A DNA stretch of 64,000 bases from Bacteroidota bacterium. Its GTDB lineage: Bacteria; Bacteroidota; Bacteroidia; Chitinophagales; Chitinophagaceae. The stretch spans positions 1 through 64,000 of the forward strand of contig JAUZNZ010000020.1 of the NCBI GenBank assembly GCA_030706735.1. The letters run 5' to 3'. The translations under genes were made by a program, and so were the position numbers. This document shows, piece by piece, positions 1 through 64,000 of the stretch. Numbering within the stretch: position 1 is the first letter of the stretch; each line of letters starts with the position of its first letter. The notes under the pieces are model-generated. The model did no database searches. It was given only the letters and a program-made list of their open reading frames with translations, and was not told where the DNA came from.

Positions 1-1395
1 GTTCCGGTCGTACTCCTTTGCCAGCTTTGCGGCAATGACCTCCGAGGCTCCCTTGGAGAGGGCAACATATCCCGCGCCGAGCGGGTGGATGGTGGTCATA
101 CATTTCCGTTCGGCGTCAAAGGGTATTTCGGCCAATCTGGGCAAGGAAGTCCGCAGTTGCAAAATAATATCTGTGGAATAGCGCTTACCGATATGCTCTA
201 CCAGGGCGATCTCCGTCGGGTCTCCTTTCCATGTACCTTCGGACGACAAACGCGTATCGTTGTTCAACAGCATCGCGCATTCCAATGGATCGAGCGCGCT
301 GTGTAAAGAGAGCGGTGCGGCATATGGACTGATCGATTCCACCGTCATTTTATTTTGTGTCAGGGTACCCGTCTTATCGGTACAGATAAAACTGACGGCG
401 CCCAGCGTCTCTACGGCGGGAAGCCTTCGGATCAGCGCATTCTTCCTGACCAAACGCCTGGCTCCGATCGCCATCGAGATGGCCGTGACGGCCGGGAGCG
501 CTTCGGGTATGGCGGCAACCGCGAGAGACAATGCCACCAGCAATACCCTGACCGGTTCCTCGCCCCTCATGATCCCTATCCCAAAGAGCAAGGCGCAGAC
601 GATGACGACCACATAGGCGAGTCGTTTGCCCACCTCAGCCATCCTCCGCTGCAACGGCGTCGGCACAGCTTTTTCTTGCAACAGGCCTGATATCCGGCCG
701 ATCTCCGTATTCATGCCCGTCCTTACCGCGATGCCCCTGCCCCTTCCAAAAACGACGACCGTGCCTTTATAAGCCATGTTGAGCCTGTCGCCGATGGCGG
801 TATGCGCATTTCCGATGGGTTTAGTCACTTTATCGACGGGAGCGGACTCCCCGGTAAGAGAGGCTTCTCCGATCCTGAGGGAATGTATCTCGCAAAGTCG
901 CAGGTCGGCCGGCACGATGGTTCCTGTTTCCAGCAGCACCAGATCTCCCGGGACCAGCCCGGTGGAAGCGATCTCCCGTATCTGCCCGTCACGGATCACG
1001 TTTGTCCAGGGCTCCGCCAGTTTCCTCAACTCCTCCACGGCCCTATCCGCCTTGTACTCATGGAAAAATCCGAGTATTGCGTTAAGCAGGGCGATGGCCA
1101 TAATGATGATCGTGTCGGTAAGATTGCCTATAACCGCCGATATAGCCGCCGCAACGATCAATATCAAGACCATGAAATCCCTGAACTGTCCGGCGAACAG
1201 CGTCAATGCCGATCTTTTTCTTTTCCGACGCAATGCATTCGGGCCGAATTTCTTCATCCTGCTTTCCGCCTCCTGGGTGGAGAGACCGCGAAGTGAAGTA
1301 CCCAATCCTTCGATTGCTTCTGCGATCCCGAGCCGGTGCCAGTTCCCATATTCAGCAACAGGCCGGGTCTCGACCCTTTCGCTTATTCTTTCCAT
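1..1395 (-). CDS. P2-type cation-transporting ATPase, N-terminal part (cut by left edge)
   Basis: This encodes the first 465 residues of an inner-membrane P-type ATPase; the C-terminal half lies outside the window. In order it shows a cation ATPase N-terminal domain (FGPNAL near residue 60), a first membrane pair around residues 75-125, the actuator domain with the TGES loop, a second membrane pair containing the IPEALP ion-binding turn, and the phosphorylation motif DKTGTLTQNKM with the acceptor aspartate at residue 340. The PEALP signature and overall order fit calcium/manganese-type P2A pumps more than heavy-metal P1B pumps, and no N-terminal metal-binding CxxC domain is seen. The ion is not certain from this fragment. 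The ATG at 1395 opens the conserved N-terminal region. It is divergent from the stress protein at 1555, with a perfect 14-bp palindrome between them. Confidence 0.9.
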   Translation of the reverse strand, partial: MERISERVETRPVAEYGNWHRLGIAEAIEGLGTSLRGLSTQEAESRMKKFGPNALRRKRKRSALTLFAGQFRDFMVLILIVAAAISAVIGNLTDTIIIMAIALLNAILGFFHEYKADRAVEELRKLAEPWTNVIRDGQIREIASTGLVPGDLVLLETGTIVPADLRLCEIHSLRIGEASLTGESAPVDKVTKPIGNAHTAIGDRLNMAYKGTVVVFGRGRGIAVRTGMNTEIGRISGLLQEKAVPTPLQRRMAEVGKRLAYVVVIVCALLFGIGIMRGEEPVRVLLVALSLAVAAIPEALPAVTAISMAIGARRLVRKNALIRRLPAVETLGAVSFICTDKTGTLTQNKMTVESISPYAAPLSLHSALDPLECAMLLNNDTRLSSEGTWKGDPTEIALVEHIGKRYSTDIILQLRTSLPRLAEIPFDAERKCMTTIHPLGAGYVALSKGASEVIAAKLAKEYDRN

Positions 1396-1507
1396 AAAGT
1401 GCGTTGAGGCAATCTGTTGAAGCTAAAGCCTTACTTCCGGTGGGCGGTTGACGAATATCTATTCCACGCATGAGTTTCGTCAGATGCGTCCAAGATCAGC
1501 GGGGACC

Positions 1508-1521
1508 ATGACCATGGTCAT
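1508..1521. promoter_or_regulatory. 14-bp perfect palindrome between divergent genes
   Basis: ATGACCATGGTCAT reads the same on both strands and lies in the 159-bp gap between the divergent cation ATPase and universal stress protein genes. Its position suits an operator for a dimeric regulator acting on one or both promoters. No matching regulator gene is seen in the window, so its role is inferred. Confidence 0.3.
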
Positions 1522-1554
1522 AGAAGATCTTGTTCCCAATTCGCAGATTTGGTT

Positions 1555-2520
1555 ATGACGAAAAGATTAAACCTACTAGTCCCAACGGACTTTTCCGTCG
1601 CCTCCCGGGCCGGGATCCGTTTTGCGGTCCAATTGGCCGGACAACAAAACGCCCATATCACTTTTGTTCATGTATTGACGCTATTTCGCCGACACAACTG
1701 GTCGGACCGTCAATTCGAGGCCTTTGCGGCCACCGAGCGCAGGTGCCGGAAAGAGCAGCTCGATACCCTGGTCGCCGACGTACGACGGCGGCACCCCTTG
1801 CGTCCGGGCGCAAGCTCCACGCTGGTACTGGAAGGACTCAGCGCAGACCTTGCCCTCATCGACTACTGCCAGCGCCATCCTGATATAGATCTTATCTGCA
1901 TGGGCACCCGCGGCGCCAGCAAGGTGAACAAACTATTCGGGACGAATACCGGCAACCTGATCACGCATTCGGATACGCCGGTCATTGCCGTACCGGCACT
2001 GTACAGAAAGAAACAAATATCCCGTCTGCTCTATATCACCGACCTGATCCATGGTCAGGAAGAATTGAAAGAGGTAGTCGCCCTGGCAAAACCTCTGCAT
2101 GCCCGCCTATCGGTGCTCCATCTTATGCAACCGGGAGAATTGAATTTCGATACCCGCCTCCTGCAAAAGGTCTGGAAAAAAGAATTTGGATACCCTGTGG
2201 ATGTCGATTTCAGGCCGGCCAACAGCAACATTACTGTGGTCGCGGACCTGGAACAAACGATCCGTCGCCTAAGGCCATCCCTTGTCGTTATGTTCTCCAA
2301 TCGCCGCCGGACGCTCTTTGAGGCCATCTTCTATCCCAGCCATGCCGAACGTCTTTCCTTCCGTACCAGGACGCCCATCCTGGTTATGGGAAAGAATGAT
2401 CCGAACGGCGTTCAGGACAGGCCGAAGGAAGAGGAAAGCGTGATGAGATCCGATCTGCGGACGAAGAGCAGGTCGCGCGGGCGGCAGCCGGCGACGCGTT
2501 TGAAGGCGAGACAGTCGTAG
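1555..2520 (+). CDS. Universal stress protein, tandem UspA domains
   Basis: Cytoplasmic protein of 321 residues with two UspA folds. The first starts at once with LLVPTDFS, a typical strand-1 motif, and runs to about residue 140 (ending in DTPVIAVPA). The second covers about 145-283, ending in TPILVMGK. UspA proteins bind nucleotides and support survival under stress or energy limitation; the exact role here is unknown. The ATG at 1555 is preferred; an in-frame TTG lies 6 nt upstream. After the second domain the reading frame continues for about 35 residues of basic, low-complexity sequence (RTKSRSRGRQ) that lies antisense to the end of the flippase gene. That tail looks like read-through past the ancestral stop rather than a domain. 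Confidence 0.85.
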   Translation: MTKRLNLLVPTDFSVASRAGIRFAVQLAGQQNAHITFVHVLTLFRRHNWSDRQFEAFAATERRCRKEQLDTLVADVRRRHPLRPGASSTLVLEGLSADLALIDYCQRHPDIDLICMGTRGASKVNKLFGTNTGNLITHSDTPVIAVPALYRKKQISRLLYITDLIHGQEELKEVVALAKPLHARLSVLHLMQPGELNFDTRLLQKVWKKEFGYPVDVDFRPANSNITVVADLEQTIRRLRPSLVVMFSNRRRTLFEAIFYPSHAERLSFRTRTPILVMGKNDPNGVQDRPKEEESVMRSDLRTKSRSRGRQPATRLKARQS

Positions 2521-3749
2521 ACAAAGGAAGTCAGCCCGGCCATACTAAAGGCGGCTGCGGCGCCGATCACCCCCCATGAGCGAATAAGCAGAAAGAAAAG
2601 AATCAACACGACCGCCAGTTGGATACAGGCGCTGATCAGATTGATGCGGAGCCGGCCCCTGCCGAAGAAATAGGCGGTAAAGAAGGTCGAACTGGCGATC
2701 GCGAAAAGCCCGGGTATGCAAGCCAGCAAGATCGCGTACATGCGGTCAAAAGAGCGTCCGAACACAAAAGGCAGGGCCCACCACCCTACTGCCGCGATTC
2801 CCATGGCTAAGATCAGCACTATCGTATTGGAGAGCCTAACCAGGAGCAATACCCGCCGTTGCATGTTCCCGGCCTCGTCCCCCGCCACCAGTGCAATGAC
2901 GGGATAATAGATGAATGAGGCGGCGATGCCTACATATTCGACGATCTTGAATGCCTGAAAGAAATTTCCCTGGTCGGGGCGCGGCGCCCAATATGGGATC
3001 AGGTAGAGGCACATTCTCGAGCCAACGTAAAAGATCAGGTTTGTGACAAAGGCGGCAAAGGAGAAGCGCAGGATGGCTTTTAGGGGGATGGCGCTGCCGG
3101 TCGGGGTTTCGGGGGGCGCGTTTGGCGCGACCGGAGCGGGGCGTTCGCGGCTGCGCCGGCCATAGAGGCGGAGGGAAAGGAAGAAGAGGACGGCGCCCTG
3201 GAGAAAGGAAGAGACAAAGTAAAGGAGGAACAGGGCGTCGATGGCCTTCGCGCCCGGGAATAAAACGACCGAGGCCAGGCCGCCCCCCAGGACGAGGAGA
3301 TTGGCGAGGAAGGCGATTTGCGCAGGCACGTGATTGCGTCCGTGTGCGGTGAACAGAGTCCCGGATAGTGCGCTGAAAAGCCCGCCGGTGATCGTCAGTG
3401 CGGAAAAAAGCAGGAACATCCGCGCCCCGATGTGCGGGTAGATCGCGGATGAATACATCAGCCAGACCAATGGCAGGCCCAGCAGCAGGGCCCCCGCGAT
3501 GATAATTAGTATGATCCGGTTTGCTGTCGCGGGAGGCAGCTCCCGGCGCGGGATATAATAATTAAAGCTGATATCGAGACCCAGGGTGAAGAAGCTCACG
3601 GCCAGAGCGAGGAGGTAGGATAAGGAGTAGAACTCGGCGGAAACGGCCGAGCGCAGGACCCGTGCGAACAGGATGCTGACCAGGAAGGAACTGGCGAATT
3701 GGAAGGTCTTCCAGAACAAGCTCTTGTATAAAACCTTCGCAACGGGCAT
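2412..3749 (-). CDS. Polysaccharide/lipid-linked oligosaccharide flippase (MATE/Wzx-like)
   Basis: Integral membrane protein of 445 residues with about 12-14 hydrophobic segments spread over its length and short basic loops, the pattern of Wzx/MurJ/MATE-like exporters that flip undecaprenyl-linked glycans across the inner membrane. The N-terminal FWKTFQFASSFLVSILFARVL and the paired helices that follow resemble polysaccharide biosynthesis proteins. Substrate cannot be told from sequence. It starts 13 nt after the radical SAM gene, in the same direction, so the two are probably cotranscribed. Its last 109 bp overlap the tail of the universal stress protein on the other strand. Confidence 0.8.
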   Translation of the reverse strand: MPVAKVLYKSLFWKTFQFASSFLVSILFARVLRSAVSAEFYSLSYLLALAVSFFTLGLDISFNYYIPRRELPPATANRIILIIIAGALLLGLPLVWLMYSSAIYPHIGARMFLLFSALTITGGLFSALSGTLFTAHGRNHVPAQIAFLANLLVLGGGLASVVLFPGAKAIDALFLLYFVSSFLQGAVLFFLSLRLYGRRSRERPAPVAPNAPPETPTGSAIPLKAILRFSFAAFVTNLIFYVGSRMCLYLIPYWAPRPDQGNFFQAFKIVEYVGIAASFIYYPVIALVAGDEAGNMQRRVLLLVRLSNTIVLILAMGIAAVGWWALPFVFGRSFDRMYAILLACIPGLFAIASSTFFTAYFFGRGRLRINLISACIQLAVVLILFFLLIRSWGVIGAAAAFSMAGLTSFVYDCLAFKRVAGCRPRDLLFVRRSDLITLSSSFGLS

Positions 3750-3762
3750 GGCGTCTTGGGTT

Positions 3763-4860
3763 TTAGGCCGTGTGGTGGATGCGGTTGCTGCACATCAGGC
3801 CGTAGGCATCGATGCAGTGCGTGCATTGTTCGGGGAGTTCCACGCCCAGGCGATGGGCCTCCCGGAAATGTTTGAATTCGGGCTTGCGATAGATCTGCAA
3901 GGGATCGTCCTTATAGATGTTGCCGAAGATGACCGGCGGGTGGCGGACGGTCTCGCCGAATAAGGTAAATGGCGTCGTCACGGCCAGGAAATCGCAGGGG
4001 GCGACATTGCCGTTGCTGTCCACGAAGAAGGTCTCGGCGGCCTGGCATCCGATCTGTGTAGGTTTGAGGCGGGGCATGCTGATCGACAGCTTATGCATGG
4101 CCGCGCGACGAACGGCCTCGTCGAAAAAGACCTGGGCCTGCGGGTTTCCTTCGGGCGAATAGAGAGCCAACGGCGCCAGGGCCGGCGTGAAGCTCAGGAT
4201 ATTGCTCACGTAGATCTGGCGGACGCCGAGGCTATGCGCCAGGTCAACGAGTTGGGGCAGTTCATGGATATTATTCCGGTGCGCCACGAAGGTGACGGCG
4301 ATGCGATCCTTCAGGGAGGACCGGCCCAGCAATTGGATGGTTTCGATGATCTTTTCATAGACCACCTCTGTTTTGAAATCCTCTACGGTCTTTTTGGTCG
4401 CGCCGTCGAGGGAGATATTGATCTCCGAAACGGGATATTTTTCCAGTTGTGCGATCTTTTCGGCGCTCAGCTCCATCGTATTCGACAGAAAGGGGAACCG
4501 GATCTTCGGATTGATCGAGAGTACCAGGTCCATCATTTCGAAAAGATGCTTGTTCAAGATGGCCTCGAAGGTGGAGAAATTGAAGAAGGCGGCGTGTTGG
4601 ATCATGGGCTTCAGCCGTTCGGCGATCCGGGCGAACTCGTCCAGCTTCATGATCTTGATGACCCCGTCATGGATCTCCGTATGGTAGTCGTTGATGAAGC
4701 AGTGTTTGCACTTCAGGTTGCATGCGCTCACGGTCTGGATGCTGATATAGTACGGATAGTCGCTGAGGTACTTCCTCACGCCGAGGACAAGGCGCTCTTT
4801 GAGGCGGGACCTGGGTATCCGACGGAGCTTCCTGACGGCTATCCTAAGCGTTTTCAGCAT
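3763..4860 (-). CDS. Radical SAM protein with SPASM-like C-terminus
   Basis: Iron-sulfur enzyme of 365 residues. The CNLKCKHC motif (C47, C51, C54) is the CxxxCxxC site for the SAM-cleaving 4Fe-4S cluster. The C-terminal part has a second cysteine set (GCQAAE, APCDF, CTHC, MCS), the layout of a SPASM domain that binds extra clusters. SPASM proteins modify peptides, or sugars and cofactors. With a flippase directly downstream, a cell-envelope or glycan-linked substrate is possible, but no precursor peptide gene is visible nearby. ATG at 4860 is chosen; an in-frame TTG lies two codons upstream at 4866. The gene ends 13 nt before the flippase start. Confidence 0.8.
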   Translation of the reverse strand: MLKTLRIAVRKLRRIPRSRLKERLVLGVRKYLSDYPYYISIQTVSACNLKCKHCFINDYHTEIHDGVIKIMKLDEFARIAERLKPMIQHAAFFNFSTFEAILNKHLFEMMDLVLSINPKIRFPFLSNTMELSAEKIAQLEKYPVSEINISLDGATKKTVEDFKTEVVYEKIIETIQLLGRSSLKDRIAVTFVAHRNNIHELPQLVDLAHSLGVRQIYVSNILSFTPALAPLALYSPEGNPQAQVFFDEAVRRAAMHKLSISMPRLKPTQIGCQAAETFFVDSNGNVAPCDFLAVTTPFTLFGETVRHPPVIFGNIYKDDPLQIYRKPEFKHFREAHRLGVELPEQCTHCIDAYGLMCSNRIHHTA

Positions 4861-4882
4861 GTCCAAAGGTACTTGACAATTC

Positions 4883-5644
4883 TTACTTCAGGGAATGAAT
4901 AATTTTGATGAAATCGGCTCCGATAAGAGAAGCGCCGCCGACCAGGCCACCGTCGACGTCGGGGCATCTGAATAGTTCCTTCGCGTTACCAGCCTTCACG
5001 CTGCCGCCATATAGAATGGGGATGGCTTCGGCAACATCCGCTCCATACTTCCCTTCCAGCACCGAACGAATGAAAGCGTGCATTTCCTGCGCCTGTTCTG
5101 TCGTAGCGGTCTTGCCGGTACCGATCGCCCAGATAGGTTCATAGGCGATGACGATGCCGCTGATCCTGCCTTCGGAGAACCCGAAGAGGGACTCCTCCAA
5201 CTGGGTCTTTACGTAGTTGTTTTGGGTGCCGGCCTCGCGGATGTTCAGGGGCTCGCCGCAACAGAAGATGGGCGTAATACCTGCTTCAAGACAAAGGGCC
5301 GCCTTTTGCGCAAGAGCCTGGTTGGTCTCGGAAAAATATTCGCGGCGTTCACTATGCCCGATGACGGCATAGCGGATATTGATCGATTGCAGCATTTCCG
5401 CGGAAACTTCGCCGGTATAGGCGCCGGAGCGTTTGTCGGAACAATTCTGGGCAGCCGCAAAATAATTGTTCTCATCGGCCAGCTCGCTATTGACCATGAT
5501 CAGATACGGGAAGGGAACGGCGAAGACCACCCGCTGATGGGCCTCCAATGGAATATCCGCATCGAGGATCTCGTCCAGCAGTTCTTCTCCCTGGCGGTAG
5601 GTCAGGTTCATTTTCCAGTTAGCCGCGGCAATTTGTGTTCTCAT
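4883..5644 (-). CDS. tpiA: Triosephosphate isomerase
   Basis: Interconverts dihydroxyacetone phosphate and glyceraldehyde 3-phosphate in glycolysis and gluconeogenesis; cytoplasmic TIM barrel. At 253 residues it has the usual length. Catalytic features are visible: N9 and K11 in AANWKMN, H97 in VIGHSERR, E169 in AYEPIWAIGTGKTA (mobile loop 6), and the phosphate-binding YGGSVKAGN near the C-terminus. It sits 41 nt after the GlmU-like gene in the same direction, so an operon is plausible though the partners are not functionally linked. No TAnnTTTG box is seen directly before it. Confidence 0.97.
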   Translation of the reverse strand: MRTQIAAANWKMNLTYRQGEELLDEILDADIPLEAHQRVVFAVPFPYLIMVNSELADENNYFAAAQNCSDKRSGAYTGEVSAEMLQSINIRYAVIGHSERREYFSETNQALAQKAALCLEAGITPIFCCGEPLNIREAGTQNNYVKTQLEESLFGFSEGRISGIVIAYEPIWAIGTGKTATTEQAQEMHAFIRSVLEGKYGADVAEAIPILYGGSVKAGNAKELFRCPDVDGGLVGGASLIGADFIKIIHSLK

Positions 5645-5685
5645 TGTTTATTGTCGATTTACGTTGTCGGTTTTAATATGGTGAA

Positions 5686-6585
5686 TTAAGACTGGTCGGC
5701 CTCGTAGATCCTTTTCAGGGTCTGGATCTCCGGATCGGTAAGGGTCTGCCCCTTGAGCGCCTTCCAGTTGCCGATGTCCCGGATGGCCTTGTCGAATTCA
5801 TATTTTGCGACGAAGCCCCAGCTGAAGCTGGGAATAAATTTGGGCGTTAGGGCGCCGGGAATCCCAACGCCGCCGGCCCCGTCCCCGAATACATTGCAAC
5901 AAACCCCGACCACGGTGCCGGTATTAAAGGATGTATTGATCGCCGAACGCGAATAGTCTCCCATGAAGAGGCCGCACTTCGCGCCAGCGGCGATGAAGGC
6001 GGAGCGTGAAGGACTCCATACCTTCACCTCGCCCGCATTGTTCTTGAGATTCGAATTGGACGTCCCTGCGCCGAGGTTGCACCACTCCCCGATCACGGAA
6101 TCGCCGAGGTATCCGTCATGTCCTTTATTGCTATATCCGAAGATCACCGAATTCTTGATCTCACCACCCACGGTGCTATAGGGTCCGATCGTGGTGGCGC
6201 CGTACATCTTCGCGCCCATTTTGACGACGGCGCCTTCGCAAAGGGCAAAGGGGCCACGGATGAGCGAGCCTTCCATGACTTCGGCGTTCCTGCCGATATA
6301 GATGGGCCCTGCGGAGGCGTTGAGCGTGCAATAGTTCAGGATGGCGCCTGCCTCGATGAAAATGTTTTCGGGGCGGATCGATTGTACTGTGGGAGGGATG
6401 GGTTGGGAGGTTCGATCCTTCGTCAGCAGCGCGAAGTCGTCTGCGATGGCCTGGGCGTTGTGGCGTATGATGTCCCAGGGGTGCGAGATCTGCTTTGCCA
6501 GCGCGGGCAATTTTTCCCGCAGGGTCAGGATGCCCATCCGGATATCCAGGATGGGTCGGGTCAGGCTGAAGGGAAACAGATCCAT
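5686..6585 (-). CDS. GlmU-family sugar nucleotidyltransferase-like protein, shortened N-terminal domain
   Basis: Protein of 299 residues. The first 25 residues (LFPFSLTRPILDIRMGILTLREK) match the beginning of the Bacteroidota GlmU-like family. From about residue 70 to 270 there is a left-handed beta-helix with hexapeptide repeats (IFIEAGAIL, IYIGRNAEVMEG, VVKMGAKMYGATTIG), as in bacterial acyl- and nucleotidyltransferases. Relatives as I remember them are near 390-400 residues and have a fuller Rossmann-type domain between these parts; here about 80-100 residues appear to be missing after REK. An in-frame stop lies directly upstream of the ATG, so no longer start is available. It may be an active acyltransferase-like relic or a natural short form. 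Confidence 0.75.
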   Translation of the reverse strand: MDLFPFSLTRPILDIRMGILTLREKLPALAKQISHPWDIIRHNAQAIADDFALLTKDRTSQPIPPTVQSIRPENIFIEAGAILNYCTLNASAGPIYIGRNAEVMEGSLIRGPFALCEGAVVKMGAKMYGATTIGPYSTVGGEIKNSVIFGYSNKGHDGYLGDSVIGEWCNLGAGTSNSNLKNNAGEVKVWSPSRSAFIAAGAKCGLFMGDYSRSAINTSFNTGTVVGVCCNVFGDGAGGVGIPGALTPKFIPSFSWGFVAKYEFDKAIRDIGNWKALKGQTLTDPEIQTLKRIYEADQS

Positions 6586-6600
6586 TGGCTAAATCTACAA

Positions 6601-6627
6601 ATAAAAAGCCTTCCCCGGAGGAAAGGC
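6601..6627 (-). terminator. Rho-independent terminator after L31
   Basis: Read on the minus strand, an 8-bp stem (6620-6627 with 6608-6615, one G-U pair) and a 4-nt loop are followed by TTTTTAT. It lies 36 nt past the stop of the L31 gene and just before the GlmU-like gene, separating the two transcripts. Confidence 0.8.
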
Positions 6628-6662
6628 GATAAGTTCGACGCGGTTGCCATGGGGCGACCGGA

Positions 6663-6917
6663 CTATTTGGTTTTCTTTTCGTAACGCTTCTTGAATTTGT
6701 CGATGCGACCTGCGGTGTCTACCAGGACATTCTTACCCGTGAAGAATGGATGCGAGGTGTTGGATATTTCCAATTTGATCAGGGGGTATTCTTTACCGTC
6801 TTCCCATTTCGTGGTTTCACGGGAAGGTGCGGAGGAACGGCTCAGGAAGCTGGTACCATTGCTCATGTCCTTGAAAATGACGAAACGGTAGCCTGTCGGG
6901 TGAATATCTTTTTTCAT
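6663..6917 (-). CDS. rpmE2: 50S ribosomal protein L31 type B
   Basis: Component of the large ribosomal subunit, 84 residues. [17 protein letters not shown] at the N-terminus and the central TSHPFFTGK motif identify L31; the lack of the zinc-binding CxxC cysteines makes it the type B (zinc-independent) form. The ATG at 6917 gives the family's standard beginning. It has its own canonical promoter (6976-7007), an about 50-nt leader that contains the 10-bp palindrome GCCGTACGGC (6949-6958), and a terminator downstream, so it is a single-gene transcript. Confidence 0.96.
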
Positions 6918-6975
6918 GACTTTTCGATTTTCGGCTCGCACGGATTTGGCCGTACGGCATTTTAAATTAAGAGTG

Positions 6976-7007
6976 CAAAATTAGGCAATATCGGGTTGTG
7001 TTCCAAA
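6976..7007 (-). promoter_or_regulatory. Promoter of rpmE2
   Basis: TAATTTTG (6976-6983) matches the Bacteroidota -7 consensus TAnnTTTG exactly. TTTG (7004-7007) lies 20 nt further upstream as the -33 element. This is among the best promoter matches in the window and it precedes a ribosomal protein gene. Confidence 0.75.
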
Positions 7008-7070
7008 TATTTTGGGATCGATTTGCGGGGGGCGGCGGGGGCGAGGTTGGCGGAGGGTTCGGCCGGGGGG

Positions 7071-7562
7071 CTAGCTACGCATATTGACGTATTGCAGGGC
7101 GACGCCGAGGTTGGCCTCGTTGCACAATTTGATGACGGCCTGCAGGTCGTCGATCTTTTTGGCGGTGACCCGAACGACGTCGTCCATGATCTGGGATTGC
7201 ACTTTGAGGCCGGAGTCCTTGATCAGCTTGACGATCTTCTTGGCGTCCTCCTGTTTGAGACCGTTGCGGACGGGGATCTGCTTTTTCGTTATTTTCCCGC
7301 TGGGGTATGGCTCCTTGCTGAGGTCGTAGGCCAGGGGATCCAGGCCCTGTTTCATAGACCGCGATATCAGCACGTCGACGATCTGCCTGACCTTCATGTC
7401 GCTTTCGGCTTCCAGGTCGAGCAGCATGTCCTTTTTGTTCAGGTCGATCTTCACCGAGGAGTCCTTGAAATCGAACCGGTTGGTAATCTCTTTTTTGGTC
7501 ACATTGACGGCATTGTCCAGGACCTGCGGGTCGACCTTGCTGACGATATCGAAGGATGGCAT
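7071..7562 (-). CDS. YajQ-family nucleotide-binding protein
   Basis: Cytoplasmic protein of 163 residues, the normal family length. MPSFDIVSKVD at the start, the NRFDFKDS motif, and the GLKVQSQIMDDVVRVT stretch near the C-terminus are hallmarks of YajQ/DUF520. Members bind cyclic di-GMP or nucleotides and, in Xanthomonas, act with a transcription factor in virulence control; the role in Bacteroidota is not established. The ATG at 7562 is favoured over an upstream start at 7595 because it matches the family start and because the promoter -7 box ends only 4 nt before it, suggesting a leaderless mRNA. Confidence 0.93.
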   Translation of the reverse strand: MPSFDIVSKVDPQVLDNAVNVTKKEITNRFDFKDSSVKIDLNKKDMLLDLEAESDMKVRQIVDVLISRSMKQGLDPLAYDLSKEPYPSGKITKKQIPVRNGLKQEDAKKIVKLIKDSGLKVQSQIMDDVVRVTAKKIDDLQAVIKLCNEANLGVALQYVNMRS

Positions 7563-7566
7563 GACG

Positions 7567-7595
7567 CAAATATAGCTACAAGCTGCAAGCGGCAA
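7567..7595 (-). promoter_or_regulatory. Promoter of the yajQ-like gene, leaderless geometry
   Basis: TATATTTG (7567-7574) fits TAnnTTTG exactly and TTG (7593-7595) lies 18 nt upstream. Only 4 nt separate the -7 box from the A of the ATG at 7562, so transcription probably starts at or very near the start codon. Confidence 0.65.
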
Positions 7596-7689
7596 GCGTC
7601 AGGCCAGACATTTTTTGGATTGCCGGGCTTGAGGCCCGGGAAAGGGGCGGTCGGGCCGGCGCTGCGGCGGCCGGCCCGGGGCCGGGGGG

Positions 7690-10161
7690 TTAGTTGCCCC
7701 CTCCCACCTTGACGCGGTTCTGCTCTTCGCTGGCTCCGGCGTGGCGCCTGGCCGCATTGCTCTTCAGGGGCTTACCGAAGCGGTAGCTGAAGCTCAGGCT
7801 GACCTGGCGGCTATCCCTGGAATTGAAGAAGCTGGCCTCCGTCTGCTGGAAATTGATGTATCCCCGGGTTTTCTGGGTGTAGAACATGTCCCGGATGCCG
7901 AGCTTGACGCTGGCCTTGTCTTTCAGCATGCGTTTGGAGAGCGCTGCGGAAGCCTGACCCATGGGGTCGATGATGATCTGTCCTTCCACGCCCTTGGTAC
8001 GATAGAAGCCGGAGAGCTCCGCATCCCAGCCCTTGCCCAGGCTGAATTGGTTATTGATATTGAGCAGGAGATTGGTGGCCGAGACGTCCAGGTTCTCGCC
8101 ATAGAGGAAACCGGAGAATTTCGAATAGTTCAGGTTCGTATAGAGGATGGCCATCCATTGTTTGGTCACGTGCACCTGTGCGCTGACCGCGATGCCTGCA
8201 TTCTGCCTGCTGCCGATGTTTCCCCGGCGAACGATGGTCGCGTGACCCTGTTGTTCGAAGGTCTCGGTAAAGAAATTATCGGTATGGCTGTAATTGAGGG
8301 TCGTGGTCAGGAACTGCCGGTAGGTATGCGAAAACTCGATATTATTGGTGAATTGAGGCTGTAAATAGGGATTTCCGGCCTGATAGGTGTACTGGTCGAG
8401 GAAGAACAGGAAGGGATTGAGATCCTGGTAAGCGGGCCGGTCGATGCGACGGCCGTAATTGATGGTGAACTGGTTTTTGGGATTAAGCTGATAACTGATA
8501 TAGAGAGTCGGGAAAAGGTCCCCGTAACTCCTGGAAAAGGTGGAATCCCGGTTGCTTTGCGAGCCATTGCCCAGCTGGTGGCCCGAATAATTAGTATTCT
8601 CATAGCGCAGGCCGGCCTGGATCCCCCATTTGCCCGCTTGTTTGTTCAAATTGATGTAGACGGCGTTGACATTTTCACGATACAGGAAGTGATTGGTCTT
8701 CGTCGTGTCCATGTAGGGTATATTGTTGATCACATTATCATAATTGGCGATATTATCGGTGTTTACATAGCTTGTTTTGATCCCGCCCTCGAACTTGAGC
8801 GTTTTGTTGAAGGGATGGGTAAAATCCGATTTAAATGAGTAGATATTGATGGTGCTGGGGAGGTCGCCGGTGAGGATCGTCTCCCCTTTTTGGGTATAAT
8901 CGGGATTATAGGAGATATTATCGAAAAATTGACTACTGCCCGAAGCATAGCGAATATAGTCTGCGTCGGCGGTGAGCTCGGTTCCGGTGGAGTCAAATTG
9001 GTGGCTGAGGTTAAGATTGATGGAGGTATTCTTCCAAAGCGCGTCGATCCGGCTGGGAGAATATACAATCGAGTCCACCGAATTGTTCGGGTTTTCTAAA
9101 AAAATGGTGCTGCCTGACCGATCGTGCTCATGATTCTGGAATCCGCTGAGTACGAATCCGAGGGTCGTGTGCTTGTTCAGGTAGTAATCCACGCCGAATT
9201 TGAGGTTGAGGGAGGGGTTATCGAAGTGCATATGCGTCGATTGCGAAAAGATCGAATTAACGGTCTTTGCCGGGGTGGTATCCAGGTATTTACGCGTAAT
9301 ATCCAACTGTTGAAACCCCGCCCAGCGAGAGTATCCTCCATTCAGGAACAGGTTGAACTTGCCGGTACGGTAGTTCAGGTTCAGGCTTCCGCTTGGCTTG
9401 GGGTAAACGCCCTGGGTATGGGTGAGCATGACGCTGCCGTTGAAGCCCTGCATCTTATTCTTCTTCGTTTTGATATTGATAATGCCCGAGTTGCCTGAGG
9501 CATCGTATTTGGCAGAGGGGTTGGTCATGAGTTCGATCTGGTCGATGGCGGAGGCGGGCAGGCTTTTCAGGTAGCTGGCCAGCTGCGCCGCGGAGAGGTA
9601 GGTCGGTTTGTTATCGATCATGATCATCACGCCCTGCTTGCCTTTCAGGCTGATATTATCGTCCTTGTCCACGGTCACGCCGGGGGATTTCTCCAGCACG
9701 TCCATGGCGGTCGAGCCCGCGTTGGATGGGGACGCATCGACATTGATGACCATGCGATCGGCCTTCTGCTCGATGAATGGCTTTTTGCCGATGACGGCGA
9801 TGGCTGCGAGCTCTTTGGCGCTTTGTTCCAGTACGATCGGTTTGAGGTCGACCGAAGGAGCGGAAGCAGAGATCTCGGCGGCGGGGAGATGAACGCTATT
9901 ATGATTTACCGCGGTTGCCGTAAGGAGGTATTTGCCTTCCGGGAGGGAAAGGAATTCGAAATGGCCGGTCTTGTCCGAGGCCGTGCGTCCGACCAGCGAA
10001 GAATCCTTCGCTGACAGGAGGGTAAGGGTGGCCGATTGGATGGCCCGATGGGTGCCGTCCTGGATCGTTCCGGTCAGTTTTCCCGGGTTTTGCTGGGCGA
10101 GGGCGGTGATCGAGGCCTGTGCGGCGATCAGAACAGTCAGTATGGTCTTTAAGGAATTCAT
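7690..10161 (-). CDS. TonB-dependent outer-membrane receptor, OMP_b-brl_3 type
   Basis: Outer-membrane protein of 823 residues. A signal peptide (residues 1-22, ending in ALAQ) is followed by a carboxypeptidase-regulatory-like beta domain (about 25-115, GKLTGTIQDG...), a plug domain (about 125-230, with DVLEKSPGVTVD and IKTKKNK) and a beta-barrel to the C-terminus. This architecture is typical of the Bacteroidota family PF14905, whose members import unknown ligands with TonB energy. No SusD partner or regulator follows, so a SusCD glycan system is unlikely. Upstream (10179-10234) there are three GTACT/AGTAC half-sites that could be regulatory. Confidence 0.88.
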   Translation of the reverse strand: MNSLKTILTVLIAAQASITALAQQNPGKLTGTIQDGTHRAIQSATLTLLSAKDSSLVGRTASDKTGHFEFLSLPEGKYLLTATAVNHNSVHLPAAEISASAPSVDLKPIVLEQSAKELAAIAVIGKKPFIEQKADRMVINVDASPSNAGSTAMDVLEKSPGVTVDKDDNISLKGKQGVMIMIDNKPTYLSAAQLASYLKSLPASAIDQIELMTNPSAKYDASGNSGIINIKTKKNKMQGFNGSVMLTHTQGVYPKPSGSLNLNYRTGKFNLFLNGGYSRWAGFQQLDITRKYLDTTPAKTVNSIFSQSTHMHFDNPSLNLKFGVDYYLNKHTTLGFVLSGFQNHEHDRSGSTIFLENPNNSVDSIVYSPSRIDALWKNTSINLNLSHQFDSTGTELTADADYIRYASGSSQFFDNISYNPDYTQKGETILTGDLPSTINIYSFKSDFTHPFNKTLKFEGGIKTSYVNTDNIANYDNVINNIPYMDTTKTNHFLYRENVNAVYINLNKQAGKWGIQAGLRYENTNYSGHQLGNGSQSNRDSTFSRSYGDLFPTLYISYQLNPKNQFTINYGRRIDRPAYQDLNPFLFFLDQYTYQAGNPYLQPQFTNNIEFSHTYRQFLTTTLNYSHTDNFFTETFEQQGHATIVRRGNIGSRQNAGIAVSAQVHVTKQWMAILYTNLNYSKFSGFLYGENLDVSATNLLLNINNQFSLGKGWDAELSGFYRTKGVEGQIIIDPMGQASAALSKRMLKDKASVKLGIRDMFYTQKTRGYINFQQTEASFFNSRDSRQVSLSFSYRFGKPLKSNAARRHAGASEEQNRVKVGGGN

Positions 10162-10178
10162 AAATCTTTTTATTAATA

Positions 10179-10234
10179 AGTACTATTCGTTAAATATTAC
10201 AAGACAAAGATTGGTACTTTATATTGCATAGTAC
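10179..10234 (-). promoter_or_regulatory. GTACT/AGTAC half-sites upstream of the TonB receptor
   Basis: AGTACT (10179-10184), GTACT (10214-10218) and AGTAC (10230-10234) lie in the 194-bp gap upstream of the receptor gene; the last two form an inverted pair with an 11-nt loop. The first is a self-complementary 6-mer only 18 nt from the start codon. Operator function is a guess based on position and symmetry. Confidence 0.25.
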
Positions 10235-10354
10235 ATTGTTTTGTGTCGGAAGGCCGAATTCATTGATGATTGGCGAATCCGGTGGGTTCATCGTATAGGA
10301 CGAGCTGCCCTGAATGGGGTTACAAAAAGGCGGGCATTAAGGATGAAAGGAGGC

Positions 10355-11686
10355 TTAACGGGTTGAAAGGCCAGGCGGCTGAGAGGGCGGCGACAGTGGC
10401 GCCGGCGGCGGCGAGGTTTTCGCGCGGCGGCGCAGCAGTACATAGATCAAGATGCCGGCTATGACCAGGAGGGACGAGATGATCTCGGCCTGGGTCGGGT
10501 GAAAACCGAAGATATCATATTTGGTATTTACCCGGATCTTCTCAATGAAGAACCGCTCAATGCCGTTCACGAACAGGTAGACGGCAAATAAGGTCCCTGG
10601 CACGGTCATGCGTTTGCGCAGGCTCCAAAGCAGGAAGAAGAGGATCAGGCAGGCCACGGTCTCATAGAAAGGCGTGGGAAACACGGGCAGGGGCAGGTGG
10701 GCGCAAAAATTCCCTTCGCATCCGGGAATGTGCAGGCCCTGGCCGATAACGTTGTGCGGGTAGGAATAGGCGTAGGTCCAATTGGGCAAGAAGGATGGCG
10801 CTTTGGCATAGATATAGGGCACTTTGTCAAGAGACCCGAATTGCTCCACGTAGAACGGCCTGTTCTGTTCCAGCACGCGAAGGGCGTCTCCGTGGAGAGC
10901 CAGTACCGATTTACCATTGGGATCGCTTACATAGGCGCTATTGACGATACCCCAGTCGCCGTCCCCGGCGACCTGGCAACCGATCCGGCCGACGGCGTAG
11001 GCCAGCATCAATGCCGGGGCGGCCGCGTCATTCAGGTACCAAAATCCAATGCCGTGTTTCCTGGCATAATACCAGATCGCGAGTGCGGCGCAAATGAGCC
11101 CTCCGTAGAAGGTAAGCCCGCTGAAAGAGAAAAGCGATCCGAGGGGATTTTTGACAAAATCGCCCCAAGTTTCGAGACTATTGAAGATTTTTGCCCCCAA
11201 AAAGCCAAAAAGTGCGGCAAATATGGTAAGATCCCCTACCCTGTCGTGGGGCCAGATCCGGATCGTTTTTTCTTGCGGTTCGGGCAACTTCTGTTTGTTC
11301 TTTTCCACCCATTTCATGCCCGCGAGCAACAAACCTAAAATAAGCCCTGCCGACCAGCTGCCTTCCAGGGAAGTGATATAATCCTGGGGATTATCGGCCA
11401 GCGGGCTGCTGGAAAGGAACAATCCGATGATCTTGTATCCCAATATGAAGCCGAGCAGGAAGTTCAGCACGAGTTCAGAAACGCTGGCGGGCCTGCCGAT
11501 GATCACCATTTCATCCTTGCCTGCCAGGAGGCCTTCACGCTCTTTGCGCAGCAATTCCCTGGAAAGAAGGAGGGCCGCAGCCACAAAGGCCAGGGCAACG
11601 AAAAAACCAAAGGAGTTGATGAAACGAAGGAATCCAGGGGCCCGCCCGAACAAGTCTTTGCAAGCGTAATACAGGTTGGGATACAT
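10355..11686 (-). CDS. lgt: Prolipoprotein diacylglyceryl transferase, long form
   Basis: Inner-membrane enzyme that moves a diacylglyceryl group from phosphatidylglycerol to the lipobox cysteine of prolipoproteins, the first step in lipoprotein maturation. Support: a polytopic protein with FYGGLICAALAIWYYARKHG, YAVGRIGCQVAGDGDWG (the Lgt signature region) and a C-terminal FYETVACLILFFLLWSLRKR. At 443 residues it is much longer than the 260-290 residues of E. coli-type Lgt, with extra membrane segments at the N-terminus and an insert in the middle, a form common in Bacteroidota. ATG at 11686 is chosen because it lies 22 nt after a canonical -7 box; longer upstream extensions would run through that promoter. 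Confidence 0.9.
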   Translation of the reverse strand: MYPNLYYACKDLFGRAPGFLRFINSFGFFVALAFVAAALLLSRELLRKEREGLLAGKDEMVIIGRPASVSELVLNFLLGFILGYKIIGLFLSSSPLADNPQDYITSLEGSWSAGLILGLLLAGMKWVEKNKQKLPEPQEKTIRIWPHDRVGDLTIFAALFGFLGAKIFNSLETWGDFVKNPLGSLFSFSGLTFYGGLICAALAIWYYARKHGIGFWYLNDAAAPALMLAYAVGRIGCQVAGDGDWGIVNSAYVSDPNGKSVLALHGDALRVLEQNRPFYVEQFGSLDKVPYIYAKAPSFLPNWTYAYSYPHNVIGQGLHIPGCEGNFCAHLPLPVFPTPFYETVACLILFFLLWSLRKRMTVPGTLFAVYLFVNGIERFFIEKIRVNTKYDIFGFHPTQAEIISSLLVIAGILIYVLLRRRAKTSPPPAPLSPPSQPPGLSTR

Positions 11687-11707
11687 AACGTTAATAGGTG
11701 AAGGATG

Positions 11708-11737
11708 CAAACCTACATTAAAATGCTGAATAGACAA
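11708..11737 (-). promoter_or_regulatory. Promoter of lgt
   Basis: TAGGTTTG (11708-11715) matches TAnnTTTG exactly; TTG (11735-11737) stands 19 nt upstream. The start codon is 22 nt beyond the -7 box. The match supports the short start for lgt. Confidence 0.7.
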
Positions 11738-11780
11738 GTGCCCGAAATAGGCATGGCGGGATTGGCATTTCCCAAATAAT

Positions 11781-11889
11781 TTTTCCACACACGCAATAAA
11801 TTGGGAATTCTCGTTCCACAAAATTGTTCCACGTGGAGCATTTTCCTGCCGAAAGTTCCGTCTGTACTGCTTTTTCTGCATTATCCACA
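11781..11889 (+). other. DnaA-box-like cluster in a 337-bp non-coding region
   Basis: The gap between lgt and the bacilliredoxin gene (11687-12023) holds no convincing gene. It contains TTATCCACA at 11881-11889, identical to the classical DnaA box; TTTTCCACA at 11781-11789 (one mismatch); and CGTTCCACA at 11812-11820 (two mismatches), all in the same orientation. A parS-like palindrome lies between them. DnaA titration, control of a promoter or a replication-linked site are possible. Direction of the nearby ribosomal genes does not favour a chromosome origin here. Confidence 0.35.
11825..11840. promoter_or_regulatory. parS-like palindrome
   Basis: TGTTCCACGTGGAGCA differs from a perfect 16-bp palindrome at one base and from the widespread ParB site TGTTTCACGTGAAACA at three, two of which are a symmetric pair. 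The half-site GTTCCAC is repeated at 11813-11819. A ParB binding site is possible; no parA or parB gene is in the window. Confidence 0.35.
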
Positions 11890-11959
11890 AAAGGGCATAA
11901 CTTTTCGAGGCCCGGCGCGACGGAAAGGGCTAAACGCGACGGAGAGGGGCCTAAATAAC

Positions 11960-11986
11960 AAAAACCCCTCCTGGAAACAGGAAGGG
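11960..11986 (-). terminator. Rho-independent terminator after the bacilliredoxin gene
   Basis: On the minus strand a 9-bp stem (11978-11986 with 11965-11973, one G-U pair) with a 4-nt loop is followed by a run of Ts, 38 nt after the bacilliredoxin stop codon. Confidence 0.8.
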
Positions 11987-12023
11987 TCTTGAACAAAGCT
12001 GAACTAACTCAGCAAGTCTTTCA

Positions 12024-12437
12024 TCAACAGTATTCTTCAAATGCGGCGATCAGGTTATGGGCGATCAGTTGGGCGGGCCGGCCTTCGATCTGATGCCTTT
12101 CGATCATATGCACCAGCTGTCCGTCCTTAAAAAGGGCGATGGCCGGCGAGGAAGGCGGGTAAGGAAGGAGGTGCTCGCGGATCTTATTGATCGCCTCCAC
12201 ATCGAATCCGGCAAAACTGGTCGTCAGATAGTCGGGTTTCTTTGGGCTATTGGCTACGGCCATCAATACGCCCGGACGAGCCGAACCCGCGGAACAGCCG
12301 CAAACCGAATTGACCATGACCAGGGTCGTCCCTGATTTATTTAGCTGCTGATCGACCTCGGATGGAGTCAACAGTTCATTGAAGCCATTGTCGGTCAGCT
12401 CTTCTTTCATCGGTATTACTATTTCCCGGGGATACAT
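12024..12437 (-). CDS. BrxA/BrxB-family bacilliredoxin
   Basis: Small cytoplasmic thioredoxin-fold protein of 137 residues. The VNSVCGCSAG motif (C46-G-C48) is the defining CGC active site of the YphP/YqiW family, which removes bacillithiol from oxidised proteins in Firmicutes and Bacteroidota. Length and the conserved tail (EGRPAQLIAHNLIAAFEEYC) fit. It is divergent from hsp20 across a 241-bp region rich in repeats, which could couple both genes to protein-damage or redox stress. A TAATTTTG box lies 30 nt before the start codon and a terminator follows the gene. Confidence 0.92.
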   Translation of the reverse strand: MYPREIVIPMKEELTDNGFNELLTPSEVDQQLNKSGTTLVMVNSVCGCSAGSARPGVLMAVANSPKKPDYLTTSFAGFDVEAINKIREHLLPYPPSSPAIALFKDGQLVHMIERHQIEGRPAQLIAHNLIAAFEEYC

Positions 12438-12467
12438 TTGTTTATTTTTTTAGGTGTAATTAACAAC

Positions 12468-12475
12468 CAAAATTA
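12468..12475 (-). promoter_or_regulatory. -7 box of the bacilliredoxin gene
   Basis: TAATTTTG on the minus strand is an exact TAnnTTTG match 30 nt before the start codon. No TTG is found at the usual distance upstream, so activation by a bound regulator is possible. Confidence 0.5.
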
Positions 12476-12501
12476 GGCAAAAAGGTTGATCTCCATCCCA
12501 T

Positions 12502-12576
12502 TTTGACCCGAAATAGGAACAAATGTCATGTCTACTGCCAAAATATGCAAAAATGTCATGTTTCCTGAGGGTCAAA
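12502..12576. promoter_or_regulatory. Nested repeats between bacilliredoxin and hsp20
   Basis: AAATGTCATGT occurs twice, at 12521-12531 and 12551-12561, exactly 30 bp apart (about three helical turns). This pair is enclosed by the inverted repeat TTTGACCC (12502-12509) and GGGTCAAA (12569-12576). The arrangement suggests paired regulator binding on one DNA face with a possible loop or second operator. No homologous published site is known to me. Confidence 0.45.
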
Positions 12577-12678
12577 TTGACGAAAATTCCGAAAAATGGC
12601 GATTTTGGCCTGACAAAAGGCAATGGTATATCATTTGTTCCTTCCCTTGCAGCAAACACTATTTGATTTAACCTATAA

Positions 12679-13122
12679 ATGAATTTTATGCCAGTCAATT
12701 TCCAACACAACAACTCGGGTCACAATATCCTTTCAAACCTGGTTGACGAACTGTTCTATGAGATCCCTGCCACCCTGGGGAGGGAATGGAATTCCGCTTT
12801 TCCCCCGGTGAACATCCATGAATCGAAGGATGCTTATCACCTGGAGCTGAGCGCACCCGGCCGTAACAAGGAAGACTTTTCCATCAATATCGACAATGGC
12901 CAATTGACCATCAGCTTCGATAAAAAGGAAGAACCCAAGTCGGACGATTATAAGACGATCAGGAAGGAATTCTCCTTCAAAGGATTCAAACGCACGTTCA
13001 ATCTCGACGAACGCATCGATACGACCGCCATTCAGGCCAAGTATGAAGGTGGCGTGCTAAAACTTTACCTGCCCAAGAAAGAGCAGTCTAAGGAAAGTTC
13101 AAAAACGATCTTCGTTTCATAA
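12679..13122 (+). CDS. Small heat shock protein, Hsp20/alpha-crystallin family
   Basis: ATP-independent cytoplasmic chaperone that holds unfolding proteins. The 147-residue protein has an N-terminal arm, an alpha-crystallin domain from about residue 43 (FPPVNIHESKDAYHLELSAPG) to about 136, and the typical ELSAPGRNKEDF and EGGVLKLYLPKKE motifs. The N-terminus starts NFMPVNFQHNN; a second ATG three codons in is an alternative. It is divergent from a bacilliredoxin and preceded by nested direct and inverted repeats that could form its stress control. A strong hairpin terminator ends the transcript. Confidence 0.94.
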   Translation: MNFMPVNFQHNNSGHNILSNLVDELFYEIPATLGREWNSAFPPVNIHESKDAYHLELSAPGRNKEDFSINIDNGQLTISFDKKEEPKSDDYKTIRKEFSFKGFKRTFNLDERIDTTAIQAKYEGGVLKLYLPKKEQSKESSKTIFVS

Positions 13123-13148
13123 GCATAAGCAGCAGTTGGTTTTGGTTT

Positions 13149-13181
13149 AGCAAGGCGCCCCTCGTGGGCGCTTTTGCTTTT
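13149..13181 (+). terminator. Rho-independent terminator of hsp20
   Basis: GCGCCC (13155-13160), a 5-nt loop and GGGCGC (13166-13171) are flanked by a further AGCAA/TTGCT pairing and followed by a T-rich run. It lies about 27 nt after the hsp20 stop codon. Confidence 0.85.
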
Positions 13182-13244
13182 GTCTCCCGATTGCGTTAAT
13201 TTCGCCGTTTATCAACTTATTGTCCAATAATCTATCGACCACAC

Positions 13245-14528
13245 ATGTTTAAATCCGAGCAAGTCACATCGTTCAGGCTGTTGGTATTGATAGGCATGAT
13301 CAGTTCTCTTAACGCATTTTCTCAGGACGCCGCATTGCATCCGCCGTTGCCGGCGCGTGATACGACGAGAGTCGAGGACAGTACGCTCCGCATCCGCAAT
13401 CTCAATCCTTATTTCACCCTGCATGTCGATTCCACGCTAAGTTATCAACTGGAGATCAACCGCGATCCGGCCCGTTATTTCTTCTTCATGAAGAATGCTC
13501 CGGTGGGGCTGAGGATACGAGAGAACGGTCTGTTGAGCTTTAAGGCGGACAAGGCTTATTTTCTTTCCGGCAAACTCAAGTACGACCAGGAATACAAGGT
13601 TCGCATCGGGGTTCAAAACCTGAACGATCCGGCCGACCGCGTGGATACCTCCTTCACGCTGGTATTTTTCACGACGGAGATCATCCCTTCGCATGTCAAG
13701 CCCACGGTGAGCAATGTACTGTATATGGATGAGGGCGATACCATCAGTTTCCGGTTGCAATGCGAGACAGGAACCTATCCGATCGAGAGCATCAACTTTT
13801 ACTCCAATATCCCCATCAAGACGAATTCCGAGATCAAGGGGTGCAACGATAATTTCACGTGGTCACCGCCCTACGATTTCGTCAAGGAGACCGATTCCTC
13901 CAAACAGAAGCTCCTCCTGCTCTATTTCGTAGGCACCAATAAGATATTCATGCGTGACACGGCGACGATCCGCATCTATGTCAAGGACGCCCTCAACTAT
14001 CCCTATGAGGTGATGGAGTACAATCAGACGTTGAGGAATATCAACACGTATATATTGCGGTTGAAGTACGCCTTTTTCCAACTGGACAAGAAGGTAAAGA
14101 AAACGAAGAATACCAGGACGGATTTCGACATGAGTACGGCTACGACCGCTCTGGGCGGCACGGTACTCTCTTCTGCCACCAGTACGGGCGCTCAGAATGC
14201 CGGCAAGATCCTGCCGAGTGTCGGGGTTGCTTTGGTGCCGGTAAAGGAAACGGTAGCGCCGCCGCTTACCGCGGAACAAAACCAGGCCGGGCTCGTACGG
14301 TCCTCCATCAAACGGCTCGATTATACCATGCGCGACAATGCGTTGGTCGGCGAAAAGGACATGGAGATCACCAAGAAGATCGCCACCCTGAAGAACGAGT
14401 TGAAGCAAACCCAGGTTCAGCTGATCGATGTTCCCCTCGAGGAGACGACGTCGATGACAGAGGAGCAACTGAATGCCTACTTCGACAATCCCAAGGTCAA
14501 CAAGAAGTACCGGCTGAAGAAACATTAA
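13245..14528 (+). CDS. Secreted protein of unknown function
   Basis: A 427-residue protein not recognised by family. The first 27 residues form a signal peptide (LLVLIGMISSLNAFSQ), so it is exported. The middle (about 55-270) is rich in beta-strand-like sequence with repeated patterns such as DSTLSYQLEINRDP and MDEGDTISFRLQCETGTYPIESINFYS, resembling Ig- or cadherin-like modules in periplasmic proteins. The last 150 residues include a basic KKVKKTKNTR stretch, an Ala/Thr/Ser-rich linker and a charged, probably helical region. A TAATTTCG box (one mismatch) with TTTG 20 nt upstream lies at about 13173-13204. Confidence 0.7.
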   Translation: MFKSEQVTSFRLLVLIGMISSLNAFSQDAALHPPLPARDTTRVEDSTLRIRNLNPYFTLHVDSTLSYQLEINRDPARYFFFMKNAPVGLRIRENGLLSFKADKAYFLSGKLKYDQEYKVRIGVQNLNDPADRVDTSFTLVFFTTEIIPSHVKPTVSNVLYMDEGDTISFRLQCETGTYPIESINFYSNIPIKTNSEIKGCNDNFTWSPPYDFVKETDSSKQKLLLLYFVGTNKIFMRDTATIRIYVKDALNYPYEVMEYNQTLRNINTYILRLKYAFFQLDKKVKKTKNTRTDFDMSTATTALGGTVLSSATSTGAQNAGKILPSVGVALVPVKETVAPPLTAEQNQAGLVRSSIKRLDYTMRDNALVGEKDMEITKKIATLKNELKQTQVQLIDVPLEETTSMTEEQLNAYFDNPKVNKKYRLKKH

Positions 14529-14581
14529 AGCCTGATTTTGGAACGGTTCTTGCGATTTTAATATGCTTTTAATGTTCAAAC

Positions 14582-14890
14582 ATGGACAAGTCCCTTGAAG
14601 ATGTGCCGGTCGCGACCCTTCGGAAATTACTTATCGAGGAAGTAAAGGAGTTTATCATTTGTCTGGACAAGAGCCCGTTGGAAGATTTGCATAAAATGAA
14701 ACTTCGGCTGAAAATGATCTTTACCCTGATTTCCGAAAAAGAAAAAACGCATGAGTTTCCTTTAGTTTGGGGAAAAAATTCTACTCCCAGCGGGAAAACT
14801 GTTCCCCAAGAGAACGATAAGACCGATACCCGATCGTTCCCTGACTTTTTGGAAAACCTGATCAGCCAGCGAACGTCGCAACGATTATAA
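14582..14890 (+). CDS. Small unknown protein, probably helical
   Basis: A 102-residue cytoplasmic protein without signal peptide or membrane segment. The first 60 residues are likely helical and charged (ATLRKLLIEEVKEFIICLDKS, then LHKMKLRLKMIFTLI); the rest is polar and probably disordered. No family recognised. It begins 53 nt after the previous gene, in the same direction, and a clear terminator follows at 14997, which supports a real transcript. It could be a small adaptor or regulatory protein; nothing in the sequence shows a function. Confidence 0.55.
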   Translation: MDKSLEDVPVATLRKLLIEEVKEFIICLDKSPLEDLHKMKLRLKMIFTLISEKEKTHEFPLVWGKNSTPSGKTVPQENDKTDTRSFPDFLENLISQRTSQRL

Positions 14891-14996
14891 AAAATATTGT
14901 TAAGGAATTCGCCGTGCGCGGGGAAGGATGGCGAGGGATGGCCCGGTATTTGAATTAGTTTAGTCTGTTTTTAGAAGTTTGGAATTGAACACGCCA

Positions 14997-15023
14997 GGTA
15001 GGAATAAAATCCTACCTTTTTTT
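14997..15023 (+). terminator. Rho-independent terminator
   Basis: GGTAGGA (14997-15003) and TCCTACC (15010-15016) form a perfect 7-bp stem with a 6-nt loop, followed by seven Ts. It lies 106 nt past the small gene ending at 14890 and before the convergent arginine decarboxylase gene. Confidence 0.88.
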
Positions 15024-15043
15024 GTGCGCGGCGGTCAACCGGA

Positions 15044-16441
15044 TCAGGTGTATCCCAGGATCTTCAGCATGCTTTGCGCCGTCTGCTCCTTGGCGTAGAC
15101 CCAATCGACCAGTTTTCCGTTCTTGTCATAGCCCACCACCACGTGCTTCGGGGAGGGGATGAGGCAGTGTTTGATGCCGCCGTAGCCGCTGATCTGGTCC
15201 TGGTAGGCGCCGGTGTGGAAGAAGCCGACATAGAGCGGCTCGCCGTTATTGAGCTTGGGGAGGAAGACCTCATTGATATGCTCCTCTGAATCGTAGTAGT
15301 CGTGGCTGTCGCAGGTCATGCCGCCCAGTACGACGCGCTGGTATTCGACGTCCCACTTGTTGATCGGCAGCATGAGGAAGCGCTCCCCGATGCCCCAGGT
15401 GTCGGGCAGGGTCGTAATGAAGGAGGAATCGATCATGTACCAGATCTCGCGGTCGTTCTGCATTTTCTGGCCGACGACGCTATAGATATGCGCCATGCTC
15501 TCCCCGACCGTATAGCTGCCGAATTCGGTGAAGATATGCGGCATGGGCACGTTGCTACGTTTGCAGGCCTTCTTGATATTGCCGACGATCTCGTTGATCA
15601 TGAACTGGTAGTCGTATTCGAAACCGAGGGAGTGCTTGATCGGGAAGCCGCCGCCGATATTGATGGAGTCCAGTTCGGGGCAGATCTTCTTGAGCTGGCA
15701 ATACAGGTTGATCACTTTGTTCAGTTCGCTCCAGTAATAGATATCATCCTTGATGCCCTTATTCAGGAAGATGTGAAGCATTTTCAATTGGAACCGGTCC
15801 TCGTTGCCTTCGATCTTGTCGACATAGAACTCGAGCACGTCACGGGGGCGGAAGCCCAGGCGGGAGGTATAAAAGGGAAAGGTCGGCTCTTCTTCGGCAG
15901 CCACCCGGATGCCCAGTTTGAAGGGTACTTTCACGGAGCGTTTGTACTGCTGCAGTTCCTCCTTATTATCGAGGACGGGGATGACGTTCTTGAATCCGCT
16001 GTTCAGCAGGCTGGCGATGCGGCTCGTATAGGGTTTTTGCTTGAAGCCATTGCAGATAATAAAGGTATCCTTCGTGATCTTCTTGCGCGCGTATAATTTT
16101 TTGATGATATCGATATCGTAGGCGAAGGAGGTCTCGAGGTGGATGTCGTGGTTGAGCGCTTCTTCGACGATGAAGGAGAAATGGGAGCTCTTGGTGCAAT
16201 AGCAATAAAAGTATTTCCCTTCATAGCGGTGCCGCTTGATCGCGGCCGCGAACATCTTCTTCGCTTTTTTGATCTGCATGCCGATCTTGGGCAGGTAGGT
16301 CAGTTTCAGCGGCGTGCCGTATTTGTCGATGAGGCCTTTGAGGTCGACGTTGTTATATTCGAGATAGTTGTCCTTAACATCAAAACCTTCCTGCGGAAAA
16401 TTGAAGGTTTGTTTCACCAGGTCGGTGTATGTATTGTTCAT
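15044..16441 (-). CDS. speA: PLP-dependent arginine decarboxylase (fold III, SpeA-like)
   Basis: Cytoplasmic enzyme of 465 residues that likely decarboxylates arginine to agmatine, feeding polyamine synthesis. It has the alanine-racemase-like PLP barrel (about 45-310), with the cofactor lysine probably K84 in CYCTKSSHFSF, the glycine-rich INIGGGFPI phosphate loop, and a C-terminal beta domain with the catalytic-cysteine motif GGMTCDSHDYYD. The short length and sequence are those of the Bacteroidota group annotated as arginine decarboxylase; related diaminopimelate, ornithine or carboxynorspermidine decarboxylases are alternatives for the substrate. It has its own promoter and is separated from rplT by a terminator. 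Confidence 0.85.
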   Translation of the reverse strand: MNNTYTDLVKQTFNFPQEGFDVKDNYLEYNNVDLKGLIDKYGTPLKLTYLPKIGMQIKKAKKMFAAAIKRHRYEGKYFYCYCTKSSHFSFIVEEALNHDIHLETSFAYDIDIIKKLYARKKITKDTFIICNGFKQKPYTSRIASLLNSGFKNVIPVLDNKEELQQYKRSVKVPFKLGIRVAAEEEPTFPFYTSRLGFRPRDVLEFYVDKIEGNEDRFQLKMLHIFLNKGIKDDIYYWSELNKVINLYCQLKKICPELDSINIGGGFPIKHSLGFEYDYQFMINEIVGNIKKACKRSNVPMPHIFTEFGSYTVGESMAHIYSVVGQKMQNDREIWYMIDSSFITTLPDTWGIGERFLMLPINKWDVEYQRVVLGGMTCDSHDYYDSEEHINEVFLPKLNNGEPLYVGFFHTGAYQDQISGYGGIKHCLIPSPKHVVVGYDKNGKLVDWVYAKEQTAQSMLKILGYT

Positions 16442-16474
16442 TGATGGGGCCAGGTTAGTACGTTTTATTCAGTA

Positions 16475-16505
16475 CAAAAATAATTTTTTGATCGATGCGG
16501 CAAAA
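16475..16505 (-). promoter_or_regulatory. Promoter of the arginine decarboxylase gene
   Basis: TATTTTTG (16475-16482) is an exact TAnnTTTG match and TTTTG (16501-16505) lies 18 nt upstream. The -33 element abuts the T-run of the rplT terminator (16507-16536), so the two signals are packed back to back. Confidence 0.7.
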
Positions 16506-16506
16506 T

Positions 16507-16536
16507 AAAAAAACCGGGAGCGATCGGCGCCCCCGG
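16507..16536 (-). terminator. Rho-independent terminator of the rpmI-rplT transcript
   Basis: On the minus strand an 8-bp GC-rich stem (16529-16536 with 16514-16521, one G-U pair) and a 7-nt loop are followed by seven Ts. It starts 48 nt after the rplT stop codon. Confidence 0.87.
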
Positions 16537-16584
16537 CAATAGATTTCGATTGCCGGCTGTTCCGGGGCCGGCTCCGCTTCGCGC

Positions 16585-16929
16585 TCACTTCACGGCGGCG
16601 ATGAGCCTGCTGAAGGCTTCGGGCTCATTCATGGCGAGGTCTGCCAGAACCTTCCTATCCAACCCGATGCCCTTTTTGGCCAGCTTGTGGATGAAGACGG
16701 AATAGGTCAGTCCTTCGGCCCTGACGGCTGCATTGATACGGGCGATCCACAACGCGCGGTATTCCCTTTTCTTGAGTTTGCGGCCGACGTAACGATAGGT
16801 AAGGCCCTTTTCGAGGACGTTCTTGGCGACCGTGTATACATTTTTACGCTTTCCGTAGAAGCCTTTGGCATCCTTCAGGATGCGCTTCCGGCGTGCCCTT
16901 GAGGCGACGGCGTTAACTGAACGAGGCAT
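16585..16929 (-). CDS. rplT: 50S ribosomal protein L20
   Basis: Large-subunit protein needed early in 50S assembly; 114 residues, the standard length. [24 protein letters not shown] at the start and the [18 protein letters not shown] motif identify it. In many bacteria L20 also represses its own operon by binding the mRNA leader. The gene is 19 nt downstream of rpmI in the conserved infC-rpmI-rplT order, and a strong terminator follows. Confidence 0.98.
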
Positions 16930-16948
16930 ATCTGAAAATTTTAGAGTG

Positions 16949-17146
16949 TTATTTAAGACGCAACAGGCGTTTTACAAAATCGGTATTCGGCGCGCTCACG
17001 ACACCCCGTTTGTTGAGGTTGCGCTTACGCTTCTTCGATTTTTTTGTGAGGATGTGACGCTTGAAGGACTTCTGAAAGGTGATCTTGCCTGTGCCGGTAA
17101 CCTTGAACCTCTTTTTGGCACTCGAGTTGGTCTTAACCTTGGGCAT
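16949..17146 (-). CDS. rpmI: 50S ribosomal protein L35
   Basis: Large-subunit protein of 65 residues. [20 protein letters not shown] and the basic [14 protein letters not shown] segment are diagnostic. The ATG at 17146 gives the conserved MPK start; a longer reading frame upstream is not conserved. It is 131 nt downstream of infC, and that gap holds a TACCTTTG box, so rpmI-rplT can be transcribed alone as well as with thrS-infC. Confidence 0.98.
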
Positions 17147-17232
17147 TTCTGGTCGTTTTTTAGTGAAACCCTGCCGGCGGCTCCGCACAGGCGGGGCACT
17201 TATGGGGCCGTTTGGGTTGGTAAAACGGAGCG

Positions 17233-17240
17233 CAAAGGTA
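17233..17240 (-). promoter_or_regulatory. -7 box between infC and rpmI
   Basis: TACCTTTG on the minus strand, an exact TAnnTTTG match, about 86 nt before the rpmI start codon. No TTG is found at the canonical distance, so strength is uncertain. The leader downstream also contains the short hairpin CCGC-CTGT-GCGG. Confidence 0.45.
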
Positions 17241-17277
17241 AGGTAAAACCGGGGAAAAACGATGCCCCGGGGAGGAT

Positions 17278-17874
17278 TTATCCTTCTTTCGACGATTTTT
17301 CCTTCTTTTTCTGGGGTTTGGGGGCCCAGATCGCCAGCATGCGTTTGCCTTCCATCTTGGGCATGCCTTCCAGGACGCCGGATTCATTCAGGCGCTCGGC
17401 GAATTTGAGCAGGAGCAGTTCACCCCGCTCTTTAAACTGGATGGCGCGGCCCTTGAACTGGACGTAGGCCTTGACCTTGTTTCCGTCTTTCAGGAATTTT
17501 TCGGCATGCTTTGCCTTGAAGTCGAAATCGTGATCGTCGGTATTGGGAGTGAAGCGAATTTCCTTTACTTCGGAGGCCTTGCTTTTGGCCTTCATCTCCT
17601 TTTCCTTCTTCTTCTTTTCGTACAGGAATTTATTATAGTCGATGATCTTGCATACGGGGGGGTCGGCGTTCGGGGAGATCTCTACCAGGTCCAATCCTTG
17701 TTCCTGGGCCATCTTCATTGCCTCCTGCGTCGGATAAACACCCACTTCTATGTTGTCACCTACCAAGCGTACCTGGGGAACCCTGATCATGTGGTTGGTA
17801 CGGTGTTCTTGTTGTTGCTCTCTTCTGAATCTGGGATTAAAATTACCTCTCGGTGGTCTTGGTGGAAATGCCAT
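17278..17874 (-). CDS. infC: Translation initiation factor IF-3
   Basis: Binds the 30S subunit, prevents premature 50S joining and checks the initiator tRNA-start codon pairing. The 198-residue protein has a basic N-terminal extension ([17 protein letters not shown]), the N-domain with [18 protein letters not shown], a long helical linker rich in Lys and Glu, and the C-domain with [17 protein letters not shown] and RGELLL. It starts with a plain ATG, unlike the AUU start used for autoregulation in enterobacteria. It lies 60 nt after thrS; the gap contains a hairpin (17892-17915). Confidence 0.97.
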
Positions 17875-17891
17875 TTACAGTTTTTAAGTTT

Positions 17892-17915
17892 ATCCCTCCT
17901 TCCTTAAAGGGGGAT
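17892..17915 (-). other. Hairpin in the thrS-infC gap
   Basis: On the minus strand ATCCCCCTT (17907-17915) pairs with AAGGAGGGAT (17892-17901), leaving one bulge. The descending arm includes AAGGAGG, a Shine-Dalgarno-like sequence rare in this phylum, but it lies about 20 nt from the infC ATG, too far for normal use. A regulatory or mRNA-stability role is possible. Confidence 0.35.
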
Positions 17916-17934
17916 TTTAATGATTTTTAGAAAA

Positions 17935-19863
17935 TTACTTCCTCTCCCTGATCTCTTCTTTGATCTCTTCGATGAAGGCAGAAAGTTCTTTAACGCCCAG
18001 GTCTCCTTTTCCTTGCCTTCGGACGGCCACTTTTCCCTCGCTCATCTCCTTTTCGCCGATCACCAGCATGTAGGGAACCCTGGCCAATTCGGTGTCCCGT
18101 ATCTTCTTCCCGATCTTCTCGTTACGGTCATCGACTTCTGCACGAATATCCGCATTTTTCAGGGAAACTAAAAGAGTTTGTGCATATTCCAGGAACTTAT
18201 CGCTGATCGGCAGGATCTTTACCTGCAGGGGCGCCAGCCATGTCGGGAACCTGCCGGCATAGTGCTCCAAAAGGAAGCCGATGAACCGCTCATGGGTGCC
18301 CAGCGGCGCCCGGTGGATGATGAGGGGGGTGTCGGGGTGGTTATCCTTATTGGTGAATTCCAGTTTGAAGCGGCGGCCCTGGGCGAAGTCGACCTGGTTG
18401 GTCGCCAGGGTGAATTCCCGTCCGATGGTGCTCCAGATCTGTACGTCGATCTTTGGCCCGTAGAAGGCTGCCTCATCCTGCACTTCCACGAATGGCGTAT
18501 TGGTGCGCACGAGAACGTCCCGCACGAGGGCCTCCGTCTCCTGCCAGAGGGCGGGTTCATCCACGTACTTTTTCCCCAGTTTGGCGGGATCGTGAAGGCT
18601 CAGGCGCATCACGTATTTGTCGACGCCGAAGATGCGGAAGTACTTCAGGTACATCTCATTGACGGCCTTGAATTCGTCATAGAACTGTTCGCGGGTGCAA
18701 TAGATATGCGCGTCGTTCATGTGCAGGCAGCGGACACGCATCAGTCCGAACAGTTCGCCGCTTTGCTCATAGCGATAACAGGTCCCGTATTCGGCGAGAC
18801 GGTAGGGCAGGTCCTTATAGCTTTTGGGCTCCGCGGCAAAGATCTTGTGATGATGCGGGCAGTTCATGGCCTTCAGGTAGTATTTGCCGCCGTCGAGCTC
18901 CATGGGCGGGAACATGCTGTCCTGATAGTAAGGCAGGTGGCCGCTGGTGAGGTAGAGGCTCTCTTTGGCGATATGCGGGGTGACGACGCGGTGATAGCCT
19001 GCCTTCTCCTCGGTCGTTTTAGCCAGTTTTTCGAGTTCTTCGATGACGATCGCGCCATTGGGCATCCACAAAGCCAGGCCGGGCCCTACCTCATCGTCGA
19101 AGGTGAAGATGCCCAGTTCCTTGCCCAGTTTGCGATGGTCCCGCTTTTTCGCCTCCTCGACCATGGCCAGGTATTCATCAAGCTCCTTTTTGGCGGGAAA
19201 GGTCACCCCGTAAATGCGGGTGAGTTGTTTGTTCTTCTCGTCTCCTTTCCAGAAAGCGCCGGCAATATTCGTGAGCTTGATGGCCTTGATGAAGCCGGTG
19301 TTGGGGATATGCGGGCCGCGGCACAGGTCGGTGAAGTTTCCCTGCGTATAGAAAGTGATCTCGCCGTCCTTCAGGTTTTGAAGGAGGTCGAGCTTGTATT
19401 CGTCCCCCTTCTCCTCGAAATAATGCACGGCATCGGCCTTGCTGATCTCCTTGCGTTGATAAACCTCCTTTTTGGCGGCCAGTTCGGTCATCTTTTTTTC
19501 CAGCACCTGCAGGTCCTCTTCGCTGATCTTGCGGCCGCCGAGGTCCATATCATAGTAAAAGCCGTTGTCCACGGGTGGCCCGACCCAGAACTTGACCCCC
19601 GGGAATTGCGACTCGACCGCCTCGGCGAGGAGATGGGCGGAGGAGTGCCAAAAGGTAGATTTTCCGTCCTTGTCCGTCCAGGTCAGCAACTGCAGTTTCG
19701 AATCAGCGGTGATCGGCCGGGTCGCGTCCCATACCTGCCCGTTGATATTGGCTGCCAAAACGTTCCTGGCCAGGCCTTCGCTGATGGATTTGGCGATCTC
19801 CAGCGCGGTAACCCCCTGCTCATATTCTCTGACGGCCCCGTCGGGAAAAGTGATCTTGATCAT
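17935..19863 (-). CDS. thrS: Threonyl-tRNA synthetase
   Basis: Charges tRNA-Thr with threonine. The 642-residue protein has the standard order: TGS domain (about 1-60), the editing/SAD domain with FWHSSAHLLAEAV (about 72-84), the class II catalytic core with zinc-site residues in MNCPHHHKIF and the RVRCLHMNDAHIYC segment, motif 3 GTHERFIGFLLEHYAG, and the anticodon-binding domain to the end. It is the first gene of a thrS-infC unit. Its -7 box TAATTTTG ends 7 nt before the ATG, giving a nearly leaderless transcript with no room for a long T-box or operator-type leader. Confidence 0.98.
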   Translation of the reverse strand: MIKITFPDGAVREYEQGVTALEIAKSISEGLARNVLAANINGQVWDATRPITADSKLQLLTWTDKDGKSTFWHSSAHLLAEAVESQFPGVKFWVGPPVDNGFYYDMDLGGRKISEEDLQVLEKKMTELAAKKEVYQRKEISKADAVHYFEEKGDEYKLDLLQNLKDGEITFYTQGNFTDLCRGPHIPNTGFIKAIKLTNIAGAFWKGDEKNKQLTRIYGVTFPAKKELDEYLAMVEEAKKRDHRKLGKELGIFTFDDEVGPGLALWMPNGAIVIEELEKLAKTTEEKAGYHRVVTPHIAKESLYLTSGHLPYYQDSMFPPMELDGGKYYLKAMNCPHHHKIFAAEPKSYKDLPYRLAEYGTCYRYEQSGELFGLMRVRCLHMNDAHIYCTREQFYDEFKAVNEMYLKYFRIFGVDKYVMRLSLHDPAKLGKKYVDEPALWQETEALVRDVLVRTNTPFVEVQDEAAFYGPKIDVQIWSTIGREFTLATNQVDFAQGRRFKLEFTNKDNHPDTPLIIHRAPLGTHERFIGFLLEHYAGRFPTWLAPLQVKILPISDKFLEYAQTLLVSLKNADIRAEVDDRNEKIGKKIRDTELARVPYMLVIGEKEMSEGKVAVRRQGKGDLGVKELSAFIEEIKEEIRERK

Positions 19864-19870
19864 AAGGGTG

Positions 19871-19878
19871 CAAAATTA
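19871..19878 (-). promoter_or_regulatory. -7 box of thrS
   Basis: TAATTTTG on the minus strand, exact TAnnTTTG match, with seven nucleotides (CACCCTT) before the ATG. The same context, TAnnTTTG followed by CACCC, is found before prfC. Confidence 0.55.
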
Positions 19879-19948
19879 ACAAACTCTTGTCAATCCCGAT
19901 TTACGAAGTTCATCGGAGAAATAATTTAATTCCCTAATTTGGCGATAG

Positions 19949-21217
19949 ATGAGAAACACGCTTACACTCCTTTTTCTCTTTACGGCCAGCCTTGTTCGCG
20001 CGCAGGATCTAACGGGGATCTGGCAGGGCCATTTCCGGAGCACGAACCTGGAAGCCCGATCGACCATTTTCGATCAACGTTATAAGTTCGAGGTGCAGAT
20101 CGCGCAAAAGGACAAGCAGTTCGAGGCGATCACGTATTCCTACCTCTCCTCGATCTTCTACGGCAAGGCCGAGGCCAGGGGCACGGTCAACGCTAAGACG
20201 GGCAAGGTATTGCTGCAGGAGGGCAAGTTGATCGAGCTGCGCATGACCGACGGAGGGGGGCCCTGCGTCATGACCTGCCTCCTCCAATACAGCAAATACG
20301 GTGACGACGAGTTCCTGGAAGGTAGCTATGGCAGTATGAACGTGAAGGATTCTTCCAACTGCGGAAGGGGAACCATTTTCCTGCGCAAGGTACCCGTTTC
20401 CGATTTTTATACCGAGCCCTTCGTTGCGCGGCGCGAAAAAGAGATCGAGAAGGAGAAGACCGTGACCGGCAAGGATCTGGCGAAGAACCATGCGGAGCCG
20501 TCCGGGGCGCCGGTACGTCATCCGGGGGGCAGTCCCTCGACCCCTGCGCATCCTTCGCGGACGCCCGCGACAGGTATTCGTCCGACGGCGCCGCCTTCGA
20601 ACCGTGTCGCCGCCAATAAACCTCCTTCCACAGCAGGGAAGCCGCGTTCCACAGCGGGGACGAAGAAACCGCCTTCCGCAACGGAAACGAACAAACCGCC
20701 GGCCGGCGGAGCGACGGCAGGGGGCGGGAAGGCCCGTGCCCCCGTGGTCAGGGAACCTGCGCTCGCCAAGGTAGAGACGGAGAAGCCGGCCAATACGGAC
20801 GTGCCGATCCGTACGGATGCCGGCATTCAGGGGCATGTGGATCCGACGATCATCCCGGACGTGCTGGTCTCGCGCTCCAACGAGCTGGTGAAGACCCTCA
20901 CGGTCAATACGAATGAAGTGACTTTAAGCATTTATGACGACGGGGTGATCGACCACGACACGGTGTCGGTCTATGTGGACAAGATACAGGTGATCGGTCA
21001 TCGGATGCTCACGGACAAGGCGATCGTGGTGAAGCTGCACCTGGATGAATCGAAGAGCTATCATGAGGTCGTCATGGTGGCGGACAATGAGGGGGATATC
21101 CCGCCGAATACCTCGCTCATGATCGTGAAGGCCGGAGATCAGCAGTATGAAGTACGCATCAGTTCCAATGAACAAAAGAATGCGGTCGTCGTGTTCAAGT
21201 ACAGCAAGAATAAATAA
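19949..21217 (+). CDS. Secreted two-domain protein, paralog 1 (unknown function)
   Basis: A 422-residue exported protein of unknown function. A signal peptide (residues 1-18, ending in VRAQ) is followed by a lipocalin-like beta domain (about 19-150) that starts DLTGIWQGHF and holds cysteine pairs in GGPCVMTCLL and SSNCGRG. A Pro/Thr/Ala/Lys-rich linker (about 180-290, repeats such as KPPSTAGKP) leads to a C-terminal domain (about 310-420) with SLYDDGVIDHDTVSVYVDK and GDIPPNTSLMIV. The same domains, without the linker, form the next gene 10 nt downstream. The C-terminal domain resembles modules I associate with Bacteroidota secreted proteins, but no named family is recalled with certainty. Confidence 0.75.
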   Translation: MRNTLTLLFLFTASLVRAQDLTGIWQGHFRSTNLEARSTIFDQRYKFEVQIAQKDKQFEAITYSYLSSIFYGKAEARGTVNAKTGKVLLQEGKLIELRMTDGGGPCVMTCLLQYSKYGDDEFLEGSYGSMNVKDSSNCGRGTIFLRKVPVSDFYTEPFVARREKEIEKEKTVTGKDLAKNHAEPSGAPVRHPGGSPSTPAHPSRTPATGIRPTAPPSNRVAANKPPSTAGKPRSTAGTKKPPSATETNKPPAGGATAGGGKARAPVVREPALAKVETEKPANTDVPIRTDAGIQGHVDPTIIPDVLVSRSNELVKTLTVNTNEVTLSIYDDGVIDHDTVSVYVDKIQVIGHRMLTDKAIVVKLHLDESKSYHEVVMVADNEGDIPPNTSLMIVKAGDQQYEVRISSNEQKNAVVVFKYSKNK

Positions 21218-21227
21218 CCACTATCTG

Positions 21228-22115
21228 ATGCGGAGTTTGTCCATCCGTAAGGCCTGCGCCTGTCTGGCGATCCTGTTTTGTCTGTCTTCCACCCTCCTTG
21301 TGGCGCAAGATCTAGGCGGCATATGGAAAGGCGTGCTGACCCAGGGGCCCGGCGGCTGCTATGCGGAATATTTCCTTGAATTGCAGATCAACTTCTCGAG
21401 CGGCCAGGTGAGCGGCCGCACCTACGACTATTACGATACCAGCCGATATGTCAAGATGAACTTCAGCGGGCGTTATAATCCCCAGACGCGGCGGCTCGTC
21501 CTCGTCGAGAACCGCGTCTTACAGGCCAATATCCCCATCGATTGTATTCCCTGCGTCAAGACCTATGAACTGACCTATTCGAAGGATGGGAAGGGGGAAT
21601 GGCTGCGCGGGGATTGGAAGGGACATATCAGCGACCGGTCCAGTGCCTGCCCTCCGGGAAAGATCACGCTGAAGAAGGCGGCCAGCTCCGACTTCCCCAC
21701 CGATATCGAGCAAAGCGATACGCTGGTGGCCTTACAACGCCAATTGCACCTGCAACCCAGGACAAAGGAGGTGGTAAAGATCCTGACCGTCGATACGTCC
21801 CAGATACGCATCAGCCTTTATGACAATGCGGAGATCGACAATGACAGCATCACCGTGCTGATCAACGGCAAGCTGGTGCTCTACCGGCAAATGCTGACCG
21901 ATAAACCGCTTACTTATCGTCTTTCCGCGTTTCCCGGCATCGAATATGAACTGGTGATGTATGCGGACAACCTGGGATCGATTCCGCCGAATACGGCCCT
22001 CATGGTCGTGGAGGCGGGCGCGAAAAAAATGGAGGTATTCCTTTCGTCCAGCGAGAGTCAAAGCGCCGCCGTCAAATTCATTTACAAGCCGAGGGAGCCC
22101 GTGCGCACGCCCTGA
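21228..22115 (+). CDS. Secreted two-domain protein, paralog 2 (unknown function)
   Basis: A 295-residue exported protein, tandem paralog of the gene before it. Signal peptide to about residue 26 (CLSSTLLVAQ), then DLGGIWKGVL opening the lipocalin-like domain with cysteines in IDCIPCVK and SSACPPG at equivalent places, then a C-terminal domain with SLYDNAEIDNDSITVLINGK, QMLTDKPL and GSIPPNTALMVV. It lacks the long proline-rich linker of paralog 1. The ATG at 21228 gives a proper signal peptide; longer starts overlap the first gene. A 10-nt gap means cotranscription. Shared cysteine positions suggest conserved disulfides. Confidence 0.75.
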   Translation: MRSLSIRKACACLAILFCLSSTLLVAQDLGGIWKGVLTQGPGGCYAEYFLELQINFSSGQVSGRTYDYYDTSRYVKMNFSGRYNPQTRRLVLVENRVLQANIPIDCIPCVKTYELTYSKDGKGEWLRGDWKGHISDRSSACPPGKITLKKAASSDFPTDIEQSDTLVALQRQLHLQPRTKEVVKILTVDTSQIRISLYDNAEIDNDSITVLINGKLVLYRQMLTDKPLTYRLSAFPGIEYELVMYADNLGSIPPNTALMVVEAGAKKMEVFLSSSESQSAAVKFIYKPREPVRTP

Positions 22116-22152
22116 TGGCGGGGGGATGGAACCCTGACCGGAGCGGGTGGCC

Positions 22153-22764
22153 CTATTTTGTCCAGTCGAGGGAATCGGTGACCTCTCCGCAGCCGAGCAT
22201 CTTGGCGCCGAATGTCGGATGTTTCTTCCCGAGATAGGGGTTGACGATCTTGCTGGTATTGGAGAGCCAGAAACCTTCCGCGGAATCGCCGAAAGCCATC
22301 GGGCAGCGTATGTGGTAGATCGGATCGCCGCCATAGTGGACAGTGCGCACCAGGTCATACATGCCGTTTGTCAGCGTGTTGAATTCCCTTCTCTTGGGTT
22401 CGATACCCGTCTCCCCGACAAACCCTTTCGCCTCGCCCGACACCATGGCCGCCAGGCTTTGCGCCGTCAGGACGATGGCCGAGTCGGCCTTCAGTTCTTT
22501 GAAGGGCAGGCTATCGGCGCGCTGGATGACCGCATTGGCCTGCCTGTCTGCCGCAACCGTATCCCACTCGACGAGGGCGTCACGGAGGGAATAATATGCG
22601 TCAAGGAGTCCGGAGAATGCGTTATCGAAGGCTGCGGTATTCTTCCCGATATGGAGCGGCTGATCTTTCACCTCGGGTGGCGAAGGCGCCTTTCTAAAAA
22701 ATAATAAATAGGCCGATATTGCCGCCAGGAGAGCGATGATGGTCAGTATAACCGGTTTCTTCAT
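22153..22764 (-). CDS. DUF3347-like membrane-anchored or exported protein
   Basis: Protein of 203 residues with one N-terminal hydrophobic segment (residues 5-22, VILTIIALLAAISAYLLFF) acting as a signal anchor, a helical middle (FDNAFSGLLDAYYSLRDALVEWD) and a C-terminal HIRCPMAF...GFWLSN...NPYLG...GAKMLGCGEV block. That pattern of Cys-Pro-Met, NPYxG and MLxCGE matches the DUF3347 family, which often occurs with copper or other heavy-metal efflux proteins; the cysteines, methionine and histidines could bind metal. No metal efflux gene is adjacent here. ATG at 22764 is the start directly before the hydrophobic segment. It shares a symmetrical promoter region with the ABC-F gene. Confidence 0.7.
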   Translation of the reverse strand: MKKPVILTIIALLAAISAYLLFFRKAPSPPEVKDQPLHIGKNTAAFDNAFSGLLDAYYSLRDALVEWDTVAADRQANAVIQRADSLPFKELKADSAIVLTAQSLAAMVSGEAKGFVGETGIEPKRREFNTLTNGMYDLVRTVHYGGDPIYHIRCPMAFGDSAEGFWLSNTSKIVNPYLGKKHPTFGAKMLGCGEVTDSLDWTK

Positions 22765-22777
22765 ACGGGGAATTTTC

Positions 22778-22809
22778 GCAAAGTTAGCACTTCTTTGCAC
22801 TAACTTCGC
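22778..22809. promoter_or_regulatory. Back-to-back -7 boxes forming an inverted repeat
   Basis: TAACTTTG on the minus strand (22779-22786) faces the DUF3347-like gene, and TAACTTCG on the plus strand (22801-22808) faces the ABC-F gene. Together with neighbouring bases they form the inverted repeat GCAAAGTTAG / CTAACTTCGC (one mismatch, 12-nt spacer). Confidence 0.5.
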
Positions 22810-22830
22810 ATGCAAAAATTCCGGGGGAAT

Positions 22831-24879
22831 ATGTTAGCGGGACTACAGAATGTGACTTTCGAATTCGGCGCCAGGGTGATCGTGAAGGATGCCACCTGGC
22901 ATATCCAGCCCAATGAACGGATCGGCCTGATCGGGTATAACGGGACGGGCAAGTCGACCTTATTGAAACTATTCGCCGGCGAACTCCAGCCCTCGGAAGG
23001 CACCGTGGAACGCAGCCGGAACCTGACCATCGGGTATCTGCACCAGGACCTCCTGAGCTTTGACACCCATGGTTCGATCCTGAGCGTCGCCATGACGGCA
23101 TTCGAACGGGTGCTGCAGGTGGAAAAAGAGATCGACGAGCTGGGCAAGCGACTGGAAAAGGATCCGGAGAACAATGCCTTGTTGCACCAGTATTCGGACG
23201 CCCTCCATGAAATGGATACGCTTGACGGCTACAATATCCATCACAAGACCGAAGAGATCCTGCAAGGCCTGGGGTTCGCGAATGCCGACCTGCAGCGTCC
23301 CTTCCGGGAATTCAGCGGCGGCTGGCGGATGCGTGTGCTGCTGGCCAAGATGATCCTGCAAGCTCCCGACCTGCTGTTGCTCGACGAGCCGACCAACCAC
23401 ATGGACCTGCCCTCCATCGAATGGCTGGAGAAATACCTGCAACACTATCAGGGGGCGGTGGTGATCGTCAGCCACGACAAATACTTCCTGAACCGCATGG
23501 TCACCAAGATCGTCGAGCTCTATCAGAAAGAACTGCATATTTATAACGGCAACTACAGCTTCTACGAGACCGAAAAGCAGCAGCGCGTCGAGCTGCAGCA
23601 GCGTGCCTTCGAAAACCAACAGGAATATATCCGGCAGCAGGAGCGGTTCATCGAGCGGTTCCGGGCCAAGGCCTCCAAAGCGGCGGCGGCGCAGAGCGCT
23701 ATGAAAAGGCTGGATAAGATCGAACGCATCGAAGATGTGGAGATCGAGCGGCCGAATATCCGGATCAATTTTCGCGTCGATAAGACGCCGGGGCGGGTAC
23801 TGGTCACCCTGAAGGATGCGACCAAGAAATTCGGGAACCTCAGCATTGTGGAACATGCCCATGCAGAGATCGACCGGGGCGACAAGATCGCCCTGATCGG
23901 GGCCAACGGAAAGGGGAAGTCGACCCTGCTTCGGATGATCGCGGGCACGGAGCCCTTCGAGGGCCAGCGCATATGGGGCCATAACGTGGAAGCCAGTTTC
24001 TATGCACAGCACCAGCTCGAGGCGCTGAATGTGAACAATACCGTCCTGGAGGAGATGCAGTTGTGCGGCAGTCAAAAGACCGAACTGGAGCTACGGACAT
24101 TGCTGGGATGCTTCTTATTCAGCGGGGACGACGTGGAGAAAAAGATCAAGATCCTGAGCGGCGGCGAGAAGGCGCGTGTGGCCCTCGCCAAGACGATCGT
24201 CAGCAAGGCGAACTTCTTGTTGCTGGACGAGCCAACCAACCACCTCGATATGCATTCCTGCGACCTGTTGATCGAGGCGCTCAGCAAATATGAGGGAAGC
24301 TATCTGCTGGTCAGCCATGACCGCTATTTCATTTCCAAAACGGCCAATAAGATCTGGGAGATCGACGACCATCAGATCCGGGAATTCAAAGGGGACTATG
24401 AGGAATGGGTCGGCTGGAAAGAACGCAATCTGGCAGCCAAACAGCATAGCGCCGTCCAGGCCGAGGCGGCGGTCGCAAAGGCTGCGGAGGCGAAGGTTGC
24501 GGGGAACGGGAAGACGGTGACGAAGGCTGCGGGGAACGGGAAGACGGTGACGAAGGTTGCGGGGAACGGGAAGGATGCGGGCGCTGCGAAAGCCGCGCCC
24601 AACGCACCCAACGCGCCGATCGACAAGGAGGCGAAGAAGGAATTACAGAAGCAGCAGCGGCTATTCCAGCAGCTGGAGGAAAAGATCGCCTCACTGACCA
24701 AACGAAAGAATGAACTGGAAGCATCCCTCTCCGATCCTTCCACGTATTCCGATAAGAACAAGTTCGTACAAACGGAAGCGGATTATCAGAAGGCGGCGTC
24801 CGAATTGGAGCGATCCAACCAGCAGTACGAGCAGGTCTTCGAAAAGATCATGGAGCTGGAGAAGAACACCCCATCATGA
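22831..24879 (+). CDS. ABC-F family ATPase with expanded C-terminal linker
   Basis: Soluble protein of 682 residues with two ABC ATPase domains and no membrane segments, the ABC-F (Uup/EttA/Abc-F resistance) layout; such proteins act on the ribosome. Domain 1 has GYNGTGKST, FSGGWRMRV and LLLLDEPTNHMD; domain 2 has GANGKGKST, LSGGEKARV and LLLDEPTNHLD. The interdomain linker (about 240-320) is charged and helical. A C-terminal coiled coil (about 610-680) follows a linker containing a repeated 10-residue unit VAGNGKTVTK. ATG at 22831 matches the family start; an ATG 7 codons upstream is possible. The stop overlaps the next start (ATGA), so the patatin gene is translationally coupled. Confidence 0.9.
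   Translation: MLAGLQNVTFEFGARVIVKDATWHIQPNERIGLIGYNGTGKSTLLKLFAGELQPSEGTVERSRNLTIGYLHQDLLSFDTHGSILSVAMTAFERVLQVEKEIDELGKRLEKDPENNALLHQYSDALHEMDTLDGYNIHHKTEEILQGLGFANADLQRPFREFSGGWRMRVLLAKMILQAPDLLLLDEPTNHMDLPSIEWLEKYLQHYQGAVVIVSHDKYFLNRMVTKIVELYQKELHIYNGNYSFYETEKQQRVELQQRAFENQQEYIRQQERFIERFRAKASKAAAAQSAMKRLDKIERIEDVEIERPNIRINFRVDKTPGRVLVTLKDATKKFGNLSIVEHAHAEIDRGDKIALIGANGKGKSTLLRMIAGTEPFEGQRIWGHNVEASFYAQHQLEALNVNNTVLEEMQLCGSQKTELELRTLLGCFLFSGDDVEKKIKILSGGEKARVALAKTIVSKANFLLLDEPTNHLDMHSCDLLIEALSKYEGSYLLVSHDRYFISKTANKIWEIDDHQIREFKGDYEEWVGWKERNLAAKQHSAVQAEAAVAKAAEAKVAGNGKTVTKAAGNGKTVTKVAGNGKDAGAAKAAPNAPNAPIDKEAKKELQKQQRLFQQLEEKIASLTKRKNELEASLSDPSTYSDKNKFVQTEADYQKAASELERSNQQYEQVFEKIMELEKNTPS
24496..24576 (+). 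repeat. 30-bp in-frame tandem repeat in the ABC-F gene
   Basis: Copies at 24496-24525, 24526-24555 and a partial copy at 24556-24576 encode (V/A)AGNGKTVTK. Copies are nearly identical at DNA level, which marks a recent expansion of a disordered linker. Confidence 0.85.
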
Positions 24880-27119
24880 CAAAACACCTCTTCATTCTCG
24901 GTCTGAGCCTGATCCTCTGCTTTAAGGCACGGACACAGGGCCCGGCGACCGGGACGCGTCCCCGGATCGGGCTCACTCTGAGCGGCGGCGGGGCGAAGGG
25001 GTTGGCGCATATCGGCATCCTGAAGGCCATCGATTCTGCGGGGCTGAAGATCGACTACATCACCGGCACGAGCATGGGCAGCATTATCGGGGCGCTCTAT
25101 GCCATCGGTTATTCCGCGGACTCCATCGAGCACATTGCCCGCATCTTTGATTGGGACCTGCTCTTGTCCAACCAATCCAGCATGCGAAGCATCATTATGG
25201 AAGAAAAGGACGAGTATGGCAAATACGATATCGAGCTGCCCTGGGTCAATCACTGGTTCCGCATCGCCACCGGCGTGATCGAAGGGCAGGAGCTTTGGCT
25301 GAAATTCGCCGAGCTGTTCCGGCCGGTTTACCAGATCAAGGACTTCAGCCAGTTTTCGATCCCGTTCAAATGCGTGGCCACCGACATCTCGACGGGCGAA
25401 GCGGTGGTGCTGGACAGCGGCGAGATCGTGTCCGCGCTGCGCTCGAGCATGGCCATCCCCTCCCTGTTCACGGCCGTGGAATACGATGGCAAGAAGCTTG
25501 TCGACGGGGGCGTCGTGCGCAATTTCCCGGTTGAGGACGTGCGCAAGATGGGCGCGCAGTTTGTGATCGGCAGCAATGCGTCGGGGCCCCTGCTCAGCTC
25601 GGCCCAGGTCACCAATGCGATACAGGTGTTGTTGCAGGTGGCTTTTTTCAGAGAGGCGGAGGACACGAGAAAACAGATCCCGCTTTGCAATATCTATGTA
25701 CGCCTGCCGGTCGACAAATACAGCATGAGCAGTTTCAGCCAGGCAAAGGACGTGCTGGATGCGGGCATTGAAGAAGGGCGGCGTCTGTATCCGCAATTGA
25801 AGCATCTCAAGGATTCCCTTGACTCGATCTATGGACCGCAGGAGGCGTTGACGAACCGGCTGCCGGTACTGCCGCCGGTCACGATCTCCTCCTATACGGT
25901 AAGGGGCCTGAAGCAGACGAGCGAACCCTTCTTCCTCCAAAGCATGGGTTTGCTTACGCACCATTCCTATACGGCTCCCCAGCTTTCGCGCATGGTTCGC
26001 CGCGCCTTCGGCACGCGTTACTACGACCGGATCAATTATTCCCTGATGCCCCAGCCGGACAGCACGTGCCGGATCGACCTGGAAGTGGCCGAAAATCCAC
26101 TGACCTTCGCCAAGATCGGCCTCAATTATAACCAGTTCAGCGGGATCAGCGCCATTATCAACCTAACCGGACGGAACTTCTTCACACCCAATTCGCGCAG
26201 CCTGGTGACCCTGAACATCGGGCAGAATTTCCGGATGCGCGCGGAGCACCTGCAGTATTTCGGCCGGGGCGGTAAGGGCGCCTTTGTGCTGGGGACGCAA
26301 TTCGATCAGTTCGGCATCACGACCTACAATACCGAATTCAAGGAATCGGGCCTGTATGATCAGAATTATTTCAAACTGGACGGCCGGTTCGATTATTCGA
26401 CCAACCGCGATCTGACGCTGGGGACGGGAAGCCGTTTTGAATGGATCCATTACGATCCGTCGATCACGTCGAGCCTCGAGTTCAAAGGAAGGAATTATTT
26501 CCTGACAGGATATTTCTTCATAAAAAGCAATACGCTCGACCGGCCTGTTTATCCGCGCAAGGGGATCCGGGTGGAGGCCGAGGCCGACTATGTCTTCGAA
26601 CAAAGTCCGCACGCGCAATATTATTCGTCGAGCAATGTTCCGATCACCGACTCGACCATTTCAGACCGTCCCTATCAGCGCATCCTGTTCAAATTCGACA
26701 ACTATGCGCCGCTGAGCAGCCGAAGCACCCTGATCACGCATCTGCAGGCAGGCATGAACTTCATGTACCGGAACAATATCATGAATGAATTTTCGATCGG
26801 CGGCCTGACCGATCAATTCCACAACCAGGTCGCCTTTGCCGGATTGCGGGAAGGCACCTTCTATTCGCCGAGCATCGCAGAGATGATGCTCGGGCTGCGC
26901 TACCAGGTATTCAGCAATACCTTTATCACGGGCAGGGCCAATGTGCTTTTCAATAATTTTGTCACGCGGAGTACTTTCTTCACCACGCCTGATTTCCTTT
27001 CCGGTTATGCGTTGACGTTCACCTATCATTTTGCGCTGGGGCCGCTGGAGCTGAGCGCCATGTACAGCGATCAATCCCGGCGGGTGCTGGGATATGTGAA
27101 TATCGGAATACCGTTTTGA
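24876..27119 (+). CDS. Patatin-like phospholipase with BamA-type barrel
   Basis: Outer-membrane protein of 747 residues. After a signal peptide (1-20) comes a patatin/PNPLA domain (about 28-230): oxyanion motif LSGGGAKGLAHIG, nucleophile motif GTSMG and the catalytic aspartate motif VDGGVVRNFP. A POTRA-like segment (about 335-410) and a C-terminal 16-strand Omp85/BamA-like barrel (about 430-747, ending GYVNIGIPF) follow. The family resembles PlpD, a secreted lipase with a C-terminal Omp85 barrel. The expected activity is hydrolysis of phospholipid acyl chains at the cell surface or periplasm. It overlaps the ABC-F stop codon by 4 nt. Confidence 0.93.
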   Translation: MTKHLFILGLSLILCFKARTQGPATGTRPRIGLTLSGGGAKGLAHIGILKAIDSAGLKIDYITGTSMGSIIGALYAIGYSADSIEHIARIFDWDLLLSNQSSMRSIIMEEKDEYGKYDIELPWVNHWFRIATGVIEGQELWLKFAELFRPVYQIKDFSQFSIPFKCVATDISTGEAVVLDSGEIVSALRSSMAIPSLFTAVEYDGKKLVDGGVVRNFPVEDVRKMGAQFVIGSNASGPLLSSAQVTNAIQVLLQVAFFREAEDTRKQIPLCNIYVRLPVDKYSMSSFSQAKDVLDAGIEEGRRLYPQLKHLKDSLDSIYGPQEALTNRLPVLPPVTISSYTVRGLKQTSEPFFLQSMGLLTHHSYTAPQLSRMVRRAFGTRYYDRINYSLMPQPDSTCRIDLEVAENPLTFAKIGLNYNQFSGISAIINLTGRNFFTPNSRSLVTLNIGQNFRMRAEHLQYFGRGGKGAFVLGTQFDQFGITTYNTEFKESGLYDQNYFKLDGRFDYSTNRDLTLGTGSRFEWIHYDPSITSSLEFKGRNYFLTGYFFIKSNTLDRPVYPRKGIRVEAEADYVFEQSPHAQYYSSSNVPITDSTISDRPYQRILFKFDNYAPLSSRSTLITHLQAGMNFMYRNNIMNEFSIGGLTDQFHNQVAFAGLREGTFYSPSIAEMMLGLRYQVFSNTFITGRANVLFNNFVTRSTFFTTPDFLSGYALTFTYHFALGPLELSAMYSDQSRRVLGYVNIGIPF

Positions 27120-27194
27120 CGAGCCCGGGCGATGGCAAGCGAGCCGGGGACGGGTCGGACAAGCCGGAAACGAGGAGGACGGCCGCCGGGCAGG

Positions 27195-28853
27195 TCAGAC
27201 GCCAATTTTTTCGTTGACTATGCGGAGGATCTCGGTCTCCATGGCGATGGCCTTGTTCTCGATCTCCCTGCCTTTGGCGAGCGTCGAGGCGGCAAACTCC
27301 TTATCCTCGCAACCCGCCGCGTTGATGCGAACGTTCATATAGGCGCCCATGACGGCCGTCCGGGCGCATAGCGCGCCCACGCCTGCATCGGAGACGGAAT
27401 TGGGACTACCGGTCTCCGCCATCGCCCGGATCAGCTCCATGCTGGCATAGGCCGACTGCATGACGCGCAAAGGAACGGTCATGGCCTCCTTCGTCGCCTC
27501 CTGAATGGCGGAGGAACGGGCAGCCGACTCGGCCGGCGTGGCCTTCGGCAGGGCAAAGGCCGCCATGATCCGGTTGAAGGCGCGCGTGTCGGCATCTACC
27601 CATTTCAGCAATTCATCCTTGGCCTGCTGTCCCCTGGCGGCCCAGTCGCCGAATTCGGCCCATCTGTCATCCCATCCTTTTTTGTGGGAAGAGAGATTGG
27701 CGACCATGGCTCCCAGGGAAGCGCCGAGAGCTCCGACATATGCTGAGATCGAACCGCCGCCGGGCGCCGGACTTTCGCTGGCCGTCAAGTCCGCAAAATC
27801 TTCCAGGCTCATCCGGACCAGCCGGCTGTCCGCCTTGTCGCGCAGCAGGTATTCGATGATGCGCTCTTCGGGGTTGAAGGGCGCCAGTTCGTCCAGTCCC
27901 ATCGACAGGACGGCCATGCGGATGAGTTCTTTTTCGGACACGCCAATAGAGCGTTGCTGCTTTTGCAAAAAATATTTCCCTGCATCCAGCATCGCCCGGA
28001 GGGGGATCAATCCAACCAACTCGCTGCCTGTCACGCGCAGGCCCCGTTCGGCGGCAGACCGGCAGACCTCGTCGAAAGCAATATGCACCGGCGTGATTTG
28101 GATATTCGTCAGGTTCATGGAGATCTGCGCGATCCCGTACTCTTCGATATACCATCCGATGGCTTTGACGGCCTTCAGTCTTCCCGGGACAGAAACGTTC
28201 ACGGGAGGATTGCCTTCGCGTCTGACCCGTCCGGCCTCGCGCACGTCGAAGGCCACCGCATTTGCGCGGCGGGTGGAGGTGGTGTTCAGGTTGACGTTAT
28301 AGGCGACCAGGAAATCCCGGGCGCCGATGACCGTGGCGCCGCGTTTGGCGTCGAACTCCGCCGGGCCGTAATCGGGTTTCCAGGCGGGTTGTCTGATCTT
28401 CGTTTCGAGGCCTTCGTATTCGCCGGCGCGGATCACGGACAGATTGCTCCGCGATTTGTCGGGCTGGGCCGCCTCGTACAGATAGACGGGCAGCTTCAGT
28501 TCGGATCCGACGCGCTGCGCCAGTCTCTTCGCCCATTCTGCCGTCTCTTCCATGCTGATGCCGGCAATCGGGATGAGGGGACACACGTCGGTGGCGCCCA
28601 TGCGCGGGTGTTCCCCTTTGTGCATGCTCATGTCGATCAGCTCCCCTGCCCTTTTGATCGCCCGGAATGCCGCCTCGATCACGGCGGCCGGAGCGCCTAC
28701 CAGGGTGACGACCGTGCGGTTGGTCGCCTTCCCCGGGTCGACATTCAATAAGCGGACGCCGGCTACGCCCTCTATCTGATCCGTGATCTGTCTGATCAGC
28801 TCCGTATTATTGCCTTCGCTGAAATTTGGAACGCACTCGATGATCGGATCCAT
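27195..28853 (-). CDS. ftcD: Glutamate formimidoyltransferase / formimidoyl-THF cyclodeaminase fusion
   Basis: Bifunctional enzyme of 552 residues ending histidine degradation: the formimino group of formiminoglutamate goes to tetrahydrofolate, releasing glutamate, and is then deaminated to methenyl-THF and ammonia. Domain 1 (about 1-300) shows ECVPNFSEG, HKGEHPRMGATDVCPLIP and NVNLNTTSTRRA; domain 2 (about 345-552) is the cyclodeaminase with TASESPAPGGGSISAYVGALGA and a helical bundle. It is on the same strand as hutI, hutU and hutH, although other genes lie between. No hutG or hutF is seen, so this is the only visible route for formiminoglutamate. Confidence 0.95.
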   Translation of the reverse strand: MDPIIECVPNFSEGNNTELIRQITDQIEGVAGVRLLNVDPGKATNRTVVTLVGAPAAVIEAAFRAIKRAGELIDMSMHKGEHPRMGATDVCPLIPIAGISMEETAEWAKRLAQRVGSELKLPVYLYEAAQPDKSRSNLSVIRAGEYEGLETKIRQPAWKPDYGPAEFDAKRGATVIGARDFLVAYNVNLNTTSTRRANAVAFDVREAGRVRREGNPPVNVSVPGRLKAVKAIGWYIEEYGIAQISMNLTNIQITPVHIAFDEVCRSAAERGLRVTGSELVGLIPLRAMLDAGKYFLQKQQRSIGVSEKELIRMAVLSMGLDELAPFNPEERIIEYLLRDKADSRLVRMSLEDFADLTASESPAPGGGSISAYVGALGASLGAMVANLSSHKKGWDDRWAEFGDWAARGQQAKDELLKWVDADTRAFNRIMAAFALPKATPAESAARSSAIQEATKEAMTVPLRVMQSAYASMELIRAMAETGSPNSVSDAGVGALCARTAVMGAYMNVRINAAGCEDKEFAASTLAKGREIENKAIAMETEILRIVNEKIGV

Positions 28854-28932
28854 AATTTTTGATTGAGATGATGTTGGCGCGGGCCCGCGATGCCGCGCAC
28901 GAACCTGCCGGGCGCAATTTAAGGAAAGATGT

Positions 28933-31035
28933 CTATTCGGCGACCGTCGCCGGGACGGACCGTCTGCGGGGCCGGATGAAATCGAGCGGATTGCTGCGGA
29001 AATAGCGCCAGAGGATTCCCAGGAAGGCGGGGTATTTGTTCAGCCGGACCCCTCTCGAGCGGGCCGCAACGAAGAATGCAAGGGAGAAGCTGACCAGGAA
29101 ATTGAAGAAGCCGATGCCCAGAACGCCTCCGATCACCGTCAGCAGGTACCAGCGCGGGATATTTTCCAGGCCCAGGCCATAGGCCGCGAAGGCGACGTTT
29201 CCGGAGGAGATCGTGATATGCCGGATGTCGAAGTGGATGCCGAAGACCTCCCCTACCGTTCCCGCCATGCCGAGGAAGAAGCCCAGCGCGATATTCCCGA
29301 TGATGGTACCCGCGTGCGCCTCGATGTAGGCGGCAAGCCGTTGCAGGCGGCGTTCGGGTACCGTCAGGCGCAGGACGGGATGCGTCGTGAGCCTTTTGCC
29401 GATATGGCCATACTGGATCTTGTTCTGGACATAGCCGGCAATGATGCCGCTCAGGAATAGAAAGACGCCGGTGTTGCAGGCATAGAGCAGCGAAAGACTT
29501 TGCCAGGGGTGCTGGTCACGGAGCATATCGGCCGCCACCTGTCCCGAGACGATCTTCGCGCCGGCGATCTTCTCATAGAGCCAGGCGATCAGCCAGGCGC
29601 CGGGAAATACAATGAGCAGGTTGCCCGCGAAGGAGGCGATCTGGCTGCGGGACACTTTGGCGACGGTCACCGCGAGGTTGTAGAGATTGGGTTCCTGGTC
29701 GCTCTTGCGCGTGTCGAGGGCGACGGCCACGGCGCTGGCGGTGAAGGCCGGCTGCTTGGTGGCGAGCGTGGTATGCGTCTCCTCGATCAACAGGAAGCTG
29801 ATGCTGTAATTCACGCTGTAGGCGAAGCCATGCCAGAAGATGGGCATCCTAAGGCGGCCGAGGAGGTTCTTTATAAATACAGCCAGGCATATCCAGGCCC
29901 CGCCGCCCATGGCGCTCCTCAGCATGGCGACGTATTCGCTCCAGGTCGACGTGATATACTTGCTGCCCTTGGAACCCTTATGTTCGGCGATCTGGTAGGC
30001 CAGGTAGCCCATGCTTTGGGACATGAACTCGCGGATGCTGTTCTTGCGATTCTCGTTGCGCACGAGCATGCGGAAGAAATCCACGAACTTTCCGGTGTCG
30101 AAATGCCGGTCATTGTCGAGCAGATCGACGAGGATCATGATGCGGTCGAGGCGGTTGGACAGGATCAGCAGCGTATAGGTTTGATGGAGGCTGGCTCCGC
30201 GCGAATAAGACTGCTCGCGGATCTGGGCGATGCAGTCGTAGCATTGCTGCAGGGTTTCGGCGACTTGCCCTGTCAGGACCGTCGTGCCGGGGAGACCGGG
30301 CGATGGGGAGAGACCGGGCGACGGGGAGAGAGCGGGCGATGGGGGGAGAGCGGGCGATGGGGTTCGATCCTCCTCCAGGAGCCATTGTTCGAGGGCATGT
30401 ATGCGATAGTTCTGCTCCACGAAGGGATTGTCTTCCTGTTGTTCGGGGGAAATATAATTCCGTACTTCTTTTTCCAACCCGAGCTGCGCCACCTGGAAAG
30501 CGAGGACCTTCAAGGATTGCAGGAGCTGATGAAGGATACGCCGGTCGTCCATGTGCAGGGAAAGGCCAATCGCCGCGAAGAGGCGTACCCAGGACTCGCG
30601 CGGGATCGATTCGACCCATTGGTAGTCATGGCGGCGGAAGAAAACGCGGTTGATCACGTAAAGAAAATCATGCTCATCCTGCAGGGGCGGAAGCAGCTTG
30701 TGGCGCAGGCGACCGAAGAACTCCTGCCAAAAGCCCCGGGCGATGGGTATGCCGCTCTCCGTAAGCGTAGCCGACAGGTCGGTCCGGATCAACTGACTGA
30801 ACAGCGCATGGCGGAGATTAGTCAGGAAAACGGGATGTTGTTGCAGGGCGGCCGTCAAATGCTCCAGGTTCCTGGTCGCGTCGCGGGCGCCCCGGCGGCG
30901 GGAGGGCCTTACGGCCGAAAAAAAACCGACCAGGAAATCCAATCCCTGGCGGCTGTCCGATACCGATAGTATGGTTGACCGCGTGGTGGCCGTTTCGAGA
31001 AAGTCGGGCTTATTTCTGTTTTTGGATCCGAACAT
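28933..31035 (-). CDS. Gcr-type 'site-specific recombinase' family membrane protein (PF10136-like)
   Basis: A 700-residue protein. The N-terminal 350 residues are soluble and helical (for example DEHDFLYVINRVFFRR); about residues 360-680 have at least six membrane segments (YSVNYSISFLLIEE, FAGNLLIVFPGAWLIAWLY, GFFLGMAGTVGEVFGI, VIGGVLGIGFFNFLVSFSLAFFV). The ETHTTLATKQPAFTAS motif is characteristic of the family named after Neisseria Gcr. No recombinase catalytic motif is visible and the topology argues for a membrane role, so the family name is probably misleading. A Pro/Ser repeat interrupts the soluble part. ATG at 31035 is chosen; upstream the frame runs into hutI, which ends 8 nt before. 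Confidence 0.75.
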   Translation of the reverse strand: MFGSKNRNKPDFLETATTRSTILSVSDSRQGLDFLVGFFSAVRPSRRRGARDATRNLEHLTAALQQHPVFLTNLRHALFSQLIRTDLSATLTESGIPIARGFWQEFFGRLRHKLLPPLQDEHDFLYVINRVFFRRHDYQWVESIPRESWVRLFAAIGLSLHMDDRRILHQLLQSLKVLAFQVAQLGLEKEVRNYISPEQQEDNPFVEQNYRIHALEQWLLEEDRTPSPALPPSPALSPSPGLSPSPGLPGTTVLTGQVAETLQQCYDCIAQIREQSYSRGASLHQTYTLLILSNRLDRIMILVDLLDNDRHFDTGKFVDFFRMLVRNENRKNSIREFMSQSMGYLAYQIAEHKGSKGSKYITSTWSEYVAMLRSAMGGGAWICLAVFIKNLLGRLRMPIFWHGFAYSVNYSISFLLIEETHTTLATKQPAFTASAVAVALDTRKSDQEPNLYNLAVTVAKVSRSQIASFAGNLLIVFPGAWLIAWLYEKIAGAKIVSGQVAADMLRDQHPWQSLSLLYACNTGVFLFLSGIIAGYVQNKIQYGHIGKRLTTHPVLRLTVPERRLQRLAAYIEAHAGTIIGNIALGFFLGMAGTVGEVFGIHFDIRHITISSGNVAFAAYGLGLENIPRWYLLTVIGGVLGIGFFNFLVSFSLAFFVAARSRGVRLNKYPAFLGILWRYFRSNPLDFIRPRRRSVPATVAE
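30289..30362 (-). repeat. 18-bp tandem repeat coding a Pro/Ser/Ala linker
   Basis: About four copies of a unit close to GGGCGATGGGGAGAGACC lie inside the Gcr-type gene and encode repeated (L/P)SPSPGL/ALPPSPA segments. The repeat is in frame (18 bp = 6 residues). Confidence 0.8.
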
Positions 31036-31043
31036 AGGGAAAG

Positions 31044-32315
31044 CTATATGAACGCGCCCCTGATCATCACCCTGTCGATCAGGTTCGACCCGAACGCATA
31101 AGGGAGGTAGGCCAATGAGGGCATGGGCCTGGTAAAGATAAGGTTTGCCTGTTTGCCGGGCGTAATGCTCCCCAGTTCCCCGCCGAGTCCCATGGCGTAG
31201 GCGCCGTTGAGGGTGGCTGCATTGATCGCCTCTTCGGGCAGCATCTTCATTTGGATGCAACTCAGCGAGACGACGAAATTCATATTGCCGCTGGGGGAAG
31301 AGCCCGGGTTATAATCCGAGGCAAGAGCAATGGCGCAGCCTGCGTCGATCAATTGCCGCGCGGGTTGGAAGGGCATGCGCAGGAAAAAAGCGGCCGTTGG
31401 CAAGAGGGTTCCGATCGTGCCGGACCCCCTAAGGGACCCGATGGCGGTCTGATCCATGTTTTCCAGATGATCGACGGAGAGGGCGCCCAATTTTACGCCC
31501 AGCTCCACTCCCCCGGACAGGCCGAGTTGATTGGCATGGATCTTCGGTTTCAGCCCCTGCGCCATGCCCGCGCGGCAAATCGTCTCCGTCTCTGCGGGCG
31601 AGAAAAAACCTTGTTCGCAAAAGACGTCGATATAGTCGGCCAGCCCTTCGCGGGCGATGACCGGCAGCATTTGTTGAATGATGAGATCGATGTACCCGGA
31701 ATGGTCGTCGCGGTAAGCCGCCGGGAAGGTATGCGCCCCCAGGAAGCTGGCCCTTATCGATAGGTCCGAGCGCTCCCTCAGGCGCTTAATGACGCGAAGC
31801 ATCTTCAGCTCCCCTTCCACGCTCAGGCCATAGCCGCTTTTTATTTCGACGGCTCCCGTGCCCAATTTGGCTATTTCCCCGAGCCGTTTCCAGGTCAGGT
31901 CGAATAGTTCCTCTTCCGATGTCTCTGCGAGCCTTGCGGCTGAATTCAGTATGCCCCCGCCGCGGGCGTTGATCTCCGCGTAACTGAGGCCCCTGATCTT
32001 GTCCACGAATTCCATTTCGCGGCTGCCGGCAAATACGAGGTGGGTATGACTGTCGCACCAGGCGGGCAAGATCCATGCGCCTGCCGCATCGATGACGGGG
32101 CCTTCGGGATCGCCATTGGATCGGGTAAGAGCCCGCCACTGAGCCAGCTGCCCAGGCATGGCGGACATGGGGCCATAGGCGGAAATCCGCTTGTCCTCGA
32201 TCAGCAGCCAGGCATTATCCAGGCAGGGCAGGATGGCCAGATCGGCTCCCCGCAGGACATGACCCTGCTCGCGGATATTCGCCAGGCGGCCATTCACGAT
32301 CAAAAGGGAAGACAT
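31044..32315 (-). CDS. hutI: Imidazolonepropionase
   Basis: Metal-dependent amidohydrolase that opens imidazolonepropionate to formiminoglutamate in histidine degradation. The 423-residue protein has the metal-binding HTH motif (H90, H92 in CDSHTHLVFAGSRE), GAVEIKSGYGLS, the KIHANQLG metal histidine region, ALASDYNPGSSPSGNM and a C-terminal composite beta domain. Length fits the family. ATG at 32315 gives the family start MSSLLIVNG. It lies 8 nt upstream of the Gcr-type gene in the same direction and 17 nt downstream of the GH15 gene, so all could share one transcript. Confidence 0.96.
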   Translation of the reverse strand: MSSLLIVNGRLANIREQGHVLRGADLAILPCLDNAWLLIEDKRISAYGPMSAMPGQLAQWRALTRSNGDPEGPVIDAAGAWILPAWCDSHTHLVFAGSREMEFVDKIRGLSYAEINARGGGILNSAARLAETSEEELFDLTWKRLGEIAKLGTGAVEIKSGYGLSVEGELKMLRVIKRLRERSDLSIRASFLGAHTFPAAYRDDHSGYIDLIIQQMLPVIAREGLADYIDVFCEQGFFSPAETETICRAGMAQGLKPKIHANQLGLSGGVELGVKLGALSVDHLENMDQTAIGSLRGSGTIGTLLPTAAFFLRMPFQPARQLIDAGCAIALASDYNPGSSPSGNMNFVVSLSCIQMKMLPEEAINAATLNGAYAMGLGGELGSITPGKQANLIFTRPMPSLAYLPYAFGSNLIDRVMIRGAFI

Positions 32316-32332
32316 ATCCCAAGATAGGGTTT

Positions 32333-34111
32333 TCAGAGGAAATCGGCCTTGTCGAGTTTGCGGGAAATGCGGCAGGCGGCGTTGATCAATCCGACATGAC
32401 TGTAGGTCTGGGGGAAATTGCCCCATTGGGACCCATCGGTCGTCGCGTCCTCGCTGAAGATGCCCAGGTGGTTGCTGAATTGCAGCAATTGGTCCAGGTT
32501 GCTTCTTGCGTCGTCGATCCGGCCCACGCAGGCGAGCGCGTCGACATACCAGAATGCGCATACGAGGAAGGTGCTCTCGGGAAAACCGAAATCGTCATTG
32601 TGCTTATAGCGGTAAAAGAGCCCCTTGTCGCTGAGCAGTTCTTTTGCGAGGCCGGAAATATGGTGCTTCGCGACGTCGCCGCGATGTTCCAGGTAATCCA
32701 TGGTGACCATCGTCAGCGTGCTGGCGTCGAGATTCGAGGAGCCGATGGCCTGGGTATATAACTTCCGCACCGGATCATAGGTCGTTTCGATCAGTCCGGC
32801 GGCGGCCTTCGCCAGGCGCGAGGCCCGTTCCATCAGGGCCTGGTCCTTGAAGATGGCGCCGATCTTATAGGCGGCCCTGGATCCGGCCCAATGAAAAAGC
32901 AGCGTGTAGGTGTGCACCTGCATTTCTTTGCGGAACTCCCAGAGTCCCGAATCCGGGGAGGACAGGGTCCTCTCGATCTGGTTCAGCAACCAGGGGACGA
33001 TCTTGCGGTAGCTTTCTTTCTTGAGAAAGATCAGGCGCTTGTCGGTATAAAGGGGCAAGAGGTTCACCAGCACCTGACCGTAGACGTCATGCTGGGATTG
33101 GATATAGGCTTTGTTGCCGATGCGGACCGGCTTATTGCCCTGATAGCCCGGCAGATCCAGGGTGACCTCGTAGAGTTTGCGGTCACCGGATATAGAATAT
33201 AGCGGCTGCAGGAAATCGTCCGCGTGATAAAGGATATTGTAGATGAAGTCGAAATATTTCTCCAGTTCCCCGAAGTGGCCGATCTGGTTGAAGGCGCGCA
33301 GGGTATAGTGCGCGTCCCGGAACCAGCAATACCGGTAGTCCCAGTTCCGCGTGCTGTCATGAAATTCGGGCAGGCTGGTCGAGCCGGAGGCGATGATGCC
33401 CCCGGTGTCTTCGTACTGGTGCAGCTTCAGCACCAATGCGGAGCGAATGATCTCCTCCTGGTAGATGTCCGGCAGGTAGGAGCTCTTTATCCAGGATTGC
33501 CAGTCGTTGACGGTCTTGCGGATGAACTCGTCGGCCGTCTCCTGCAGCGGCGCCTCGAGTGGTTCCCCGTAGGTCAGCACGAGGTAGCGGTCCTGATCGA
33601 GCACGAAGGATTGCTCATTCTGGATGTACGTGAGCGGCACATCGGTCGTCAGGCGGACCTGCTGGTCCAGGTTGAGATAACGGATATGATTACTGGCCAT
33701 GACCGATTCCGGCACCAGTTTACCGTAGTCCCCGCGCGGCTGGCAGCAGATGCGGACGGCCGGTTCGCCTTCCAGGAGTTCGATCTTGCGCACCAGCATC
33801 AATGGACGGAACTGGCGATCGTGGATCCGCATGCGCGGGGCGCAATCCTTAACCAGGTAACGGCCGTCCGAGCAAGTAAATTCCGTACACAGGACATTCG
33901 TGTTGGGAACATAATATTGCCGGACCGTGCAGGCTTCATCCACCGGACGGATATAGAAGTGGCCCCCATTTTCGTCGTCCAGGAGGGAACCGAACAGAAA
34001 GGAGCTGTCGAATCGGGGCAGGCACATCCAGCGAACGTCCGCCCTGGTATCGATATAGGCCAGGTAAGAGCAGTTCCCGATGACGCCCATGTTATACTTG
34101 TGGATTGGCAT
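32333..34111 (-). CDS. Glycoside hydrolase family 15 (glucoamylase or trehalase-like)
   Basis: Cytoplasmic (no signal peptide) 592-residue protein. The N-terminal beta-sandwich (about 1-210) begins GVIGNCSYLAYIDTRADVRWMCLPRFDS, a standard GH15 opening; the (alpha/alpha)6 barrel follows, with SLPEFHDSTRNWDYRYCWFRDA, QSQHDVYGQVL, GLWEFR and NFPQTYSHVGLINAA. GH15 enzymes cleave glucose from starch-type chains, and some bacterial members hydrolyse trehalose. It directly follows, and overlaps by 20 nt, a fused trehalose-6-phosphate synthase/phosphatase gene, which favours a role in trehalose or glucoside turnover, though substrate is not proven. Confidence 0.9.
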   Translation of the reverse strand: MPIHKYNMGVIGNCSYLAYIDTRADVRWMCLPRFDSSFLFGSLLDDENGGHFYIRPVDEACTVRQYYVPNTNVLCTEFTCSDGRYLVKDCAPRMRIHDRQFRPLMLVRKIELLEGEPAVRICCQPRGDYGKLVPESVMASNHIRYLNLDQQVRLTTDVPLTYIQNEQSFVLDQDRYLVLTYGEPLEAPLQETADEFIRKTVNDWQSWIKSSYLPDIYQEEIIRSALVLKLHQYEDTGGIIASGSTSLPEFHDSTRNWDYRYCWFRDAHYTLRAFNQIGHFGELEKYFDFIYNILYHADDFLQPLYSISGDRKLYEVTLDLPGYQGNKPVRIGNKAYIQSQHDVYGQVLVNLLPLYTDKRLIFLKKESYRKIVPWLLNQIERTLSSPDSGLWEFRKEMQVHTYTLLFHWAGSRAAYKIGAIFKDQALMERASRLAKAAAGLIETTYDPVRKLYTQAIGSSNLDASTLTMVTMDYLEHRGDVAKHHISGLAKELLSDKGLFYRYKHNDDFGFPESTFLVCAFWYVDALACVGRIDDARSNLDQLLQFSNHLGIFSEDATTDGSQWGNFPQTYSHVGLINAACRISRKLDKADFL

Positions 34112-36446
34112 AGCTTTTTTGGGTTAGGGGTGCGGACGAAGTCAATAATCTCAATAGAGGCAGTACCTGCTGTTGCGAGAGGATGGTATATTGGGCAGCC
34201 GAGGGGCTGTTGCTTACTTTGATGGTATAGGCCTCCCCTTCCAGGGCCTTGAACATATCTTCGTCCGTGGTGTCGTCACCCATGCAGAGGATGAAATCCG
34301 GATCCGATTCCTTGACGATCTTTAGCGCCGTCGCACCCTTGTCGAACCCCGAAAGGCGAACCTCGACGACCTTATTGCCGTCGATCAGCTGGAGCGAAGT
34401 ATTTTGAATGAGATTAGACAAGGTGTTGAGCAGTTCACGGGACCGGGAAAAGCCCAGTCCTGACTGGGTATTGCGATAATGCCAGGCGATGGCATTCGTC
34501 TTTTCCTCGACAAAAGAGCCGGCGCAACGGGCCACGAACAGCCGCATGACCGGCAGGATCTGCTCTTTCCACAGGTCGGAGACGGACACCAGTTGCTGCC
34601 AGGTCGAATTCCTCATCTTGATGCTCGCCCCATGCTCCGCCACCAGGGTAAGGGGCAACATGCCGAGCCATCCTTCGAGGGAGGTCAGGTCGCGGCCGCT
34701 TATCACGACGACGTGGTTCCGCGGATCCGCCGAAAGGTCACGCAAGAGCTCTCTAACGCCATTGTCGGGAGACGCTTCAGAGGGCAGCCGGGTAAACGGA
34801 ACCAGCGTACCATCATAGTCGAGCAGGAAGCAGCGATTGCGGGTGTTCTGATAATGGCGTCGTATCTCGTCGGCCACCCGGTCGTCGAGGAACTTTACTT
34901 TTTGCTTCTGCTGATCCTGCTTCACCTGGGCGAGTTGTTCCAGGAAATCATTGACCCAGCGTGTCACGTCGTATTCCTTAAGGCGTCGTTGCATGGGCAC
35001 GAGCCTGGTGCGCTGTTCGTAGAGGGGCATGGCCAGGGCACGTGTGATGGCGGAGGCGATATCGCCCACGTCGGTCGGGTTCACGAGTATGGCCTCGCTC
35101 AATTCGCTGGCGGCGCCGGCCAGCTCGCTCAGGATCAACACGCCGCGGCCGGCGGCGCAACTCGCGACATACTCTTTCGCCACGAGGTTCATGCCGTCGC
35201 GCAGCGGGGTGATCAGGGCGACGTCGGCCGCCTGGTAGAGTGCGACCAGTTCGGTGAAGGGAAGGTGATTATACCGATAGATGACCGGTTGCCAGCTGAT
35301 GGTCGAGAATCGGCCATTTACCATGCCGATCTTCTCTTCGATCGTCTTCTTCCGTTCGGAATAGGCGGGAATTTCGCTCCGGGACGGAACGATATTGAGG
35401 ATGAAGACCATTTTTTCCCGCCATTCCGGGTAGCGTTCCAGGAAATATTCGAAGCCGTCGAGCCGTTGCATCAGTCCCTTGGTATAGTCCATCCTGTCGA
35501 CCGAGAATATGATCTTCTTATCCTCGAAGTTGGTTCGAATGCGGTTGCGCATATCCAGCACCGCGGGGTCTGTGGATGCGTCGTGGAACTTATTGTAGTC
35601 GATGCCGATGGGGAACAGGTCGATACGGATGAGGCGATCCTGGTATTGCAGCGTATGAAAGTAATTTTCGACGCCCATCAGCATTTTCACGGATTGGAGG
35701 AAATGCTGCACGTAGTCGTAGGTATGAAATCCGATCAGATCGGCTCCCATCAGGCCTTTTAGCAGGCCCGTCTTCCATTCGGCGGGCAGGAGGCGAAAGA
35801 TCTCATAGGACGGAAAGGGGATGTGCAGGAAGAAGCCGATGCTGGCGTCCGGTCGTTGGGCCCGCAGCATTTGCGGCAATAACATCAGTTGATAGTCATG
35901 TATCCAGACGACGTCGTCGGGTTGCAGGATCGGAACGATCTTTTCGGCGAAAAGCTGGTTCACCTGAACATATGAGGAATAAAAACGGGCTTCATAACTG
36001 GCCAGCGAAGCAAAATAGTGGAAAAGGGGCCAGAGTACCGAGTTCGAAAAGCCATTGTAGTACCCATCATACAGCTCCTTGTCCACGAAGAGCGGGATGA
36101 CCGTAAACTCCTGTTTATCTGCGTGCCCGGCGACGGCGGCGTCCCAGTCTGCCTGGGGAAAATCCGCCACACCCATCCATATCTTCCCGGAAAAAACCTG
36201 TGGGGTCGGAACGCGCGGGGTTTGGGAAAGGGTTTGGATTTGGCTGGCCGGCGATGCGGGGCCGGTTGGCGATGCGGGGCTTGGGGATGATGCAGGGTTG
36301 GGTGATGATGCGGCACTGACCGCGTGTTCGAAATATCCTTTGATGGCAGAAACGAGACCGCCGGAACTTTGCCGGATATTCACCTTTTCGCCCTCCCGGT
36401 CCAAGGAGAAAGGCAGTCTATTGGAAATGAGGATGAGGCGACCCAT
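34092..36446 (-). CDS. Fused trehalose-6-phosphate synthase / trehalose-6-phosphate phosphatase
   Basis: Makes trehalose from UDP-glucose and glucose 6-phosphate in two steps. The 784-residue protein has a GT20 synthase domain (about 1-510) starting RLILISNRLPFSL, with VWIHDYQLMLLP, FLHIPFPSYEIFRLLP, DRMDYTKGL and PLRDGMNLVAKEYVA, and a HAD phosphatase domain (about 540-775) with FLLDYDGTLVPF and CMGDDTTDEDMF. Residues 45-70 form a Pro/Ser/Ala linker (NPASSPSPASPTGP) from short DNA repeats, placed inside the early synthase domain. The 3' end overlaps the GH15 start by 20 nt, indicating a coupled operon. Fusion of OtsA and OtsB is known in Bacteroidota and eukaryotes. Confidence 0.95.
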   Translation of the reverse strand: MGRLILISNRLPFSLDREGEKVNIRQSSGGLVSAIKGYFEHAVSAASSPNPASSPSPASPTGPASPASQIQTLSQTPRVPTPQVFSGKIWMGVADFPQADWDAAVAGHADKQEFTVIPLFVDKELYDGYYNGFSNSVLWPLFHYFASLASYEARFYSSYVQVNQLFAEKIVPILQPDDVVWIHDYQLMLLPQMLRAQRPDASIGFFLHIPFPSYEIFRLLPAEWKTGLLKGLMGADLIGFHTYDYVQHFLQSVKMLMGVENYFHTLQYQDRLIRIDLFPIGIDYNKFHDASTDPAVLDMRNRIRTNFEDKKIIFSVDRMDYTKGLMQRLDGFEYFLERYPEWREKMVFILNIVPSRSEIPAYSERKKTIEEKIGMVNGRFSTISWQPVIYRYNHLPFTELVALYQAADVALITPLRDGMNLVAKEYVASCAAGRGVLILSELAGAASELSEAILVNPTDVGDIASAITRALAMPLYEQRTRLVPMQRRLKEYDVTRWVNDFLEQLAQVKQDQQKQKVKFLDDRVADEIRRHYQNTRNRCFLLDYDGTLVPFTRLPSEASPDNGVRELLRDLSADPRNHVVVISGRDLTSLEGWLGMLPLTLVAEHGASIKMRNSTWQQLVSVSDLWKEQILPVMRLFVARCAGSFVEEKTNAIAWHYRNTQSGLGFSRSRELLNTLSNLIQNTSLQLIDGNKVVEVRLSGFDKGATALKIVKESDPDFILCMGDDTTDEDMFKALEGEAYTIKVSNSPSAAQYTILSQQQVLPLLRLLTSSAPLTQKSYANPQV
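36241..36312 (-). repeat. Imperfect 12-18 bp repeats coding the Pro/Ser linker of OtsAB
   Basis: Variants of GGCGATGCGGGG repeat about four times and encode PASSPSPASPTGPASPAS. Compositionally alike to the repeat in the Gcr-type gene at 30289. Confidence 0.65.
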
Positions 36447-36508
36447 GCTATCGGATTTTGCTTTCGGGGATAATTACCCGTAAGTCATTCCAACAATGGG
36501 GCCAAAAG

Positions 36509-37273
36509 TCAGAAGCCTTTGGACAGCGCGCCGATCTCGTCGGATGTCAGCACGCGGTTATACAGCCGGAAATTATCCATCTTGCCCAGAACGGACTGCG
36601 GATCATTGGTCCACCAGCCGCCCACGGTCAGCTTGGAGCCAGGGCAAATGCTGATGGCCGTTTGACCGCCTTCATTATACGATACTTCATGGCCATTCAC
36701 ATAGTAGGTCAGGTTTCCCTTGTGGAATTCAAAGATAATATTGTACCAAATTCCGATCTGGGGCACGAAATTCGAATTATCCAACGTCGTATTGGAATTG
36801 GCTATATATGAATTACAAGTATAATTGGCATTGGCCACCAACGCTATGGTACTGAATTGCGTAGCTGGATTGGATTCCAGGAGAAAGGAAAAGGATTGGG
36901 AAGTGGCATTATCGACCAGAGCCGCATAGGAATGCTGCTGCTGGCTGGTCAGCATCACGTCGAATGAAACGGTGAATGCGGTGTCGAACTTGATCGAGCC
37001 ATTGTTGGTGACGGTGAGGTATTGGCCGAGGGTGGTTTGGCTGAGCGCGCTGTTCGCATTGCCGCTCTTATCGGCGCCAAGGCCGGATCCGGAGATGGCT
37101 GTTACAACATTATTATTGCCGCTGGAATCCGCCAAATTGCCAGAGAACGGAAGGTAAACCAGGAGGCCATTGGTCAGGTGAATATTGGGAGGCGGGGTAC
37201 CGGGAGAGCTGCTTTTTGAACAGGAGAGACCAATAAAGAGGCCGCAGGCCGCGAGAATAAGGATTGTTTTCAT
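36509..37273 (-). CDS. LamG-like lipoprotein
   Basis: Surface or periplasmic lipoprotein of 254 residues. The signal peptide ends in a lipobox (GLSCSKSS, acylated cysteine near residue 18). The rest is a concanavalin-like/LamG jelly roll (about 40-252): GLLVYLPFSGNLADSSGN, TVSFDVML, WYNIIFEFHKGNLTYYVNGHEV, KMDNFRLYNRVLTSDEI. This domain often binds glycans. It follows hutU on the same strand after 118 nt, and that gap contains a direct-repeat pair shared with two other intergenic regions, so its expression may be controlled apart from hut. ATG at 37273 starts the lipoprotein signal. Confidence 0.85.
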   Translation of the reverse strand: MKTILILAACGLFIGLSCSKSSSPGTPPPNIHLTNGLLVYLPFSGNLADSSGNNNVVTAISGSGLGADKSGNANSALSQTTLGQYLTVTNNGSIKFDTAFTVSFDVMLTSQQQHSYAALVDNATSQSFSFLLESNPATQFSTIALVANANYTCNSYIANSNTTLDNSNFVPQIGIWYNIIFEFHKGNLTYYVNGHEVSYNEGGQTAISICPGSKLTVGGWWTNDPQSVLGKMDNFRLYNRVLTSDEIGALSKGF

Positions 37274-37345
37274 GGCTTGCAAGGTAACATATATCCCCGA
37301 ACCCGGCTGCAATTCCCTTCCTCACTTATCAAGAGATTGTATGTG

Positions 37346-37373
37346 CGTGTCGAATTGGCAATAGCCGTGTCAG
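37346..37373 (-). promoter_or_regulatory. Direct-repeat pair A (LytTR-type geometry) upstream of the LamG lipoprotein
   Basis: CGTGTCGA (37346-37353) and CGTGTCAG (37366-37373) lie 20 nt apart, the second in the context AATAGCCGTGTC. They are 73-100 nt upstream of the lipoprotein start codon. The same paired element occurs at 42833 and 56175. Two direct repeats about two helical turns apart are typical of LytTR-domain regulators. Confidence 0.5.
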
Positions 37374-37391
37374 GCGATCAGATTTGGGTTG

Positions 37392-39086
37392 TCATTTTAA
37401 TCGCTCCCTGATATCCAAGTGGTGCCTACGGAGGGTATCCTTTGCGATATCGTAGCCGGCATCGGCGTGACGGATCACCCCGAGTCCGGGGTCGTTTCGT
37501 AGCACCCGTGCGAGCCGTTCGGCGGCACGGGGCGTCCCGTCGGCGACGATCACCATCCCGGCGTGGATGCTATATCCCATCCCGACGCCCCCGCCATGAT
37601 GAAGGCTTACCCAACTGGCGCCGCCGGCCGTATTGACCAGTGCATTGAGTATCGGCCAGTCGGCGATGGCGTCGCTGCCGTCGAGCATGGCTTCGGTCTC
37701 CCGGTTCGGGGAGGCCACGGAGCCGGTATCGAGATGGTCACGGCCGATGACGATGGGCGCTTTCACTTTGCCGGTGCGGACCAGTTCATTGAAGGCGAGC
37801 CCTGCCTTTTCCCTTTCCCCCTGGCCCAGCCAGCAAATCCTTGCGGGCAGTCCCTGGAAGGCAATCTTTTCCTTTGCCAATTTCAGCCATCGCTGCAAGG
37901 AAGCGTTTTGCGGAAAGAGTTCTGAGATCACTGCGTCAGTCGCCGCGATATCGGCAGGGTCGCCGCTCAATGCGGCCCACCGAAATGGCCCCTTGCCTTC
38001 GCAGAACAGGGGCCGAATGTAAGCTGGCACGAATCCGGGGAAGTCGAATGCGTTCTTTAAGCCCTTCTCCTGCGCACGGGCCCGGATATTATTGCCGTAA
38101 TCGAAGGTCACGGCGCCAAGACGGTGTAATTCGAGCATGAGTTCGACATGGCGGTACATGGAGCGATAGGCATAGTCGATATATTGTTGCGGGTTTTGTT
38201 GACGAAGCACTTTTGCCTGTTCGTAGGAGATCTCATGAGGCCAGTAGCCGATCAGCGGATCATGGGCCGAGGTCTGATCGGTAAGCGTATCGGGAACGAT
38301 CTTTCTTTCGACGAGGCGTTGCAACAGGTGCACGGCATTGCACAGTACGCCGATGGATAATACTTCTCCTCTTTGTTTCGCCTGCAGCGCGCGGTCGATG
38401 GCCTTGTCCAGGCCCGGCTGATCCATCCCGGAAAGCTTCAGGTCGAGGTATTTTGTCTCCAGCCGCTTGTCGATCCTCCATTCCTCCACTTCCGCGATCA
38501 GGGCGACCCCTTCATTCATCGTGATCGCGAGGGGCTGTGCCCCGCCCATCCCACCCAGGCCGGCGGTAACGTTGAGGGTACCACGCAGGGATCCGCCGAA
38601 ATGACGGGCGGCCGCGGCCGCGTACGTCTCATAGGTACCCTGTACGATGCCCTGGGAGCCGATATAGATCCAGGAGCCGGCCGTCATTTGGCCGTACATG
38701 ATGAGGCCTTTTTTTTCCAGTTCGTCGAAATGTTCCCAGTCCGCCCATTTCGGCACGAGCTGTGAATTCGAAATGAGGACGCGGGGCGCGTCGGGGTGTG
38801 TTTTGAGGATCCCAACCGGCTTGCCGGACTGTACCAGGAGGGTCTCGTCATTTTCCAGATCCTTCAGCGCTTTGATGATCAGGTCGAGTGCCTCGAAATT
38901 GCGGGCCGCTTTTCCGCGCCCGCCGTACACGATCAGTTCGTCGGGTCGTTCGGCCACTTCGGGGTCGAGGTTATTGAGCAGCATACGCAGGGCGGCCTCC
39001 TGGATCCAGCCCTTGCATTGGAGTTTGGTTCCGGTGGGGGTTTGGTATTTTATCGGGTCATAGCGTTTGTACGTGGTGGAGCTCAT
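37392..39086 (-). CDS. hutU: Urocanate hydratase
   Basis: Second step of histidine degradation: converts urocanate to imidazolonepropionate using tightly bound NAD+ as electrophile. The 564-residue protein has the conserved [26 protein letters not shown] (NAD-binding glycine-rich stretch), SDQTSAHDP-like [25 protein letters not shown] and [17 protein letters not shown] motifs. Length is as expected. It follows hutH by 15 nt in the same direction, forming a hutH-hutU unit. Confidence 0.97.
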
Positions 39087-39101
39087 AATGCGACGTTTTA
39101 G

Positions 39102-40664
39102 TCAAAGGGCAAACGAGGGGTGTCCTCCGTTCAGGTTTATGCCGGCGGAAGCGGCGGCCTCATTCACTTTATTCACAAAAGAAAAATCGCTGATGACCGA
39201 TCTCAGCCGGTTGATATCGTCGGCAAAGATACGATCCTCGCTGGCGAAGCCGACCAGTGACCGGGCCACTCCATGCGCCGCCTCCAGGATGGCGCTGCTG
39301 CGCAGCGGTCGCCGGAATTCGATCGCCTGGCACGCGCTCATCAGTTCGATGGCCAGGATGAACTCCAGGTTGTCCAGCACCTGGTTGAGCTTTCTGCCGC
39401 TGATGCTGCCCATGCTGACATGGTCTTCCTGGCCGAGCGAGGTGGGAATGCTGTCGGCGCTTGCCGGAAAACAAAGCGTTTTATTTTCGCTGACCAGGGC
39501 GGCGGTCGTGTATTGGGGGATCATGAAACCGCTGTTCAGACCGACATTATTCATGAGCAGGAGCGGCAGTCCCCATTTGCCTTCGAGCAACAGGTAGCAA
39601 CGGCGGTCGGAAATATTGCCGATCTCGGCGGCGGCGAAGCAGGCATAGTCGAGAGGCAGGGCCAATGGCTGTCCGTGGAAATTCCCGCCGCTGATCGTGT
39701 CCGCCTCGCCGAGTATGATGGGGTTATCGGTCACGGAATTCAGCTCGATCTCCGTGAGCTGTCGCAGGTGCAGCCAGGCGTTGCGGGATGCGCCGTGCAC
39801 CTGCGGCATACAGCGCAACGAATAGGGGTCCTGTACCCTTCCGCAATCGACATGACTTTGCATGATGGCGCTGTCATGGAGAAGGAGCCGGAGACGCTGC
39901 GCTACCAGCTCGCTGCCCGCGAAGGGCCGCAGGCGGTGAAGGCGTTCGTCGAAGGGCGCCTTTGTTCCGGTCAATGCCTCCAGGCTCATCGCTCCGATAA
40001 TATCGGCGGCCTCCAGGCAGTTGTGCATGCGCCGGACGGCCTTTACGGCATAGGACAGGATGAACTGCGTGCCGTTGATCAGTGCGAGGCCCTCTTTCGG
40101 TCCCAATTGCAACGGCGCCATTCCGGCGGCCTGCAATACGTCCCGGGTGTTTTGCCTTTTTCCTTTGTACGTTACCTCCCCGAGTCCGATCAAGGGGAGA
40201 AAGAGATGCGCCAGGGGGGCGAGGTCCCCGGATGCGCCGACGGACCCTTTCTCCGGCACGACCGGCGTTACCTCCTCTTCGATATGCCAGATCAGCCGTT
40301 CGAGCGTAGCGGGACGAATGCCCGAAAATCCCCGCGCCAGCGCATGGATCTTGGTGATCAGCATGCATCGCGCAATGTCCGGCGGGACGGGATCCCCCAC
40401 GCCAACACTGTGGCTCTGCAGGATCTTATGCTGAAGAATGCGTGTATCTTCTTCCGAAATACGGGTGTCGGAGAGAATGCCGAAGCCGGTATTGATGCCG
40501 TACACCGTCGTTTGCCTGCTTACGATCCGGTCCACGGCCTGTTGGCTCGCGCTGATCTTTTCCAGGGCCTGCGGACCGATCCTTCCCTTCAGGGAACCAC
40601 CGGCCAGCGCAAGGGTCTTTCCGATCGTGAGCTCGTCCGTTCCATACTGAAAGGAATGATTCAT
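39102..40664 (-). CDS. hutH: Histidine ammonia-lyase
   Basis: First step of histidine degradation: non-oxidative deamination of L-histidine to urocanate. The 520-residue protein carries the MIO prosthetic-group tripeptide A144-S145-G146 in GSVGASGDLAPLAHL, YGINTGFG near residue 55-62, and QEDHVSMGS. Slightly longer than the usual 500-510. ATG at 40664 is chosen because the family starts shortly before TLALAGGSL. It heads a hutH-hutU unit and has a TATTTTTG box (40680-40687) 15 nt before the start codon; it is divergent from the SDR gene. Confidence 0.97.
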   Translation of the reverse strand: MNHSFQYGTDELTIGKTLALAGGSLKGRIGPQALEKISASQQAVDRIVSRQTTVYGINTGFGILSDTRISEEDTRILQHKILQSHSVGVGDPVPPDIARCMLITKIHALARGFSGIRPATLERLIWHIEEEVTPVVPEKGSVGASGDLAPLAHLFLPLIGLGEVTYKGKRQNTRDVLQAAGMAPLQLGPKEGLALINGTQFILSYAVKAVRRMHNCLEAADIIGAMSLEALTGTKAPFDERLHRLRPFAGSELVAQRLRLLLHDSAIMQSHVDCGRVQDPYSLRCMPQVHGASRNAWLHLRQLTEIELNSVTDNPIILGEADTISGGNFHGQPLALPLDYACFAAAEIGNISDRRCYLLLEGKWGLPLLLMNNVGLNSGFMIPQYTTAALVSENKTLCFPASADSIPTSLGQEDHVSMGSISGRKLNQVLDNLEFILAIELMSACQAIEFRRPLRSSAILEAAHGVARSLVGFASEDRIFADDINRLRSVISDFSFVNKVNEAAASAGINLNGGHPSFAL

Positions 40665-40679
40665 ACCGTCATTTGGCTT

Positions 40680-40687
40680 CAAAAATA
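40680..40687 (-). promoter_or_regulatory. -7 box of hutH
   Basis: TATTTTTG on the minus strand, exact TAnnTTTG match, 15 nt upstream of the hutH ATG; no TTG at the usual distance, so activator dependence is possible. Confidence 0.5.
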
Positions 40688-40740
40688 GGGAGTTTTGGCG
40701 CAATAAAACCGCCCACCGGCGGCATTCCGCGGCTACTGAT

Positions 40741-40748
40741 TATATTTG
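40741..40748 (+). promoter_or_regulatory. -7 box of the SDR-glycosyltransferase unit
   Basis: TATATTTG, exact TAnnTTTG match, 48 nt upstream of the SDR start codon and divergent from the hutH promoter. No clear -33 element is present. Confidence 0.5.
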
Positions 40749-40796
40749 CCCTTCGCTTGTCCGGTATTCGATCCATTAAAAATTGCCGTTTAGAAC

Positions 40797-41510
40797 ATGA
40801 TTATAGGGAATGGGCTTGTAGCCGCGGGTTTTAGTCCTTATGCCGGGAGGGAGGAATTCCTCATATTTGCATCCGGCGTCTCCGACTCCAAGCATTGCAG
40901 CGCGGTCGATTTTGAACGGGAACGCAATCTGCTCACCGGAGCCCTCGAAAAGAACCCGGGCAAACGATTTGTTTATTTCGGTACCGCCAGCGTAGCCGAT
41001 CCGGATCTCCGTGAGACCCCCTATATCCGGCACAAGATCGCGATGGAAGAGCTCGTGCGCACCCATGCTGCGGCCTTCCATATCTTCCGGGTGTCCAACC
41101 TGGCGGGCGTTTCGGCTAATCCGAATACCGTGCTCAATTTCCTGTATGCGCATATCAGCCAGGGCAGGCCCTTCGAGCTCTGGACGCATTCGGAAAGAAA
41201 TATCATCGACCTGGCGGACGTGTTCCAGATTGCCGACCATATCCTTAGGAAAAACCTTTTTGCCAATCGCACGATCGCCATCGCCAATGAAAAGAACTAT
41301 GCAGTCAGGTACATCGTAAAGTGCATTGAAGCTTTCACCGGCAGGACGGCAATCTACACGGAGAGAGCAAAGGGAAGCGCATTCCAGATCGATATTTCCG
41401 ATATCCAACCGATATGTCGCTCGCTGGGTATCCGGTTTGGAGAAGATTATTTGCCGCATTTACTGGAAAAGTATTATGCGGGGAAAAAAAAGAATCACCC
41501 AGCGAAATGA
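40797..41510 (+). CDS. NAD-dependent epimerase/dehydratase-like (short extended-SDR) protein
   Basis: A 237-residue cytoplasmic protein related to extended SDR sugar-nucleotide enzymes. The N-terminus MIIGNGLVAAGF is a reduced Rossmann loop. IFASGVSDSK, YFGTAS (strand 5 serine region) and the Tyr-x-x-x-Lys-type pair in TPYIRHKIAMEELV support an SDR fold; NLAGVSANPNTVLNFLYAHI matches the substrate-binding part. It is shorter than typical epimerases (about 310), so activity may differ. The stop overlaps the start of the glycosyltransferase (ATGA), so the pair acts in the same glycan pathway. Confidence 0.75.
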   Translation: MIIGNGLVAAGFSPYAGREEFLIFASGVSDSKHCSAVDFERERNLLTGALEKNPGKRFVYFGTASVADPDLRETPYIRHKIAMEELVRTHAAAFHIFRVSNLAGVSANPNTVLNFLYAHISQGRPFELWTHSERNIIDLADVFQIADHILRKNLFANRTIAIANEKNYAVRYIVKCIEAFTGRTAIYTERAKGSAFQIDISDIQPICRSLGIRFGEDYLPHLLEKYYAGKKKNHPAK

Positions 41511-42682
41511 GATACAGGAGGGCCAAGATTAAAATAAGGCTGGAACTTATCGGGATGTTCCCGTTCGTGCTGCTTGGCAGGATCTATGGCCGTCTGTTCC
41601 CGCTGCGCGCGCCGGGAAACCTGTTCCTGTTCTTTTCCTCGGCGGATCTGGGCGGCGCCATCAAGGTCAATGCCGATATCCTGGACTGCGTGGCCGACAG
41701 ACAACCGGTCATCATTTTCTCGAAGCGACCCAGGAACAATGGGTTCCGGTCCCTTTTCTACCGGAAAGGCGTCACCATTCTGGACCTGCACAAGAGGATC
41801 GATAATAAGCTCTTTCATTTCGTTAACTTCTTTTACCGGGGCGTGCTGGCTTCCTGGATCAACAGGGCAAAAGATCCGGTGGTTTTCGGCGGGGAGAACC
41901 TCTTCTTTTACAAGGTGATCCCGCATCTGCGGGCGGACATCCCCCGGATCGAGCTATGCCATCTGGACACCTGGCTGCCCTATACCATCGGGCTGATCGA
42001 CCGGATCACGATGCGGATCTGCAGCACCCTCAGGATGAAGGAGGCGATCATCCGGCAATATGACGAAAACCGGGTGGAACCGAAATACTATGATCGCCTG
42101 CATTTCATCGAGAACCGGATCGACATGCCGGAATTCGAAGAGGTCAGCAATCCAAAGCTCGAGGTCGTATTCATTGGCCGGGGCGCGCCGCAGAAAAGGG
42201 TGCCCCTGATCGCCGCCATAGCGACCAGGATGCATGAACTGGGCCTTCCGGTCCATTTCTCATTCGTCGGCGACGTCGAGAAGGTGATCGAACCCGGCGT
42301 GCTCCCTTTTTGCACTTTTTACGGAAATGTGCGGGATGAAGAACGGATGCGGGCGATCTATCGCGGATCGGATGTCCTGATCCTGACTTCTGCGTATGAG
42401 GGACTGCCGCTGGTGGTCATGATCATGATGGCCCATGGAAAGGTCGTCATTTCCACGGCGGTGAACGGGATACCTGACTATATCACTCATCTGGAAAATG
42501 GGCTACTGATCCGGGCGACGGGCGAAGAAGAGATCGTAGAGGAAGGAGTGGCGCTATTGCGTCTGCTGATCGAAGATCCGGCGTTACGGATCGCCATGGG
42601 GCGGCAAAGCCGGGCGGCTGCCATGGAAAAATTCGGCGGGGCTTTGTTCTGTCGTGAATACCGGAGGATCCTGATAAGATAA
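41507..42682 (+). CDS. Glycosyltransferase family 4
   Basis: A 391-residue GT-B glycosyltransferase. The C-terminal half has LEVVFIGRGAPQKRVPLIAAIA, the YGNVRDEERMRAIYRGSDVLILTSAYEGLPLVVMIMMAHGK donor-binding region (the acidic residue in AYEGLP is typical of GT4) and NGIPDYITHLENGLLI. The N-terminal half (FFSSADLGGAIKVNADI) is the acceptor domain. It probably adds a sugar to a surface polysaccharide or glycolipid; donor and acceptor are unknown. ATG at 41507 is chosen since it overlaps the SDR stop by 4 nt, the usual coupled arrangement. Confidence 0.88.
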   Translation: MRYRRAKIKIRLELIGMFPFVLLGRIYGRLFPLRAPGNLFLFFSSADLGGAIKVNADILDCVADRQPVIIFSKRPRNNGFRSLFYRKGVTILDLHKRIDNKLFHFVNFFYRGVLASWINRAKDPVVFGGENLFFYKVIPHLRADIPRIELCHLDTWLPYTIGLIDRITMRICSTLRMKEAIIRQYDENRVEPKYYDRLHFIENRIDMPEFEEVSNPKLEVVFIGRGAPQKRVPLIAAIATRMHELGLPVHFSFVGDVEKVIEPGVLPFCTFYGNVRDEERMRAIYRGSDVLILTSAYEGLPLVVMIMMAHGKVVISTAVNGIPDYITHLENGLLIRATGEEEIVEEGVALLRLLIEDPALRIAMGRQSRAAAMEKFGGALFCREYRRILIR

Positions 42683-42683
42683 A

Positions 42684-42702
42684 GGCCGGCCCGCGGCCGG
42701 CC
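42684..42702 (-). terminator. GC-rich hairpin, possible terminator
   Basis: A perfect 8-bp stem GGCCGGCC with a 3-nt loop lies 2 nt after the GT4 stop codon. On the minus strand it is followed by TTTATCTT, a weak T-run, so it could terminate a transcript coming from about 42780. The rest of the 42683-42876 gap holds repeat pair B but no convincing gene. Confidence 0.5.
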
Positions 42703-42786
42703 ATACACAGGATAACCTTAACGGCTAATGGGCCATAGAAGGCCATGAGAGCTTGGGGTTCAGGGGAACAGATCCATGGTGTACCT

Positions 42787-42794
42787 GAAAGGTA
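42787..42794 (-). promoter_or_regulatory. -7-like box downstream of repeat pair B
   Basis: TACCTTTC on the minus strand (one mismatch to TAnnTTTG) lies 39 nt from repeat pair B, nearly the same spacing as the TATCTTTA box and repeat pair C at 56130-56203. It would drive a short transcript towards the hairpin at 42684; only a 5-codon reading frame follows. Confidence 0.3.
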
Positions 42795-42832
42795 AGAGGA
42801 GCCTGTTGAAAATGGGAGCAGGAACCGACCGG

Positions 42833-42861
42833 CGTGTCGAATCCGGGGATAAACGTGTCGA
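42833..42861 (-). promoter_or_regulatory. Direct-repeat pair B (LytTR-type geometry) past the LytTR gene
   Basis: CGTGTCGA occurs at 42833-42840 and 42854-42861, 21 nt apart, with related flanks (GGCGTGTCGAATCC, AACGTGTCGATTCGG). It lies 16-44 nt beyond the stop of the LytTR gene and matches pairs at 37346 and 56175. Confidence 0.5.
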
Positions 42862-42876
42862 TTCGGCCAATTGTCG

Positions 42877-43620
42877 TCAATATCCAAACCGGTTAAGGAA
42901 CTCGGTTTTCCGGCGGGAGGCAACCTCGATGAGGGCCTGGTCCTCCATTTCAATATACCCTCCCCTGCCCTTGTGGTATTTTTTGATGCACATCAGGTTA
43001 ATGATATGGGAATTGTGAACCCGCATGAAGATCAATGGCGGCAATATCTCCTCATATTCCTTTATATTCTTGGCCGAAAGTATCTTTTCTCCTTCCTTCA
43101 TATGGAAAACCGTGTATCCCCCGCTGGCTTCGCAACGCATGATCTTATCGGTCATCACGAACACAAGCCCTTCCATGCTCGGTAAGGCGAGCTTGTACGT
43201 ACTGGCATTAGGCTGTTTGAGGTTCGCGAGGAGATTATGGAGTTGCTTATTCATATTGCGAAGCCGAAGCTTCTCGGATGCCTTTTGAACGGCAGCGCGC
43301 AACTCGCCGATATTGACCGGCTTCAACAAATAATCGAGCGCACTGTATTTGAATGCCTTCAGCGTATAGTCATTGAACGCCGTCACGAAGACGACCTCAA
43401 AATTCACCGGCATAAGACGGTCGAGCAGGTCAAAGGCATTGCCATACGGCATTTCGACATCGAGAAAAACCAGGTCCGGCTGGGATTTGGAAATTATTTT
43501 CTCCGCTTCACCCGCATTGGCCGCCACTCCAATCACCGAGGTATCAGGACAAAATTCGGCGAGCATGGCGGTAAGAACCCGGACATTCTTTGGCTCATCG
43601 TCGACAATAATACAGTTCAT
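42877..43620 (-). CDS. LytTR-family response regulator
   Basis: DNA-binding response regulator of 247 residues. The receiver domain (1-120) has the acidic pair D7-D8, phosphoacceptor D54 in VFLDVEMP, T80 and K100. The LytTR domain (about 143-247) includes MRCEASGGYTVFHM, RVHNSHIINLMCIKKYHKGRGG and SRRKTEFLNRF. LytTR proteins bind pairs of direct repeats about 20-22 bp apart. Its start overlaps the stop of the histidine kinase gene (ATGA), so the two are translationally coupled and are almost certainly cognate. Candidate target sites are the repeat pairs at 37346, 42833 and 56175. Confidence 0.95.
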   Translation of the reverse strand: MNCIIVDDEPKNVRVLTAMLAEFCPDTSVIGVAANAGEAEKIISKSQPDLVFLDVEMPYGNAFDLLDRLMPVNFEVVFVTAFNDYTLKAFKYSALDYLLKPVNIGELRAAVQKASEKLRLRNMNKQLHNLLANLKQPNASTYKLALPSMEGLVFVMTDKIMRCEASGGYTVFHMKEGEKILSAKNIKEYEEILPPLIFMRVHNSHIINLMCIKKYHKGRGGYIEMEDQALIEVASRRKTEFLNRFGY

Positions 43621-46600
43621 GATGTTGGTTCATTAAAGTTAGTGGATACATTATCCAGCGGAAAGAACAGGGTCACCCTTGTCCCCAATGCCTCCAGGCG
43701 GTCATTTTCCAGGTCCTCGACCAGTATCCTTACCGGGGCCTGGCCTGTCTGGCCTGTCTGGTTGAACATTTCGATCCGTTTTTCGGTCAGCGACATTCCC
43801 CTCGACTGGTACTCGATGGCATTGCTGCTACGGAACTGTCTCGCGAGCTTGCGACCTACCCCGTTATCCTCGATCGAGCAAACCAGAAAGCCGGATCTAA
43901 TGGAAATCCTGATGTCGATCATCCCGTTCTTGTCTTTCCGCAGGCCCATACCATGCCGGATGGCATTCTCTACATAGGGTTGAAGGATCATCGGGGGGAT
44001 CTCATAGAATTCCGTGTCCATCCCCTCTTCCACGTCGACCCGATAGTCGAACCTATTCTCGAACCTTCCTTTTTCCAGCTCCAGGTAGGTCGACAGGTAT
44101 CCGATCTCCTGTTGAAGGCTAATGAAGGGCCTGGAAGAAAAGTCAAGGGTCTGACGGATCAGTCGGGCAAAATTCGTAATAAATTCGTTGACGCCACGCA
44201 CGTCCTTTTCCATCACATATTGCTGAATCGAATTCAGGCAGTTGAAAATGAAATGGGGGTTCATCTGGGAGCGAAGGGCCATTTGTTCCAGTTCCGCCAT
44301 CCTTGCGACCGTCAGGGATTTCTCCTCTTCCTTATTCCTGATCACGCGCACGCGCCATGCAAAGATCATCCATACCAGCGCGGCGAGGGCCAGGCCGATA
44401 GTTATCCGGAAGCCCGCCTTTTCCCACCACAGTCTTTCCACGGAAAACCGGATGGAAACGGGTTCACTGTGTACCCCGAATTTGTTTATGGCTTGCAGTT
44501 CCAGCTCGTAACTGCCGGAAGGCAGGGAGGGATAGGTCAGGAAATTCTCGCGCGTCGATCTCCAGTCCTTGTCCGGGCCAATGAGCCTGTATTCATAATT
44601 GATATTGCCTGCCGACCGAAGGGAAATCCCTGCAAACCCGATCCGGATATTATTGTCGGCGTGCGGTAATACGAAGTCGGTCGTGTCGGGCGTCCATGCG
44701 CGTTGGGAAACGGTGATGGACGTAATCTTCAGGAGACAGATCGAACGACGGGATATCTTCTTTTCATTGAACCAGACCAGTCCATCGGCATTGCCGACGA
44801 AGACGTCGTCATTTTTAACATAGACCGTATTAATAATATCCGAACCAAGGCCATCCGACTTGGTAAAAGGGGTGCAAACGACGCCCGTGTCGACAAACCT
44901 GATCTTGTTCAAGCCCCGGTCCGTGCCCAGCCAAACGGCCGTTGCGGTGGCAAAGATCGCCCGGCATACGTTGCTGGTCAGGCCATTATTTCGGGTAATC
45001 TGTGCGACGATCCGCCCGTCCTTGTACCCGACAAGCCCTCCGCCATCCGTTCCGATCCAAAGCGTGCCGTCCGGTGAATTGGCCAGGGCGGTAATCTTGG
45101 TGGACAGTACGGGATAGCGGTCGCCAAGGAATGTTGACGATTTATTTGGGTCCACGGCATAAAGGCCGGTTAATGTCCCGATGTAATAATGGTTGTTAAG
45201 CCATATGGCGGACGTGGAGCGTTCCTTCCACACCGTGTCGAAGTGAATGAACCCGCTGGATATTATGCGCCGGACCGCCTGATCGCCAACATCCAGAATG
45301 GTCGAATCCGAGAGATGAGTGAGCGCTTTTATTGAATGTGGCATGTCCGCGGAGTCGGACCGGGAGGGCCTTCTGACCTTGCCTCCAAAGCGGTCGAAAA
45401 GAAACATGCCGTAGTCGGTGCCGGCGACCGTCTTGTCCCCGAAACCCCTCGCTATATCCATGACCCGACCCCTGGAGATCGAGGTAGTCAGTCGCATGGA
45501 TCGCACGTGCCCGGAATGCAGGTCAAGGGACCAGAGCATAAAGTGGTCGCTGCCCAGGTACAGTATCGAATCCCATTCGCGAATGCAGAAGACCGGTCCG
45601 CGGGCGTATTCCGCACGAAATAAGGCTGAGTAATCCCTGATGTCCCTGGAACCGAGACGAAATACCCCATTGCCCAGGGTGCTGAACCAAATGTTCCCTT
45701 CCATATCCTCGATGGCCGCATTCACCGTCTGACCTTTAAGGAAGCTGTCGATGATCTCCCTCTTCCGGATATCGAACAGGTAATTGTAACGGTTCGTATT
45801 GACCATGAACAGGCTATCGTCAAGGTGGGACACGGAGAGTATGCCTCCGATCGGCGGCAGCCTGAATTCCTCTTTGCCATCTGCGTCCATGAAAACCAGC
45901 ACCGAATCGTTTACGGAACGGGTCATGCCGGTGCTGCTCATATAGCAATTGAGGGGAGTTGTCCCCGCTGATTTTCCAATCGTGTCGATGGGAACAAACT
46001 GGTTGCCCTCCAGATCCGCCAACGCGACTTCCCCCGGACAGAAGACCGAGACCCGGAACCCACCGCCTTTTTTTGCACCGGCATTGAGTATGGCGAACCA
46101 GAGATAGCCGCGCAGTTCCCTGATCAGTGCGACGGTTCCATCCGGACGTATGAGATGAGCGCATTTTTGTTCGACCAGGAGAATATTTCCGGCCGCGTCC
46201 TCAACGATATTCGTGATCTTGCCTGAGAGCCTGATCCTGGCCAGCACAGGGTCCGTCCGCTGATCATAAATCCTGCCTTTCCAGTAATAGGCGATCGTGC
46301 TTCGAAAGGGCATTATCCAGACGCGGTTGCGCGAGTCTACAAAAAGGTTGAGTACTTCGTTGTCCGGCAGGCCGCTCTCTACCGTGAAATTCGTGAATTG
46401 ACCGCCATCGAAGCGGCTAAGCCCTGTTTCGGTGCCGAACCAGATGAACCCATCCTTATCCTGGGCCATGCAATACACCGTGGATCCGGTCAGGCCGTCG
46501 GCGACATCGTAGTGTGCGTAGCTATGGAGGTCCTGTGCCGAAAGCGCCGCGGTCGGGAGGATGGCAACGAGCAGGAGAAAAAGCAGGCAGGACACCATGC

Positions 46601-47516
46601 GATGGAGGGTCATCAGGAGTTTCGAGAAAACACCCATTCGCAGAATGGCGGCCGGAATGCGGCGTTGAAATCGTATCATGGAGCCGATCGGTTCGGGTAT
46701 GGCACCCGGATAGCCGGCCCTGACGATATCTTCCGGATCCCTAATGGACAAATTGCGAAGCAGGCGCCACCAGGCGTCCCACAGGCGCCAGTTGCGAAGC
46801 GAATCCTCCCCGGTCTTGTTCAGCAATCGAAAGCTTTCCGGGATCTCGACCATGGGATTGCGGAAACTGGCGGCCGTCACCTGCTGATCGCTGACGCCGA
46901 TATTGACCAGGGCATCCGGGATGTACCATGCCTCGCCATGCTTCAGGTATTCAATATAAAAATCGATATCGACCAGCCATTTGAGATGATTGTCAAACAG
47001 GACGCCCTCTCTTCTCTTAAATGCGGTGCAGCTGGGCGGTCCGATCGTATTTCCCGCAAACAGGACGCGGGGATCGTTGAGGACGACCTTGCGGCGGATC
47101 GCCGGGGCGAAAATAGAACGGCCATGGCCATCAGGATACACGTTCCGGTAAGCCGAGAAAACAAAAGAGGCCTGTGGGTTCAGCCTGATTGCCTCGGCAA
47201 AAGCATTCAGGCTGTCGCTGTTGACGAACCAATCATCGTCATGCATGATCTTGATCCATTCTCCCTGCGCGTGCCGGACGGCTTCATTCCAATTTTCTGG
47301 GGTGCCTAGCGGGGATTCGTTCCGGAAATAGCGTACCGGAAGCCGATCGGCGTAACGGAGAATTAAAGACTCCACCGACCGGTCTGGGCTATCATCGGTC
47401 ACGATGACTTCGAAGTCATTATAGCTTTGGATGGCGATCGAATCCAATAGCCTTTGCAGGCAGGCCGCTCGCTTGTAGGCAGGAATGCAGATGGAAAAGA
47501 AAGGATGTGCCCGCAT
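43617..47516 (-). CDS. GT2 glycosyltransferase - sensor histidine kinase fusion
   Basis: A single open frame of 1299 codons joins two proteins. Residues about 5-300 are a GT2 glycosyltransferase (PFFSICIPAYKRA, VIVTDDSPD, MHDDDWF). Residues 302-327 (from MTLHRMVSC) are a signal-peptide-like hydrophobic stretch. About 330-985 are Reg_prop beta-propeller repeats (MAQDKDGFIWFGTETGLSRFDG, GTLWIGTDGGGL), then a Y_Y_Y domain, a membrane helix (1038-1056) and a His_kinase domain with SQMNPHFIFN (H1088), NAIRHG and DNGVG. The stretch can act as a membrane anchor, giving a consistent topology: GT2 and kinase inside, propeller outside. Alternatively the kinase is also translated from ATG at 46613 or 46598. 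Start 47516 follows the promoter at 47540; a longer start would lie upstream of it. Confidence 0.85.
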   Translation of the reverse strand: MRAHPFFSICIPAYKRAACLQRLLDSIAIQSYNDFEVIVTDDSPDRSVESLILRYADRLPVRYFRNESPLGTPENWNEAVRHAQGEWIKIMHDDDWFVNSDSLNAFAEAIRLNPQASFVFSAYRNVYPDGHGRSIFAPAIRRKVVLNDPRVLFAGNTIGPPSCTAFKRREGVLFDNHLKWLVDIDFYIEYLKHGEAWYIPDALVNIGVSDQQVTAASFRNPMVEIPESFRLLNKTGEDSLRNWRLWDAWWRLLRNLSIRDPEDIVRAGYPGAIPEPIGSMIRFQRRIPAAILRMGVFSKLLMTLHRMVSCLLFLLLVAILPTAALSAQDLHSYAHYDVADGLTGSTVYCMAQDKDGFIWFGTETGLSRFDGGQFTNFTVESGLPDNEVLNLFVDSRNRVWIMPFRSTIAYYWKGRIYDQRTDPVLARIRLSGKITNIVEDAAGNILLVEQKCAHLIRPDGTVALIRELRGYLWFAILNAGAKKGGGFRVSVFCPGEVALADLEGNQFVPIDTIGKSAGTTPLNCYMSSTGMTRSVNDSVLVFMDADGKEEFRLPPIGGILSVSHLDDSLFMVNTNRYNYLFDIRKREIIDSFLKGQTVNAAIEDMEGNIWFSTLGNGVFRLGSRDIRDYSALFRAEYARGPVFCIREWDSILYLGSDHFMLWSLDLHSGHVRSMRLTTSISRGRVMDIARGFGDKTVAGTDYGMFLFDRFGGKVRRPSRSDSADMPHSIKALTHLSDSTILDVGDQAVRRIISSGFIHFDTVWKERSTSAIWLNNHYYIGTLTGLYAVDPNKSSTFLGDRYPVLSTKITALANSPDGTLWIGTDGGGLVGYKDGRIVAQITRNNGLTSNVCRAIFATATAVWLGTDRGLNKIRFVDTGVVCTPFTKSDGLGSDIINTVYVKNDDVFVGNADGLVWFNEKKISRRSICLLKITSITVSQRAWTPDTTDFVLPHADNNIRIGFAGISLRSAGNINYEYRLIGPDKDWRSTRENFLTYPSLPSGSYELELQAINKFGVHSEPVSIRFSVERLWWEKAGFRITIGLALAALVWMIFAWRVRVIRNKEEEKSLTVARMAELEQMALRSQMNPHFIFNCLNSIQQYVMEKDVRGVNEFITNFARLIRQTLDFSSRPFISLQQEIGYLSTYLELEKGRFENRFDYRVDVEEGMDTEFYEIPPMILQPYVENAIRHGMGLRKDKNGMIDIRISIRSGFLVCSIEDNGVGRKLARQFRSSNAIEYQSRGMSLTEKRIEMFNQTGQTGQAPVRILVEDLENDRLEALGTRVTLFFPLDNVSTNFNEPTS

Positions 47517-47539
47517 ACGACGGCTAACCATTAAATTCG

Positions 47540-47568
47540 TAAAGTTATTCGTACATTGCAAACTTCAA
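47540..47568 (-). promoter_or_regulatory. Promoter of the GT2-kinase-LytTR operon
   Basis: TAACTTTA (47540-47547, one mismatch to TAnnTTTG) with TTG (47566-47568) 18 nt upstream, directed at the GT2-kinase gene. It places the transcription start near 47535, just before ATGs at 47531 and 47516. Confidence 0.5.
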
Positions 47569-47581
47569 GAATTTAGTTGTA

Positions 47582-48412
47582 ATGCGAAGAAATTTTTTGG
47601 GCAATCTGGCCGCCGGAATTCAAAAAAGGTTCAAGACCCTCTTAGAAAGTCCAAAAGGCGAACTCAGTTTGAACTGGTTGACCACTAAATATTATAAGCA
47701 TTTGCCCGCCGGAAAGATCCGAAAGCGGTCCTTGTTTGGAAAAACCCTTTATTTCTCGAGTCCCGGGGAACTTTTGCACGGGTTCCATGAAATATTTACT
47801 GAACAAATTTACAAACAGTCATTACCCGACCGTTCTTACATTATCGACTGCGGCGCGAATATCGGTCTGAGCGTGATCTATATGAAGCGGTTGTGTCCCA
47901 CGGCTCAGATCCTGGCATTCGAGCCGGACGAACGTAATTTTTCACTGCTTATGAAAAACATCGGCTCCTTTGGCCTGAAGGATGTCGACATACGCCGGGA
48001 AGCGGTCTGGAAAGAAAACACGGTTCTGCATTTTTCCGATGAAGGCGCCATGGCGAGCAAGATCGAGTCCAGTCAAACTGAACAGTCCAGGGAAATAACG
48101 GGGATCCGATTGAAGGACCTGCTAACCCGCAGCGTGGACTTCCTCAAGATCGATATCGAGGGCGCGGAATTTGAGGTCATGAAGGACATCAGCAGCAGCC
48201 TGCATTTTGTAAAGAACCTGTTCATCGAATACCACGGCTCGTTTGGAAAGACAAGTGAGTTATCGGAACTACTCGGGCTGATAAGCAGCCATCAATTCGA
48301 ATATTATATCAAGGAGGCCGCACCGGTTTACGAAACCCCTTTCTACCGGCCGCCGGGAAAAAGCGTCCCCTACGACGTACAACTCAATCTTTTTTGTTTT
48401 CGCCTGCCTTAA
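47582..48412 (+). CDS. FkbM-family methyltransferase (copy 1)
   Basis: SAM-dependent O-methyltransferase-like protein of 276 residues. The Rossmann motif I is YIIDCGANIGLSVIYM (about residues 87-102), motif II LAFEPDERNFSLL, and the FkbM signature VDFLKIDIEGAEFEVM follows, with FIEYHGSFG and a C-terminal LFCFR. Family members methylate hydroxyls on natural products and surface sugars. It is divergent from the GT2-kinase gene and is a close paralog of the gene at 49471, with the same length and same terminal pattern. The surrounding glycan genes suggest a methylated sugar substrate. Confidence 0.9.
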   Translation: MRRNFLGNLAAGIQKRFKTLLESPKGELSLNWLTTKYYKHLPAGKIRKRSLFGKTLYFSSPGELLHGFHEIFTEQIYKQSLPDRSYIIDCGANIGLSVIYMKRLCPTAQILAFEPDERNFSLLMKNIGSFGLKDVDIRREAVWKENTVLHFSDEGAMASKIESSQTEQSREITGIRLKDLLTRSVDFLKIDIEGAEFEVMKDISSSLHFVKNLFIEYHGSFGKTSELSELLGLISSHQFEYYIKEAAPVYETPFYRPPGKSVPYDVQLNLFCFRLP

Positions 48413-48436
48413 GAATTCTCCCGAACCGTCCCATCA

Positions 48437-49327
48437 CTAATAATCCGACAATTGGATCCAATTTTCCGGGTAGATATCTCCGAAATACTCATTGTTTACG
48501 AAATTCTTGGGCACGATGACCTTTTTTCGTTCGTCCTTGTTTAAATAGGAGGACCACCAACTGAACGAGCCATTGGAATCGATATGGTGCTGACAGTTTG
48601 AAATAAGGAACATATCTTTCCAACTATCGGCGCCGGCATTAATATTTACGATCGTAACGTCCTCTCCGGTAAAATTTTCCCGCACCCAGGGATAGTCATT
48701 AGTAAAGAAAAAGAAATGGGGGGCGTCGACCAATTCCTTCATTTTCCCGATTGCGCACACAAAATAATTCAACGTGCATACGGCGCCATATTTCTGGTAA
48801 TTATTCGAATCCAGAAAATCTCCCCTCCTGACGTGAACCGATACGCTTGAACGTGACCTTATGTCTTTTAATATCTCCAGATTGGTTGCGCCGACCTGGC
48901 TGAGGTCAAATTGAAAACAGTGCAGCACCTCGTCCCTAACCTCCCTGAAGTATTTTTCTGAGTGCCATCCTCCGGCATAAAAGGTCAGTCCCTTGCGGGG
49001 TTGCAGAATTCCCGGCTGAAAGTTATAGTTATTATTTTCATTGATCACGGTCACCCCCGCCAGGTTCAATAGCCTGATGACCGGCTTTGAAATAACCCGA
49101 AACTTCTTGTACTCCAGCATGCAATAGATCAAATAAAGGATCTTATTGGCGAACGTATCCCGGTATTTTATCCCGAACACCTTATCCAGTTCGTAACCGT
49201 TGTGAATATTGGTGGATTTTTTTGAAAATATGAATCTGGTCGAGGCGGAGAGTCGTCTCTTTCTCAAATAGAGCGCGTATTGGGACATTTGATTTCCCAG
49301 TCCATTAAACAATATTACCACGTCCAT
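48437..49327 (-). CDS. Glycosyltransferase family 11, alpha-1,2-fucosyltransferase-like
   Basis: A 296-residue glycosyltransferase. The N-terminal ILFNGLGNQMSQYALYL loop, the SVHVRRGDF donor-binding motif (HxRRxD, about residues 164-172) and the C-terminal CQHHIDSNGSFSWWSSYLN are the standard GT11 motifs. GT11 enzymes transfer fucose from GDP-fucose in alpha-1,2 linkage to galactose-type acceptors in O-antigen and capsule. No GDP-fucose synthesis genes are in the window. Codons here are more AT-rich than in the surrounding genes, which may mark horizontal acquisition. It lies between two FkbM paralogs. Confidence 0.9.
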   Translation of the reverse strand: MDVVILFNGLGNQMSQYALYLRKRRLSASTRFIFSKKSTNIHNGYELDKVFGIKYRDTFANKILYLIYCMLEYKKFRVISKPVIRLLNLAGVTVINENNNYNFQPGILQPRKGLTFYAGGWHSEKYFREVRDEVLHCFQFDLSQVGATNLEILKDIRSRSSVSVHVRRGDFLDSNNYQKYGAVCTLNYFVCAIGKMKELVDAPHFFFFTNDYPWVRENFTGEDVTIVNINAGADSWKDMFLISNCQHHIDSNGSFSWWSSYLNKDERKKVIVPKNFVNNEYFGDIYPENWIQLSDY

Positions 49328-49362
49328 GTGCGTCCCTTGGTGAAAATAAATTTATGAAGGAG

Positions 49363-49370
49363 CAAATTTA
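49363..49370 (-). promoter_or_regulatory. -7 box of the GT11 gene
   Basis: TAAATTTG on the minus strand, exact TAnnTTTG match, 35 nt upstream of the start codon. No TTG at the usual distance. Confidence 0.45.
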
Positions 49371-49455
49371 ACCTTCCTGTGCTATTTAAGGGAAAAATCG
49401 TTGCTCATCCGGGATAACAAAGAAAAAAGCCGGTTCTGCTGATGGAAAATATGCG

Positions 49456-49463
49456 TAATTTTG
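49456..49463 (+). promoter_or_regulatory. -7 box of FkbM copy 2, leaderless geometry
   Basis: TAATTTTG, exact TAnnTTTG match, only 7 nt before the ATG at 49471. Confidence 0.5.
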
Positions 49464-49470
49464 GCGTTTT

Positions 49471-50301
49471 ATGCCCCTGTTACGTAATTTAATTGCCGGA
49501 GTCAATCACAGGCTAAAGAAGATACTATCCCGTCCATACAGCGTCTTCGACATCGGATGGCTCAAGGAAAAAACGCTGAAGCACCAGACAGATACCGGGT
49601 TGAAGCATCATGTCTATAAAAGAAAATACAAGATCGCTTACCGGGACGGCCCGACCTTCCTAATGTCCATCAAAGAACTGTTTATAGACGAATTTTACAA
49701 ATTCAGACCGGATTCGGATCATCCCAGGATAATCGATTGCGGTTCTTACATCGGTACCAGCATCCTCTTTTTCAAGGTCAATTATCCTCATGCGATCATT
49801 ACGGGGTTTGAGCCAGACGCCTCAAACTATTCCCTGTTAAAGTCCAATGTGGACAATTGGGGTTTTTCCGGGATAGAAATTTTTAATGCGGCCATTTGGG
49901 TAAATAATGAAAACGTCAGCTTCCATTCCGCCGGCAATATGTCCAGCCGGATCGAAGCGGGTGCGAATGAGCGTGACGATCAAAAGATGGTGAGGTGCGT
50001 CCGGTTAAATGACCTTTTACATGAACAGGTTGATTTCCTAAAGATCGACATCGAAGGCGCCGAATTGCCTGTCCTAAGAGATTGCTCCGACAATTTAAAA
50101 AATGTAAAAAACCTTTTTGTAGAGTACCATGGAAAGTATAGTGAATTATCCGATCTGAATGAAATCCTGGAAATACTGTACCGTAGTGATTTCAAATACT
50201 GCATAAAAGAAGGGAATGCGGTGCATGCCAGGCCCCTTTGGGAAAGGGACAGCGGTGTTCAATATGACATGCTGTTAAACATATTCGCCTTCAGGGGTTA
50301 G
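49471..50301 (+). CDS. FkbM-family methyltransferase (copy 2)
   Basis: A 276-residue SAM-dependent methyltransferase and close paralog of the gene at 47582: same length, RIIDCGSYIGTSILFF (motif I), ITGFEPDASNYSLL, VDFLKIDIEGAELPVL, FVEYHGKYSELSDL and a terminal LLNIFAFRG. Likely methylates a surface glycan made by the neighbouring transferases. A -7 box ends 7 nt before the ATG. Its stop codon overlaps by 4 nt the end of the convergent third FkbM gene, where a 15-bp tandem repeat starts. Confidence 0.9.
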   Translation: MPLLRNLIAGVNHRLKKILSRPYSVFDIGWLKEKTLKHQTDTGLKHHVYKRKYKIAYRDGPTFLMSIKELFIDEFYKFRPDSDHPRIIDCGSYIGTSILFFKVNYPHAIITGFEPDASNYSLLKSNVDNWGFSGIEIFNAAIWVNNENVSFHSAGNMSSRIEAGANERDDQKMVRCVRLNDLLHEQVDFLKIDIEGAELPVLRDCSDNLKNVKNLFVEYHGKYSELSDLNEILEILYRSDFKYCIKEGNAVHARPLWERDSGVQYDMLLNIFAFRG

Positions 50302-50996
50302 CTCTTTTCAGGCTGGCTCTTTTCAGGCTGGCTCTTTTCATAAATGATGTCGTAGTAGCTGCCTCCGCCCGGATGTTTGGCGAAACGGTGCCGGGAATAC
50401 TCTTTGAATCCATGTTGGTCCATGAAGGATTGCAGGTCTTTGAGCTGACAACAGCCTTTATAGGACTCAAAGTCCGGAACCTCCGTTTTGATGTATTTAA
50501 AATGCGCGAGTATGGGCAACGCTCCTTTCAGCACCAGCAATTCGGATCCCTGTGTATCCATAACCAACATATCAAATCCTTCGATCCCGATATTATTCTC
50601 TCTTAACAAGGATGGAAGAGACCTGCTGAACAATTGGATGGTCTTTTCAAAACTGACATCCGGCCAAATGTCCTTATGAAGGTTTAACTCCAGGATGGAG
50701 GAGGACGCCCCGTTGTTGCTGGCCAGGTGAAACTGGTATTCGACATGATCCTGATCCGTCACCAGTCCTTTAACGGCCCTCTGTCCGGGAAAACCAGACA
50801 GGTTGTTTTCCAGGGTCTCAAATACTTCGGGGATGGGCTCAATCCAAACGACGGACAACCGGTATTTGTGGTACAATTCTATTTCCTGTCCGGTATTTGC
50901 ACCTACATGGATCACTCCCTTTACCTTTCGGAGCAATTCATTTGGATCTTTCGTGAATAAAGACCTGGCCCTCAGCAAGATTGATCTTTTTAGCAT
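50298..50996 (-). CDS. FkbM-family methyltransferase (copy 3, distinct subgroup)
   Basis: A 232-residue methyltransferase of a different FkbM subgroup. Motif I is GVIHVGANTGQEIELY (about 28-43), followed by VVWIEPIPEVFETLENN, GFDMLVMDTQGSELLVLKGA and HRFAKHPGGGSYYDIIYEK. The C-terminus is the repeated EKSQPEKSQPEKS encoded by a 15-bp tandem repeat that overlaps the stop of copy 2. It has a well-formed promoter at 51014-51043. It probably methylates another position or sugar of the same glycan; substrate is unknown. Confidence 0.88.
   Translation of the reverse strand: MLKRSILLRARSLFTKDPNELLRKVKGVIHVGANTGQEIELYHKYRLSVVWIEPIPEVFETLENNLSGFPGQRAVKGLVTDQDHVEYQFHLASNNGASSSILELNLHKDIWPDVSFEKTIQLFSRSLPSLLRENNIGIEGFDMLVMDTQGSELLVLKGALPILAHFKYIKTEVPDFESYKGCCQLKDLQSFMDQHGFKEYSRHRFAKHPGGGSYYDIIYEKSQPEKSQPEKS
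50301..50340 (-). repeat. 15-bp tandem repeat at convergent FkbM gene ends
   Basis: GCTCTTTTCAGGCTG occurs at 50301-50315 and 50316-50330 with a partial third copy to 50340. It encodes QPEKS units at the end of FkbM copy 3 and touches the stop codon of copy 2. Confidence 0.85.
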
Positions 50997-51013
50997 ACGC
51001 TCGATAACTGGCG

Positions 51014-51043
51014 CAAATCTAATTTTATTTCATCAATAAACAA
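51014..51043 (-). promoter_or_regulatory. Promoter of FkbM copy 3
   Basis: TAGATTTG (51014-51021), exact TAnnTTTG match, with TTG (51041-51043) 19 nt upstream. The start codon is 17 nt beyond the -7 box. Confidence 0.7.
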
Positions 51044-51141
51044 GCCCGTCGGAATGCCGGAATGAGGCGGTCATTTCTTTGCGGGGAAATTACGCGGACC
51101 GGTACAGTCATGCTTATACGATAATGCAAAGGAGGACCTGT

Positions 51142-51921
51142 TCAAGACCCCCGGGACAGGGTGGGTCCCGGGACAGGACGTCCCGGCTGTATGTATTGCA
51201 GGAACCTTTCCAGACCACGGCGCTTCGGATCGTCCAGGCGGTAATCCAGGAAGCGGGTGAAATAGTCGTGCAGGCTGAACAGGCTGTACGGATTCTCCTT
51301 TACGATCTCGTCGATATGCCCGAGGCCCATTTTGTTGGCCTCATTGAATTCACTGATGAAGGCCGGGTCGAGAGGGCGGCTGCTGATCCAGGCGGCAAAT
51401 ACGAAGGGCAGACCGGTATGCGCCTTCCACGCCTCGCCCAGATCGTAAATATAGGACGATCGCTGTCTTTGTTCCAGGGCGCGGTCCCCGATCACGACGC
51501 CGGCAGTGGTACCGTCGATCTGGCGGCGAAAATCCATTCCCGCATCCATGAGCACCGGTTCCACTTTCCAATGCTCTTTAAGCAGCATCTTCGCCAATTG
51601 CACCGAGGTCCGGCTTTGATAATCCAGCAACACCCGTTCGACCTTTTCGAGCGGAACCTCACTGAACAGGCATACCGACGCGACCGGGCCATTGCTGCCG
51701 ATGCAATAATCGCCGTTGATATAGAATTCATCCATCTGGGGAATGATCGCCACCGGCACCAGACCGATGTCGATCTGATCAGCGAGGAGCATGCGTGCAA
51801 TGCGGGAGGGGTAGTCGATGGTCAGGTCGATCTCCCTGGATATCTCCGCCCGCCGGATCCCATAGAGTAACGGCTTTGTATTGAGGTAGCTGACTGCTCC
51901 CACACGTATTTTTCTGTCCAA
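51142..51921 (-). CDS. mqnA: Chorismate dehydratase MqnA (menaquinone, futalosine pathway)
   Basis: Converts chorismate to 3-enolpyruvylbenzoate, the first step of the futalosine route to menaquinone. The 259-residue protein starts with RKIRVGAVSYLNTKPLLYG, the family hallmark, followed by the periplasmic-binding-protein-like fold with DIGLVPVAIIP, GSNGPVASVCLFS and FVFAAWIS. No signal peptide. The only usable start is TTG at 51921, since no ATG precedes the conserved N-terminus in this frame. The last 12 residues (RPVPGPTLSRGS) come from a small GGGACAGG-rich repeat and are not conserved. It is divergent from purB. Confidence 0.92.
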   Translation of the reverse strand: MDRKIRVGAVSYLNTKPLLYGIRRAEISREIDLTIDYPSRIARMLLADQIDIGLVPVAIIPQMDEFYINGDYCIGSNGPVASVCLFSEVPLEKVERVLLDYQSRTSVQLAKMLLKEHWKVEPVLMDAGMDFRRQIDGTTAGVVIGDRALEQRQRSSYIYDLGEAWKAHTGLPFVFAAWISSRPLDPAFISEFNEANKMGLGHIDEIVKENPYSLFSLHDYFTRFLDYRLDDPKRRGLERFLQYIQPGRPVPGPTLSRGS

Positions 51922-51932
51922 TTCCTTTACGT

Positions 51933-51940
51933 TAATTTTG
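51933..51940 (+). promoter_or_regulatory. -7 box of purB
   Basis: TAATTTTG, exact TAnnTTTG match, 66 nt upstream of the purB ATG; it lies only 11 nt from the mqnA start codon on the other strand. Confidence 0.45.
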
Positions 51941-52006
51941 GCTGCAAGTTACGGCGCGGGAATGGAACTGCATGGGCCATTTTAAGCCACTTTCGAAAAC
52001 ATTCGT

Positions 52007-53383
52007 ATGGAATTGAATTCATTGACAGCCATTTCCCCGATCGACGGACGGTATCGCCAACAGGTGGAACACCTGGATGACTACTTTTCCGAATATGCCC
52101 TGATCCGGTATCGTGTGCTGGTCGAAGTGGAGTATTTCTTTTTCCTGGCGAAAAAAAAGCTTTTCCCTTTGTCACCGGCCCTCCGGAAATACCTGCAATC
52201 CGTCCTTGAGCAATTTAGCCTGGAAGACGCGCACGCGATCAAGGGAATGGAGAAGATCACCAATCACGACGTCAAGGCGGTTGAATATTTTTTGAAGAAG
52301 AAGCTGGAGGCGTATGGCGGCTCCGCGGCCGCACCGGAAGACGGAAGCGGCGCCGGAAACCTCAAGGAATGGATACATTTCGGCCTGACCTCGCAGGATA
52401 TCAACAATACGGCGATCCCCCTCTTATGGCGTCATGCCATCGAATTCGAGTACCTGCCGGGATTGCTCAATCTGAACCGTCAGTTGGAGCTGCTGGCGCG
52501 GGAATGGGGAGACGTCCCGATGCTGTCGAGGACCCACGGCCAGCCAGCGAGTCCAACCTTGCTTGGCAAGGAGATCATGGTCTTTGTCGAACGGATCGAG
52601 GATCAGGTCGAACAGCTGATCCAGGTACCCTTCTCTGCCAAGTTCGGCGGCGCTACCGGAAATTTCAATGCCCACCAGGTGGCCTTCCCCGGGAAGGATT
52701 GGGTAAAATGGGCGAATGAATTCGTCGAGGGAACGCTAGGCTTGCAAAGACAGCAATACACCACGCAGGTGGAGCATTACGATCATCTTGCCGCCCACTT
52801 CGATGCGATCCGCCGGATCAATACGATCCTAATCGATTTCTGCCGGGACGTATGGACCTATGTGTCGATGGATTATTTCAAGCAGAAAACGAGGAAAGGC
52901 GAAATTGGATCATCCGCCATGCCGCACAAAGTGAACCCCATCGATTTTGAAAATGCCGAAGGGAATCTTGGCATCGCCAATGCGTTGTTTGAGCACTTTG
53001 CATCCAAATTGCCCATCTCCAGGTTGCAAAGAGACCTGACGGATTCGACTGTATTGCGCAATATCGGGGTGCCTTTCGCCCATACGATCATCGCGTTCAA
53101 ATCCATCGAGAAGGGCTTGGACAAACTCGTTCTGAACCGGGAAAAGCTGCACCAGGACCTGGACAATAACTGGGCGGTGGTGGCAGAGGCCATACAGACT
53201 ATCCTGCGCAGGGAGAACTATCCCAACCCCTATGAAGCCCTGAAGGAGCTCACCAGGGGGCGTGCCGGCATTACCAAGGAATCCATCCACGACTTTATCG
53301 ACGGGTTGGACGTAAAAGCTGCGGTCAAGAAGGAATTGAAGAGGATCACCCCCCACAATTATACCGGGGTTGCGTTCGGTTAG
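52007..53383 (+). CDS. purB: Adenylosuccinate lyase
   Basis: Catalyses two fumarate-releasing steps in purine synthesis (SAICAR to AICAR and adenylosuccinate to AMP). The 458-residue protein belongs to the PurB branch of the fumarase/aspartase superfamily: SPIDGRYRQQVEHLDDYFSEY, TNHDVKAVEYFLKKKL, HFGLTSQDINNTA, SRTHGQPASPTLLGKE and the signature loop GSSAMPHKVNPIDFENAEGN. Length is normal. Its stop overlaps the convergent T9SS protein gene by 4 nt, so both transcripts end in the other's coding region. Confidence 0.97.
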   Translation: MELNSLTAISPIDGRYRQQVEHLDDYFSEYALIRYRVLVEVEYFFFLAKKKLFPLSPALRKYLQSVLEQFSLEDAHAIKGMEKITNHDVKAVEYFLKKKLEAYGGSAAAPEDGSGAGNLKEWIHFGLTSQDINNTAIPLLWRHAIEFEYLPGLLNLNRQLELLAREWGDVPMLSRTHGQPASPTLLGKEIMVFVERIEDQVEQLIQVPFSAKFGGATGNFNAHQVAFPGKDWVKWANEFVEGTLGLQRQQYTTQVEHYDHLAAHFDAIRRINTILIDFCRDVWTYVSMDYFKQKTRKGEIGSSAMPHKVNPIDFENAEGNLGIANALFEHFASKLPISRLQRDLTDSTVLRNIGVPFAHTIIAFKSIEKGLDKLVLNREKLHQDLDNNWAVVAEAIQTILRRENYPNPYEALKELTRGRAGITKESIHDFIDGLDVKAAVKKELKRITPHNYTGVAFG

Positions 53384-56109
53384 CGGATCAACTGAACGGT
53401 GCCTTTTTTGAATGCCGGCCCGCACAAGGTTTCGGCCTTTATGTAATAGACGTAGGTGCCGGTCGGCTGCGGTTGCCCGTTGAAGGTACCGTCCCAGCAT
53501 CCGCCCGGATCTTTGGTATAGAAAACACGAGCACCCATCCGGTCAAAGACGGCCATCTCGAACCCCTTAACGGCACCCCAGTATTTGATCCCGAAACAAT
53601 CGTTATGACCGTCCCCATTGGGCGTAAAAGCGCTGGCTACCGGGTAACCGATGCTGGTGCCGGCTTTGGTAACAAGAAGTTCAATGCTGTCGAGGGAGGA
53701 GCATCCATGAGAGTCTGTGACCCGCACATAATACCAGGTACTTGAGTCGGGTCTTGCTATGGGATCGGCGACTGACGGATCGGAAAGGTGCCCGGCGGGA
53801 TACCAGGCATAACTGACGCCCCCTGAAGCCGTGAGTGTCGCCTCACCGGTTATGCAATCCAGGTCATTGGACTTGGAGATAAAGGGATCCGGCGGAGGGT
53901 TGACGGTAATGGTCGATTTGAGCACCATTTTGAGGTTGCATATCTTGTCATACGCGACGGCCTGGTAGGAGCCCGAAGCGTTCGGGTATACCAGCACGGT
54001 AGATGCGCCGGGGTCCTGGGATCCGATGTTGGATACCCATTGATAATAATCGCCATACGCCGGATCGGCTCCCGTCAATTTCAGCAGGACGGAGTCGCCG
54101 GTGCAAATGCCGGCGGTCTGGGGTGTGATGTCGAACTGATCGGGCGGTTTTACCGTGATCAATATCGAGTCATTCACCTTACATCCATCGGAGCCGGTCG
54201 CCAGTACCTTGTACCGGGCGGTGGCGGAGGGGGCGGCTATGGGATCAGCGGACCCGGGATCATCCAGGCCCTGCGACGGGGACCAGGCATAATCATTGGC
54301 GCCGCTCACCTGCAACTGCACCCCGTCTCCCTTGCAAATGATGGTATCCCTGCTGATGCTGATCACCGGCGTATCCAGGACCTTGACCATCACCGTATCA
54401 CTGACCGTACAAAGCCCATGATAAGCTTTGACAATATATCGGGTGGGCGTGGCAGGATTTGCCCCGGGATTTGTCATGGTCGGATCCGAGAGACCGGCAG
54501 AAGGCGTCCAACGCACGGAGTCCGTGTTCTGAACGGAGGTTTTGAGTAACAGGGGGCTGCCCTGACAAAAGGACGTATCGGGAAGCGTGCTGACGGAGGG
54601 AAGGCTCTTGAACTGCACGCCGATCGCCGCATTTGCCGTGCACCCGTAAGAGGTAGTGACGGCGAGCTGATATTGGGCGGCCGATCTTACCAGCAGGCTG
54701 TCGGCGGTGGAACCATCCTGCCAAAGATAGGTCAGGTTGTTGCCCGGATATCGCAGGATCAGGCTGTCGCCCTCACAAAGGGAGGTGTCCCTGCCCAGGG
54801 AAATCACGGGAGGACCCATGACCACTACGCTGCGGCAAAATGTGGCTTCGCTGGGGAGGCCTTCGTCCATCATCATGTTGACATGATAGGTGCCGGGCGA
54901 AGAATAGGAGATCGCAGGCGGGTCTTTACCGGAAAAGCTGGGGGAACTTGCACTGGTGCAACCGGCAAAACGGATACGGGTGATCGTATTATTATGCACA
55001 TTCGGGACAAAGCAATAGATATCTGCGCCTACCCGAAAGAACTTCGAAATGGAATGCGGGGTATTGAAGTTCCCGATATTGCCCATATCGACGGCCGTCG
55101 GGACGCTTAGCACGTCATTATGAAAATCCAGTCTTACCAGCTTGCCGTTATCGACATCGACGACGAACCCTACGACCTGGTCGCAGAATTTGATGATGGC
55201 CATATCACGGGGAAGGGTAAGATAGCCGCCCGGGTTGCCCAGGTCGACGGCCGTCGGAGCATTCAGCAGGGAATTGCCAAAGTCCAGCCTGGTGATCTTG
55301 CCAGCGTTCCCCTCGGCGATGAAGACATGCCAGTTACCCGCGTCGTTAAGCGCAAAAATACCGTCGGGATAGACAAATTTTCCGCCTACATTCCCCAGGT
55401 TGGTGGCCGTCGGCGGATTGGAAAAATCGGTACCGAAGTTGAACAAGGTGACGGTATTGTTGTCCGCATTGACCGTAAAACCATACCAGTTGCCCGGGCT
55501 GGCCGGGTCGGTAAAAAGATATAGGTCGATGGGCATGTTGAGGTTTGCGCCGGGGGGATTTCCCCAGTCGGTGGCCACCGGACTGTTGTTGGTGATCGTC
55601 GGGCCTATGTCCACGCGAACGATATGAGGCGTGGTCGCCGATTCGGTCCCTCCTCCGACGATGATGGCATACCACCTTCCATTGTTCTTCACGACCTGCA
55701 CCCCTTCATTGCCCACAAAGGCCAGTATCCCCCCAAAATTACCCAGGTCCGTAGCCGTGGGCGTGTTGAGGAAGCTGTTGCCGAAATCAAGCCGGATCAG
55801 TGCGCCCGGGGTATGGTTGACGACAAAGGCGTAATAATTGCCGTTGTCCTCGGCCAGATCCATGAAAACGGGCCATGAAAGAACATTACCGACATTTCCG
55901 AGGTTGGTCGCCTGGGGAATGGTCTGGTTCAGGTCAGCCACGCAGAAGTTCCAGAACCAGGTGGCCCCGCCGGCAGATGTATTGGAAATGTTCACGGGCG
56001 CGTTGACGCATACGGTATCCGGCAAGGTAAAGGAAGGGATTTGAGTATATCCAGCCAGGGAGGTGAGGAGAAGGAAAAGTATTACCAGCCGGCTCTTATG
56101 AGTAAGCAT
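53380..56109 (-). CDS. T9SS-exported protein: propeller-like repeats, PKD/Ig-like domains, gliding-motility C-terminal domain
   Basis: Secreted 909-residue protein. A signal peptide ends near residue 22 (SLAGYTQ). Residues about 30-380 contain six units of about 55 residues marked by (A/V)(T/V)(D/N)xGNxG (ATNLGNVGN, ATDLGNFGG, TDWGNPPG, ATNLGNVGG, AVDLGNPGG, AVDMGNIGN), probably a six-bladed beta-propeller. About 400-810 hold several PKD/Ig-like domains (DTSLCEGDSLILRYPG, DTSFCQGSPLLLK, DTIICKGDGVQLQV). The last 90 residues (ASAFTPNGDGHNDCFGI...GTYVYYIKAE) form the gliding-motility-associated domain used for type IX secretion and surface attachment. A repeat pair like those at 37346 and 42833 lies upstream. 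ATG at 56109 is preferred. Confidence 0.9.
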   Translation of the reverse strand: MLTHKSRLVILFLLLTSLAGYTQIPSFTLPDTVCVNAPVNISNTSAGGATWFWNFCVADLNQTIPQATNLGNVGNVLSWPVFMDLAEDNGNYYAFVVNHTPGALIRLDFGNSFLNTPTATDLGNFGGILAFVGNEGVQVVKNNGRWYAIIVGGGTESATTPHIVRVDIGPTITNNSPVATDWGNPPGANLNMPIDLYLFTDPASPGNWYGFTVNADNNTVTLFNFGTDFSNPPTATNLGNVGGKFVYPDGIFALNDAGNWHVFIAEGNAGKITRLDFGNSLLNAPTAVDLGNPGGYLTLPRDMAIIKFCDQVVGFVVDVDNGKLVRLDFHNDVLSVPTAVDMGNIGNFNTPHSISKFFRVGADIYCFVPNVHNNTITRIRFAGCTSASSPSFSGKDPPAISYSSPGTYHVNMMMDEGLPSEATFCRSVVVMGPPVISLGRDTSLCEGDSLILRYPGNNLTYLWQDGSTADSLLVRSAAQYQLAVTTSYGCTANAAIGVQFKSLPSVSTLPDTSFCQGSPLLLKTSVQNTDSVRWTPSAGLSDPTMTNPGANPATPTRYIVKAYHGLCTVSDTVMVKVLDTPVISISRDTIICKGDGVQLQVSGANDYAWSPSQGLDDPGSADPIAAPSATARYKVLATGSDGCKVNDSILITVKPPDQFDITPQTAGICTGDSVLLKLTGADPAYGDYYQWVSNIGSQDPGASTVLVYPNASGSYQAVAYDKICNLKMVLKSTITVNPPPDPFISKSNDLDCITGEATLTASGGVSYAWYPAGHLSDPSVADPIARPDSSTWYYVRVTDSHGCSSLDSIELLVTKAGTSIGYPVASAFTPNGDGHNDCFGIKYWGAVKGFEMAVFDRMGARVFYTKDPGGCWDGTFNGQPQPTGTYVYYIKAETLCGPAFKKGTVQLIR

Positions 56110-56129
56110 TCCATGGGGTTGTTGACGTC

Positions 56130-56137
56130 TAAAGATA
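56130..56137 (-). promoter_or_regulatory. -7-like box of the T9SS protein gene
   Basis: TATCTTTA on the minus strand (one mismatch to TAnnTTTG), 20 nt before the start codon at 56109. Repeat pair C starts 38 nt further upstream, a normal distance for an activator. Confidence 0.4.
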
Positions 56138-56174
56138 GTCAAAAAGTCCATTTTTAAGCAGTAAAACCAATAGC

Positions 56175-56203
56175 CGTGTCGATTTCGGCCATAGCCGTGC
56201 TGA
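56175..56203 (-). promoter_or_regulatory. Direct-repeat pair C (LytTR-type geometry) upstream of the T9SS protein
   Basis: CGTGTCGA (56175-56182) and CGTGCTGA (56196-56203), each preceded by ATAGC, lie 21 nt apart. They sit 66-94 nt upstream of the start codon and match pairs A and B in sequence, spacing and strand. Confidence 0.5.
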
Positions 56204-56261
56204 TCTGGCCGGCCGGGGGGTCAGGGGGATGGGGCCGGAGGACGAGGGTACCGCCCCGGGT

Positions 56262-57848
56262 TCATTTATGGATCTCCGACGTGAAGTGGAATTCGATCGC
56301 GGGATTGTTGATGCGTTCGGTATTCAGGAACCATTCGCTTTGGGCGAGGTAGACGAGGTGGCCATCCTTGTCATTGGCAATATTGGCGTGCTTGAAGCGC
56401 GTGAAGTCTTCCAGTTTTTTCGGGTCTTCGCTGGTGATCCAGCAAGCCTTGTAGAAGGGCAGGGCGTTGAATTGCACGGAGGCGCCGTATTCGTGGAGGA
56501 GACGGTATTGGATCACTTCGAACTGGAGCTCTCCCACGCAGCCGATGATCTTCTTATTGCCGCCGTATTGCGTGAACAATTGCGCCACGCCTTCGTCGGT
56601 CAACTGCAGCAGGCCTTTTTCGAGCTGCTTGGTCTTCATCGGGTCCTTATTGACCACCTCCTTGAATATCTCCGGCGAAAAGGAAGGGATGCCGGTGAAG
56701 AAATACTCCTCCCCTTCGGTGAGGGTGTCTCCAATCTTGAAATTGCCGGTGTCGAACAGGCCGACCACGTCGCCGGGGTATGCCGCCTCGATCACGTCCT
56801 TGTCCCGCGCCAGGAAGGTATAAGGGTTGCTGAAGCGAACGTCCTTGTCCAGCCGCACATGGTGGAAATATTTGTTGCGTTCGAACTTGCCGCTGCAAAC
56901 GCGCAGGAAGGCGATGCGGTCCCGATGCTTGGGGTCCAGGTTTGCGTGGATCTTGAAGATGAAGCCGCTGAACTTATCCTCCTGAACATCCAGGTGACGC
57001 GTCGAAGTCTCGCGGCTGCGCGGTGCGGGGGCGATACGGATAAAGGTATCCAGCATTTCCCTGACGCCAAAATTATTGATGGCGCTGCCAAAGAATACCG
57101 GCGCCACTTTGCCGGCCAGGTAATCTTCTACCTTCAGTTGCCCATGGACGCCATCCACCAGTTCGACGTCCTCCCGGAGAGTGGCCGCGTCCTTTTCGCC
57201 GAGGCGTTCGTCGAGGAGGGCGCTGCCGAGGTTATCGATCTTTACCGTGTCTTCATCGGCCGCCTTGGTATTGGCCGTAAAAAGAACGAGGTTCTTGTCA
57301 TAAAGATTGTACACGCCCTTGAAGTCCTTGCCGCTATTAATGGGCCAGGTCATGGGATGCAGATGAATGGACAGTTCCTTTTCGATCTCCTCCAGCAGGT
57401 CGAAGCGGTTCTTGCCGTCGCGGTCCATTTTATTGATAAACACGATCACGGGGGTGTCGCGCATGCGACATACCTCCATCAGGCGACGGGTCTGCGCCTC
57501 CACCCCATTGACGCTGTCGATCACCAGGATGACGCTGTCCACCGCGGTCAGCGTCCGGTACGTGTCTTCGGCAAAGTCTTTGTGGCCGGGCGTGTCCAGG
57601 AGGTTGATGAGCATTCCTTTGTACTCGAAGCTCATCACGGAGGTGGCCACGGAAATGCCGCGCTGCCGCTCGATCTCCATGAAGTCGCTGGTAGCATGCT
57701 TTTTAATCTTGTTGCTCTTCACCGCCCCGGCTGTCTGGATCGCGCCGCCAAACAGGAGGAATTTCTCCGTAAGGGTCGTTTTGCCGGCGTCGGGGTGGGA
57801 AATAATGGCGAAGGTCCTTCGCTTGTTGATCTCGTTGCTATACTTCAT
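56262..57848 (-). CDS. prfC: Peptide chain release factor 3
   Basis: GTPase that removes RF1/RF2 from the ribosome after peptide release. The 528-residue protein has the P-loop [13 protein letters not shown], switch motif [30 protein letters not shown] (G4) and the RF3-specific C-terminal domain ([27 protein letters not shown]). Length is standard. ATG at 57848 or 57851 (adjacent codons) starts the conserved [22 protein letters not shown]. An exact TACCTTTG box followed by CACCC lies just upstream. The next gene upstream is separated by 49 nt. Confidence 0.97.
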
Positions 57849-57860
57849 CATTTGCGGGTG

Positions 57861-57868
57861 CAAAGGTA
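57861..57868 (-). promoter_or_regulatory. -7 box of prfC
   Basis: TACCTTTG on the minus strand, exact match, 12 nt before the ATG at 57848. The following CACCC matches the thrS promoter context. Confidence 0.5.
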
Positions 57869-57897
57869 CGAAAAAGCGGCGTCACGCGAGCGAAGAT

Positions 57898-58368
57898 TCA
57901 ATTGCCGGAGGAGAGCAGGCCGTTCAGATCCTGATTGGCCTCATAGTGAAAGGGCACGCTGAAGGGAAAGCCGTCACGGCGCAGTTTGACGCGGCCGTTC
58001 ACGGTGATCTTGACCTCTTTGCCAAAGAGAGAGGCCAGGGCATGGCTGAGGATATCCTGCATATTCACCTGCATGGAGACCGGGACATAAAAGGTGTCTT
58101 TTCGGGGAATATAAATGGAGGTATCGAGGACGGAATGACCGGACAGGCGGTCATTGACATACACGTCCATTTCACCGCCCCGAAGGGTAATGTTAAAATG
58201 ATTGGGATTAAAGAGCTTGAGGGTTGTCGCCAGGACGGTCAGCCCGCCGGCGCCCTTGCTCATACGTGCGTCCCGGAAGCCGTAGTATTCCGGGGCCTCT
58301 GGCTTGCCGCAAGCCGAAAACAGCAGGACGGATAGAAGAAAGAGAACTATTTTCCGGGATGGGACCAT
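57898..58368 (-). CDS. LEA type 2-like lipoprotein
   Basis: A 156-residue predicted lipoprotein. The signal peptide ends with LLFSACGKPE, giving an acylated cysteine near residue 19. The mature part (about 40-150) looks like a LEA-2 (late embryogenesis abundant group 2, WHy) domain: LATTLKLFNPNHFNITLRGGEMDVYVNDRLSGHSV, then FYVPVSMQVNMQDIL and a final VPFHYEA. LEA-2 proteins in bacteria are small periplasmic proteins of uncertain, possibly stress-protective role. It is divergent from the DUF2252 gene, whose promoter overlaps its start codon. Confidence 0.7.
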   Translation of the reverse strand: MVPSRKIVLFLLSVLLFSACGKPEAPEYYGFRDARMSKGAGGLTVLATTLKLFNPNHFNITLRGGEMDVYVNDRLSGHSVLDTSIYIPRKDTFYVPVSMQVNMQDILSHALASLFGKEVKITVNGRVKLRRDGFPFSVPFHYEANQDLNGLLSSGN

Positions 58369-58397
58369 TGCCCTGCAAGATAATATTTTTACCTTTC
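58368..58397 (+). promoter_or_regulatory. Promoter of the DUF2252 gene
   Basis: TTG (58368-58370) and TACCTTTC (58390-58397, one mismatch) are 19 nt apart. The -33 element overlaps the start codon of the divergent lipoprotein gene. Transcription would begin close to the TTG codon at 58410. Confidence 0.5.
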
Positions 58398-58409
58398 CGA
58401 AAAGCAATC

Positions 58410-59624
58410 TTGGCGAGCATTCCCGAACGCATCCGACAATTTAACAATCCGCGTGTTCCGGCCTATACTGCCCTGAAATACGATATGATGGCCGAAAATG
58501 CCTTCCGGTTCCTGCGGGGCACCAGTCACCTGTTCTATGAGGATCTTTCGGGCAGCAACGCCCTTTCCGCCTCGCCGCTCAGCTGGATCAGCGGAGACTT
58601 GCACCTGGAGAACTTCGGTACCTACAAAGGCGATAACCGGCTCGTCTATTTCGATCTGAACGACTTCGACGAAGGGATCCTGGCGCCGTCCGCCTGGGAG
58701 CTGGTGCGCATGGTCACCAGCATTTTTACCGGATTCGAATCGCTGGGCATCCGGCGAAAAGACATCATGGCCGCGGCGGAACTGTTCCTGCAGACCTATT
58801 CCGCCAACCTCGGCGGGGGCAAGGCGCACTATATCGAGCCGGAGACGGCGAAGGGCATCGTGAGCCTCTTTATCGATAAGGTATGCGAACGCAAGCAAAA
58901 GGAACTGGTGCGGCAGCGGACCGTTCTGAAGAATGAGCGGCTTGCCCTGCGGATCGACAAAACGCGGCTATTCCCGGTAGACAAGGCGTTGAAAAAAGAG
59001 CTGACGGGTCACCTGGCGCAATGGATCAGGCAGGATCCTCACCTGCAGAACCGCCATCGGGTCCTGGATACCGGTTTCCGCATAGCCGGCACCGGCAGTC
59101 TGGGCGTAAAGCGATACGTATTCCTGACCCGTAACCTGAAAGATCCCAAGAAGCATTTGCTGATCGATATGAAGCAATCCCTGCCCTCCGCGCTGCAACC
59201 GTTTGTCACCGCCAGGCAGCCCGCCTGGAGTTCCGAGGCCGAGCGCGTGGTGGCCGTGCAGAAGCGGATGCAGAATATCTCCCCAGCCCTGTTGAGCACG
59301 ACGACCTTCAAAGGCGATCACTACGTCTTAAAGGAGTTGCAGCCGACGAGCGACAAGATCGATTTTATGGTGATCCGGGACCGGCAAAAGGATATCGACC
59401 GGGTGATCAAGGATATGGCGATGCTTACGGCGTCCGCGCAGTTGCGCAGTTCAGGCAGGCAGGGTTCCGCGATCGCCGATGAGCTGATCGAATTCGGGGC
59501 CGATACCAGCTGGCAAAAAGGGCTGCTGGAATACGCCGCGGAATATGCCGGACAGGTACAGCGGGATTACCGGGAATACTTTTCGGCCTATAAGGCGGGT
59601 TTTTTCAAAAATAAAAGGGGGTAA
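58410..59624 (+). CDS. DUF2252-family protein
   Basis: A 404-residue cytoplasmic protein of the DUF2252 family, which is distantly related to the protein-kinase-like/aminoglycoside phosphotransferase fold; function unknown. Motifs: ERIRQFNNPRVP, FRFLRGTSHLFYEDL, WISGDLHLENFG (catalytic-loop-like HxxN region) and YFDLNDFDE (DxxD), then RIAGTGSLGVKRY and KELQPTSDKIDF. The start is uncertain. TTG at 58410 gives exactly the family N-terminus and lies just after a well-spaced promoter; ATG at 58359 would sit upstream of that promoter's -7 box and overlap the divergent lipoprotein gene. The MgtC-like gene follows after 2 nt, so the two are cotranscribed. Confidence 0.85.
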   Translation: MASIPERIRQFNNPRVPAYTALKYDMMAENAFRFLRGTSHLFYEDLSGSNALSASPLSWISGDLHLENFGTYKGDNRLVYFDLNDFDEGILAPSAWELVRMVTSIFTGFESLGIRRKDIMAAAELFLQTYSANLGGGKAHYIEPETAKGIVSLFIDKVCERKQKELVRQRTVLKNERLALRIDKTRLFPVDKALKKELTGHLAQWIRQDPHLQNRHRVLDTGFRIAGTGSLGVKRYVFLTRNLKDPKKHLLIDMKQSLPSALQPFVTARQPAWSSEAERVVAVQKRMQNISPALLSTTTFKGDHYVLKELQPTSDKIDFMVIRDRQKDIDRVIKDMAMLTASAQLRSSGRQGSAIADELIEFGADTSWQKGLLEYAAEYAGQVQRDYREYFSAYKAGFFKNKRG

Positions 59625-59626
59625 TT

Positions 59627-60268
59627 ATGCCAAGCGATGTTATTTGGAAGCTGGTTCTGGCCGTCTTCATCGGCGGCGTGATCGGCGCCGAAAGGGAATA
59701 CCGGAGCAAGTCGGCGGGTTTTCGCACGCTGACGCTGATCTGCCTGGGCGCCTGCCTGTTCACCATGCTGTCCGCGTGGATCGGGGGAAAGGGGACGCCT
59801 GACCGGATCGCATCCAATGTGGTTGTCGGGATAGGCTTTGTAGGAGCAGGTGTGATCTTCCGGGGCGATCCGACGCAAAGCAAGGTAACGGGCATCACGA
59901 CGGCGGCCATGATCTGGGTTACGGCGGCCCTGGGCATGGCCATTGGGGCCGGTGCGGAATGGGTTGCGCTCATTGCCTGCGCGATCACCATGAGTGTGCT
60001 CTTCCTGTTTACGATCCTGGAAGGGTGGATCGACCGGGTCAATCAGATCAGGCGTTATAAGATCGTTTGTGATTTCGAGCATGAGACCCTGCATCGATAT
60101 GAAGAAATGTTCGGCGCCATGCATTTGAAATTCAGGCGCAGCCGCCAGTCAAAATCTGCCGATAATCAGATCATCGGGGAGTGGGTCGTGCAGGGCCCGG
60201 AGAAGAATCACCTGCAACTCATCGACATGATCCTCAAGGACCGCTCGGTCAGGGCCTTCGATTTTTAA
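59627..60268 (+). CDS. MgtC/SapB-family membrane protein
   Basis: A 213-residue inner-membrane protein. The first 130 residues have four to five membrane segments with the family motifs VFIGGVIGAEREYRSKSAGFRT, LICLGACLFTMLS, VGIGFVGAGVIFR and GITTAAMIWVTAALGMAIG. The soluble C-terminal part (about 140-213) looks like a small ACT-like domain. MgtC in Salmonella supports growth at low magnesium and affects the F-type ATPase; the role of this subgroup is not known. It starts 2 nt after the DUF2252 stop codon. Confidence 0.93.
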   Translation: MPSDVIWKLVLAVFIGGVIGAEREYRSKSAGFRTLTLICLGACLFTMLSAWIGGKGTPDRIASNVVVGIGFVGAGVIFRGDPTQSKVTGITTAAMIWVTAALGMAIGAGAEWVALIACAITMSVLFLFTILEGWIDRVNQIRRYKIVCDFEHETLHRYEEMFGAMHLKFRRSRQSKSADNQIIGEWVVQGPEKNHLQLIDMILKDRSVRAFDF

Positions 60269-60314
60269 GGGGCGGCCGGGGGAGGTGGCCGGGGGGAGAA
60301 GGCCGGGGCGGGAG

Positions 60315-61211
60315 TTAGAAAAGCGCCAGGGTCCAGGTGCGTTCAAAGGATTCGCCTGGTCCGATACGGTTAATGCCCTCCTTTTCCGGCAGTTCCTGGT
60401 TCGTATCGACGCTATCGGCGATGCCGCACCAGGGCTCTATGCACAGAAAATCGGCTCCTTTTGCCGCCCAGAGGCCCAGGTAGGGAAAGCCCGGAAATTC
60501 CATTTTCAATCCATGTTCCGTCTTTGAAGAGCGCAATGTGAGTGCGGAGGAGGCGGGATGCTTCAGCACCAGCGCATCGTCGGCAAACAATTCCTTGCTG
60601 AGCGGGAGGCGCCGCGTCCGGTCCAGAAGCGGCAGGGAATGCGTTTCGATCAACCCATCCCGGGAGATCGGCCAACGCGGCGCCGTCTCTTCCTGGTCAA
60701 ACTCGAGGTAGTAATCGGCGTAGTCCGTACCGGGCTGAAGGGGCAGGTTGAAGGCGGGGTGACCGCCGATGGAAAAATACAGGTCCCGGGGGGACTCCCC
60801 GGCGGGGTTGTTGGGGTCGGCGGGGTTGCGAACCGAATAGGTGGTGGACAACCCGTCAGGCAGGAGCCGGTAGGCAATCCGCAACTCAAAATCGAACGGA
60901 TAGAGCTCGAGGGTATCGGCATTGCTGCACAGAAGGAAGGTGGCCGAATCAGCGCCCGCGGACTCCACCCCGAATTCCTGGTCCCTGGCAAACCCGTGCC
61001 GGCCGAGCGCGTAGCCATTCCCCTGATAATAATAGATCCCTTCTTTCAGGGCGCCGACGATCGGAAAAAGGATGGGCGAGTGTTTGCCCCAAAAGGCGGG
61101 GTCGCCGCCCCAGAGGTATTCCAACTTATTCCCCTTATGATAAATACTCTGCAATTCGGCTCCCCTGGGATGAATGACCGCTTTCACGCGTTGGTTTTCG
61201 ATGGTGAGCAT
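60315..61211 (-). CDS. Aldose 1-epimerase family protein (LacX-like)
   Basis: A 298-residue cytoplasmic galactose-mutarotase-fold protein. MLTIENQRVKAVIHPRGAELQSIYHK begins the beta-sandwich; the conserved HSPILFPIVGALKEG, RHGFARDQEF (with the conserved His) and SIGGHPAFNLPL motifs match the LacX/YeaD-like branch, which interconverts sugar or sugar-phosphate anomers. A proline-rich loop (NPADPNNPAGESP) comes from a short repetitive DNA stretch. ATG at 61211 is conserved. It is divergent from the ABC permease gene, with 31 nt between start codons. Confidence 0.88.
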   Translation of the reverse strand: MLTIENQRVKAVIHPRGAELQSIYHKGNKLEYLWGGDPAFWGKHSPILFPIVGALKEGIYYYQGNGYALGRHGFARDQEFGVESAGADSATFLLCSNADTLELYPFDFELRIAYRLLPDGLSTTYSVRNPADPNNPAGESPRDLYFSIGGHPAFNLPLQPGTDYADYYLEFDQEETAPRWPISRDGLIETHSLPLLDRTRRLPLSKELFADDALVLKHPASSALTLRSSKTEHGLKMEFPGFPYLGLWAAKGADFLCIEPWCGIADSVDTNQELPEKEGINRIGPGESFERTWTLALF

Positions 61212-61242
61212 AGGAATGCAAGATAATGCTTACTTTCGGAGT

Positions 61243-62493
61243 ATGTTTCGCTATGCGGAAATCATATGGACCAGCTTCAAGATGGCGTTGCAGGAGTTCA
61301 GATCCAACAAGCTCCGCACCTTCCTATCCCTTCTGGGCATCACTTTCGGCATCTTCTGCATCATCAGCGTACTGTCCACGATCAGCAGCATGCAGTCGGC
61401 AGTGACCAGGGATCTCAGCTCGCTGGGGAGCCAAACCATATTTGTCGACAAATGGCAGATCGGCCTGGGCGCCGACTATCCCTGGTGGAAATACATCAAG
61501 AGACCGGTGCCGAAATATGACGAGTTGAAGGCGTTGAAGCTGAAGGTTCCGGAAGCGCCGCATATCGCCTATTTTACGAGCATAAACGCCAATGTCGATT
61601 ATGAAGAGAACACGTTGACGGGTGTCAATTATTATGGCTGCTCGGAAGACTTTAACAAGATCCAGACGATCGAGATCGCCCAGGGACGCTATTTTGAACA
61701 ATCTGAATTCGATCATGGAACTCCGGTGATCGTCATGGGCTATACCATTGCGGAAAAGCTTTTCGGGAAGCCGGAAAACTGCATCGGCGTGCAGGTCAGA
61801 CTGAAAGGCGGAAAGACGGCCACGATCATCGGCATGATCAAGAAGCAGGGCCAGAGCATGATCGGGGGCTGGGATTACGATAATTGCGTGATGCTGCCCC
61901 ATGAGTTCATGAAGGCGATCGTCCGGGACGACTATGCAAGTCCCGTGATGTTGGTGGAAGCCGGCAAAGGCATGTCGAAAGAGGCCCTGAAGGACGAGTT
62001 GGAAGGCGCGATGCGTTCCATCCGTAAACTGAGCCCCATGCAGGAGGACAATTTCGCGCTAAACGATATCGATACCCTGACGAAATTCCTGGAGCCGATC
62101 TTCCGCGGCATGAATATCGGCGGCTGGGTCATCGCGGCCCTTTCGCTGTTGGTAGGCATGTTCGGCGTGGCCAATATCATGTTCGTGACCGTGAGGGAGC
62201 GAACGAGCCAGATCGGCCTGAAGAAGGCGATCGGCGCCAAGCGCGGCGTCATCCTGACCGAGTTTCTGCTGGAATCCGCCTTCCTATGCATTATCGGCGG
62301 CATCTTCGGGTTGGCGGCCGTATTCGTTCTGACCCTCATCATTTCCACGTCCATCGGCTTCCCTGTCACCATTCCGGCGCATATCATTTTGCTCGCCGTC
62401 AGTATTTGCATCGGTACCGGCGTGATCGCCGGGATCATCCCTGCCTTTATTGCCGCACGTATGGACCCCGTGGTCGCCATTCGCACGAAATAA
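61243..62493 (+). CDS. MacB-like ABC transporter permease
   Basis: A 416-residue inner-membrane protein of the MacB/FtsX type: an N-terminal membrane helix (about 22-42, FLSLLGITFGIFCIISVL), a large periplasmic domain (about 45-285) and three membrane helices at the C-terminus (GGWVIAALSLLVGMFGVANIMF, FLCIIGGIFGLAAVFVL, LAVSICIGTGVIAGIIPAFIAA) with the family motif VRERTSQIGLKKAIGAKRG and the final ARMDPVVAIRTK. Such permeases, with a separate ATPase, drive export or mechanotransmission. No ATPase gene is adjacent. ATG at 61243 fits the family; ATG at 61216 is possible. Confidence 0.9.
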   Translation: MFRYAEIIWTSFKMALQEFRSNKLRTFLSLLGITFGIFCIISVLSTISSMQSAVTRDLSSLGSQTIFVDKWQIGLGADYPWWKYIKRPVPKYDELKALKLKVPEAPHIAYFTSINANVDYEENTLTGVNYYGCSEDFNKIQTIEIAQGRYFEQSEFDHGTPVIVMGYTIAEKLFGKPENCIGVQVRLKGGKTATIIGMIKKQGQSMIGGWDYDNCVMLPHEFMKAIVRDDYASPVMLVEAGKGMSKEALKDELEGAMRSIRKLSPMQEDNFALNDIDTLTKFLEPIFRGMNIGGWVIAALSLLVGMFGVANIMFVTVRERTSQIGLKKAIGAKRGVILTEFLLESAFLCIIGGIFGLAAVFVLTLIISTSIGFPVTIPAHIILLAVSICIGTGVIAGIIPAFIAARMDPVVAIRTK

Positions 62494-62494
62494 G

Positions 62495-62502
62495 TAGCTT
62501 TG
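62495..62502 (+). promoter_or_regulatory. -7 box of tsaD, leaderless geometry
   Basis: TAGCTTTG, exact TAnnTTTG match, starts 1 nt after the stop codon of the ABC permease gene and ends 6 nt before the tsaD ATG. Confidence 0.5.
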
Positions 62503-62508
62503 TATCCG

Positions 62509-63555
62509 ATGCCGGTGATCTTAGCGATAGAGTCTTCTTGTGATGAAACAGCATGCGCCATTTGCCGCGACGGGCAGATCCTTTCCAATATCATTGCCGG
62601 ACAGGCCATTCATGAACAGTATGGCGGCGTCGTGCCGGAACTGGCCAGCCGTGCACATCTGCAAAATATTGTCCCGGTGGTTGACGCGGCCCTGAAGAAA
62701 GCCGCGGTCGGTCTTCCGGAGGTCGACGCGATCGCCTTCACCGAATCCCCGGGCCTTATCGGATCCTTGCTGGTCGGGTCGCAATTCGCAAAATCCCTTG
62801 CTCTTTCCCTGAACATCCCGCTGTTGGCGGTACATCATATGCAGGCCCACGTGCTGGCGAATCTGATCCCAAGGCCTGCCGATCCCGGTAAGGGCGGTTC
62901 GCAGGGAGTGGCAACGGCCCCCATGCCCTCCTTCCCCTTTCTTTGCCTGACGGTCAGTGGCGGCCATACGCAGATCGTGCTCTGCGAGGCGCCGTTGGTC
63001 ATGCGTGTGATCGGCGAGACCCTGGATGATGCGGCCGGAGAGGCTTTCGACAAATCGGCGAAACTGCTTGGCCTCCCCTATCCCGGGGGCCCGTTGATCG
63101 ACCGGCATGCGCAGGGTGGAAGTCCGGACCGCTTTCCATTCCCGGAGCCGCAGATCCCCGGACTAAACTTCAGCTTCAGCGGATTGAAGACGTCCATCTT
63201 GTATTTCCTGCAAAGCCATCTGGCCGCAGATCCGGAATTCATCCGGAAGAACCTGCCCGATATATGCGCGTCGATCCAGCATCGGATCATTTCGATCCTG
63301 CTCAATAAGCTGCATCGGGCGACGCGGGAAACGGGAGTTCGTGATCTTTGCCTGGCCGGGGGCGTTTCGGCTAATAGTGGTTTGAGGAAAGCTTTTTACG
63401 AGGCGGGCAGGCGGCATGGATGGAATACCTTCATACCTCCCTTTGAATACTGTACCGATAATGCCGCGATGATCGCGATAGCCGGCCACTATAAATACCT
63501 TGCCCGAGAATTTTCCCCGATGACGGTAAGCGCCAGTGCACGCGCGCAATGGTGA
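62509..63555 (+). CDS. tsaD: tRNA N6-threonylcarbamoyladenosine transferase subunit TsaD
   Basis: Essential enzyme that adds the threonylcarbamoyl group to adenosine 37 of ANN-decoding tRNAs, together with TsaB and TsaE. The 348-residue ASKHA-fold protein has ILAIESSCDETACAI at the start, GGVVPELASRAHLQNI (metal-binding His region), HHMQAHVLANL, TVSGGHTQIVL, the GETLDDAAGEAFDKSAKLLGLPYPGG loop and NAAMIAIAGHYKY near the end. ATG at 62509 gives the family start. It begins 15 nt after the ABC permease stop and has its own -7 box. Confidence 0.97.
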   Translation: MPVILAIESSCDETACAICRDGQILSNIIAGQAIHEQYGGVVPELASRAHLQNIVPVVDAALKKAAVGLPEVDAIAFTESPGLIGSLLVGSQFAKSLALSLNIPLLAVHHMQAHVLANLIPRPADPGKGGSQGVATAPMPSFPFLCLTVSGGHTQIVLCEAPLVMRVIGETLDDAAGEAFDKSAKLLGLPYPGGPLIDRHAQGGSPDRFPFPEPQIPGLNFSFSGLKTSILYFLQSHLAADPEFIRKNLPDICASIQHRIISILLNKLHRATRETGVRDLCLAGGVSANSGLRKAFYEAGRRHGWNTFIPPFEYCTDNAAMIAIAGHYKYLAREFSPMTVSASARAQW

Positions 63556-63561
63556 AATAAC

Positions 63562-64000
63562 ATGTCGAATTCATATTTCCAATTCAAGCAATTCATCGTC
63601 CATCAGGACCGCTGCGCCATGAAGGTATGCACCGATGCGTGTATCCTGGGCGCCTGGTTCGCGGCCAAGGCGCCGCCCTGGTCGCAGGTTCTGGACATCG
63701 GGAGCGGTTCGGGACTGCTTATGCTGATGCTGGCGCAGAAACTAAAGGGAGATATCCTGGGGATCGAGCTGGATCTGTCAGCGTATTCGCAGGGAAGGGA
63801 AAACCTTGCCGGCAGTCCCTGGAAAGAAAGATTCCGGTTGTTCCCTGGCGATGCCCGGAAATTCAGCTTCCGCTCTCCATTTGACTTCATTATTGCCAAC
63901 CCACCCTTCTATGAGGGCGACCTGGAAGCGGCTACCGGTCCGGAAAACCTGGCCAGGCACAGTAAGGAGCTATCCTTATCCGACCTGATCGGGACGATCG
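63562..64000 (+). CDS. tRNA1(Val) adenine-37 N6-methyltransferase TrmN6-like, N-terminal part (cut by right edge)
   Basis: The first 146 codons of a SAM-dependent methyltransferase; the rest is outside the window. FQFKQFIVHQDRCAMKVCTDACILGAW at the N-terminus is the hallmark of the TrmN6/YfiC family, motif I is VLDIGSGSGLLMLMLAQ, motif II GIELD, and the adenine-N6 active site NPPFY is present. The family methylates A37 of tRNA-Val. It starts 6 nt after tsaD, in the same direction, so the two tRNA-modification genes are cotranscribed. Confidence 0.92.
   Translation, partial: MSNSYFQFKQFIVHQDRCAMKVCTDACILGAWFAAKAPPWSQVLDIGSGSGLLMLMLAQKLKGDILGIELDLSAYSQGRENLAGSPWKERFRLFPGDARKFSFRSPFDFIIANPPFYEGDLEAATGPENLARHSKELSLSDLIGTI

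Follow-up and report, generated by a model that had tools for sequence, protein, structure and literature searches.

The window, i.e. the whole 64,000-nucleotide stretch of DNA that was analysed, carries on its minus strand an uninterrupted open frame (43617–47516) which encodes a complete GT2 glycosyltransferase and, behind it, a complete Reg_prop/Y_Y_Y/His_kinase sensor. Counted from ATG 47516, the product has 1299 amino acids; further in-frame starts lie upstream (ATG 47531 and TTG 47561), and the frame ends at a TGA (43619–43617). The contig is number 14 of a 100-contig draft genome of 5.05 Mb that is 99.98% complete. The features of the locus are as follows (G and L numbers denote genomes and loci of relatives):

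43617–47516, minus strand: fused open reading frame, 1299 amino acids (ORF and Pfam)
46602–47516, minus strand: GT2 glycosyltransferase half, residues 1–305, orthologous to stand-alone Chitinophagaceae GT2s (homology, alignment and model)
46536–46613, minus strand: junction, the last GT2 codons plus what was once the signal peptide of the kinase, from ATG 46613 or 46598 to the AALSA end (sequence, alignment and hydropathy)
43620–46598, minus strand: sensor half, with propeller (Reg_prop), Y_Y_Y and His_kinase (Pfam and homology)
42877–43620, minus strand: LytTR response regulator, its ATG overlapping the stop of the fused gene by 4 bases, ATGA (ORF and Pfam)
41414–42682, plus strand: GT4 glycosyltransferase, also close to the GT2, kinase and regulator genes of some relatives, G014 and G020 (Pfam and relatives' loci)
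40797–41510, plus strand: NAD-dependent epimerase-like gene, adjoining the GT4 gene here and in G014 (relatives' loci)
47582–48412, plus strand: FkbM-type methyltransferase gene, divergent, upstream of the fused gene (Pfam)

The Pfam matches in the fused protein, whose residue numbers run one higher because the query started one codon upstream, were to Glycos_transf_2 (PF00535; 75.8 bits against a cut-off of 23.3, residues 9–135), Reg_prop (62.5 against 20.4), Y_Y_Y (43.8 against 26.6) and His_kinase (78.1 against 25.2, residues 1078–1157). HATPase_c came just below its cut-off (23.2 bits against 26.4), and the ENxxRHG and DNGxG motifs are kept in 12 of 12 aligned kinases. When the GT2 half and the kinase half were aligned with their relatives, homology reached the junction from either side without a change of frame; the frame therefore did not arise by chance extension. 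The initial annotation had described just such a frame, with in-frame ATGs at 46613 and 46598 and with GT4, GT11 and FkbM genes as neighbours, and in all of this it agrees with the frame and the Pfam matches found here.

Several other features of the surroundings were recorded. Three FkbM-type methyltransferase genes (47582–48412, 49471–50301 and 50298–50996) lie close together around the GT11 gene. The hutU and hutH genes for histidine degradation (37392–40703) adjoin the glycan/kinase cluster, and genes that resemble them by eye stand beside the kinase loci of several relatives. Short tandem repeats at 30292–30362, 36253–36313 and 50290–50340, with units of 18, 18 and 15 bases, translate into Pro/Ser-rich or KSQPE repeats. 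A promoter and terminator scan of 46400–47700 returned 1 + 2 sites against 0.7 + 1.4 expected, nothing usable.

Class and occurrence of the two halves

Conservation was counted without the window's own row. Among 39 other GT2s, the GT2 half keeps 35 of 35 invariant columns and 63 of 63 columns that are 90% conserved. HDDDW, which we take to be the acidic metal-binding motif of DxD type, is present in all 40 aligned sequences, the window's included. A structure model of this half together with the junction reached a mean pLDDT of 93.3, its confidence dropping from about residue 311 and lying below 50 at residues 336–345; its top Foldseek matches are glycosyltransferases, e.g. SpsA, chondroitin polymerase K4CP and TarP, presumably all of GT-A fold. 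A GT-A fold is thus predicted by the model, and PF00535 plus the acidic motif assign this half to the GT2 glycosyltransferases. Its closest named relatives are from Chitinophagaceae. The stand-alone GT2s of this family (such as L086 in G026 and L078 in G014) are, over the genus and family searches, 38–55% identical to it and share its SKxxM end, but they stop 2–17 codons past the shared region, whereas the window's frame runs on.

The kinase half keeps 148 of the 156 columns invariant among 11 other kinases, and 186 of 204 at the 90% level. NPHFIFN, with the acceptor histidine, is retained, as are ENxxRHG and DNGxG. Its Reg_prop, Y_Y_Y and His_kinase domains, the acceptor histidine and the adjacent LytTR regulator mark it as a putative sensor of a LytTR two-component system, presumably of the LytS/YehU type. 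Sensors of this kind with a LytTR partner show the same domains, an adjacent LytTR gene and 36–45% identity in the aligned set; none was found with a glycosyltransferase in front, whereas the window's has one. Across its propeller and Y_Y_Y region, this half also resembles in sequence the Bacteroides-type hybrid two-component sensors (solved chains 3v9f, 4a2l and 3ott). A hybrid two-component system (HTCS) was considered for the window's gene and rejected: the frame ends after the ATPase region, and the LytTR regulator is a separate gene, while 3v9f is named a hybrid sensor/regulator.

The initial annotation knew of no described family with this combination and held its reading refuted if homologues always had a stop codon between the two parts. 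A search of genome contigs with the GT2 half gave 62 loci; with the whole-genome searches the orthologue loci numbered 104 (87 distinct by protein), of which 85 cover the shared region to its last residue (query residue 306), L069 and L093 being left out since they do not. Once the window itself and L159, which ends with its contig, are set aside, every evaluable distinct locus (83 of 83) has its stop 2–17 codons beyond that residue, the outcome that the initial annotation had named as refuting. The family search with the GT2 half, at a threshold of E 1e-60, matched 103 of 394 genomes, counting that of the window, and the open frames in the other 102 have 298–363 amino acids (that of G392 is cut by a contig end) against 1315 for the window. 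With the kinase half, 62 of the 394 genomes matched at E 1e-120 or better, and the other frames listed have at most 1052 amino acids. Within the genus (E 1e-100) this half gave 23 matches in 12 of 33 genomes, again with the window's included; the longest other frames, of 1150 (L125) and 1108 (L106) amino acids, have no glycosyltransferase in front, as judged by eye. At a threshold of E 1e-90, the whole fused protein matched 2 of 395 genomes of the phylum: that of the window, and another in which the match was confined to the kinase. A second GT2–sensor fusion was therefore absent from the above-threshold matches in these 33 genomes of the genus, 394 of the family and 395 of the phylum, which are overlapping samples with one genome per species, scored at five (family GT2), two (family kinase) and two (phylum) candidates per genome, so that a distant case could be missed. 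The idea of a recurrent fusion family was rejected on these searches and on the stops in the GT2 loci. In the parts of the literature that our search covered, we found no described glycosyltransferase–kinase fusion and nothing on this kinase type or on a polyprotein precedent, and it is on that search that we call the combination undescribed. The fusion is a single-genome event between ordinary families, new in the domain order of two known kinds; it does not define a new family.

The GT2–kinase–LytTR neighbourhood in relatives

In three congeners (G014, G020 and G026) a kinase lies directly behind the GT2 orthologue and is followed by the regulator, in G014 after a second kinase. The two genes share a frame in G026, where one stop and three codons separate them. 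In G338, which belongs to another genus, GT2 and kinase are read in different frames, the kinase frame adjoining or overlapping the stop of the GT2, with a second kinase and a regulator behind. One further GT2-like gene stands between GT2 and kinase in G007, of the same genus as the window, and in G366 and G412, of the genus of G338. Sixteen other congeners carry the GT2; in 12 of them the 0.9–1.5 kb examined behind it showed no kinase, and in five of these 12 neither did about 5 kb. At 25 further loci of the family, the kinase is directly behind the GT2 in one and 1.0–1.1 kb behind in three; the stretches examined behind the other 21 showed none, two of them being only 8 and 382 bases long.

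Seen from the kinase side, 10 of the 22 other congener kinases directly follow a GT2-family gene, six of them overlapping its stop by 4 bases. The other 12 comprise three behind a kinase or regulator, three divergent from their neighbour and four behind an unrelated gene; of the remaining two, one (G031) is cut by a contig end and one (G002, contig 1) fell outside the neighbourhood reading. Judged from these sequences, GT2 and kinase are old neighbours, and their pairing is not universal among the congeners.

A second GT2 type, ending NKPYFYKVL, stands directly before the kinase with a 4-base overlap at six congener loci:

L131, 4880–5890
L166, 11699–12700
L168, 7172–8314
L170, 4763–5764
L171, 7973–8971
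L173, 5428–6432

The same arrangement occurs at L190 and L192, in another genus. Two or three propeller kinases stand in tandem at L128 (5399–11456), L189 (2603–8490), L192 (4433–13125) and L166 (2170–11702); a single LytTR regulator lies behind them in the first three and two regulators are present in L166, as if several sensors fed one regulator. A large gene, presumably sprA-like, precedes the GT2 in G020, G026, G027, G024 and G025 (loci including L130, 8188–11922, and L160). The G026 copy matches a 2418-amino-acid frame on another contig of the window's genome, which suggests that the GT2 has changed place in the genome.

Junction, translation and proposed fate of the chain

The reading that we favour, and hold to be probably correct, is that operon neighbours were recently fused in frame and are made as one chain, which is probably cut by signal peptidase, i.e. 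that the gene encodes a two-protein polyprotein. The starting point would have been two adjacent, co-directional genes of a glycan-synthesis locus, one for the GT2 and one for the sensor kinase in a LytTR two-component system, joined in one lineage when the GT2 stop was lost in frame, together with about 11 codons around it. The mRNA would then be read from the GT2 start as a single chain; the old kinase signal peptide, now inside that chain, would enter the membrane, with the GT2 on its cytoplasmic and the propeller on its periplasmic side; and signal peptidase I would cut after AALSA, releasing a mature sensor of the ordinary kind and a GT2 that ends in a membrane tail. Each part would keep its ancestral job, glycan assembly for the one and control through the adjacent LytTR regulator for the other, and the gene would work as a two-protein polyprotein rather than as a tethered enzyme–sensor.

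Hydropathy places two hydrophobic segments in the fused protein (307–325 and 1038–1056), and the net charge of 25 residues is +6 before the first and −3 after it; GT2 and kinase are therefore predicted to be cytoplasmic and the propeller periplasmic. This is the topology that the initial annotation had proposed, and on these two observations it stands. The former signal peptide is, by eye and hydropathy, intact and of ordinary length, and has the cleavage-type end of a signal-peptidase-processed polyprotein: an A-x-A-type end (A-L-S-A/Q) directly precedes the Q-D/E start of the mature part common to the relatives. Since this end matches those of the relatives, we infer that signal peptidase probably cleaves the chain into a GT2 with membrane tail and an ordinary sensor, although behind a 300-residue cytoplasmic domain cleavage may be inefficient. 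Cytochrome b/c1 FbcH of Bradyrhizobium is a polyprotein cut at an internal signal sequence. It shares with the window's gene the two proteins per frame and the internal signal peptide; for FbcH cleavage is shown, whereas for the window's product it is predicted.

The alternative that survives best, unlikely as it seems to us, is that the chain is not cleaved and acts as a membrane protein with two functions, its sensor part anchoring or gating the GT2 and tying glycan synthesis to signalling. It would fit a single chain as made likely by the start-context scores given below, the largely kept conserved columns of both halves, the predicted location of GT2 and kinase on the same side of the membrane and, in the structure model, one helix (295–319) that joins the end of the GT2 to the former signal peptide. 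Against it, the signal peptide has been kept whole, cleavage-type end included, and because the fusion was found in no second lineage, there is no sign of selection for it. A more specific version, to which we give very little credence, is that sensor and GT2 stay joined and that the ligand of the propeller, possibly the glycan being made, directly gates both the GT2 and the LytTR pathway; if true, a translationally coupled operon would here have been fixed as a feedback device in a single chain.

Next comes the possibility that the stop was lost but translation of the kinase still begins at its own ATG (46598 or 46613), the fused product being a by-product. Both ATGs lie about where the kinases of relatives start. 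To score start contexts we used a matrix built from 15 stretches of this genome (about 276 kb) and the window, a small sample with starts called by rule; 89 presumed starts were scored leave-one-out, and 15 overlapping starts served as the fairer control, some of them being in the training set when scored. ATG 46598 scored −4.64, below every one of the 89 presumed and the 15 overlapping starts, whereas 650 of the 1707 internal ATGs equal or exceed this value; ATG 46613 scored −4.31, with 1 of the 15 overlapping starts as low. The scores were 4.73 for 47516, 5.03 for 47531 and 1.78 for the regulator start at 43620. ATG 46598 thus looks like an ordinary internal ATG, the initiation context of the old kinase start apparently having been lost, and for this reason we infer that the fused gene is made as one chain. 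Furthermore, the kinase start of relatives sits behind or across the GT2 stop, which the window lacks, and restart after termination in translational coupling needs an upstream stop. We therefore consider separate initiation improbable. The initial annotation had offered it, together with loss of the stop, as the simpler explanation: the stop loss fits best, while the own start finds no support in the scores.

As for the event itself, the distance from the SKxxM motif to the kinase ATG is 15 codons including the stop in G026 and, with ATG 46598 taken as the former start, 4 in the window, which has therefore lost about 11 codons, stop included. A small in-frame deletion, or several steps, explains this better than one changed base, because of the 11 codons tested ahead of the kinase start only 2 are one substitution away from a stop, and because a one-base slip at the junction would extend the GT2 by 25–36 codons, as compared to tails of 2–17 codons in the relatives. 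The same figures bear on a sequencing or assembly error that would hide two genes. The draft state of the assembly, with its 100 contigs, and the occurrence of the fusion in one genome only are in its favour, but with homology continuous in one frame on both sides, few near-stop codons, overlong slip tails and no tandem-repeat array found at the junction, it is very unlikely. Early decay, with one half no longer functional, would agree with the lack of a fused relative and with the 8 invariant kinase columns (of 156) at which the window differs, but it is hardly credible given the fully kept invariant GT2 columns, the retained kinase motifs, the similar GC by codon position in the two halves (0.57/0.42/0.65 and 0.52/0.42/0.68) and the intact frame of the adjoining regulator.

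The sounder point, beyond the polyprotein reading of this one gene, is the operon, in which propeller kinases with LytTR regulators lie directly behind GT2 genes of glycan clusters. The GT2–kinase–LytTR order, often with the 4-base stop/start overlap, was read in two genera (the window's and that of G338, G366 and G412), and it predicts that these sensors watch or control the synthesis of surface glycans. The fused gene is a natural test of whether an equal, coupled dosage of GT2 and sensor is tolerated.
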